Origin: a virus
Length of the DNA: 32,270 bases
Virus record (IMG/VR): IMGVR_UViG_3300049783_001712
Span: 1-32,270 of that record
Direction: 5' to 3' (one strand)
Shown: positions 1 to 32,270 of the stretch, piece after piece
Layout of the letters: every line of letters begins with the position of its first letter
Position numbering within the stretch: the first letter of the stretch is position 1
The notes under the pieces: generated by a model
Database searches by the model: none
The model's input: only the letters and a program-made list of their open reading frames with translations
Told to the model about the DNA's origin: nothing
Made by a program: the position numbers and the translations under genes

Positions 1-1
1 A

Positions 2-634
2 TTTGGACTATCAGCAATTACAGATATGACAGTTTTAAGTACAATAGGAGCAACTACCCACCCATTATTAGAAAAAGTTTTAGGCGATGGGATTAGTGGG
101 GGTGGTATTATATTCCCTCTATATGAGAATGGTCAATTAGAAAATGTTGCAATTAGGCGGTTAGATAACTCCAATCAAATGAAATACACATTAGCAATTC
201 CCGATATATCGATATGGGGAATTAACGATATCAAAGAAAATTCGGAAATATGGCTTTCAGAAGGACTGATAGATAGAATAGCTATGTTAGAAAATGGGTT
301 TGATAATGTTATATCAGCATCTACTCCTGGATTATCAATTATTCACTTATTGAAAATATTAGATAAAAAACCAAGTATAGTCAATATATGGTCAGATAAA
401 GATCAAACAGGTTTAAAACACGCTGCTATTATACAAAAGTTTTTTAGTATAAATAATGTAGCTTGTGAGGTTTATATAAGTGAAGAATCAAAAGATGCGG
501 ATGATCATTTTAATCGAGATGGATTAACTATCGATGATATATACCCTATTAAAGTAACACATGAAAGAATAAACAGTTTCCCAAAAAATATAAATGGAAA
601 TTTCTTAGAATATCTTAAAGGTCGGGAATTTTAA
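2..634 (+). CDS. DNA primase, C-terminal part with TOPRIM domain (5' truncated by window edge)
   Basis: The frame is open from base 2 with no stop before the first ATG at 26, so the gene starts outside the window. The visible part carries a TOPRIM catalytic fold: an EG-x-x-D box (SEGLIDRIAML, about residues 78-88 counted from ATG 26), a DxD box (WSDKDQTG, about 122-129) and a KDADDHF motif near 156-162 like the one that ends the TOPRIM domain in DnaG-type primases. In that family these acidic residues bind metal for RNA primer synthesis at the fork. A zinc-binding N-terminal domain would be expected upstream but cannot be seen. The gene ends two bases before the stop of a convergent gene, and a gp32-like gene lies 3.4 kb downstream, which fits a replication region. 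A helicase-primase fusion cannot be excluded because only the C-terminus is visible. Confidence 0.85.
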   Translation, partial: FGLSAITDMTVLSTIGATTHPLLEKVLGDGISGGGIIFPLYENGQLENVAIRRLDNSNQMKYTLAIPDISIWGINDIKENSEIWLSEGLIDRIAMLENGFDNVISASTPGLSIIHLLKILDKKPSIVNIWSDKDQTGLKHAAIIQKFFSINNVACEVYISEESKDADDHFNRDGLTIDDIYPIKVTHERINSFPKNINGNFLEYLKGREF

Positions 635-636
635 CT

Positions 637-3198
637 TTAGTTTTTATTTTGTAAGTAAATAAAATAAGTTTGATCTTCGTAAGTATGCTCTCGTTCTTCA
701 TGATCATATCCAGCTAAATCAGGCCCTCTACCATTGTCACTTTTTAGTGACTTTATTAATTTATCTTCATCTACAAATCTAGATAATTTCTCCCCTATCT
801 CTTCTTGACCATAAAATTGCGAGATATACCCTACAGGATCATTTTCTATATCTTCTTTCTGATTTGCCTCAAGTTCCTCAGCTTTTTCCTCAATAGCTTC
901 ATCGGAAATTTCCCAATACTCATCGTTATCCTCATCTTCCATTTCATCCACCAAGGTATCCAATTCATCATATTCTAATTCTAAATCTAATATTTTATCT
1001 TCTAAATCAGAGATTAATGATTCATACCGCTTTATATTAATACTAGACCTTTCTTCTAATTTAAGTTTAATAACTTCTAATCTATTAAACTTCCTTTGGT
1101 AGTCAGGATCTTCATTATCCAAATCATCTAATTGTAAAATATCGATTTTCCCCAATTTATCACCAACAAAATCTTCATATTTCTGTAACCTCTCCTCGGA
1201 TTTTAATAATAAGTCTCTAGTATTAGTTAATTTTTGAGTAACATCATCTTTTTCCTCAATTTTACTATTTAATTCTTCTTTATTATGATCGCTCATGGTT
1301 TTTTCTAAATCATAATTATCAGGATCTTCTGCTATCAGTTCAGTGAAATAATACGAATCATCCCCCATCTCTCTTGCTACCCACGCACCATCTATGAAAT
1401 TAGATAAATATTCTGGACTAACATAGTTTGTATAATTACCATCATAAAATCTATTGTCATTAGATTCATCAAATGAAGATTCTGCCATATCCTCATCCCC
1501 GATCGACCACACAGCAGTGTGATTATCACCCTTTACTACCATATCAAGTGAATATACTTTATATTGCATAAGATCGTAGTGACTATCCTCTTTCGGTATT
1601 AAATATTCTTTATATAGATCTTCTTTTCCTATTTCATCATCGTCTAATTCAATTTCCTCTTCTTCTACTAAATAATCAAATAATATTTTAGCATACTTAA
1701 CAGCATCATCATCATATTCATACATTTCAGCAGAACCTTCAAATATTTCAGCTCTAGCTCTTTTAATTTCAGCAGAATATTGACTATATGACTTTTTCTT
1801 GAGTTGCCCCTCCTTATAAATTTTATAAACTAAACCGTATTTCTTTTTAAGTAAATCCATTGATGTACTATCATCAGACTCGAAAGTATGTTTTACACCT
1901 TTATTATCCATAAGATCAATATTAGACACACCATCACTATCTGCCCATATCTTTAATACAATTGCAAAATTGGGATCATCTAAAGGATAGTTAAAATCAA
2001 ATATAGTATATACATTATATCTAACTATATTTAAGTTATTATAAGGTTCATAAGAAGATTCCCACCCCTCAGATTTAATAATATCATACCCATCACTACT
2101 TACATTAAATATAAGTACATCATCAATAGCTATTCCATATTCTACTTTTTTAACATCATTAGGACTATTCTCTGATGCTTTAAGCATTTTAATTTTATAT
2201 TCAAATGGATCTGTTGATATATCAGTGTATTTAAGTATATCTTTTATTTTATTAGGAATTTTCTTATCTAAAGTTTTATTATATTTATCGTGTATGTTTG
2301 TTATTTGACCAATACCATTGGATGTAAAACCAATTAAGAATAATGAATCACTTCGATCCAATGAAAAATCCCACAGAAAAAATTGTTTCTTAGAGCCTTG
2401 TGTGTATGTTTTCCAATGTGATTTATCATATGATATACACCAATCAGGTGAACCCATCTCATTAGATGTTTTATAATCATATATTTCAGCCATTATGATG
2501 CCATTATCAGCATCTTCGAATAATATCTTAGTATTCTTACTCTTTAAATCAAGTGAGACTTTTTCGAAATTTATATCTTCTGAATTTGATTCAATGAAAC
2601 TCCCCATATAATTAAGAAGAGATTCTTTGGTTTTATGAACAGATAATTTTCTCCCGAAACTAAGAGCTAACCCTAATCTATGTATAGCCAAAGCTCTGTT
2701 AAAGAAAAGAGGACTTTCCTCATTAACATCATGGAAATTAGTGAAGTATTGTTTAAGATCAGCTTTCACTAAGTTTTTTTGTGTTCTTGGTAGTAAATTA
2801 TATATCACTTTAACTCTATGGTGATTATCCGAAACAACAATTGCATCTTTTAAATCCTCAAAACGATCATATTCTAATGGGTTCTTCGGGAGATTACCAG
2901 CATTTTGTTTTAACCAAGGTAATAAATCAAGAATTTCTCGAATTGATTTATCTTGTTCGAATTTATATTTTGTTAAAAGTCCTAAGTAGTTAAGTCCTTT
3001 GAATAATAACTTAACCCTACTTACAATTTCTTTGAATTCAGGATCATTTACACTTATGTTTTTATTTTTCAGAATTGATAATGCTTGATCTTTATTTTCT
3101 AAAATTAAAGTACCCACATCGGTTGACCGATTTTCAAGTAATTCAAATTTAAAATTATCTTTTTTCTTTTTAAAATTGGAAAAGGATCTTACAAACAT
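637..3198 (-). CDS. Large acidic protein of unknown function with C-terminal coiled coil
   Basis: This 853-residue protein matches no family I can name with confidence. The first 40 residues are basic and aromatic (MFVRSFSNFKKKK). Around residues 250-310 is a compact segment with SPDWCIS, W-x-x-Y, QFFLWDFS, IGFT and ITNIHDKYN motifs, which looks like a folded domain because its Trp and Cys residues are clustered. Residues about 640-790 are rich in Glu, Asp, Lys and Leu in heptad-like order and should form coiled coil; the whole C-terminal half is strongly acidic. No signal peptide or membrane segment is seen. It is transcribed towards the primase and is preceded at 3228-3238 by the AT-rich motif shared with other minus-strand genes. 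The size could suit a virion or injected protein, but this is inference. Confidence 0.8.
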   Translation of the reverse strand: MFVRSFSNFKKKKDNFKFELLENRSTDVGTLILENKDQALSILKNKNISVNDPEFKEIVSRVKLLFKGLNYLGLLTKYKFEQDKSIREILDLLPWLKQNAGNLPKNPLEYDRFEDLKDAIVVSDNHHRVKVIYNLLPRTQKNLVKADLKQYFTNFHDVNEESPLFFNRALAIHRLGLALSFGRKLSVHKTKESLLNYMGSFIESNSEDINFEKVSLDLKSKNTKILFEDADNGIIMAEIYDYKTSNEMGSPDWCISYDKSHWKTYTQGSKKQFFLWDFSLDRSDSLFLIGFTSNGIGQITNIHDKYNKTLDKKIPNKIKDILKYTDISTDPFEYKIKMLKASENSPNDVKKVEYGIAIDDVLIFNVSSDGYDIIKSEGWESSYEPYNNLNIVRYNVYTIFDFNYPLDDPNFAIVLKIWADSDGVSNIDLMDNKGVKHTFESDDSTSMDLLKKKYGLVYKIYKEGQLKKKSYSQYSAEIKRARAEIFEGSAEMYEYDDDAVKYAKILFDYLVEEEEIELDDDEIGKEDLYKEYLIPKEDSHYDLMQYKVYSLDMVVKGDNHTAVWSIGDEDMAESSFDESNDNRFYDGNYTNYVSPEYLSNFIDGAWVAREMGDDSYYFTELIAEDPDNYDLEKTMSDHNKEELNSKIEEKDDVTQKLTNTRDLLLKSEERLQKYEDFVGDKLGKIDILQLDDLDNEDPDYQRKFNRLEVIKLKLEERSSINIKRYESLISDLEDKILDLELEYDELDTLVDEMEDEDNDEYWEISDEAIEEKAEELEANQKEDIENDPVGYISQFYGQEEIGEKLSRFVDEDKLIKSLKSDNGRGPDLAGYDHEEREHTYEDQTYFIYLQNKN

Positions 3199-3227
3199 AG
3201 TTTATTCTTTTTAATTTATTATATTTA

Positions 3228-3238
3228 TTATATATTAA
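3228..3238 (-). promoter_or_regulatory. TTAATATATAA motif, candidate phage promoter for the 853-aa gene
   Basis: On the minus strand the bases read TTAATATATAA and end about 30 bases upstream of the ATG at 3198. The identical 11-mer occurs at 3944-3954 in front of the next minus-strand gene, and close variants lie at the same distance from three more minus-strand starts. It resembles the T4 late promoter box TATAAATA in composition and spacing, but no transcription data support it here. Confidence 0.35.
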
Positions 3239-3256
3239 ATGTTATATATAACTAAT

Positions 3257-3916
3257 CTATTTAATAACTTCTTTCTTCATCAATGTTCTTATTATATCTT
3301 TGATACTTCCTGTCATTGGATCACCATCTCTATTAAACCCCCTATAAACACCATCAACAATTTCTTCTATATATACATCACCATCTTGGGTTTGCGCCCA
3401 TTGACCTTCTTCGCTGTACCCATGTTGTGTGTTCATCGCAGTCATTGCAGTTTGTGAATCTACTCTATGTTTATCCATACCATAACTATTTTTAGACCAT
3501 TCCCAAAATTCTTTAATAGGTTCATACTTACCATTTATTTGACCCATCACTTTACTTAAATCATAACTCTTAGCTGTTTTTACCATTAATTCATAAGCAA
3601 ATGTGTCACTTTTTTTAACATCAGATAATTGCGGAGAAAAATTAGGTAAAGCTGCATCTTCTATTTCATGTACTTCATAATCTTTATAATCAACATAAAA
3701 GGTATAAATATATTTACCACCTTTAATTATACAATACATATACGCACTATTAGTATAAGAATCAAACCAAGATGCATCTTCGTCAACATATAGATTAGTA
3801 ACACCCTCTCTTGATTTTATTAAATATAACTTATATCCATTAACACTAACAACCAATTCAGTGCCCTCTATCTCAGATTTAGAACTCACATTTTCGAATT
3901 TTTTAAGATATTTCAT
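3257..3916 (-). CDS. Unknown protein with capsid-targeting-like N-terminus
   Basis: This 219-residue protein begins MKYLKKFENVSSKSE, nearly the same as the protein at 12368-12847 (MKYLKLFENYEMQ), while the remaining sequences do not look related. The shared start resembles the T4 capsid-targeting sequence MKTYQEF, which directs internal proteins into the prohead. The body has beta-rich stretches (residues 20-85) with many Tyr residues and a Gly/Asp-rich end around 170-205 (GDVYIEE, YRGFNRDGDPMTGS). It has no membrane segment and no recognisable catalytic motif. It lies head to tail with the 853-aa gene, about 60 bases apart, and both have their own upstream AT-rich box. Packaging into the head is inferred only from the N-terminus. 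Confidence 0.75.
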   Translation of the reverse strand: MKYLKKFENVSSKSEIEGTELVVSVNGYKLYLIKSREGVTNLYVDEDASWFDSYTNSAYMYCIIKGGKYIYTFYVDYKDYEVHEIEDAALPNFSPQLSDVKKSDTFAYELMVKTAKSYDLSKVMGQINGKYEPIKEFWEWSKNSYGMDKHRVDSQTAMTAMNTQHGYSEEGQWAQTQDGDVYIEEIVDGVYRGFNRDGDPMTGSIKDIIRTLMKKEVIK

Positions 3917-3943
3917 TAATTTCTAAAACTTTTTAATCTTTTC

Positions 3944-3954
3944 TTATATATTAA
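3944..3954 (-). promoter_or_regulatory. TTAATATATAA motif, candidate phage promoter for the 219-aa gene
   Basis: The minus strand carries the same 11-mer as at 3228-3238, placed 28 bases upstream of the ATG at 3916. The shared sequence and the near-constant distance to the start argue for function over chance, although the background is very AT-rich. Confidence 0.35.
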
Positions 3955-4077
3955 AAACCAATTAGTTAAATAACGAAAAAAGTACAAAAAAGCTAAAAAC
4001 AGCTAAACCTTTGATTTTTATTTAATATAATATAAAACAGCTTATAATAGCATATAAAAAAAATAATTAGCAAAATT

Positions 4078-5196
4078 ATGGATTACACAAACGATTTATT
4101 TAACGATGAAGCATTAGACAAAAAATCATCATATGAGGTGAAATTAACAGATAGAGGTCTAGATGGCTTATATCGTGTTGATATGGACAAAGTAAGTCCT
4201 AAAAATAAAGACAGAGGTTACAAATCAGTATTACGTTTTTTACCAAACATTTCTAGCGATCCTACTTACGTGAAAGCATTTCTTGGAGATCGTTACAATG
4301 AGGACGCAAAAGCGGCATTAGGGCCATCTCACTATGAGAAAGTTACTCATTACCTAAATATTCAAAATGAATCTCACGCAGATTTAAAGGGATATTATGA
4401 TGACCCAACTAATATGAACCCTGTAACTCAAAAACCTTACACAACAAGCAAATGGGGGCCATTAGCAATTGCTTTTTTCACATTAGATAAGAGTAAAAAT
4501 GCACTTCTACAACAAAGAGCAAAAATGATTAAATATACTAAAAAATATTTTTCTTATGTTCTTGTTATTGAAGATGAACAACAACCTGAATTAGTTGGTA
4601 AAATAATGATTTTATCTTACGGAAAACAGATTAAAGACATTATCGAAATGGAATCAAAGGGAGAAATCTCAGGCATTGAATGTAATGTATTTAAATTACA
4701 TAGTGGGAAAGATTTTACTCTTTTAGCTAAGAATAAATCATTTAATATCGATGGTAAAGAAATAACTGCCCCTGATTACACAAGGAGTGCATTTAACTCT
4801 AATAACACATCTGTTAAATTACCTAAAATAGTGGATGGTGAAGTAACTAAATGGAATCAAATTCCCTTAAATGATGATGGTAAAATTAAAAAAGAACATG
4901 CGGATAGAATTAGTGATTTCTTATTAGAGAACAGAGATGCTGAGCTTGAAAGTTTTGCAGGAAAAGCTTGGACAGAAGATCAAGAACGTAAAGTAACTGA
5001 GGCAATCGATTACTTAACTGGTAAATCATCTCCAACAAGTGGATCTACATCAAATGATAAAACTGAAGTTGAAGATTTTTCTTTCGATGAAATAGGTGAT
5101 TCAAAAGATACATCTTCTAATAAACCTAACAAAGTAACAGAACCTGCTACTGATGATGATTTTAAGGATGATGAATTTGATGATTTAGATTTTTAA
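4078..5196 (+). CDS. gp32-like single-stranded DNA-binding protein
   Basis: This 372-residue protein matches the T4 gp32 plan. Near residues 45-60 is YKSVLRFLPNI, comparable to the gp32 core segment QAVIRFLP. At about 157-186 is a YFSYVLVIEDEQQPELVGK stretch followed by a YGKQI segment, comparable to the gp32 segment ANILVVKDPAAPENEGK and its FGKKI. The last 35 residues are an acidic tail ending DDLDF, the part that in T4 recruits replication partners. The protein coats single-stranded DNA at the fork and in recombination. The gp32 zinc ribbon (one His and three Cys) is absent: the region holds no cysteine. At 372 residues it is longer than T4 gp32 (301). It stands alone between a 160-base AT-rich leader and a strong terminator, as expected for a highly expressed single gene. 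Confidence 0.88.
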   Translation: MDYTNDLFNDEALDKKSSYEVKLTDRGLDGLYRVDMDKVSPKNKDRGYKSVLRFLPNISSDPTYVKAFLGDRYNEDAKAALGPSHYEKVTHYLNIQNESHADLKGYYDDPTNMNPVTQKPYTTSKWGPLAIAFFTLDKSKNALLQQRAKMIKYTKKYFSYVLVIEDEQQPELVGKIMILSYGKQIKDIIEMESKGEISGIECNVFKLHSGKDFTLLAKNKSFNIDGKEITAPDYTRSAFNSNNTSVKLPKIVDGEVTKWNQIPLNDDGKIKKEHADRISDFLLENRDAELESFAGKAWTEDQERKVTEAIDYLTGKSSPTSGSTSNDKTEVEDFSFDEIGDSKDTSSNKPNKVTEPATDDDFKDDEFDDLDF

Positions 5197-5215
5197 TATC
5201 TAACATTAAGTAAAT

Positions 5216-5257
5216 AAAAACACTTTTTCGGGAATATTCTCGAAAAAGTGTTTTTTT
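5216..5257 (+). terminator. Rho-independent terminator after the gp32-like gene
   Basis: CACTTTTTCG (5221-5230) pairs with CGAAAAAGTG (5241-5250). The intervening GAATATTC can pair further, and seven T residues follow. It starts 20 bases after the stop codon and should isolate the gp32-like gene from the genes downstream. Confidence 0.9.
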
Positions 5258-5315
5258 AGTTAAACAAAGGGTCTTTTTTTTGCTATATATTTTAAACCAA
5301 AGTAGTTATCAATAT

Positions 5316-6236
5316 ATGTCAGCATTAAAATTCGAAGATAGAAGAGGAAGAACAGTTACTGTAACAAGTGTGGAAGATAATATAGCTATTTTAAATAATG
5401 GCGAAAGAGTATCAGTTGAAAGGCTTAGAGATCCATCATTTTTCAAACCATTAAACGAAACTGTACAGTCAACTACACCAACAATAATACAACAACCAAC
5501 AAATATGAATGAAAATGTATATAATACCGACCCCAATTTAAGTACTGATGATATCAGACATATGAATTTATCAAAAAATAAATCATTTTCAATTGGTGAT
5601 AGCGAAAATGAAAACTTATATGGAGTCCAAAGGTCAAGAGCAAACCAATCATCCGATATAAGAATGAGTGGTAGTGTTATAGAATCACATAACCAAAATT
5701 TAAAATCCATAGGTAAAGAACCTATGGAAGAACATAGCTCAGCACCTGTTACTCAACGACATATACCAACTAATATGACACAAGAAGAAGAGCTTTTACA
5801 AAAGTATGGTGCTGAACCAGCACCAACGGTAAGGTCTGATGTACGCTTAGAAGAACTCGCATATGGTCAGAAAGTAACATCTCCACCAACAAGAGAAGAG
5901 GGAAGAGAGAAGAAAGAAGAGAAAATCTCTAATGGGAGTACACAACAAAGTGACCCACATGTACCAAAGCAATTACCTGAGGTGAATCCAATTCATCAAA
6001 TGTTTGATAAAGCTAAGAAAGTACACCCATTAATTGTTAATTTAAAACTTAATGAAAAAATACCAAATAAAGAGTTTATTAAAATGATGGAAGATAATTT
6101 TGAAGATGAGTCTGCAGTTGATTATTTCGCTAAGGATATCTATAAGAAATTAATGGAAGATCCCTCTGTAATTGAAAATCAAGTAAAAATTGCGATTCAG
6201 AAATATCTAAAAAGTAGAACTCCTAAGAAGAAATAA
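5316..6236 (+). CDS. Unknown protein with small N-terminal beta domain and disordered linker
   Basis: I chose the ATG at 5316 (MSALKFEDRRGR); the frame is open from a TTG at 5280, but that would lie just after the T-run of the terminator. The product has 306 residues. Residues 1-45 look like a small SH3-like beta barrel (GRTVTVTSVEDNIAILNNGE). Residues 55-220 are low in hydrophobics and rich in Asn, Gln, Ser, Thr and Pro, so probably disordered. Residues about 225-306 are helical and basic at the end (KSRTPKKK), with alternating hydrophobics that suggest an oligomerisation or partner-binding domain. The gene opens a plus-strand run after gp32 together with two shorter genes. I cannot assign a function; a virion assembly or transcription-related role is possible. 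Confidence 0.75.
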   Translation: MSALKFEDRRGRTVTVTSVEDNIAILNNGERVSVERLRDPSFFKPLNETVQSTTPTIIQQPTNMNENVYNTDPNLSTDDIRHMNLSKNKSFSIGDSENENLYGVQRSRANQSSDIRMSGSVIESHNQNLKSIGKEPMEEHSSAPVTQRHIPTNMTQEEELLQKYGAEPAPTVRSDVRLEELAYGQKVTSPPTREEGREKKEEKISNGSTQQSDPHVPKQLPEVNPIHQMFDKAKKVHPLIVNLKLNEKIPNKEFIKMMEDNFEDESAVDYFAKDIYKKLMEDPSVIENQVKIAIQKYLKSRTPKKK

Positions 6237-6281
6237 ATAAAACGGCTTGGGTATGGTTAGATTTTTAACGGATAAAACAAA

Positions 6282-6416
6282 ATGACAGAAGAAGAAAGAG
6301 AACTTTGGGAACAAGCACTTGCTATAATAGATGATAATTTAGAAATAGTAGACGGTGATATTATTGGAAACAGATTCGCAACAGCAACAAAGATTGTGGA
6401 GTTTGTACAAGAGTAA
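6282..6416 (+). CDS. Small acidic protein, 44 aa
   Basis: The ORF begins ATG at 6282 in an A-rich context (aaaacaaaATG) and encodes 44 residues starting MTEEERELWEQALAI. It is acidic and predicted largely helical, with no cysteine and no membrane segment. It sits 45 bases after the 306-aa gene and 39 bases before the next start, on the same strand, so it is probably co-transcribed. It is too short for a family assignment, but its composition is that of a real soluble protein. Confidence 0.55.
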   Translation: MTEEERELWEQALAIIDDNLEIVDGDIIGNRFATATKIVEFVQE

Positions 6417-6455
6417 GTTAATGAATTTATAAAAACAAATAATTGTAGCTAACAT

Positions 6456-6848
6456 ATGATAAACGAAAAATATTTAACACAAGCACTCAGAATAAGAAAA
6501 GATTTTAAAGAAATTGATTTAGAACTTCTATCCCTTAAAGATAAATTACTAACCGTTAATGATAATATCCAAGTATCTTTAGAAAAGCTAACCGATCTAA
6601 AAAGTAGATCAGAAGAATATTCTGATAAGGAGAGTTTCACAAAGGATGTTACCGAATGTCTAACAGAATTTGAAGTTCAAGCAAATGGGGTTAATAAATT
6701 CTACCTACCCCTAAATGATAAAATGGATAAATTAAAAGAAGAAGAAGAAGAACTTTTTGCTAAACTAATTAAAGAATATTCACACTTAAAACCCGAAAAT
6801 ATAGTTAACGAAGTTCATGTTTATTTAAATGAAAATGGGGGCGCATAG
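6456..6848 (+). CDS. Coiled-coil protein of unknown function, 130 aa
   Basis: The protein is nearly all helical, with long Lys/Glu/Leu heptads: residues about 15-60 (DFKEIDLELLSLKDKLL onward) and about 85-115 (DKMDKLKEEEEELFAKL). It has one Cys and no membrane segment. It is the last gene of the plus-strand run that starts at 5316 and ends one base before the stop of the convergent phosphatase-like gene. A structural or scaffold-like role is possible, but nothing in the sequence is diagnostic. Confidence 0.72.
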   Translation: MINEKYLTQALRIRKDFKEIDLELLSLKDKLLTVNDNIQVSLEKLTDLKSRSEEYSDKESFTKDVTECLTEFEVQANGVNKFYLPLNDKMDKLKEEEEELFAKLIKEYSHLKPENIVNEVHVYLNENGGA

Positions 6849-6849
6849 A

Positions 6850-7356
6850 TTACATATAATGACTCCATAACCACAATCTGTTTAATAAAGCTGTAACAAC
6901 ACCGTTTCCTTTTACAATAGGATTATCGACATTGAACCTATTTGAATTATATTTAAAAAAATCAACCGCAAATTTACCCACAGAACCACTTCTGTTTTGT
7001 CCTGCGGTACAATGTATCAGTAGTTGAGTATCACTATTCAATTTAGATTTAACGTTGCTAAGGAAGGATATAACACTCTTTGCTTGTTCCTCGGTCATTA
7101 TTTTCAAGTCAAAGGATATATCACCACTCTCCTTTAATTTCATCGTATAGTTCCTCTCACTATCATCAAAGTGTAAAATAAGAACATTATCCGATATAAC
7201 ATCTTGGAAATATGATTCAAATTTACCAAAATGGTCATGGCTATCATTTATAGAAATTATAAATGTGTTTTTGAAAGTACTTACATTCTCTTTGTTGATA
7301 TCATTAGATACCATTAAAGCATTGAAATCATTTTTATTTAAAACTTTTATTAACAT
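6850..7356 (-). CDS. Tyrosine/dual-specificity phosphatase-like protein
   Basis: The 168-residue protein contains HCTAGQNRS at residues 115-123, a match to the protein tyrosine phosphatase signature HC-x5-R with Cys116 as nucleophile and Arg122 as phosphate-binding residue. It is preceded by a hydrophobic strand (QLLI), as expected for the P-loop. A helix with EEQAKSVISFL (89-99) precedes that strand, as in compact dual-specificity phosphatases. An Asp that could act as general acid lies upstream (IISINDSHDHFGKF, 33-46; DD at 64-65), but which one serves is unclear. Family knowledge predicts removal of phosphate from Tyr, Ser or Thr, or another phosphoester; the substrate is unknown. It follows the terminase-like fragment on the same strand after about 100 bases that hold an 18-base palindrome. 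Confidence 0.8.
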   Translation of the reverse strand: MLIKVLNKNDFNALMVSNDINKENVSTFKNTFIISINDSHDHFGKFESYFQDVISDNVLILHFDDSERNYTMKLKESGDISFDLKIMTEEQAKSVISFLSNVKSKLNSDTQLLIHCTAGQNRSGSVGKFAVDFFKYNSNRFNVDNPIVKGNGVVTALLNRLWLWSHYM

Positions 7357-7386
7357 TTTATAAAGATAATTATTTTTTAGTTATAA

Positions 7387-7404
7387 ATATACAATATTGT
7401 ATAT
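7387..7404. promoter_or_regulatory. 18-base perfect palindrome upstream of the phosphatase-like gene
   Basis: ATATACAATATTGTATAT is its own reverse complement and lies 31-48 bases upstream of the start at 7356. It could be an operator for a dimeric regulator or a hairpin in the leader. AT-rich DNA produces such palindromes more often, so function is uncertain. Confidence 0.3.
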
Positions 7405-7460
7405 TATATAATAAGTTTATTTACACAAACTCACATAAATATTCGCGCCTATATCTATCA

Positions 7461-7970
7461 TTAGATAACACACCTTTTCATCTCTATATTATTACGTGGG
7501 TAATAATATATATCAGTAGTAACTTCATTCTCAATATTCGATACACCATCTACTACACTTTTTAGAAAATTATTAATAGGTAGGGTGAATATTATAACTC
7601 TATTATAATAACGAAGGGCATCTAAATCTTCCGCTATAAAATCAAACCTTACCTGATCAATTATTATATCACCTGTTTGAGTCGCTATACTCGGTATGTT
7701 CCCACCAACACAAAGGGTAGATGATTTCTCTAATTTATGATTAGCATAAAACATAGCTTCTGATAATTTACTCAACCCCATTTGTCGTGATGTTATTATT
7801 ATTATATTATTATCAGTAGATAATATAATATTTAATATCTCTTCCTGATCTGCCCTTAATTTCTCAAAACCTATTACACAGTTTTCAAACCACTCTATTA
7901 CTAATGCCCTAAACCGTGATACTTTCCTATTTAATGTGAGTTCTTCGATTAATTTGTCTATATCGTCCAT
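7461..7970 (-). CDS. Terminase-like ATPase domain fragment, 169 aa
   Basis: Residues 54-70 read as a hydrophobic strand followed by TSRQMGLSKLS, the pattern of the degenerate Walker A region of phage large terminases (SRQLG-x-[ST]-T; T4 gp17 has SRQLGKTT). The helix that follows and the LCVGGNIPSIATQTGDII strand-helix (86-103) also fit the next units of that fold. The protein stops after 169 residues, without a Walker B acidic pair or nuclease domain. The position equivalent to the P-loop lysine is Leu66, with Lys two residues later. So it may be a degenerate paralogue, a decoy or a small ATP-binding protein, but not a packaging motor on its own. The frame has no internal stop, and a start at 7970 (MDDIDKLIEEL) gives a sensible acidic N-terminus. 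Confidence 0.6.
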   Translation of the reverse strand: MDDIDKLIEELTLNRKVSRFRALVIEWFENCVIGFEKLRADQEEILNIILSTDNNIIIITSRQMGLSKLSEAMFYANHKLEKSSTLCVGGNIPSIATQTGDIIIDQVRFDFIAEDLDALRYYNRVIIFTLPINNFLKSVVDGVSNIENEVTTDIYYYPRNNIEMKRCVI

Positions 7971-8010
7971 AATTTCTAATTGAAATATAATTGATTTTAT
8001 ATATACTTAT

Positions 8011-9921
8011 ATGAAAACATCAAAATTTGTTCAGTTAGACCCGAAAGTTTTAATGGAATATATCTACGAAAATTCCTTTTTAACATCAGAAAATTATATA
8101 GTCACTCATGATTTAAGTGAAGGTTTAAGAAGTTTCGCGCCCAAAAATGACGAGGGTAGTAATAATAGGTACTCCAATCAATTAGTATTAATAGACCCTG
8201 TTAAAAGTAAATATGGAATCAGAGATAGTGAACAATATAACTTTATACAAGATAGGGAATATACTCAAAATTTACCCATAAAATATGATAGAATTAAATT
8301 ACATTTCCCTATCGATTTTAATTTCACAGATTATGCGGGGGGGTATTTAAGGGTTTATATTATGGATTATGATAACAATGAGCTAATAAGTCTATCAAGC
8401 TATTATTTTGATAAACAAGATCAAGATAGATTTAATAGTGAATTACAATTATCATCACCACCTAACACACTAAATGGTAAGTTATGGGGTAAGTATATTG
8501 AAATAGCATACCCAGCACCAAGCACAATTTCATTACAACGAACAAATAATATAGCTAATAATAATAGTATAAATTATAATATATCGGGTGGGATAGGTAT
8601 TTCTAATACAGCTCCTGTAATGATTGAATTTGGATTCATCACAAAGAAAGAAGAAATCAATAATGTAGTAACATACCTTTTAAGAACTCCTTACCAAACA
8701 AGTGTTCCCCAAACTCCCGATTATGAAAATTTATCTATAACAATAGAGGCGAATTCTAATGGCGATTGGTTTGATATTTATGGAACATCTAATGGAACGG
8801 GTGCTGAGTTTAGTGAATGGATACAGATTTCACAAAAGAGTGGTAAATCTTATTATGTTGAATATGTAATAACTATGTTCGAAGAAAACATTAAAGGTAA
8901 AACATTGACAACAAGCATCACAAGGGATTTCAATGAAAAAATAGAATATAGACCAATTATAAAATATAGTTCCACAACAGCAGCAATTGAGGTTGTGATG
9001 AGGGTTATAGATAAAGTAGATAGTTCTATAATAACAAGACGAGCATCATATGGTTTAATGCCCGATGAGATCTCAAAGTATTCGAGAAATTTAGTTAGAA
9101 TAAATGTCGAGGGCACTAAAACACCAAAGATTTATAACCTAAGAAGTGGTGGATCTATGTTTGATGCATTTGATGGATTGAATAATAGAAAATTCACTGC
9201 AGATATATTCGGTGATGATATACAAACAGTTAAAGTTCCATACCCAATATTAGTTAATTCAAATAGTATATTGGCTAAATCAGAATCTGCTGTTGTTGGT
9301 GGTAGGAAATGGTATGGGCTTGGTAAATTGAAAATAATAGTTGACCCATTTGATAATATTTTTAAATTCGTGCTGGCTAAAAATATTAGAACTGTTACAC
9401 GTTCAAGAAACACAGGGTCAAATACAACAAGTGTTGATAATTTAGGTGAAGATTCGAATACCAACCAATCCGCAAGTAGATTAGCAGACACATCAGTTAA
9501 TACAACAGGTAGTGGAACTTATGATACAGTACATGTAGATTATTTTGATCTATTAAAAGTTGGTACTATAAACTTATATTTTAAAAATCATAACAGAGAT
9601 ATTAAAACTAATTTATATAGAAAAACGGGTGAAATAGATCTTAAAAATGGAACAGTTGTTTTTAAATTAAATAAGAACAAAGTGAGTGATGTTAGACAAA
9701 TATATGAATCAGGTGTTAATATGTTTTATATCACATCTACAAACGAAGATACACAAGAAACAACAGTTATATATGAGGGTACATTTATAATGAGTGATAG
9801 TGTTGATTATGCTGAGGATATGTCAGAATCATTTGAAACATTAAATACGGGTAGTGTAGAAATTATAAGAGATGATAATAGAGAAAAAGCTGTTGTAACT
9901 CGTAGACAAGTGGGTAGTTAA
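8011..9921 (+). CDS. Virion structural protein (baseplate or tail associated), 636 aa
   Basis: The protein is rich in Asn, Ser, Thr, Asp and Tyr with few Cys, has predicted beta structure throughout, and lacks any enzymatic motif, signal peptide or membrane segment, the profile of phage tail and baseplate proteins. Residues about 170-205 hold a run of Asn/Ser/Gly (ANNNSINYNISGGIG). The C-terminal third has a basic segment (RTVTRSRNTG), a disordered Ser/Thr/Asn linker, and a final beta domain (VDYFDLLKVGTINLYFKNHN) ending in a basic tail. It is on the same strand as the other large virion genes and separated from them only by accessory genes. The ATG at 8011 follows an AT-rich box. Its exact place in the virion is not known. 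Confidence 0.7.
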   Translation: MKTSKFVQLDPKVLMEYIYENSFLTSENYIVTHDLSEGLRSFAPKNDEGSNNRYSNQLVLIDPVKSKYGIRDSEQYNFIQDREYTQNLPIKYDRIKLHFPIDFNFTDYAGGYLRVYIMDYDNNELISLSSYYFDKQDQDRFNSELQLSSPPNTLNGKLWGKYIEIAYPAPSTISLQRTNNIANNNSINYNISGGIGISNTAPVMIEFGFITKKEEINNVVTYLLRTPYQTSVPQTPDYENLSITIEANSNGDWFDIYGTSNGTGAEFSEWIQISQKSGKSYYVEYVITMFEENIKGKTLTTSITRDFNEKIEYRPIIKYSSTTAAIEVVMRVIDKVDSSIITRRASYGLMPDEISKYSRNLVRINVEGTKTPKIYNLRSGGSMFDAFDGLNNRKFTADIFGDDIQTVKVPYPILVNSNSILAKSESAVVGGRKWYGLGKLKIIVDPFDNIFKFVLAKNIRTVTRSRNTGSNTTSVDNLGEDSNTNQSASRLADTSVNTTGSGTYDTVHVDYFDLLKVGTINLYFKNHNRDIKTNLYRKTGEIDLKNGTVVFKLNKNKVSDVRQIYESGVNMFYITSTNEDTQETTVIYEGTFIMSDSVDYAEDMSESFETLNTGSVEIIRDDNREKAVVTRRQVGS

Positions 9922-9930
9922 TCTACCCAC
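9910..9930 (+). terminator. Hairpin at the end of the 636-aa virion gene
   Basis: GTGGGTAG (9910-9917) pairs with CTACCCAC (9923-9930) around a five-base loop that contains the stop codon. No uninterrupted T-run follows, although the next 20 bases are pyrimidine-rich. It may be a weak or bidirectional terminator between this gene and the convergent minus-strand unit. Confidence 0.5.
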
Positions 9931-9963
9931 TCTATTACTTTTATTTCCGTTAAGGTTTGCTAA

Positions 9964-10122
9964 TTATATGGCTTCATTGTACGGTCTTTCTACGTCATAC
10001 AGAAATCTTCTTTGAATACCTATTTTTTTCTCGGCTTCCCATGAAGCAGTGGGTGTATTTCTTAACGATCTTATTTCACTAGCTTATTTCCCGTATAAAT
10101 CCTTTGCTGTTATATTTGACAT
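9964..10122 (-). pseudogene. Small ORF interrupted by an in-frame TAA (broken or recoded)
   Basis: Reading the minus strand from ATG at 10122 gives MSNITAKDLYGK, a TAA at 10084-10086, then in the same frame ASEIRSLRNTPTASWEAEKK and further coding-like residues to a TAA at 9964-9966. The 39 codons after the first stop have normal amino-acid composition and no other stop, which is unexpected by chance in such AT-rich DNA. No start codon follows the first stop. It lies 8 bases downstream of the stop of the 75-aa gene, so both are probably one transcript. A nonsense mutation, a sequencing error or programmed readthrough would all explain it. TAA acts as the normal stop elsewhere in the window, so wholesale recoding is unlikely. 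Confidence 0.6.
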
Positions 10123-10130
10123 GATATTAA

Positions 10131-10358
10131 TTATTTATTAATTATTTCCACTGTTATTTTAACTGTCTTTCCCACAAATCTGTTAAATACTTCGTGGTCT
10201 AAATTCTCATCCCATGATTGTATTTTAACAAATAATCCATTGTCACTTTGAGTATCTTCGTGCCCTGCGTGAAAGATTTTCGCTTTCCCACCATCTTCTG
10301 TATCTATTTCATCAGATTTCATTGTGGATACTATTGTATATTTATTTGGTTTTGCCAT
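10131..10358 (-). CDS. Small unknown protein, 75 aa
   Basis: The frame is open to 10430, but the upstream part encodes an implausible Tyr/Ile/Phe-rich stretch that overlaps a promoter-like site. The ATG at 10358 (MAKPNKYTIVSTMKSDE) in the context taattATG is the better start. The product is small and mixed alpha/beta, with a Gly/Asp/His-rich middle (EDGGKAKIFHAGHEDTQSDNG) and a beta-like C-terminus (VGKTVKITVEIINK). No known family is recognised. It is the first gene of a two-gene minus-strand unit with the interrupted ORF. Confidence 0.65.
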   Translation of the reverse strand: MAKPNKYTIVSTMKSDEIDTEDGGKAKIFHAGHEDTQSDNGLFVKIQSWDENLDHEVFNRFVGKTVKITVEIINK

Positions 10359-10386
10359 AATTATCTTTATTTTATGTATTAGAATA

Positions 10387-10394
10387 CAAAGGTA
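10387..10394 (-). promoter_or_regulatory. Bacteroidetes-type -7 box (TACCTTTG)
   Basis: The minus strand reads TACCTTTG, a match to the Bacteroidetes -7 consensus TAnnTTTG, 29 bases upstream of the ATG at 10358. A TTTTG lies about 24 bases further upstream, somewhat farther than the usual 19-21. The bases after the box (TTTGTATTC) are the same as at the stronger promoter at 13576-13607. Confidence 0.4.
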
Positions 10395-10437
10395 ATAAAA
10401 AATATAAGAATAAATACACAAAAGGAACATATTATTT

Positions 10438-10448
10438 TTAATATATAA
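10438..10448 (+). promoter_or_regulatory. TTAATATATAA motif just before the homing-endonuclease-like gene
   Basis: The plus strand carries the same 11-mer as found upstream of minus-strand genes at 3228 and 3944, but here it ends only three bases before the ATG at 10452. At that spacing it cannot promote a transcript that contains this start with a leader, so it may be a relic of the tail gene's own upstream region. Confidence 0.25.
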
Positions 10449-10451
10449 TAA

Positions 10452-11702
10452 ATGAGAAGGTTAACACAAGAAGGGTTCATAGAGAAGTGTAACGAAGTTC
10501 ACGATAATAAATATGATTATAGTTTAGTTGAGTATAAGGGAGTTGGTAATAAAATAGAAATAATATGTCATAAACATGGTATATTTACCCAAGGAGCAAA
10601 GCAACATAAAGAAGGGCAAGGATGTTCTAAATGTAGTGGGAAATATAAAAAAACCACAAAAGAGTTTATAAAAGAATCAAAAAAAATACATGGAGATAAA
10701 TATGATTATAGTTTAGTAGAGTATATTAATAATAGAACACTTGTGAAATTAATTGATAGAGAATATGGATATATATTTGAGCAAAGACCAGAGCATCATT
10801 TAAATGGTTTCTTTTATAATGGATATACGACGGAATCATTTATATTAAAATCAAAGGAAATACATGGAGATAAATATGATTATAGTTTAGTGGAATATAT
10901 CAATTCGAAAACTCCTGTTACGATAATTGACAGAGAATATGGGTTTACATTTAATCAAAATCCTCAACATCATTTAAATGGTCATGGTAGTAGTGGTAAG
11001 ATAACTAAGGATCATTTCATAAAAAAATGTAGTGAAATACATAATAATAGATATGACTATAGTTTAATTAATGAAATATTATCTAACAAAAACAAAGTAA
11101 AAATAATATGTAAAGAACATGGAGAATTTAAACAATCTGTTTCTAATCACATGAATCTGAAACAAGATTGTCCGAAATGTGCTGGTAATTTTCCATATAC
11201 AACAGAATCATTCACCAAAAGATGTGATGAAATCCATAATGGTAAATATGATTATAGTTTAGTAGATTATAAAGGAATTGGTGAAAAAATAAAAATAATA
11301 TGCAATGATCATGGTATTTTCAAACAATCTGCATCAAAACATTTGAATTCAGAACAGGGTTGTCCTGAGTGTAAAACTATATCAAGAGGAGAAAACAAAA
11401 TATCTAAAATATTAAATAAAAATAATATTGAATATATTAAAGAACATTCATTTGAAGATTGTAAAAATATAAATAAATTACCTTTTGATTTCTATATACC
11501 ATCAAAGAATATTATTATAGAATATGATGGAATTCAACATTTTAAGTCTGTTGATTTCTTTGGTGGTGAAAAAGAATTAAAACATAGACAAAAATTAGAT
11601 AAGATTAAGGATAAGTACTGTGAGAAAAACAATATATACCTTATAAGAATTCCCTATACAGAATATAAAAATGTAGAGAGAATTTTAGAAAAAATAATTT
11701 AA
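10452..11702 (+). CDS. Homing-endonuclease-like protein: five zinc-ribbon-like repeats plus Vsr-like nuclease domain
   Basis: The 416-residue protein has five repeats of about 55-60 residues (roughly 5-62, 68-119, 126-178, 186-243, 250-308). Each starts FI-x-K/S-x-x-E-[IV]-H-x-x-[KR]-YDYSL and, in repeats 1, 4 and 5, continues with IC-x-x-HG-x-F and ends with C-x2-C (58-61, 240-243, 304-307). Repeats 2 and 3 have lost the cysteines. These match the repeat family I know as DUF723, common in phage homing endonucleases, where it should bind DNA. Residues 311-416 form a small nuclease domain of the PD-(D/E)xK or Vsr/EDxHD type, with Glu313, Asp346, the E-Y-D-G-I-Q-H motif at 357-363, and a C-terminal strand LIRIPYTEY. 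It should nick or cut a target near its own insertion site. It directly precedes, and is in frame with, the tail-tube-like gene. Confidence 0.85.
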   Translation: MRRLTQEGFIEKCNEVHDNKYDYSLVEYKGVGNKIEIICHKHGIFTQGAKQHKEGQGCSKCSGKYKKTTKEFIKESKKIHGDKYDYSLVEYINNRTLVKLIDREYGYIFEQRPEHHLNGFFYNGYTTESFILKSKEIHGDKYDYSLVEYINSKTPVTIIDREYGFTFNQNPQHHLNGHGSSGKITKDHFIKKCSEIHNNRYDYSLINEILSNKNKVKIICKEHGEFKQSVSNHMNLKQDCPKCAGNFPYTTESFTKRCDEIHNGKYDYSLVDYKGIGEKIKIICNDHGIFKQSASKHLNSEQGCPECKTISRGENKISKILNKNNIEYIKEHSFEDCKNINKLPFDFYIPSKNIIIEYDGIQHFKSVDFFGGEKELKHRQKLDKIKDKYCEKNNIYLIRIPYTEYKNVERILEKII

Positions 11703-11738
11703 ATAGCTATCAGGATCAATTCTCAGTCAAGTCAGTTC

Positions 11739-12356
11739 GTGTTCAATCTACCAAGTGATCTTATACCTCAGTCAATTATTGATAGGTATAGACCTGTTAT
11801 GGAGAAGAATTTCATACAATATGAAAATGTACTTGATTACCTTAATTCCACAATTAAAGAGGTTGCTTTTCCAGGAATGGCACTTACAATGCCCGAACAA
11901 ACATTAATGAGAGGGAAGAAAAGAACATTTCGTCCTGTAACTAATATTAACGATATCACAACTACAAGAGAGTTGTCTATTATATTCCGTAGAGTGGATA
12001 GTGATTTGAATTATATGATTCTGAGGGATATATTTGATACCTCGTATTTAGACGTTTTAAATGTGTTCACAAGCCCATTTCAGGTAATATCATTGGATAT
12101 ACACAGGGATGCTATCTATCAAATAAACTATACTGAGATAATACTAAGTAATATATCTGAGATAATATTCTCATATAGTCAACAAACATTTAATGAACAA
12201 ACATTCACTCTAAATTTTAATTATAATTTCTATGAAATTGAATTTTTATTGAATAATGAGAAAGTATTGGAACTAGAACCCGATGAATTACCCTCTATAC
12301 AAAATAGAAATTGGAAGATCGGTGATATCAATAAATTGAATCCACCAAAGGATTAA
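11739..12356 (+). CDS. Tail-tube-fold protein (gp19/gp54-like), start uncertain
   Basis: The 205-residue product resembles the tail-tube fold shared by T4 gp19 and gp54. A segment KEVAFPGMALTMPEQTLMRG (about 41-60) corresponds to the region after the A-x-x-LP motif of gp19. The pattern T-RELSIIFRRVDSDLNYMILRD (about 74-95) suits the central strand and helix. The final strand pair, an Ile-rich ISEIIFSYSQQ followed by FTLNFNYNFYE, suits the C-terminus of tube subunits. No ATG is available: the first candidate is GTG at 11739, yet the frame stays coding-like (INSQSSQF) back to the stop codon of the endonuclease gene at 11700-11702. The native N-terminus was probably lost or displaced when the endonuclease gene inserted. 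The identity is inferred from motif pattern, not alignment. Confidence 0.6.
   Translation: MFNLPSDLIPQSIIDRYRPVMEKNFIQYENVLDYLNSTIKEVAFPGMALTMPEQTLMRGKKRTFRPVTNINDITTTRELSIIFRRVDSDLNYMILRDIFDTSYLDVLNVFTSPFQVISLDIHRDAIYQINYTEIILSNISEIIFSYSQQTFNEQTFTLNFNYNFYEIEFLLNNEKVLELEPDELPSIQNRNWKIGDINKLNPPKD
12335..12356. repeat. 22-bp direct repeat, left copy (end of tail-tube-like gene)
   Basis: These bases, containing CCACCAAAGGATTAA, are identical to 12894-12915. The left copy encodes the last residues and stop of the tail-tube-like gene. The two copies bracket exactly one minus-strand gene, which suggests insertion with duplication of the target. Confidence 0.85.
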
Positions 12357-12367
12357 ATTATATAAGG

Positions 12368-12847
12368 TTATATCAAAGATAACTCTTTTAATTGTCTTTG
12401 GTATATGGGCAAATCCCAAAAATTATAAACACCATCTATTGCCTCAACATCATAATGCTTTCCATTATAATATATCCACACATGTCCTTTTAAAATAAAA
12501 GTGTTTAGTTTTTCTAAATCAAATGGTGGTAATCCAAATTTTCCCAAGGTCGTTAAATTCCAATAATCACCTTTATATAAATATTTACTAATTGGATCAT
12601 TACTCCAAAAAACACCATCATCAATTTCATACACTAAATCGGATTTAAATGGTAGATTGGATAACAATGTATCATGTATAGTTTTGTAATTATTCTTACC
12701 TACAACATTTTTAATCACATCATATGATATTTCATCACAATATCCTTTATTAATGCTATCTAAGCTACAAGAATAATTCTTTGATAGTTTCAAGTACGCA
12801 CCTTTGATTTGCATTTCATAATTTTCGAATAATTTAAGATATTTCAT
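12368..12847 (-). CDS. Unknown protein with capsid-targeting-like N-terminus, in a repeat-flanked cassette
   Basis: I start the gene at ATG 12847 (MKYLKLFENYEMQ), not at the ATG nine bases upstream, because this gives the conserved N-terminus seen in other minus-strand proteins. The 159-residue product is mixed alpha/beta, with two clustered Cys (CSLDSINKGYC), several Trp/Tyr, and a C-terminal part GHVWIYYNGKHYDVEAIDGV (about 128-147) that resembles an NlpC/P60- or transglutaminase-like strand region, although no complete catalytic triad can be assigned. No membrane segment is seen. It lies between two copies of a 22-bp direct repeat and has a TTAATATATA box 25 bases upstream, so the cassette seems to carry its own promoter. 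Confidence 0.7.
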   Translation of the reverse strand: MKYLKLFENYEMQIKGAYLKLSKNYSCSLDSINKGYCDEISYDVIKNVVGKNNYKTIHDTLLSNLPFKSDLVYEIDDGVFWSNDPISKYLYKGDYWNLTTLGKFGLPPFDLEKLNTFILKGHVWIYYNGKHYDVEAIDGVYNFWDLPIYQRQLKELSLI

Positions 12848-12871
12848 AATATACACACCAATTTATTTATG

Positions 12872-12882
12872 GTATATATTAA
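12872..12882 (-). promoter_or_regulatory. TTAATATATAC motif, candidate promoter for the cassette gene
   Basis: The minus strand reads TTAATATATAC, 10 of 11 bases identical to the boxes at 3228 and 3944, and lies 25 bases upstream of the start at 12847, inside the direct-repeat cassette. Confidence 0.35.
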
Positions 12883-12893
12883 TTAAATCAATG

Positions 12894-12915
12894 ATTGAAT
12901 CCACCAAAGGATTAA
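12894..12915. repeat. 22-bp direct repeat, right copy
   Basis: This copy is identical to 12335-12356. It overlaps the stop codon of the 66-aa minus-strand gene at 12912. Removing one copy and the bases between would leave the tail-tube-like gene and the 66-aa gene overlapping tail to tail at their stop codons, a compact arrangement likely to be ancestral. Confidence 0.85.
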
Positions 12916-13112
12916 TACAATTCCTTTATAGTATCTCTAACTTTCTTATGATGTGACGAAGATTTCTTGAAAGAAACTGACATATTAGGCAACACACCAA
13001 ATTTCCCCTCATCATTTAAAATACCATTCGCGGTTTCTAAGGCATCTTGTAGAAAGACTACCCTTTCCGCTAATCTATATTCTACGGAATTTCTATTTAT
13101 TTTATCGCTCAT
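12912..13112 (-). CDS. Small unknown protein, 66 aa
   Basis: The protein MSDKINRNSVEYRLAERV... is polar and mostly helical, with a basic C-terminus (SFKKSSSHHKKVRDTIKELY). Its ATG overlaps the TGA of the upstream 91-aa gene (ATGA at 13109-13112), a sign of coupled translation in one operon. No family is recognised. Confidence 0.65.
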   Translation of the reverse strand: MSDKINRNSVEYRLAERVVFLQDALETANGILNDEGKFGVLPNMSVSFKKSSSHHKKVRDTIKELY

Positions 13113-13384
13113 ATACTATCTTTTAATCTGATTATCTTAACAACATCGTGGTCAGTCTCAGGTATTCTATTCTTAGCAAAGGCAAACCCATCATTTGTTC
13201 GAGTAGTATGGTTCGTGTCATTATACTCATTTACATCATTACCTAAATCATCAACGATAAATTGAACAACATGATCTAAATAAGTATAATTCCCCCATGG
13301 TGTTTTACATATGTATTTAAGTATTGTACCTTGTGAGGTAATTAATAAATCACCTTTTTCACAAGTGCTCAGATCTATCACCAC
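13109..13384 (-). CDS. Small beta-rich unknown protein, 91 aa
   Basis: The sequence has the look of a small SH3-like or barrel protein: KGDLLITSQGTILKYICKTPWGNYTYLDHVV is cut by turns at Gly and Asn, and the second half carries a DGFAFAKNRIPETDHDVVKIIRL segment. It begins three bases after the stop of the 52-aa gene and overlaps the next gene by four bases, so it is the middle gene of a three-gene unit. Function is unknown. Confidence 0.65.
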   Translation of the reverse strand: MVIDLSTCEKGDLLITSQGTILKYICKTPWGNYTYLDHVVQFIVDDLGNDVNEYNDTNHTTRTNDGFAFAKNRIPETDHDVVKIIRLKDSI

Positions 13385-13387
13385 ATC

Positions 13388-13546
13388 TTATAATGTTATT
13401 TTTTCAGTTGTTTGACCTGTTGCAAATAAACATCGCAAGTCTAAGAAAAATGCTTTGAAAAAAAATATATACTCTTCTTTTCCTGATTGACCATTTTTTA
13501 AGGCTTCTGTTATATTATTTTGAAAATACTCTAAGTTTTCGAACAT
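13388..13546 (-). CDS. Small unknown protein, 52 aa
   Basis: An ATG at 13546 in the context aataactATG opens 52 codons starting MFENLEYFQNNITEAL. A central aromatic stretch (YIFFFKAFFLDLRCLF, 26-41) is hydrophobic enough for an amphipathic or weakly membrane-associated helix. It has a well-placed Bacteroidetes-type promoter 30 bases upstream and is followed after three bases by the 91-aa gene. Confidence 0.55.
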   Translation of the reverse strand: MFENLEYFQNNITEALKNGQSGKEEYIFFFKAFFLDLRCLFATGQTTEKITL

Positions 13547-13575
13547 AGTTATTTATTTATAAATTTAATTGAATA

Positions 13576-13607
13576 CAAATATACAACATTTTTTACCATT
13601 TTTCAAA
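13576..13607 (-). promoter_or_regulatory. Host-type Bacteroidetes promoter (TTTG-N20-TATATTTG)
   Basis: On the minus strand a TTTG at 13607-13604 is followed after 20 bases by TATATTTG at 13583-13576. This fits the primary sigma-factor consensus of Bacteroidetes (TTTG about 19-21 bases before TAnnTTTG). It lies 30 bases upstream of the 52-aa gene, across the end of the preceding gene, and should let the host RNA polymerase transcribe the last three genes of the minus-strand cluster early in infection. Confidence 0.6.
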
Positions 13608-13784
13608 TTTATTTTGTAAATTCGAATAAATAAATCTACCTAAGTCGGTTAATTCATTATCCCAACCTAATTTAACCATCCCAACACTCTCTAATGATTT
13701 TAAATAATCATCATCAGGTGCTGCTTCACTTTCATCACCCGTACCAAAAGATTTTAATACATTATACATTACTCTATCCTCCAT
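13593..13784 (-). CDS. Small protein, possibly winged-helix-like, 63 aa
   Basis: The second half (DYLKSLESVGMVKLGWDNELTDLGRFIYSNL, about 27-57) follows the pattern of the recognition helix and wing of small winged-helix proteins: L-x-x-L-x-x-x-G-[ML]-[VL] then a turn and LTDLG. The first half is acidic. This would suggest a regulator, but the N-terminal helices are short and the assignment is weak. It begins 8 bases after the upstream gene's stop, within the operon that starts at 14715. Confidence 0.55.
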   Translation of the reverse strand: MEDRVMYNVLKSFGTGDESEAAPDDDYLKSLESVGMVKLGWDNELTDLGRFIYSNLQNKFEKW

Positions 13785-13792
13785 TTCAATAT

Positions 13793-14089
13793 TTATTTTA
13801 TCACTTCATCTATTAAGACTTCATCTATTATCATTTCTCTATATTCAGCCAATGGCATAAATCGATCATATCTATAAAAAACATCAATATTATTAACTTT
13901 CATACCCACATCATCGACTTCGGTTATTATATATGACTCCCCGAATTTTATATTAGATTGACCACTATCATCGACACAAACTATCACATCATCGACACTT
14001 TCATTCAATCTAATTCGCTTATTGTTATAATTATATTCATAACCATCTCGCATTTTATAATTTTTACTGTATTTCAAATATCTACCCAT
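13793..14089 (-). CDS. Unknown protein, 98 aa, with MGRYLKYSKNYK start
   Basis: The frame is open to 14122, but the ATG at 14089 lies two bases after the stop of the nucleotidyltransferase-like gene, typical of coupled genes, and yields an N-terminus (MGRYLKYSKNYK) that recalls the MKYLKLFENYE start of other minus-strand proteins. The rest is a beta-rich small domain (VIVCVDDSGQSNIKFGESYI onward) with an acidic end. No family is recognised. Confidence 0.6.
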   Translation of the reverse strand: MGRYLKYSKNYKMRDGYEYNYNNKRIRLNESVDDVIVCVDDSGQSNIKFGESYIITEVDDVGMKVNNIDVFYRYDRFMPLAEYREMIIDEVLIDEVIK

Positions 14090-14091
14090 AA

Positions 14092-14715
14092 CTATATACC
14101 TAATTTTTCTTTTATATACCAATAATCCTTAACATCTTTATGTCTATAATAACTAAGCTTAATTTGTAGGGTTTTTATTGGATCTTTAAATCGAATCCCA
14201 TCAACTAAATATTCATCTCCCTCACTCTCATCAGTTAGTTGAAATATATCCAATGCACCGAAATCAGGATCTCTTACCTTATATCTAATTAAATTACCAT
14301 CATAATCTGTTGAATCATTGATGATATTCTCTTTATTAATCATATTATTTTTTATTGCTTTAGTAACATCATAGAACACATCTATATCATCACTCTTCCT
14401 ATCTAAGAATCCACACGCTTTTAATAAAACACTACCACCGATAATCATACCCTTTTCTGATAATTTCCTACAATCTTCTATGGTTTTTTTATCTAACCTA
14501 TTTACATTTGGAGTTACATCTAAATTTCCTAATAATATTTCTAAATTAATATCTCGGATAAATGTAATTATATCACCTTCATCATACCATTCAGGTGATG
14601 TCTCTTCATACCATTCAGGTGATGGTGTTCTCATTTTATTGAAGTAATTTAATATTTTTTGGATAGCTTCTGTGGTTACTCTTCTTATTTTGGTCAAAAG
14701 GGGTGATTTGCTCAT
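14092..14715 (-). CDS. Nucleotidyltransferase-fold protein (Pol beta / MNT-like)
   Basis: The 207-residue protein shows the signature of the nucleotidyltransferase fold: GGS at residues 93-95 preceded by a hydrophobic strand (GMII), then SDDIDVFYDV with the metal-binding Asp110-x-Asp112. A third acidic residue could be Asp156 in FGALDIFQL, placed on a following strand as in the family. C-terminal helices (KTLQIKLSYYRHKDVKDYWYI) match those of AbiEii-, MNT- and KNT-like proteins. It should transfer a nucleotide to an unknown acceptor (protein, RNA or small molecule). Near the N-terminus SPEWYEE is duplicated (24-base tandem repeat in DNA). It heads the minus-strand accessory operon. A toxin-like or host-modifying role is possible. 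Confidence 0.75.
   Translation of the reverse strand: MSKSPLLTKIRRVTTEAIQKILNYFNKMRTPSPEWYEETSPEWYDEGDIITFIRDINLEILLGNLDVTPNVNRLDKKTIEDCRKLSEKGMIIGGSVLLKACGFLDRKSDDIDVFYDVTKAIKNNMINKENIINDSTDYDGNLIRYKVRDPDFGALDIFQLTDESEGDEYLVDGIRFKDPIKTLQIKLSYYRHKDVKDYWYIKEKLGI
14582..14624. repeat. Short tandem duplication, period 24 bases
   Basis: Two 19-base identical segments containing ACCATTCAGGTGATG start at 14582 and 14606. They encode the two SPEWY units near the N-terminus of the nucleotidyltransferase-like protein, so an in-frame slippage duplication is likely. Confidence 0.8.
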
Positions 14716-14770
14716 AGTAAATAGTTATCTTTTTATATATAGTTTAATAAAAAATAATTGTTTAAAAAAT

Positions 14771-17700
14771 ATGTCTGCGACTAATATTAAAACCAAAGCA
14801 CCATCTAGCAAAAACTCATTTGCTGTTGTTGCTGAACAAGTAATAAATTACAATCTTAACACACTAGAATTATTAACACAAATGAACTCAGTAATGGTTA
14901 GTAATGACGAAAGCGTTGAGGTTGATTTCACCGATAACAATCGAGTAAAAACAACGTATGACATACCATCATGGGGATATTTAACCAATGAAATACAGCG
15001 ATTAAATAACAATATAAATTCACTTTTTTCTATAAACGAATCAGGTGCAATTATACAAACAGCAGAGAATATTTACAAGAAATTAATATTAGTAGACCTT
15101 AATACAGAACCGAACCAAATAGGTAATTTAAACAATATTACTTCTTTTGAAAGTGAAAGAAATCATTTCTTTGATGGATTATTAAACCCAAATTTAAGAG
15201 TTAGGATAAATTTAAACAATAAAGTAGAAGATGATGTTCGTAAAGTTTTAGTTCGTAGGTATATTTTAGAACTTGAAAGAGATGAAGATGGTGCGTTAAC
15301 TAGAAATGGACAAACAGCATTAACAAGCTTTAATCTAAATTTCAGAGGCAAAGCTGATATTAGTATTGATAGTTATACTGAGTGGCATAAAACAACACCA
15401 GGTATTTTAAATAGTACAACTCCGTATTTTGACCAACAAGATTTCGGGTTAGAACCGAATCAACTAATTTACGATGGTCAATTTTCTGTATTAGAAATAG
15501 AAGAAGATCAATTAAATAGAAAATTATGGTATCATTTAAACACTCTTAATTTTATACTATTAACTGAAAAAAACACATTAAATTCTAGTGTGAGTTTAAG
15601 TAAGACATCAAGAACTGCCTATTCTATACCAACACCAACACCATCACTAACTGATTCGGAAATAGCATTCACATTACCTCCCGTGATTAACCCAACGGAA
15701 ACTAACTCAACAAGAGAATTAGCTGATGGGGATCACTTAATTATAAACCGTGAGAAAACATCTACGGTATATAAAATAATTGAGGTATCTAAAGCAAGCT
15801 CTAACCCAAGAGTTAGATTGGAAAGAATCCAAGGACTTGAGGCAATTCCTGTTGGTGAGGGTACTTTAAAAATTTACTCACCAACAGTTAACAATAAAGA
15901 AGTTAAAATAACTATCGGATATGGAGAAAGAAATGTGATATTTATGAGACCTGTTAATAGTGAGAATTATTTATTAGCTAAGAATTGGTCATTGGGAACT
16001 GCTTTCTTTACAAATGATTTATCACTTACGAGTAGTGATAGTGATAATGGAAAAACAATGGACGAGTATTATGTCGATACTGTTGAAGATTATGGTATGG
16101 CTATTAAAGATTTAGTGAAAACTAAAACACCTCTTACGTTAGGAGTGATGCCTAATAAACCAGTATTAATAACTGATAACTTTAAAGTGATTCAGATAAA
16201 TAAACACTTAACAGATAACAAAGATCAAAAGGCAATCAGTTCGAAATATAAAAAGATGAAAGAATTAAAAACTGAATTATCTCAGTTAGATAATTCAATT
16301 AAATCTAAACGAACAGAAATGAGGTTATCTACTTTTAAATCCAAAAACAAAGAGAGAACATTTAGTAATGAATTAAAAAGTTTAATTGGTAAAAAAGAAA
16401 GTACTTCTCGTTTATTAAAAACAACAACTGATGAAATAATCACATTAAGTAATAGCCCAAACACTAATCGAAAAGTGAAACCTAAGTACCGTGTTCGTGG
16501 ATTTTGGGATATGCCTGACACACAATTAGTTCGGGGGTCTCGTCCACAAGAAGTGGTTCAATTTAAAATAGAATATAGGTATCTATCATCTGATGGAAAT
16601 GAGTCACAAGTTCAAACATTTAAATTGAAAAATTCACAGGGAAAACTTTCTACAAACGCTGCTTTCTCAAATTGGAGTTTATTACTTACTGATAGTAGAA
16701 CAAGAGTATATGACGTAGACCAAGATATATGGTTATGGGAAATAGAAGATGTTTCAGATGCTGATACTCCTAATATAACTCAAATAGATATTCCTATCCA
16801 AAAAAGTGAAAGAGTTGAAATAAGAATTAAATCATTGTCTGAGGTTGGGTGGCCTGAGTTATCTATGGAAAGTAATTGGTCAGAAATAATGGCAGTGGAT
16901 TTTCCTGAGGATCTATCCTCAATTTTAGGAGAAGATGAGTTCATTTTACTTGAAGCATCAAGAGAAGATACATTAGTGCAACTGAAAAGTGAATTTGATA
17001 ATATAGACGAACATCTTTCAGATGGAGTTACTATTGGAGATACAGATTATTTCCATAATAGCGATAGTGTATTATCGGGAATTCCCGATGAACATGGTAA
17101 TCAACAATCACTACTAACATATCTAAAACTTCTAACTGATAAAATATCTTCTTTAGAAGATCAAATTAACAGAACTCGCGGTGTTCTACAAGTATTTATG
17201 TATAGAGGTGATGAAGAATTTTCCGTACCTAATGATACTGAGTTACAATTTAATGTAGAGTGTGAAGATTACTTAGATAAGTATGATACATTTGAAAAAT
17301 CGGCATCAACAAGTGGTAGAGTTTATAGAAATAATATATATACTATCAAAGATTTTTACCTGAAGATAGTTAACGCATCCTCATCTTCACCATTAGGGTT
17401 ATTAAGTAACAGAACATATGTGAATGATCAAGTTGTTTATTCAAGATCATCACCTCAAACTTTTTGGATTAATGATAGGGATGAATTGTTATATAACACC
17501 TCATCAGGTCTTACGAACAATCAATTAGATTATCAATATTTATGGAATGTTAATTTTGATAGTGGTAGCACAAATAAAACAAGTACCTCTATATCAAATA
17601 AATTAGCGGAAAATATTGGAAATAATTTCACAACAGACAATTCAAATAGTATCACATCTATATTATCAAGTTCGGAATATAATATTGGTTATAATGAATC

Positions 17701-18181
17701 TACTATATTAGAATTTGTTGGTAATAACAATTCTTTATTGGATATTAAAAAATGGACAGATATATCACCAAGTGTAAAATCAGCAAGTAAGCTTTTAACA
17801 TCAGTTCACCCATCAATACAGAATTTGGAAGATTTAGTAGAAAATAATACGGATAAAGTGAAGGGGTTTAAATCTAATCAAGAACTTAGAATTCCCATTA
17901 ATATCTATTTTAAAATGAATGCACTTGATCCAAATGATGGTACAGGTAAAGATAGTGATTACGTTGATTTAAATAACGCATCATCAACTACAAGACACAT
18001 CAAAAAAGTTAAATTCTTATTAGAGAATGAAGCTGAAAATAAACCATTTATATTTAGAGTTAAGTTTACAATAAATAGAAATAAAGTAGTGGTACAAAAA
18101 TTAGGTAAGAATAATAAATTAACAAGTGTTAGTCAATTTAAATATAACTCTTTTAATCAATCTATAATAGCACCAAAATAA
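14771..18181 (+). CDS. Large virion protein with coiled coils and an FN3-like domain, 1136 aa
   Basis: I start at ATG 14771 (MSATNIKTKAPSS); the frame is open further upstream but that part overlaps the divergent gene and its promoter region. The first 450 residues are beta-rich and Asn/Thr-rich. Residues about 476-560 are a long charged coiled coil (KYKKMKELKTELSQLDNSI). Residues about 570-710 look like a fibronectin type III-like domain, ending with a pattern IRIKSLSEVGWPELSMESNWS common in phage baseplate and tail proteins. A second short coiled coil (LLTDKISSLEDQINRTRGVL) follows near 785-805, then a long Ser/Asn-rich C-terminal half. No catalytic motif or signal is present. It is the first of three tightly spaced virion genes and probably belongs to the baseplate or a fibre attached to it. 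Confidence 0.75.
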   Translation: MSATNIKTKAPSSKNSFAVVAEQVINYNLNTLELLTQMNSVMVSNDESVEVDFTDNNRVKTTYDIPSWGYLTNEIQRLNNNINSLFSINESGAIIQTAENIYKKLILVDLNTEPNQIGNLNNITSFESERNHFFDGLLNPNLRVRINLNNKVEDDVRKVLVRRYILELERDEDGALTRNGQTALTSFNLNFRGKADISIDSYTEWHKTTPGILNSTTPYFDQQDFGLEPNQLIYDGQFSVLEIEEDQLNRKLWYHLNTLNFILLTEKNTLNSSVSLSKTSRTAYSIPTPTPSLTDSEIAFTLPPVINPTETNSTRELADGDHLIINREKTSTVYKIIEVSKASSNPRVRLERIQGLEAIPVGEGTLKIYSPTVNNKEVKITIGYGERNVIFMRPVNSENYLLAKNWSLGTAFFTNDLSLTSSDSDNGKTMDEYYVDTVEDYGMAIKDLVKTKTPLTLGVMPNKPVLITDNFKVIQINKHLTDNKDQKAISSKYKKMKELKTELSQLDNSIKSKRTEMRLSTFKSKNKERTFSNELKSLIGKKESTSRLLKTTTDEIITLSNSPNTNRKVKPKYRVRGFWDMPDTQLVRGSRPQEVVQFKIEYRYLSSDGNESQVQTFKLKNSQGKLSTNAAFSNWSLLLTDSRTRVYDVDQDIWLWEIEDVSDADTPNITQIDIPIQKSERVEIRIKSLSEVGWPELSMESNWSEIMAVDFPEDLSSILGEDEFILLEASREDTLVQLKSEFDNIDEHLSDGVTIGDTDYFHNSDSVLSGIPDEHGNQQSLLTYLKLLTDKISSLEDQINRTRGVLQVFMYRGDEEFSVPNDTELQFNVECEDYLDKYDTFEKSASTSGRVYRNNIYTIKDFYLKIVNASSSSPLGLLSNRTYVNDQVVYSRSSPQTFWINDRDELLYNTSSGLTNNQLDYQYLWNVNFDSGSTNKTSTSISNKLAENIGNNFTTDNSNSITSILSSSEYNIGYNESTILEFVGNNNSLLDIKKWTDISPSVKSASKLLTSVHPSIQNLEDLVENNTDKVKGFKSNQELRIPINIYFKMNALDPNDGTGKDSDYVDLNNASSTTRHIKKVKFLLENEAENKPFIFRVKFTINRNKVVVQKLGKNNKLTSVSQFKYNSFNQSIIAPK

Positions 18182-18202
18182 AATAATAAAATAATAAAAT
18201 AT

Positions 18203-21200
18203 ATGGAAAGTTTTGGATTATTGCGTACCAACCCCAATTTAACAAGTAATACTAAAGTTGTAGTATCTGATGATTTACTATATTTCGAATCATTCGATAG
18301 TTCTGCAACATTGGGGGATAATCGTTATAAGAAAAGAATAATTCATGAAGGGTTATTTTATAATAAAGAATTATCTAAATTTTGGGCGAACACTCCCGTT
18401 GATTTAATATTCGAATCTAAAGATTTAAATGACTTTGATATTATGTATAATACATACAATGATCAAATAGATGATATCTATTTGAGTGGTGCATCTAATG
18501 TGAAAGATACTGACTATATAGAAGATTTTGAATACTTATCACCATTGCATATATATCCAGGAAATTTACCAAAGGATTTTATAATTTTTAGAGTAGATGG
18601 GTCAGGTATGATAGATCTAACTAAGGATAATTTTAGAACTGAGATAATAAATAATATGAAAGTTGTTAATCGCTATGACCTTAGTGCTGAAAGTAAATTA
18701 GGTAGATTCTTAGAGTTAAGTTTTAATCAAGAAGAACTACCAACAACAAGTATAGATTTAAATTTCAACTCAGGTGAATTTACTTATTGGAAAGGTGTTG
18801 ATTATGTCACAGGGGAATATATTAGCAAAGGGAAGTTAATGACAGATGAATTTAAAAAAGAGATGACTTTCACACAAGGTAATGATATATTAACAAGTGG
18901 ATTTAAAGAGAACGGGTTAATATACCCTTATATTGTGAATTTTAAATTCTTATTTAATGACACACCTGCCACTCCTGATAATTTAAGAAAATGGAGTATT
19001 AACCGATATTACGGATTTTATGGTAGTCTTGAGGAAGTTTCTAATACAACACCATATAAAGCACCACAATTAAAAAAAGGGATGAAGCTTAATAGTAATA
19101 AAGTATTTATATTAAATGGAGAAACAGTTGACCCATTTGAAAGGGGATATAAAGTAGATAGAACATATTATGTTGAATATCTATCTAAGTTTTATTTAGT
19201 TAATAAAATGGAAGATAGTAGCTTTAAGGTAATATCAGATATTACTTTACCACTTGATGTAGATAAAAACTTTAATTTAAATACGATAACATTCGGTGAT
19301 GATAATGTTATAACATATATTTCAGGAGAGCCATTTACAATTGATTCAACTGCAGATGTTGTACTTATTGAAATAGATGGTAAATATCATAGATTAATCA
19401 AAAATGACACTACTTGGAGCGTGTTATCGGATTACCGATTCACCGTATCAAATAATATATTCAAATATTTCACAAACAGAACAAATTTAGATTATACAAC
19501 AGTTCTTAATTTAAATGATGTGGATGCGAATAACCCACCCACATCATTCAAAATATATCAATATAATTTTAATAGTATTAAAGATTTTGATTTAAATATG
19601 GTAGATACTGATTTCTCAAAATTTGAATTTGAATTTGAAGAAGATATTACAAATACAGAAGAGCCAAAATTATATGAAAATGACTTATCCTTTTCTGATA
19701 GTGATGTCATTCAAAAGTACCTTTATAAAAATAAAGTCGTTTCTATACCAACAAGTGAATACCTATCAACACAAGAATTATATGAAATAAATGATGATAC
19801 TCTCCCAAACAAAATGTGGACGAAAAATAGTAAATTAACTAAATGGGGAATCGATGGTAGTTTGAGTAATAACGACTATCCTTACATGTTCAATATAAAC
19901 CACAAAGCCGATAGTTACAATAGGACAACCGACACATCAGAATTAATTCCTGATAGACAAAGTAGAAATATGGATTACTTCTATACATTATCAAATAGTT
20001 CATATAACTTTGGGTACACATCAGAAGTTAAATATCAATCACTATCTATTATAAATGATAATAGTTTCGATATCAGTAAATATTTTAATCATGGAACATA
20101 TAGTACTAATTATTTTGATGAGGTATTCGGACAGAATCAAACTTATAATGGTTTAATAAAACCAATAAGGAAATATTCTGAACTACTAAAGGGTGATCAA
20201 GTTACACCCAACCAAACAGTATTTAAAGGATTAAACATTTCAGTATATGGAGTTGATAGTATATTAACTAACATAGAAAGTGATGTTAAGAATATATCAA
20301 GTTTAAATGTGAGGGGAACTGATTATTTCGAAAATTATAAGTTCTCTATAATATTATCCGACCTTAATAAAGATATAGATACGGATTTCTCAACTAATCC
20401 ACAAAATTCTAAATGGAATCCTATTAAGAATTGGGAAAGAAATACTAATTACTCAACGGGTGATATAGTACTATTCAATGGATTTAATTTCAAAGATAGT
20501 AGTGGGAATTTTGGTTTTAATGGATATGGTACAGAAAGTACCACAGGTTCAATTTCACCAACCGCATATACATATCCAAATGGGTCAGTAGAGCTTCTTA
20601 TAATAAATAATAACACTAATTTAGTTACAACTGTTTCAGCAACTGGTCCAAACAATGGTAGTTCACAATTATATAAATGTACATCAGATACTATTATTAT
20701 TGATCCTACATTAAACTTAACAGATGATGGTCATTGGGATCTATACCCACTTGGGTATAGATCTATATTTTACACATCTAATACTGATTACACAGCTTGG
20801 GATTCTATTTCGGGATCATATAGTTATTTAATAGATAAAACAGGAATTGATTATAACTATCTTAACTTCTTTATGTATTTTAATAATGAGTATTATAAAT
20901 GTATGAAAGATCAACCATCAGGTAGTGGGATAACTCCTGACTATATAGGTATATCTATTATAAACGGACAACAGGTAGAGTATTGGAAAAAGGTTAACGT
21001 ATATTTAAGTACCACGAATTACACTGATGATGAAATTGTAACATTAAATGGAAGCTTATATTATTACGATAATACTACACAAAGTATAGATGTTATCCAT
21101 ACGTTTGACCCTGTTGCCAAAACACCATATAACTTAAATGATGTGGTTAATTTTAATGATAATTTATACATTGCAACTCAAAACTCTTCTTTATTAGATA

Positions 21201-21973
21201 ATGGCATAAACATTTACATAAACAAAAAATGGAATAATATTTTAGTACAGATTTATTTTAATGATAACATCACATCATCATATAATGTTAAGAGAGATGA
21301 TTTATATTGCCCTGAATTACAACAAATAGTTGCTTCTAATTTCATAGAAACAATTAATAATATTACTTTACTAAATGGGTTTATAAATCCATTAAATTAT
21401 TATGTTATTGAAACTGATGGTAATCATACTAAATACGAAATATCTAATATTGAAGATCTCCCTTATATTTTACAATTAGAAAGCCCAACCGAGATAGAGT
21501 TTTACACACATAGTTTAAATTTAAAAACGGTTGATATAAATGAAAGTATTTTAAAAATAAATAAGATGTTAGAAAATAATGAATTGAGTGATATTTCTGA
21601 AGTAAATTATTATAATAATAGTTATGTAGCTTATGAATATGAAAGGTTAGATATCTTCGAACAAGATGATAAGACAGATATTTTATATCGTTTCAACGGG
21701 TTATACTCTCCTATATTCAATAATATAAATATTTTCGATACAGTAAATGATAATAAATATAATTTCAATGAAAACTTCGAAAATTTTGGAGAAATAAGGG
21801 AAATGATTAAATCTAAAGTAGGTGATGAAAATTTACTTAGAATTATAGATGATAGTTATAAATCAATATTCCCCCAAGTAGATGAATTAGGATATTTTAT
21901 AGATAAGCATAATATATTTAAATCTACATGGGATACTCAATACTATAAAAAAACTAATAAAAATAATACATAA
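18203..21973 (+). CDS. Large virion protein with carbohydrate-binding-like repeats, 1256 aa
   Basis: This protein begins MESFGLLRTNPNLTSNTKVV, 21 bases after the preceding gene. It is rich in Asn, Tyr, Asp and Phe with very few Cys. The C-terminal half contains several segments of the form Y-x-x-[GN]-D-x-V-x-[FY]-[ND]-G-x-x-Y/F: about 742-763 (WERNTNYSTGDIVLFNG), 931-955 (STTNYTDDEIVTLNG) and 972-995 (TPYNLNDVVNFNDNLYIA), plus FNNEYYKCMKDQPSGSG near 889-905 followed by a Trp. This pattern resembles small chitin- or glycan-binding modules (CBM5/12-like) that recur in phage adsorption proteins. The N-terminal 600 residues should be the structural attachment part. It is likely a baseplate or fibre component that touches the cell surface; the glycan role is inference. 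Confidence 0.72.
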   Translation: MESFGLLRTNPNLTSNTKVVVSDDLLYFESFDSSATLGDNRYKKRIIHEGLFYNKELSKFWANTPVDLIFESKDLNDFDIMYNTYNDQIDDIYLSGASNVKDTDYIEDFEYLSPLHIYPGNLPKDFIIFRVDGSGMIDLTKDNFRTEIINNMKVVNRYDLSAESKLGRFLELSFNQEELPTTSIDLNFNSGEFTYWKGVDYVTGEYISKGKLMTDEFKKEMTFTQGNDILTSGFKENGLIYPYIVNFKFLFNDTPATPDNLRKWSINRYYGFYGSLEEVSNTTPYKAPQLKKGMKLNSNKVFILNGETVDPFERGYKVDRTYYVEYLSKFYLVNKMEDSSFKVISDITLPLDVDKNFNLNTITFGDDNVITYISGEPFTIDSTADVVLIEIDGKYHRLIKNDTTWSVLSDYRFTVSNNIFKYFTNRTNLDYTTVLNLNDVDANNPPTSFKIYQYNFNSIKDFDLNMVDTDFSKFEFEFEEDITNTEEPKLYENDLSFSDSDVIQKYLYKNKVVSIPTSEYLSTQELYEINDDTLPNKMWTKNSKLTKWGIDGSLSNNDYPYMFNINHKADSYNRTTDTSELIPDRQSRNMDYFYTLSNSSYNFGYTSEVKYQSLSIINDNSFDISKYFNHGTYSTNYFDEVFGQNQTYNGLIKPIRKYSELLKGDQVTPNQTVFKGLNISVYGVDSILTNIESDVKNISSLNVRGTDYFENYKFSIILSDLNKDIDTDFSTNPQNSKWNPIKNWERNTNYSTGDIVLFNGFNFKDSSGNFGFNGYGTESTTGSISPTAYTYPNGSVELLIINNNTNLVTTVSATGPNNGSSQLYKCTSDTIIIDPTLNLTDDGHWDLYPLGYRSIFYTSNTDYTAWDSISGSYSYLIDKTGIDYNYLNFFMYFNNEYYKCMKDQPSGSGITPDYIGISIINGQQVEYWKKVNVYLSTTNYTDDEIVTLNGSLYYYDNTTQSIDVIHTFDPVAKTPYNLNDVVNFNDNLYIATQNSSLLDNGINIYINKKWNNILVQIYFNDNITSSYNVKRDDLYCPELQQIVASNFIETINNITLLNGFINPLNYYVIETDGNHTKYEISNIEDLPYILQLESPTEIEFYTHSLNLKTVDINESILKINKMLENNELSDISEVNYYNNSYVAYEYERLDIFEQDDKTDILYRFNGLYSPIFNNINIFDTVNDNKYNFNENFENFGEIREMIKSKVGDENLLRIIDDSYKSIFPQVDELGYFIDKHNIFKSTWDTQYYKKTNKNNT

Positions 21974-21975
21974 TT

Positions 21976-22665
21976 ATGAAAAAAAAAGGAATATCACCCG
22001 AATATACTTATGAATCGGTGGCGGGTAGTTTTAATATGCATGAACAACGGTCATTTTTCGGGTCTAAGATGATGTATATAGAAAATGATATTATTTTAGA
22101 TAAGAGAGATATTGTATATTACCAACAATTAACAGGAGAGCAATTAGATTTAACACAGGAATTAAACTTAGAATCTAACTTATATTCCATATTTCAAGAT
22201 AAATTAGACAACCAACTATTTGGTTTTGATATAAGTCAATCCGACGATGATAAAAATAGTAAAACTAAATGGGTATTAGAACTTAACCTAAGGCAAATAT
22301 TAAAGAACTATATATATGCTAATATAAAAAATAATCGTACATTTGAATTAATAGAAAATAAAGACACACAATCGAGATCTGTTAATGAATCCATAAACAA
22401 ATACATTGATAATAATATAATAGAAAGATACCAATATAAAAGTATCGACTTTTTCATTAAATATATACCTCTTAACGAAAATAATACCAATAGATTTGAA
22501 ACAAATTATGATTCTAATATAGAATCAGAAGGTAATAAAATTTCAAATATCCGAACTATCTTCACTGAAGATAAATCAATGGTTAGAATATTCTTTACCC
22601 AACAAGAAGATAGTAAAGATTACACGTTTGACTATTATTTTAATGTTAGATTTGAAAAAAAATAA
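21976..22665 (+). CDS. Virion-associated protein, 229 aa
   Basis: The gene starts two bases after the stop of the 1256-aa gene, so it is surely in the same operon. The N-terminus is basic with an SFFGSKMMYIENDIIL segment, the middle helical (LRQILKNYIYANIKNNR), and the C-terminus beta-rich (MVRIFFTQQEDSKDYTFDYYFNVRFEKK). It lacks motifs of enzymes, signals or membrane segments. Position and composition suggest a baseplate or tail component; nothing more specific can be said. Confidence 0.65.
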   Translation: MKKKGISPEYTYESVAGSFNMHEQRSFFGSKMMYIENDIILDKRDIVYYQQLTGEQLDLTQELNLESNLYSIFQDKLDNQLFGFDISQSDDDKNSKTKWVLELNLRQILKNYIYANIKNNRTFELIENKDTQSRSVNESINKYIDNNIIERYQYKSIDFFIKYIPLNENNTNRFETNYDSNIESEGNKISNIRTIFTEDKSMVRIFFTQQEDSKDYTFDYYFNVRFEKK

Positions 22666-22675
22666 ATAAGAATAA

Positions 22676-23053
22676 ATGGATTATAATAAATTTGAGAATA
22701 ATTTAGGTATATTATTAAAATTATTCAATAATAGACCTAACCATTTAACTAAATATTTAATAGATAACGATTGTTTCACACAGAAATTTAAAAATCTGAT
22801 ATTAAAAAGCGATAAATTAAATAATACTTTATTTTCCGAATCTAACGATTTGGATTTTAATAATTACGAAGAAATGCATTCATATTTCGATAAATTAATT
22901 AATGAAGTATCTAATGATCAGGTAGAACCCGATCCCGAATTGGTTAAAGAATTAAATAATCAACTATTTAGTTTACTGACCAAAGAGAAATATGAAGATG
23001 CTGTTCAGTTAAGAGATTACATGCTTAAACGGAAAATAAGAATTATTATTTAA
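22676..23053 (+). CDS. Small protein with C-terminal UVR-like motif, 125 aa
   Basis: Residues 1-80 are helical and polar with no known signature. Residues about 88-122 (ELVKELNNQLFSLLTKEKYEDAVQLRDYMLKRK) match the UVR motif, the two-helix hairpin of UvrB/UvrC and of ClpATPase- and McsA-like proteins, with the typical KEKYEDA-x-x-LRD core. In those proteins the motif mediates protein-protein contact. The gene follows the virion genes after ten bases, and the S1-like gene comes 58 bases later. A partner-binding adaptor role is inferred. Confidence 0.7.
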   Translation: MDYNKFENNLGILLKLFNNRPNHLTKYLIDNDCFTQKFKNLILKSDKLNNTLFSESNDLDFNNYEEMHSYFDKLINEVSNDQVEPDPELVKELNNQLFSLLTKEKYEDAVQLRDYMLKRKIRIII

Positions 23054-23111
23054 TTTTTTATAAACAAATACAAATAACAATCATATAAGAATAACTTTAA
23101 AAAAGAAATAT

Positions 23112-24254
23112 ATGGAAACAATAACAAAAATTAATGAAACTAAAAAAACAAAAACTATCGAAGCAACAACAACAGCAGCAGAAATTGGAATAGATCCAAT
23201 AAAAGTTCCAGATTGGAGCTATTTTGAAGATGATACAATTACCGACTATGGAGAAAATGATATATTCAAATTAACCGTAGAGAATATACAAGTACCAAAA
23301 CCTGGTCACGTATATGACACGATCTTTATAGGATCAGATGAGACACATTTTTTATTAGATGCAGACTTTAAAGATTTGGTTAGAGTACCAAAAACATCAG
23401 AAGAATCTAATTTCTTCATATCTGCTGAGATTGGAGATACTATACGAGCAGTTGTTATGAAAATAACAGACGAAAGAGAATATTCTATTGATGGTAGCGT
23501 ATCACGAATTCACAGAGAAGAGGCATTTGAAATGTTATCAGATATGAGAGATGATTATTATCTTAATGTAAAGATTGATAAATTAACAGGAGCAGGTTAT
23601 AACTGCACAGTTATGGTTAACGATTGTGAAATAAAATCTTTCTTACCTCAGATATTAGCAGGTGTGAATAAAATACATGATGATGATAAAGAAGAATTGG
23701 TAGGACAAGAATTAGAAATGTGTATCGAATCATATGCAGAAGATAAGGGGACTTGGATAGTTTCTCGTAGAAAGTATCTTAAACAATTAATTCCTGCATA
23801 CATGGATAACTTAGACACAGAAACTGATTATACTGGTAAAGTAACAGGAACAGCTAAGTTCGGTGTTTTCGTGGAGTTCAATGACTGTTTAACAGGAATG
23901 ATACATAGAAGTAATTTAACGAATGAGTTAAAAGAATCTTTCGACGATATTAAACAAGGTGATGATATTACCTTTAATGTGAAAGAAATCATTAAAGGTA
24001 ATAGAATAATTTTAACCCAAGTACACACTACCTCTTTATGGGATACTATATCGATTAACCAAGTGTTAACGGGTACTGTCAAAGAACACAAACCATTTGG
24101 TTCATTGATTATCTTAGATCACGAAACATTAGGACTTATTCATAGTTCGGAACAAACTCCCGATGTTAAAGATTTAAAAAGTGGTGATAAATTAGAAGTT
24201 AAAGTATTAGCTATTAATAGATCAGAACGTAAGATATACCTTAGGAATACATAA
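23112..24254 (+). CDS. Ribosomal protein S1-like protein with four S1 domains
   Basis: The 380-residue protein has four OB-fold S1 repeats: about 65-131, 148-222, 239-303 and 318-379. The third is the clearest (TGKVTGTAKFGVFVEFNDCLTGMIHRSNLT, then GDDITFNVKEI); the fourth has TGTVKEHKPFGSLIILDHETLGLIHSS and KVLAINRSERKIYL. The first two are more divergent. S1 domains bind single-stranded RNA; bacterial bS1 has six and brings mRNA to the 30S subunit, the first two anchoring it. The residues before the first domain are Thr/Lys-rich. An S1-like protein could favour phage mRNAs, which here lack Shine-Dalgarno sites. It could instead be a general RNA-binding protein. A strong terminator follows 27 bases after the stop. 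Confidence 0.85.
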   Translation: METITKINETKKTKTIEATTTAAEIGIDPIKVPDWSYFEDDTITDYGENDIFKLTVENIQVPKPGHVYDTIFIGSDETHFLLDADFKDLVRVPKTSEESNFFISAEIGDTIRAVVMKITDEREYSIDGSVSRIHREEAFEMLSDMRDDYYLNVKIDKLTGAGYNCTVMVNDCEIKSFLPQILAGVNKIHDDDKEELVGQELEMCIESYAEDKGTWIVSRRKYLKQLIPAYMDNLDTETDYTGKVTGTAKFGVFVEFNDCLTGMIHRSNLTNELKESFDDIKQGDDITFNVKEIIKGNRIILTQVHTTSLWDTISINQVLTGTVKEHKPFGSLIILDHETLGLIHSSEQTPDVKDLKSGDKLEVKVLAINRSERKIYLRNT

Positions 24255-24281
24255 TAGCACTACACATAAATATTTTTCAGA

Positions 24282-24317
24282 AAAAGAGGTTAAATTTTAG
24301 TAAATTTAACCTCTTTT
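24282..24317. terminator. Rho-independent terminator after the S1-like gene
   Basis: A perfect 16-bp stem (AAAAGAGGTTAAATTT, 24282-24297, with its complement at 24302-24317) encloses a four-base loop and ends in TTTT. The A-run on the other arm makes it usable in both directions. It separates the S1-like gene from the 102-aa gene. Confidence 0.9.
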
Positions 24318-24340
24318 ATATTTATATATAATTAGTAATT

Positions 24341-24649
24341 ATGAAACCAAATTTGAGTAAAATAAAATTAGTAAAAGGGTTGTGCTCTTTAGTTATATAC
24401 GAAATAGTGTACAATAAAGGCTTTCTACGTAGACGAAAAGTAGCTAAGCTAAAAATATGGTACACATTATCTAAGATCCATATAATAGAAATATTAGACC
24501 ACAGGGGATATATTATGGTAGAAAAAAACCCCTTTGATTGTGATTTTAAAGAGGGTGATAAAATATCTGATGTACTTATATGGGCGAATGAAAATAATCT
24601 CACAGAAGCCTTTATTCGAATACAAGGTAAGGGTAATAGAACTCGCTAA
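24341..24649 (+). CDS. Basic unknown protein, 102 aa
   Basis: The gene starts after the terminator with the context agtaattATG and a TTTATATATAA box at 24321-24331. The product is basic in its first half (FLRRRKVAKLKIW) and has an acidic segment (NPFDCDFKEGDKISDVLIW) followed by a helix. No known family is recognised. The overlapping minus-strand frame lacks a good context and is ignored. It overlaps the last four bases of the convergent membrane-protein gene. Confidence 0.6.
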   Translation: MKPNLSKIKLVKGLCSLVIYEIVYNKGFLRRRKVAKLKIWYTLSKIHIIEILDHRGYIMVEKNPFDCDFKEGDKISDVLIWANENNLTEAFIRIQGKGNRTR

Positions 24650-25188
24650 GAGTTTTGTCTAAGGATATTTAATTCATCTACTGTTAAACTACCCAATCCT
24701 GTTTTATTAATCTTATCTAAGATATCATCTATTGATGGAGCAAAAGAATTAGCTATATTGAATTTCTCTGAATCACTGAACATATCATTTTCTTGGTGAG
24801 GTACTAATAAATTATTAGAAAATACACTACCATTTACTTCAGTAATATTAATAAAAATATCATTATAGAAACCATCCACCAATTTATTATATAAATACTC
24901 CATTTTATTTTTATTTTCATCAACCAAATAAATAGTTAATGCATCTTTTATGAACACGCTTACATTCTTAGTATTAATTAAAATGCCTAAATAACAATCT
25001 TTATCATATTGTATCTTAACAAAAGTGTTCTTTCTTTCAATGAATGTGAATGATGAAATATCTGAGTTTATATAAATATCCAATGGTTTATTTAATTTAT
25101 TATATGTGTCATATCTTAGATATACTACCTTAAATATAGCTAATAAAGCGATTCCTAATAAAATTCCTAATATATAATCCATATACAT
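24646..25188 (-). CDS. Membrane-anchored protein with a rhomboid-type C-terminal tail (DUF6576-like)
   Basis: The 180-residue protein begins with a single membrane segment (residues about 4-25, YILGILLGIALLAIFKVVYL) followed by Arg, so the rest should be cytoplasmic. The middle is a beta-rich soluble domain (about 45-125). The last 30 residues, beginning SIDDILDKINKTGLGSLTV and going on to DELNILRQNS, match the short C-terminal tail I know from Bacteroidetes rhomboid proteases (DUF6576: I-L-D-K-I-x-x-x-G-x-x-SLT-x-x-E-x-x-x-L-x-x-x-S). The phage rhomboid encoded 13 bases upstream lacks this tail, so the domain appears to have moved to a separate partner. The function of the tail is unknown; partner or substrate presentation is inferred. 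Confidence 0.75.
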   Translation of the reverse strand: MYMDYILGILLGIALLAIFKVVYLRYDTYNKLNKPLDIYINSDISSFTFIERKNTFVKIQYDKDCYLGILINTKNVSVFIKDALTIYLVDENKNKMEYLYNKLVDGFYNDIFINITEVNGSVFSNNLLVPHQENDMFSDSEKFNIANSFAPSIDDILDKINKTGLGSLTVDELNILRQNS

Positions 25189-25201
25189 TATATATAAATA
25201 T

Positions 25202-25795
25202 TTATCTATGTTTTCTTAAAAAGAATATATAAAAAGCTGAGCCGACTACTGCTCCTGCTACATGAACTAAATGCCCGATCCCATCTAATATGGGAAAAAA
25301 TATATTATATATCTCATACACTAACATAAAACCTACCACAACCCCAAGTTTAGCTGGAATTAAACCAAAGATAAATACTTTTTGTTTTGGGATCATAACA
25401 GCTAAGGCGGTTATGATCCCAAATATAGCACCACTCGCCCCAAGTGCGGGGAGGGTGGGGGTATCAAATACATGAAATGCAATATTTGCTAAAACCCCTG
25501 ATACTAAATACATGGTTAGAAATTTATATTTACCAAATTTAATTTCTATAAAAATACCAAAGAAAAATAGTACCAACATATTCATTAATAAATGGACAAA
25601 ACTACCATGTAAAAAACATGCCGTGAAATACTGAAAAATCCAATGTGATTCTGATGCTACGGGATGTAACATAAATAAGTTAGTAATAAAAGGTGATATA
25701 GATTGTAATATAAATATACCTACGTTAATCATAATTAACATATAAGTCAGATAGATAGAACCCCATCTATCTCTTAATTGGAAATTTTTAAACAT
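25202..25795 (-). CDS. Rhomboid family intramembrane serine protease
   Basis: The 197-residue protein is nearly all membrane segments and carries every rhomboid signature: HGSFVHLLMNML (His63, His68 and Asn72, equivalent to the oxyanion-hole residues His150/Asn154 of GlpG), the catalytic motif GASG with Ser121, and HLVHVAGAVVG with the catalytic His178 and the helix-packing glycines. Six transmembrane helices fit the length. Rhomboids cut membrane proteins within or near their transmembrane segment. The N-terminus (MFKNFQLRDRWGSIYLTYMLIMINVGIF) is like that of Bacteroidetes rhomboids, which suggests acquisition from a host. It lies in the middle of a three-gene operon, 23 bases after the PAS gene and 13 before the tail-bearing membrane protein. 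Confidence 0.92.
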   Translation of the reverse strand: MFKNFQLRDRWGSIYLTYMLIMINVGIFILQSISPFITNLFMLHPVASESHWIFQYFTACFLHGSFVHLLMNMLVLFFFGIFIEIKFGKYKFLTMYLVSGVLANIAFHVFDTPTLPALGASGAIFGIITALAVMIPKQKVFIFGLIPAKLGVVVGFMLVYEIYNIFFPILDGIGHLVHVAGAVVGSAFYIFFLRKHR

Positions 25796-25818
25796 TATGT
25801 GATTTTTTAATGGATTAA

Positions 25819-26673
25819 TTATTCAATGGATTTGATATAATTTAAATACTCTTTATTATGCCAAACCCCAAGATACCCAACTAAGGTATCATTTTGATTT
25901 AACAAAGGTATTAATAAAATATAAGATAATTCAGATTCACCATTCTTTTTTCTGAGATCGGTTTTTTGAATACTAATTAAGTTATCTTCATGAAATAAAT
26001 TTTTATCAGGAAATAACTCAAATATATGTTTCTTATTTATAACCTCATCCACTAAATAACCTGATCGTTTTTCGGCGGTAGTATTAAATTCTGTGATGAT
26101 TCCTTTTATATCTATGGATATTACCGAACCTGGATAAGCATCTAATATTCTATTTTTTCCTGATATAAAGCACCGTAATTTATCACTAAGTTCTAATTCA
26201 TGTGTGATATCACTACCAAATAACATAATCATTTGTTCTTCTTCTAAATTAACAGCACCCCATTTTATATATATCACATCCCCACTATTATTTAAAATTC
26301 TAATTATAATTTCGTTACTATCATCGTTAGTAACACCTTTACATTTCTTTAACTTTTTAACGTACCTCTTGAAAATCTTCACATCATCGGGATGTATATA
26401 ATCTACCATATTAGTTCCAACACACTCCGAGGTCGAACATGATAATAAACTTAATAAACACGCATTAGCTCTTATTAAAGTTTTATCATATCCCATAATA
26501 ACATATGGTAATGGTATTTTATTGAAATATCTAGTTAGTTGGTGTAATTCTTTTTTAATTATTAAATTCTTTGTGATTAATTCTGACTTTAATTGGTCTA
26601 ATATATTTATCACTCCAGTATCAATTGATTTGGAATTTCGCTTTTTTTTGATATTCAATAATTTTCTCCACAT
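25819..26673 (-). CDS. Tandem PAS-domain protein without output domain
   Basis: The 284-residue protein has a basic N-terminus (WRKLLNIKKKRNSK), a helix, then two PAS domains at about 50-158 and 170-275. PAS1 shows PLPYVIMGYDKTLIRANACL, then DYIHPDD and WGAVNLEE. PAS2 is more typical: YPGSVISIDIKGIITEFN, EKRSGYLVDEV, then a LRKKNGESELS-type strand and GYLGVWHN. No histidine kinase, GGDEF, HTH or phosphatase domain follows, so it can only act by binding a partner. PAS domains sense ligands, redox state or light, or mediate dimerisation; the ligand cannot be deduced. It is the first gene of the operon with the rhomboid protease and has an AT-rich box at 26704-26714. Confidence 0.85.
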   Translation of the reverse strand: MWRKLLNIKKKRNSKSIDTGVINILDQLKSELITKNLIIKKELHQLTRYFNKIPLPYVIMGYDKTLIRANACLLSLLSCSTSECVGTNMVDYIHPDDVKIFKRYVKKLKKCKGVTNDDSNEIIIRILNNSGDVIYIKWGAVNLEEEQMIMLFGSDITHELELSDKLRCFISGKNRILDAYPGSVISIDIKGIITEFNTTAEKRSGYLVDEVINKKHIFELFPDKNLFHEDNLISIQKTDLRKKNGESELSYILLIPLLNQNDTLVGYLGVWHNKEYLNYIKSIE

Positions 26674-26703
26674 TAGATAATAAGTAATAATCGTCAGTTT
26701 TCC

Positions 26704-26714
26704 TTATATATAAA
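26704..26714 (-). promoter_or_regulatory. TTTATATATAA motif upstream of the PAS/rhomboid operon
   Basis: The minus strand carries TTTATATATAA about 31 bases upstream of the start at 26673, the same distance as for the related boxes at 3228, 3944 and 27085. It is the most likely promoter of the three-gene operon. Confidence 0.3.
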
Positions 26715-26814
26715 AAAAATATATACAACATATCATATTTATGTATAGAAAATCCTGAATAGTGATAATAAACTAAGGCCAATTTATTAAATCCATTAAT
26801 TATATATAATAGTA

Positions 26815-27054
26815 TTAGTTTTCTGAAATGTCTGATCCTAATTTAACTCGGATAGAATCTTCTATCCCACTCTTAATATTATCTATTTCTGATGAAGAAA
26901 TATCATATTTATTAAAAATTTCTTCTTGGCTATCAACAAGGTTTTGAATTTGAGTAGCGTCCGTACTACCCGAGTCCATAGTTTGTAGGATATCATCAAT
27001 TGATTCTGTGATTTCTTGATAAGCTAAATAAGCTTGATATCTATGTAATTTCAT
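26815..27054 (-). CDS. Small acidic helical protein, 79 aa
   Basis: The protein starts MKLHRYQAYLAYQEITESID and is then rich in Asp, Glu, Ser and Ile, predicted as two or three amphipathic helices. No family is recognised. It is divergent to the L12-like gene; the 86 bases between them hold its candidate promoter box at 27085-27095. Confidence 0.6.
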   Translation of the reverse strand: MKLHRYQAYLAYQEITESIDDILQTMDSGSTDATQIQNLVDSQEEIFNKYDISSSEIDNIKSGIEDSIRVKLGSDISEN

Positions 27055-27084
27055 GTTATGTTAGTTATAATTTTTTAACTTATT

Positions 27085-27095
27085 CTATATATTAA
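27085..27095 (-). promoter_or_regulatory. TTAATATATAG motif, candidate promoter for the 79-aa gene
   Basis: The minus strand reads TTAATATATAG, 10 of 11 bases identical to the boxes at 3228 and 3944, and lies 31 bases upstream of the start at 27054. Confidence 0.35.
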
Positions 27096-27140
27096 GTAAA
27101 ATAATACAAAATATCATTTTTTTTTCATTATATTTGTCAA

Positions 27141-27614
27141 ATGGGAAAACAATATAACATAAGAGCACCTCACGGAATTACATCAAAGTTAATGGCGGTT
27201 AAAGCAATAAAAAGGTTAACAGAGCTAGGCTTAAAAGAGGCTAAGTCTAAAATTGATGATCTACTAGAAGGTGATATACACGTAATGGTAGAATTTAATA
27301 CGAGTGATCTATCCGAGAATGAGATTAAAGAAATGGTTGGAGAAGCACAGGCAGCAGGTGTTGTATTTAGTAATGATAGAGAGAGAAATTTAAATATAGC
27401 ATTAACATTATTCAAAGTAATAGTACCAACTGCAAGAACTCTATATAGAGTTATTACGGGAACATATGAAGTATTAGATAATAATGTCTTGAAATTAAAT
27501 ATAAAAGAGGGCACTAAAGAAGATATCACCGAATCACTTATAGTGGATGAGGAACTAAATAATATGGTTATTGTACTACCATTTACAAATTGCATACTTG
27601 AAGAAAATATATAA
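27141..27614 (+). CDS. Protein with ribosomal L7/L12 C-terminal-like domain
   Basis: Residues about 12-78 match the C-terminal domain of bL12: KLMAVKAIKRLTELGLKEAK, with the GLKEAK core of the factor-binding helix, followed by an acidic linker, a second helix (SENEIKEMVGEAQAAG) and a final strand (VVFSND). In bL12 this domain recruits elongation and release factors to the ribosomal stalk. The L12 N-terminal dimerisation domain is missing, so it could not replace bL12 in the stalk directly. Residues 80-157 form an unrecognised second domain (FKVIVPTARTLYRVITGTYEV). The fold also occurs in adaptor proteins such as ClpS, so a different partner is possible. The gene is the first of a plus-strand run. 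Confidence 0.78.
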   Translation: MGKQYNIRAPHGITSKLMAVKAIKRLTELGLKEAKSKIDDLLEGDIHVMVEFNTSDLSENEIKEMVGEAQAAGVVFSNDRERNLNIALTLFKVIVPTARTLYRVITGTYEVLDNNVLKLNIKEGTKEDITESLIVDEELNNMVIVLPFTNCILEENI

Positions 27615-27617
27615 ATT

Positions 27618-27833
27618 ATGAATAACATGACAGATATAAAAAAAACAACACCGACAGTAGAAGGAGCGGGGTATGTTATCAAAACAAATAAAGGAACTAG
27701 CTATATCGCAGAATATGTGGATGGTATATTTTTTGTGGGGCAAGCACAACATGAGCGTCAAATAGGATGGGAAAGTTCTGATACTAAAGAAGAAGTTGTA
27801 ATGACTTGGAAATATGTTCATGATCATAATTAA
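27618..27833 (+). CDS. Small beta-rich unknown protein, 71 aa
   Basis: It begins three bases after the stop of the L12-like gene, so the two are almost certainly co-transcribed. The sequence (GAGYVIKTNKGTSYIAEYVDGIFFVGQAQ) alternates polar and hydrophobic residues as in a small beta sheet. No family is recognised. The longer minus-strand frames over the same bases have poor composition and are ignored. Confidence 0.6.
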   Translation: MNNMTDIKKTTPTVEGAGYVIKTNKGTSYIAEYVDGIFFVGQAQHERQIGWESSDTKEEVVMTWKYVHDHN

Positions 27834-27905
27834 ATTAATAAATAAACTTTTTGAAATAAATTAATATAAATAGTCAAATAAATAAACAATTAAAATTATG
27901 AAATT

Positions 27906-28187
27906 ATGAAAAAATTAGTATTAACACTTACAATCGTATTATTATCATTGACTGCATTTAGTCAATCAACCGAAGCTGAACCTCACATGAGGTTAGTAGA
28001 CACAAAAGATTTACCCATTGGTGAAAGCTTTATTGTACTCCCATTAGATGGAACAGTTGCGTTCGCAGGAATCATCAGTGATGAAACTATTCAACACATG
28101 CCTACCAACACACCTTTTATTTTAAAAGTAACAGGTCGGGATTCAATTAAATTCAATGTATATGACAATAAATCAGTTGAAAAATAA
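27906..28187 (+). CDS. Small exported protein with signal peptide, 93 aa
   Basis: Residues 1-20 (MKKLVLTLTIVLLSLTAFSQ) form a classic Sec signal peptide with the AFSQ end typical of Flavobacteriia. The mature part of about 73 residues is beta-rich (GESFIVLPLDGTVAFAGIISDE) and has no Cys. It should be periplasmic or attached to the outer membrane. I chose the ATG at 27906 over the in-frame-unrelated ATG seven bases earlier because it gives the lysine pair of the signal. A strong terminator follows. A role in exclusion or lysis is possible for a phage periplasmic protein, but nothing shows it. Confidence 0.75.
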   Translation: MKKLVLTLTIVLLSLTAFSQSTEAEPHMRLVDTKDLPIGESFIVLPLDGTVAFAGIISDETIQHMPTNTPFILKVTGRDSIKFNVYDNKSVEK

Positions 28188-28191
28188 TAAT

Positions 28192-28230
28192 AAAAAATCT
28201 CTCAGAATTTAAATTCTGAGAGATTTTTTT
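28192..28230. terminator. Rho-independent terminator after the exported-protein gene
   Basis: A perfect 19-bp inverted repeat, with CTCTCAGAATTT as the core of one arm (28192-28210 with 28211-28229), has an A-run on the left and a T-run on the right, so it may terminate in both directions. It begins five bases after the stop codon. Confidence 0.92.
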
Positions 28231-28241
28231 ATTACACAATT

Positions 28242-28334
28242 ATGGAAAAATTTAAAGACTTTACTAAAGCACTGTTGTTATCTATTTTAGTATGTGCTGC
28301 TATTATATGTGTTTCATATTTAATATCAAGATAA
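28242..28334 (+). CDS. Small single-pass membrane protein, 30 aa
   Basis: The ORF starts in the context cacaattATG and encodes MEKFKDFTKALLLSILVCAA followed by IICVSYLISR. Residues 9-27 form one membrane helix with a positively charged N-terminal flank and a final Arg. It ends three bases before the next ATG. The start context is the same as for confirmed genes here. It could be a holin-like or accessory membrane peptide, but it is too short to assign. Confidence 0.55.
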   Translation: MEKFKDFTKALLLSILVCAAIICVSYLISR

Positions 28335-28337
28335 TAA

Positions 28338-28712
28338 ATGTTACTAAAAGACCTTACTAAAGAACAGTGTATTGAAATTGTTAAAATCATATACAGTGAT
28401 GGAGCAGAAAGTGGTTTATCGGAATTAACAGTTAGATACCAACCATATGATTGGAAAATGTATGAAGATGCTCGTGAATTATGGGTGATAGAATTTAAAG
28501 CTAACCTTTTCGCGGATCATATACATAATTCAATGGTTGAGATAGATAGTAAACTGAATTGTTGGTTCTCATATATACCAAAAACAGGATCGGGTGGTAG
28601 AGCATCTTTACCAACATATAATCAGTATTTCTTACAAAAAAAATTCAGAGAGTGGGGTATATATCCTAATATCGTTGAGCAACGAGAAGGTGAAATAGAT
28701 AAAATATTATAA
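28338..28712 (+). CDS. Unknown protein, 124 aa
   Basis: The sequence starts MLLKDLTKEQCIEIVKIIYS and has many aromatic residues (YQPYDWKMYEDARELWVIEF) and a Gly/Ser loop (KTGSGGRASLPTY). This kind of small alpha/beta phage protein is common but unassigned. It overlaps the end of the convergent gene at 28707 by six bases. Confidence 0.65.
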   Translation: MLLKDLTKEQCIEIVKIIYSDGAESGLSELTVRYQPYDWKMYEDARELWVIEFKANLFADHIHNSMVEIDSKLNCWFSYIPKTGSGGRASLPTYNQYFLQKKFREWGIYPNIVEQREGEIDKIL

Positions 28713-28979
28713 TGGTTTTGTTAAATCGGTTAGAAGTTCTTTACCAATACTACCTCTTTCTGATTCAGGTTTCCATGTAACTATATACCACATAAATCCC
28801 TTATAACTATAGATATTAACTAAACCTGCATCTTCTATCTCATCATATCCATCTACGGTATAATCATTAACCCAATTACCTTTTTTTTCTATTTCTTCCA
28901 TAGTAACAGTTGGTTTACCATCATTATAATAATGGAATTCTTCTTTAATATATTCGTTAAAATCTTTAATATTCTTCAT
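28707..28979 (-). CDS. Small protein with capsid-targeting-like N-terminus, 90 aa
   Basis: The protein begins MKNIKDFNEYIKEEFHYY, which fits the M-K-x-[LI]-K-x-F-[EN] start seen in the minus-strand proteins at 3916 and 12847 and resembles T4 MKTYQEFIAEA, including an acidic segment after the Phe. The body is a small acidic domain with several Trp/Tyr (GFMWYIVTWKPESE). It lies alone among plus-strand genes, which suits a small insertion. Confidence 0.65.
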   Translation of the reverse strand: MKNIKDFNEYIKEEFHYYNDGKPTVTMEEIEKKGNWVNDYTVDGYDEIEDAGLVNIYSYKGFMWYIVTWKPESERGSIGKELLTDLTKPL

Positions 28980-29018
28980 ACTGTTATATATTATTTTTTT
29001 TATACCAATAATTTCACA

Positions 29019-29026
29019 TATCTTTG
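29019..29026 (+). promoter_or_regulatory. Bacteroidetes-type -7 box (TATCTTTG)
   Basis: TATCTTTG matches TAnnTTTG and lies 22 bases upstream of the ATG at 29049. No clear TTTG is seen about 20 bases further upstream, only a T-run, so the promoter would be weak. It is placed to start the plus-strand run of small genes. Confidence 0.35.
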
Positions 29027-29048
29027 TGTTATTAATTAAACTAAGGTT

Positions 29049-29228
29049 ATGAAAACTAAATTTACATTAAAAAGAGTATTAATAGATAATATAATATTCA
29101 TAATATTATTCGGAGTTATGGCTATATGGGGAGATATCGAAAGGTGGGACGTGTTTTTACCAATATACTTTAGTGTGGTATTATTAACATGGGTAGTTTA
29201 CTTTGTAGAGAATCGAAAAACTAGCTAA
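29049..29228 (+). CDS. Small two-helix membrane protein, 59 aa
   Basis: The ORF starts in the context aaggttATG and encodes a protein with a basic N-terminus (MKTKFTLKR), a first membrane helix (NIIFIILFGVMAIW), a short polar loop with GDIERWD, and a second helix (VFLPIYFSVVLLTWVVYFV), ending in RKTS. It ends two bases before the next gene. The topology, with both ends inside, resembles small phage membrane proteins such as holins or exclusion proteins, but no family is recognised. Confidence 0.6.
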   Translation: MKTKFTLKRVLIDNIIFIILFGVMAIWGDIERWDVFLPIYFSVVLLTWVVYFVENRKTS

Positions 29229-29230
29229 TT

Positions 29231-29575
29231 ATGACACGCAATAAACTAATAATAAGAGTAGCTCATTTCTTCGGATTAATGAAAGACAGTTTTCATATCG
29301 ATGATGTTAAAATGCACATACCAAGTGAATATAATAAAAATCCTCTTGGGGATGATCCAATAGTCATTGCTGATATAAAAAAACAAATTCAAAACAAATT
29401 CAAATATAATAAAAAGTTCGAAAAAACATGTCACAAAGCTCATCAAGTATGGATTGTTTTACCAAGTAATGAAATGAAAATGTTACGATACAAAGAGGGA
29501 ACTCTGTTCTATCCTTGTGCTACTGATGATGCAATATGGAAAAGAAATGAGGTAATTAATGATGTATTAAATTAA
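29231..29575 (+). CDS. Basic unknown protein, 114 aa
   Basis: The protein begins MTRNKLIIRVAHFFGLMKDS and is rich in Lys, with a central basic stretch (KKQIQNKFKYNKKFEKTCHKAHQVW). Two Cys (in KTCHK and YPCAT) are too far apart for an obvious zinc site. It follows the membrane-protein gene after two bases. No known family is recognised. Confidence 0.65.
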   Translation: MTRNKLIIRVAHFFGLMKDSFHIDDVKMHIPSEYNKNPLGDDPIVIADIKKQIQNKFKYNKKFEKTCHKAHQVWIVLPSNEMKMLRYKEGTLFYPCATDDAIWKRNEVINDVLN

Positions 29576-29576
29576 T

Positions 29577-29720
29577 ATGATGCGAAATTTTACTTTATAC
29601 TTAAAAACAGTTCCATACATATTTATCAACTATTGTATAGTTTTCAAAAATTATACAGTTAGAATAGTATATGTTAGTGAGATAAGATCCGATCTTTCAT
29701 TATTAGAATTAAAATTATAA
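29577..29720 (+). CDS. Small unknown protein, 47 aa
   Basis: Two adjacent ATGs (29577, 29580) open a 47-codon frame starting MMRNFTLYLKTVPYIF. It begins one base after the previous stop and ends two bases before the next ATG, exactly filling the gap, which is the main reason for calling it. The sequence is hydrophobic in the middle (VPYIFINYCIVF) and may be membrane-associated. Confidence 0.45.
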   Translation: MMRNFTLYLKTVPYIFINYCIVFKNYTVRIVYVSEIRSDLSLLELKL

Positions 29721-29722
29721 AT

Positions 29723-30040
29723 ATGATAGAATTTCTTAAAAAAATGTGGTATAAATACTTCGTGGATCTTGAAATAAAAGATGATACGATGGAGAAACAA
29801 ATTAACATTGATATCCTATTCGATGTTGGTAATTTCAATAAGTGGTTTAATTCTGATGACAATGGATCATATGCCAATCCTGGTATATTCCTCAGATTAG
29901 ATAAATTATCAAGTGATATGATATATGATTATCTTAAATACTGTTATGTCACAGATGTTGAACATAAAATGGGTGGTGAGTATCGAATGCAATTTATCAA
30001 GTTTTATGAAGATATATGTAAAGATTGGAATGAAAGGTAA
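29723..30040 (+). CDS. Unknown protein, 105 aa
   Basis: The protein starts MIEFLKKMWYKYFVDLEIKD and has a mixed composition with a Gly/Asn loop (NSDDNGSYANPGIF) and a Tyr/Asp-rich helix (SSDMIYDYLKYCYV). Its last residues KDWNER recur as the first residues (MKDWNEK) of the gene at 30208. No known family. Confidence 0.65.
   Translation: MIEFLKKMWYKYFVDLEIKDDTMEKQINIDILFDVGNFNKWFNSDDNGSYANPGIFLRLDKLSSDMIYDYLKYCYVTDVEHKMGGEYRMQFIKFYEDICKDWNER
30020..30035. repeat. 16-bp direct repeat, left copy
   Basis: AAAGATTGGAATGAAA here encodes the end of the 105-aa protein and recurs at 30211-30226, where it encodes the start of the 94-aa protein. It may be the trace of a small duplication or recombination event between these genes. 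Confidence 0.7.
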
Positions 30041-30058
30041 ATAATAAATAATATTAAT

Positions 30059-30211
30059 ATGAACGAAGCACAGAAATATTTACTCAAAAACAACCTAGAT
30101 GATGTCGTTTTAAACGCTATGGATTATCCTGAAAATACTCCCCAAAATACAAAAAAATGGATCTACCTAAGTGATATGTTAATGAAATTCAAATATCACA
30201 AAAAGGTATGA
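30059..30211 (+). CDS. Small unknown protein, 50 aa
   Basis: The ORF starts MNEAQKYLLKNNLDDVVLNA and ends with a TGA that overlaps the next ATG (ATGA at 30208-30211), indicating coupled translation. It is helical and charged with a central Pro/Asn turn (YPENTPQNTKKW). No family is recognised. Confidence 0.6.
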   Translation: MNEAQKYLLKNNLDDVVLNAMDYPENTPQNTKKWIYLSDMLMKFKYHKKV

Positions 30212-30492
30212 AAGATTGGAATGAAAAGGATTTATTAAAAGATCTATTAGATGAATTAGGTTTTAAAGTACTTAAAGATGATGGACAGTACGGTAAAGCT
30301 ATTGATAAAAGAACCAATGGAATGACTGTATTACATTGGAACAGAGAAGGAAACTCTATCACATATTTTGGAGATAAACTTGAAGATAATATGGTCTTTA
30401 CTATAGGAAAGGATGGTGGTACACGCTATGCATTTAATGGATATGTGTATAATGAAGAAGATCTCAGGAAAGTATTAAGCTTAACATGGTAA
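30208..30492 (+). CDS. Unknown protein, 94 aa
   Basis: The protein begins MKDWNEKDLLKDLLDELGFK and has a beta-rich middle with Gly turns (GNSITYFGDKLEDNMVFTIG) and a C-terminal helix (NEEDLRKVLSL). The start overlaps the preceding stop by four bases. A 16-bp direct repeat shared with the gene two places upstream covers its first codons. No family is recognised. Confidence 0.65.
   Translation: MKDWNEKDLLKDLLDELGFKVLKDDGQYGKAIDKRTNGMTVLHWNREGNSITYFGDKLEDNMVFTIGKDGGTRYAFNGYVYNEEDLRKVLSLTW
30211..30226. repeat. 16-bp direct repeat, right copy
   Basis: This copy is identical to 30020-30035 and codes for the first residues of the 94-aa protein. Confidence 0.7.
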
Positions 30493-30499
30493 AATAGAT

Positions 30500-31126
30500 A
30501 TGGAACATTTATTAAAATTATTTACTATTATCGAAAATGAAAATGGTGGTGGAAATATCACAATATCATATAAAAACCTACATGTCGAATTTACACAAGA
30601 TTTAAATCGAACGGGTGGTAACTATAAAGCAACTTATCCAAAGGATGTTTTGTATAGAATGAAACCTTGGTATACCGATAGTTGGGGGTGGCTCTATACA
30701 GAAAAATCATTAAAGGAACATAAGGATTCTGACACTGTATATTCACATTCAATTGTAGAATTGATTGATTATATTCATTTTTGTACTACAATTGAATATA
30801 CACAAAAACACACTGTTCAAATTTCTTGTGATAGTTTATATTGGATATTCCACGATATCACACATGCCTTATATGACGTTAAAACATCACCTCATGACGA
30901 AGCTAAATTTAAACATTTTGCAAGTGGGAGAGAAGAAGCACGTAGGATACAATTATCGAGAGATATTATGATCGGGTTGGGCTTATATTTCGATGAAAAG
31001 TGGTTTGATGATGCCGCATTGAAATATTTAATAGAAAATAAAAAAAAATTACATCGAACCAAAATGGTGAGCAGACACCAAGATATTTCTGAGGATGAAT
31101 GGCAAAAATTAGCTTGGGGTTTTTAA
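30500..31126 (+). CDS. Unknown protein with HD-x2-H motif, 208 aa
   Basis: The first half is beta-rich with Gly and Asn turns (ENGGGNITISYKNLHVEF) and several Trp (MKPWYTDSWGWLY). The second half is helical and contains SLYWIFHDITHALYDV (about 112-127), with His/Asp spacing HD-x2-HA that could bind a metal, but other metal ligands are not evident. The C-terminus is Lys/Arg-rich and ends EDEWQKLAWGF. It follows the 94-aa gene after seven bases. No family is recognised. Confidence 0.65.
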   Translation: MEHLLKLFTIIENENGGGNITISYKNLHVEFTQDLNRTGGNYKATYPKDVLYRMKPWYTDSWGWLYTEKSLKEHKDSDTVYSHSIVELIDYIHFCTTIEYTQKHTVQISCDSLYWIFHDITHALYDVKTSPHDEAKFKHFASGREEARRIQLSRDIMIGLGLYFDEKWFDDAALKYLIENKKKLHRTKMVSRHQDISEDEWQKLAWGF

Positions 31127-31145
31127 AAATTTAAATATATTAATT

Positions 31146-31502
31146 ATGGCAATTACAAATATCGATTACGATGAACCAAACACAAAAACATATAAAAGTG
31201 TTGGCTTCTCATTTAATGAAAATGGAGTGACAAAGAGTAAAGTATTCAACTCAGGTAATTTTATCAAAGATTGGTTTGATCATAATAAATTCATTGCTCA
31301 CTTAGATGAAGAACAGTTCGCGTTTATGAACTCTTCATCAGTTGATCATTTTATTATGGATGGAGCACCATTTGATTCTATGTATTTAGAAATGATTGAT
31401 GGAAAAGCATCTTTAACAAAAAAAGGTGATGGAGTGGAGTTTTTCGTTAGTGAAGGAACTACACCAACTTGGGATGAATTAAAGGAATTTTGTAAAGATT
31501 AA
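31146..31502 (+). CDS. Acidic unknown protein, 118 aa
   Basis: The protein starts MAITNIDYDEPNTKTYKSVG in the context attaattATG. It is acidic and mixed alpha/beta, with a Phe-rich centre (NFIKDWFDHNKFIAHLDEEQF) and a C-terminal WDELKEFCKD helix. No family is recognised. It is followed by the 87-aa gene after six bases. Confidence 0.65.
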   Translation: MAITNIDYDEPNTKTYKSVGFSFNENGVTKSKVFNSGNFIKDWFDHNKFIAHLDEEQFAFMNSSSVDHFIMDGAPFDSMYLEMIDGKASLTKKGDGVEFFVSEGTTPTWDELKEFCKD

Positions 31503-31508
31503 ATAAAT

Positions 31509-31772
31509 ATGGAAAATATATTAATAGTGACGAGTAATAAAGATGATTTAGGATCATCATTATCATTTGTGAAAGATATTACAGATATTACAGATAGTGT
31601 TCTTAGAGAAATGATACGTAATTGCATCAATGGAACTAATTGGAATAGAGGTGATATGTGGACAAATGATAATATGTGTGGGAGTGATGGTGGGTACATA
31701 TTTGGTGACTATCCTTTACTCACTACAAATTTACCAATTAAAGTAGAACACATCGTAAATTACGTATGTTAA
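31509..31772 (+). CDS. Unknown protein, 87 aa
   Basis: The first part has strand-helix character (MENILIVTSNKDDLGSSLSF) and the middle is rich in Asn, Asp, Gly and Trp (NGTNWNRGDMWTNDNMCGSD). Two Cys flank this segment. It is the last protein gene before the 500-base region without clear coding. No family is recognised. Confidence 0.6.
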   Translation: MENILIVTSNKDDLGSSLSFVKDITDITDSVLREMIRNCINGTNWNRGDMWTNDNMCGSDGGYIFGDYPLLTTNLPIKVEHIVNYVC

Positions 31773-31829
31773 AAAAGAAAAAGAATTATTAGGTAGTTAA
31801 ATAAATAATTACTATATTTACAATCTATT

Positions 31830-32038
31830 AAATAAGTTCTTTGTTTTATAATAAACAATAATAAGACCTACATCGTGGGTATGACTAAGTTACTTATTAT
31901 ACACTGTATCAGTTATCAGTCGAGTTTATTATAAGTGTATCAAGTTATTAAGGCAAGTCGGAATATGTTTGTTCATCAGACTCCCGACACTTTAATATCT
32001 TATTATTCCATAACTGAATTTGGACAAAGAACTTATTT
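31830..32038 (+). ncRNA. Candidate structured RNA closed by a 15-bp helix (strand uncertain)
   Basis: Bases 31830-31844 (AAATAAGTTCTTTGT) are the exact reverse complement of 32024-32038. Within this closing helix lie further pairs: 31866-31871 with 31875-31880 (ACCTAC/GTGGGT) extended by 31858-31865 with 31893-31900; 31909-31916 with 32010-32017 (TCAGTTAT/ATAACTGA); 31957-31961 with 31984-31988 (GTCGG/CCGAC). AGTGTAT at 31934-31940 can pair with 31899-31905 and would form a pseudoknot. 31857-31866 can alternatively pair with 31998-32007, which gives mutually exclusive folds. No convincing ORF spans it. It could be a noncoding RNA, a long leader for the downstream attenuator, or a MITE-like element with 15-bp terminal inverted repeats. 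Confidence 0.45.
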
Positions 32039-32084
32039 TTAATAAAAAGACTAAACAAAGAATAAAAATTTTATATATAACACT

Positions 32085-32156
32085 ATGACAACAACTAATA
32101 ACATAATAGCGATAGCGATAGCGATATTATCCCTCAGACTCCGAACAGGTATTTGA
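32085..32156 (+). CDS. Leader peptide, Thr/Ile-rich, attenuator-like (23 aa)
   Basis: The short ORF encodes MTTTNNIIAIAIAILSLRLR followed by TGI. It has a Thr cluster and five ATA isoleucine codons in its first 14 positions, the composition of leader peptides that control threonine or branched-chain amino acid operons (compare E. coli ThrL, with its Thr/Ile runs). The gcgata unit occurs three times in a row. The end of the ORF contains TCCGAA (32140-32145), which can pair with TTCGGA (32185-32190) in the 5' arm of the following terminator. A ribosome reaching the stop codon would cover TCCGAA and let the terminator form; one stalled at the Ile codons would leave it free to act as antiterminator. 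The controlled gene lies outside the window. Confidence 0.55.
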   Translation: MTTTNNIIAIAIAILSLRLRTGI

Positions 32157-32172
32157 TAGTTATTCTATTGTC

Positions 32173-32209
32173 AAAAAAACCCACTTCGGAAATCCGAAGT
32201 GGGTTTTTT
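32173..32209 (+). terminator. Rho-independent terminator / attenuator hairpin
   Basis: ACCCACTTCGG (32179-32189) pairs with CCGAAGTGGGT (32194-32204) around a four-base loop, and the flanking A-run and T-run extend the stem and supply the U-tract. It is the strongest GC-rich hairpin of the window and lies 17 bases after the leader-peptide stop, the right distance for transcription attenuation. Confidence 0.9.
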
Positions 32210-32270
32210 GTTTTATAAGGTCTAGTATCGCCTCTGGCTCATAACCAGTAGAAAGCGTAGCAGGTTACAC
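32210..32270. other. Unassigned end of window with a tRNA-like anticodon hairpin
   Basis: After the terminator, CTGG and CCAG enclose a seven-base loop CTCATAA, identical to the anticodon loop of many initiator and elongator Met tRNAs. TATCGC and GCGTA can pair outside it with a bulge. The bases 5' of it cannot form a D arm with the conserved GG, and no complete T loop is seen before the window ends, so I do not call a tRNA. Confidence 0.3.

Follow-up and report, generated by a model that had tools for sequence, protein, structure and literature searches.

A tail-less rhomboid protease and an adjoining DUF6576-tailed membrane protein encoded in a huge-phage genome fragment

The rhomboid locus and its genes

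The window analysed here, meaning the whole stretch of 32,270 bases, is a complete IMG/VR record and is itself a fragment of a phage genome. Three adjacent open reading frames on its minus strand, separated by 23 and 13 bases, encode a tandem-PAS protein, a rhomboid protease and a 180-aa membrane protein (Table 1), and the positions and spacing given for them in the initial annotation are confirmed. All three are real genes, because divergent homologues exist in another phage contig, with identities of 29% for the rhomboid, 36% for the PAS protein and 32-33% for the 180-aa protein.

Table 1. Features of the rhomboid locus, in window coordinates
Feature	Position	Strand	Evidence and conservation
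S1-domain protein, syntenic marker beside the pair	23112..24254	+	81% identity in L085 and 49% in L032, adjoining the pair in both
102-aa protein separating the S1 gene from the pair	24341..24649	+	Runs convergently into the tailed gene, sharing 4 bases with it; L085 has a similar ORF of 101 aa in this position
180-aa protein with an N-terminal membrane helix, then a strand-rich domain that includes a helix, a linker and the DUF6576 tail	24646..25188	-	Likewise next to the rhomboid in L032 and L085
DUF6576 tail, residues 152-180, SIDDILDKINKTGLGSLTVDELNILRQNS, plus stop	24646..24735	-	PF20216; motif common to Bacteroidota rhomboids
Tail-less rhomboid protease, 197 aa	25202..25795	-	PF01694; dyad and TM2 residues; GlpG structure alignment
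PAS-PAS protein, 284 aa	25819..26673	-	PF00989, TIGR00229; 36% identical homologue in L032, opposite strand

A conserved 1169-aa protein encoded in the window has Mahaphages as its closest relatives, with approximately 49-50% identity over 94% to proteins of LR756502 (642 kb) and LR745206 (635 kb), and the S1 protein is 43% identical to its counterpart in LR745206. Genomes of at least 634 kb have been placed in the Mahaphage clade, named in the same work, with predicted replication in Bacteroidetes (PMC7162821). Judged by these protein matches, the window is a piece of a huge phage and a relative of the 634-642 kb Mahaphages. Elsewhere the window encodes a 416-aa HNH/homing-type endonuclease (10452-11702, plus strand; PHROG 559, E=5e-92), probably a selfish gene, and a 157-aa protein (27141-27614, plus strand) with a weak resemblance, in its N-terminal part, to the C-terminal domain of ribosomal protein L7/L12 (PF00542, E=5e-4, below the cut-off). 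A search for defence systems gave no match.

The rhomboid matches its family profile, PF01694, at 101.9 bits (E=4.6e-29; cut-off 22.6), and solved GlpG structures align to it over residues 7-188. The active-site residues are all present: Ser121 in a GxSG motif and His178 in an HxxG motif, as initially annotated, and also His63, His68 and Asn72 in TM2. From its sequence, the protein is predicted to be an intact and active protease. A single-sequence scan of viral contigs with this rhomboid found no relatives, and an alignment of seven rhomboid sequences was too diverse to serve for scanning; the relatives described below were reached by way of the tail. The earlier remark that rhomboids are rare in phages holds only loosely, since more than ten further phage contigs carry one, and the Stenotrophomonas phages DLP3 and DLP5 are reported to encode a rhomboid-family protein (PMC7326821, PMC5834331). 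The latter resemble the present case in this respect, but they are 96-kb siphophages, and the available portions of those reports describe no tailed partner. One further candidate, OR846642 (OR846642.1; L026), was deposited as an Enterococcus phage and was dropped as a phage rhomboid when its surroundings were read as bacterial chromosome.

The 180-aa protein is, as had been proposed, a single-pass membrane protein with a DUF6576 C-terminus, having one N-terminal membrane helix and a match to PF20216 at residues 153-180. The DUF6576 score straddles the Pfam cut-off of 27.3, at 25.5 bits (E=1.5e-5) with the whole protein and 28.6 bits in a search of the DNA, and by tblastn the tail matches nine other viral contigs. 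No relative with a solved structure was found by sequence; the structure model has low confidence, with a mean pLDDT of 58, and a fold search with it returned no significant match (best E=0.11).

The PAS protein comprises two PAS stretches (PF00989, E=9.7e-11; TIGR00229 of NCBIfam, E=1.2e-11). In agreement with the initial reading it contains no output domain, only PAS matches exceeding the curated cut-offs of Pfam and NCBIfam, and it is accordingly not classed as a PAS sensor kinase or cyclase. Its predicted structure is too poor for use (mean pLDDT 42), no relative with a solved structure was found by sequence, and a single-sequence scan of viral contigs yielded no relatives. It may sense a cytosolic signal.

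The tail and the tandem rhomboid genes of Bacteroidota

The initial annotation had recognised the end of the 180-aa protein as the tail of rhomboids from this phylum, and this is borne out by bacterial loci bearing the exact motif, 79 of 80 of which cluster as one rhomboid family, a result that favours a functional link between the two phage genes. The tail was matched in 148 of 148 Bacteroidota genomes, mostly once in each. In the host genomes the tailed rhomboid gene belongs to a tandem pair: among 90 cases in which both genes were visible (five genomes being counted twice), the tailed gene is immediately preceded by a tail-less rhomboid gene in 89, with a median gap of 30 bases. The Ser/His dyad of the tail-less member is intact in all 86 copies. 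The dyad of the tail-bearing member is intact in 48 of 102 and lost, with many different replacements, in 54; these fractions are not phylum-wide rates, because most of the sample was selected through the tail motif. Nearly all of the Bacteroidota sampled have a rhomboid pair whose tail-bearing member is often dead, and in the open-access literature we found no paper describing the pair and none on DUF6576.

The phage genes parallel this arrangement in having a tail-less, predicted active rhomboid first and a tail-bearing membrane protein second, with a short gap between them. They differ in the second gene, which in the phage encodes no rhomboid, but one membrane helix and a small unrelated domain. 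Neither phage protein is therefore a DUF6576 rhomboid of the kind encoded by the second host gene, as no rhomboid match was obtained for the 180-aa protein and the rhomboid lacks the tail. The tail had been described as missing from the phage rhomboid. It is indeed absent, but the upstream gene of the host pair is normally tail-less too, so the phage protein need not be truncated. In a tree of rhomboids, the window copy and the tail-less host rhomboids lie on the same side; because support is weak (78/86) and branches are long, we claim no origin for it.

Three host genomes (L220, L222 and L223) encode an 81-aa single-pass protein bearing the tail, either in place of a rhomboid or in addition to one. 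Like the 180-aa phage protein, it combines an N-terminal anchor, a cytosolic linker and a C-terminal tail on a polypeptide separate from the rhomboid, and it provides a precedent for such a partition that favours the paired reading of the phage genes; unlike the phage protein it has no middle domain, and in L220 and L222 it is not encoded beside a rhomboid. In these two genomes its gene lies in a run with the end of an ileS-like gene and TraR/DksA-like and lspA-like genes, all named by eye. By the same inspection, an endonuclease/exonuclease/phosphatase-like membrane gene comes after the host pair in L135, L158 and L211, and the end of a mutL-like gene comes before it in L211.

Conservation of the gene pair and distribution of the tail in phages

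The rhomboid and tailed genes are adjacent in all three members of the window's lineage, which favours their being a pair. In L032, a 145-kb contig, the same 229-aa, 123-aa and S1 genes are followed by the rhomboid, by the tailed protein after a gap of 10 bases (13 in the window), and then by a PAS gene encoded on the other strand; in L085, a 22.6-kb contig, the tailed gene adjoins the end of the rhomboid gene, which is cut off there by the contig boundary. LR745206 and G015 likewise encode a tailed membrane protein upstream of the rhomboid, at a distance of one to three genes; its proximity speaks for a pair, and the reversed order relative to the window and the lack of adjacency speak against one. 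Also unfavourable is that no tailed gene was found near the rhomboid in LR756502, L271 and L272, in which the rhomboid occupies the same slot as in LR745206. A lone rhomboid is present in LR756504, G017 and others, and none was matched in LR756501, LR756500, Lak, PAU or pT24. Given the tail density of each record, a tailed gene is expected so near a rhomboid by chance with a rough probability of about 4% for LR745206, 6% for G015, 3% for G010 (L032) and 1-4% for the window. These are two independent cases rather than five, because the window, L032 and L085 constitute one lineage and G015 and LR745206 another. A second tail-bearing family, soluble and of approximately 192 aa (L032:4324-4902, L064:5521-6096, L100), is also encoded near rhomboids in three phages, at a distance of 48 bases in L032 and about 6 kb in G015 and LR745206.

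Conservation of gene order, which the initial annotation had put forward as a check on all three genes, therefore extends to the neighbourhood of the rhomboid and the tailed protein, which recurs in two phage lineages, and not to the trio with the PAS gene. That the PAS sensor, the rhomboid and the partner form one regulated three-part module, as originally proposed, would explain the clustering of all three genes both in the window and in L032, with proteins that share only 29-49% identity between the two phages. In L032, the only relative with a PAS gene, that gene is on the opposite strand, however, convergent with the pair and sharing 4 bases with the tailed gene, and no PAS_9 match was found in the rhomboid-bearing LR745206, LR756502 and LR756504; the L085 contig stops short of the PAS position. 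On account of the opposite strand in one relative and the lack of a PAS_9 match in the 634-642 kb phages, the three-gene operon is not conserved and the sensor/protease/partner module is not supported, being the weakest of the readings considered and very improbable. Superinfection exclusion, receptor removal and lysis timing, the roles suggested for it in the initial annotation, are neither favoured nor disfavoured by the results. The PAS protein is probably a neighbour of the pair and not part of its core.

The tailed proteins of the two lineages also resemble each other outside the tail. Because searches with the whole 180-aa protein were swamped by tail matches, the tail was removed from the query. 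When the middle domain, without tail and membrane helix, was compared between the window lineage and the tailed protein of G015/LR745206, the match had P=2e-4, and the 33 comparisons made as controls, with other phage proteins that bear the tail, all gave P of at least 0.097, a result favouring the pair. Within the membrane helix, ILG...G is invariant in four of five relatives and two glycines are kept in all five; in the window protein basic residues follow the helix, and the predicted topology places the N-terminus outside and the C-terminus inside. Such a topology, a glycine-containing helix conserved to this extent, the basic residues after it and a gene adjoining that of the protease would all suit a rhomboid substrate, whose cleavage would release the cytosolic domain with the tail. 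We consider it improbable that the 180-aa protein serves in this way, given that the equivalent tail-bearing host protein is itself a rhomboid and that the tail is fused to the rhomboid in one phage (L083/G007), a fusion that favours instead a partnership between the two proteins.

The tail itself is distributed far more widely than the pair. Its motif, DDILDKIN..G..SLT..E...L, is C-terminal in about 30 distinct phage proteins and near the start in a few; LR745206 has six tail matches, LR756502 five, LR756501 four and LR756504 one, and none was found in Lak, PAU, pT24 or LR756500. Against the paired reading, a rhomboid scores over the cut-off in only 4 of 23 other tail-bearing contigs, which are fragments and in some cases near-duplicates. 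The tail is thus not specific to phage rhomboids or to a rhomboid partner, and it can work without a phage rhomboid, because about 30 other phage proteins bear it, most of them in rhomboid-free contigs. These observations lead to the main rival explanation, according to which the tail is a general docking tag that huge Bacteroidota phages put on many proteins, at either terminus and four to six times in each of three genomes, to gain access to, or titrate, the host rhomboid itself or the host factor to which its tail binds. The 180-aa protein would then lie beside the rhomboid since both act at the membrane, and contact between them would not be required. The near-restriction of the host tail to one rhomboid also fits such a tag. 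It does not readily account for tailed proteins of one architecture lying by or near the rhomboid in two lineages, at a rough chance of about 1-6% per genome, and we regard it as a possible but rather unlikely explanation.

Possible roles of the rhomboid and its tailed partner

The simplest reading that uses all of the observations is that the core of the locus is a two-gene unit, a predicted active rhomboid and a single-pass membrane protein with a DUF6576 tail, which mirrors the Bacteroidota pair and whose products work together; we place its probability at roughly 45%. Apparently the phage has rebuilt a gene pair conserved in bacteria, with the tail moved to a separate protein, so that a small anchored protein would replace the tail-bearing, often catalytically dead host partner. 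The two phage proteins would cooperate, presumably as a complex, in the inner membrane, where the rhomboid may cut membrane proteins of the host or of the phage. The cytosolic domain and tail of the partner could serve as an adaptor, recruiting the host factor that is normally bound by the tail of the host rhomboid. By analogy, such an arrangement would resemble YqgP of B. subtilis, a rhomboid that acts both as a protease and as an adaptor for FtsH (PMC7231995), in coupling proteolysis to an adaptor for another machine; in YqgP, protease and adaptor are one and the same protein.

Should the phage pair prove functional, the cytosolic module of a rhomboid would be supplied by a second protein, and the phage would possess a route for editing the host membrane proteome. 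Phages that bear the tail on many proteins also offer a handle on tail binding and on the role of the host pair. A broader view would join the paired unit with the tagging of many proteins: huge Bacteroidota phages would have taken the tail of a near-universal, often dead host rhomboid as a portable tag, and one tagged protein would rebuild the host pair in two pieces, giving the phage control of a membrane-protein surveillance hub so far undescribed for the phylum. We consider this combined view doubtful.

Two further groups of tail-bearing phage proteins were encountered. A protein of approximately 460 aa is frequent among viral contigs, at about 20 loci (L030-L059), and has no PHROG match. 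In the proteins with an N-terminal motif (L007, L096, L097, L109 and L117), the motif is closely preceded by a short leader, for example MKHLMRYE or MKYVKTFE, and this leader with the DUF6576 motif could be a packaging or targeting leader.
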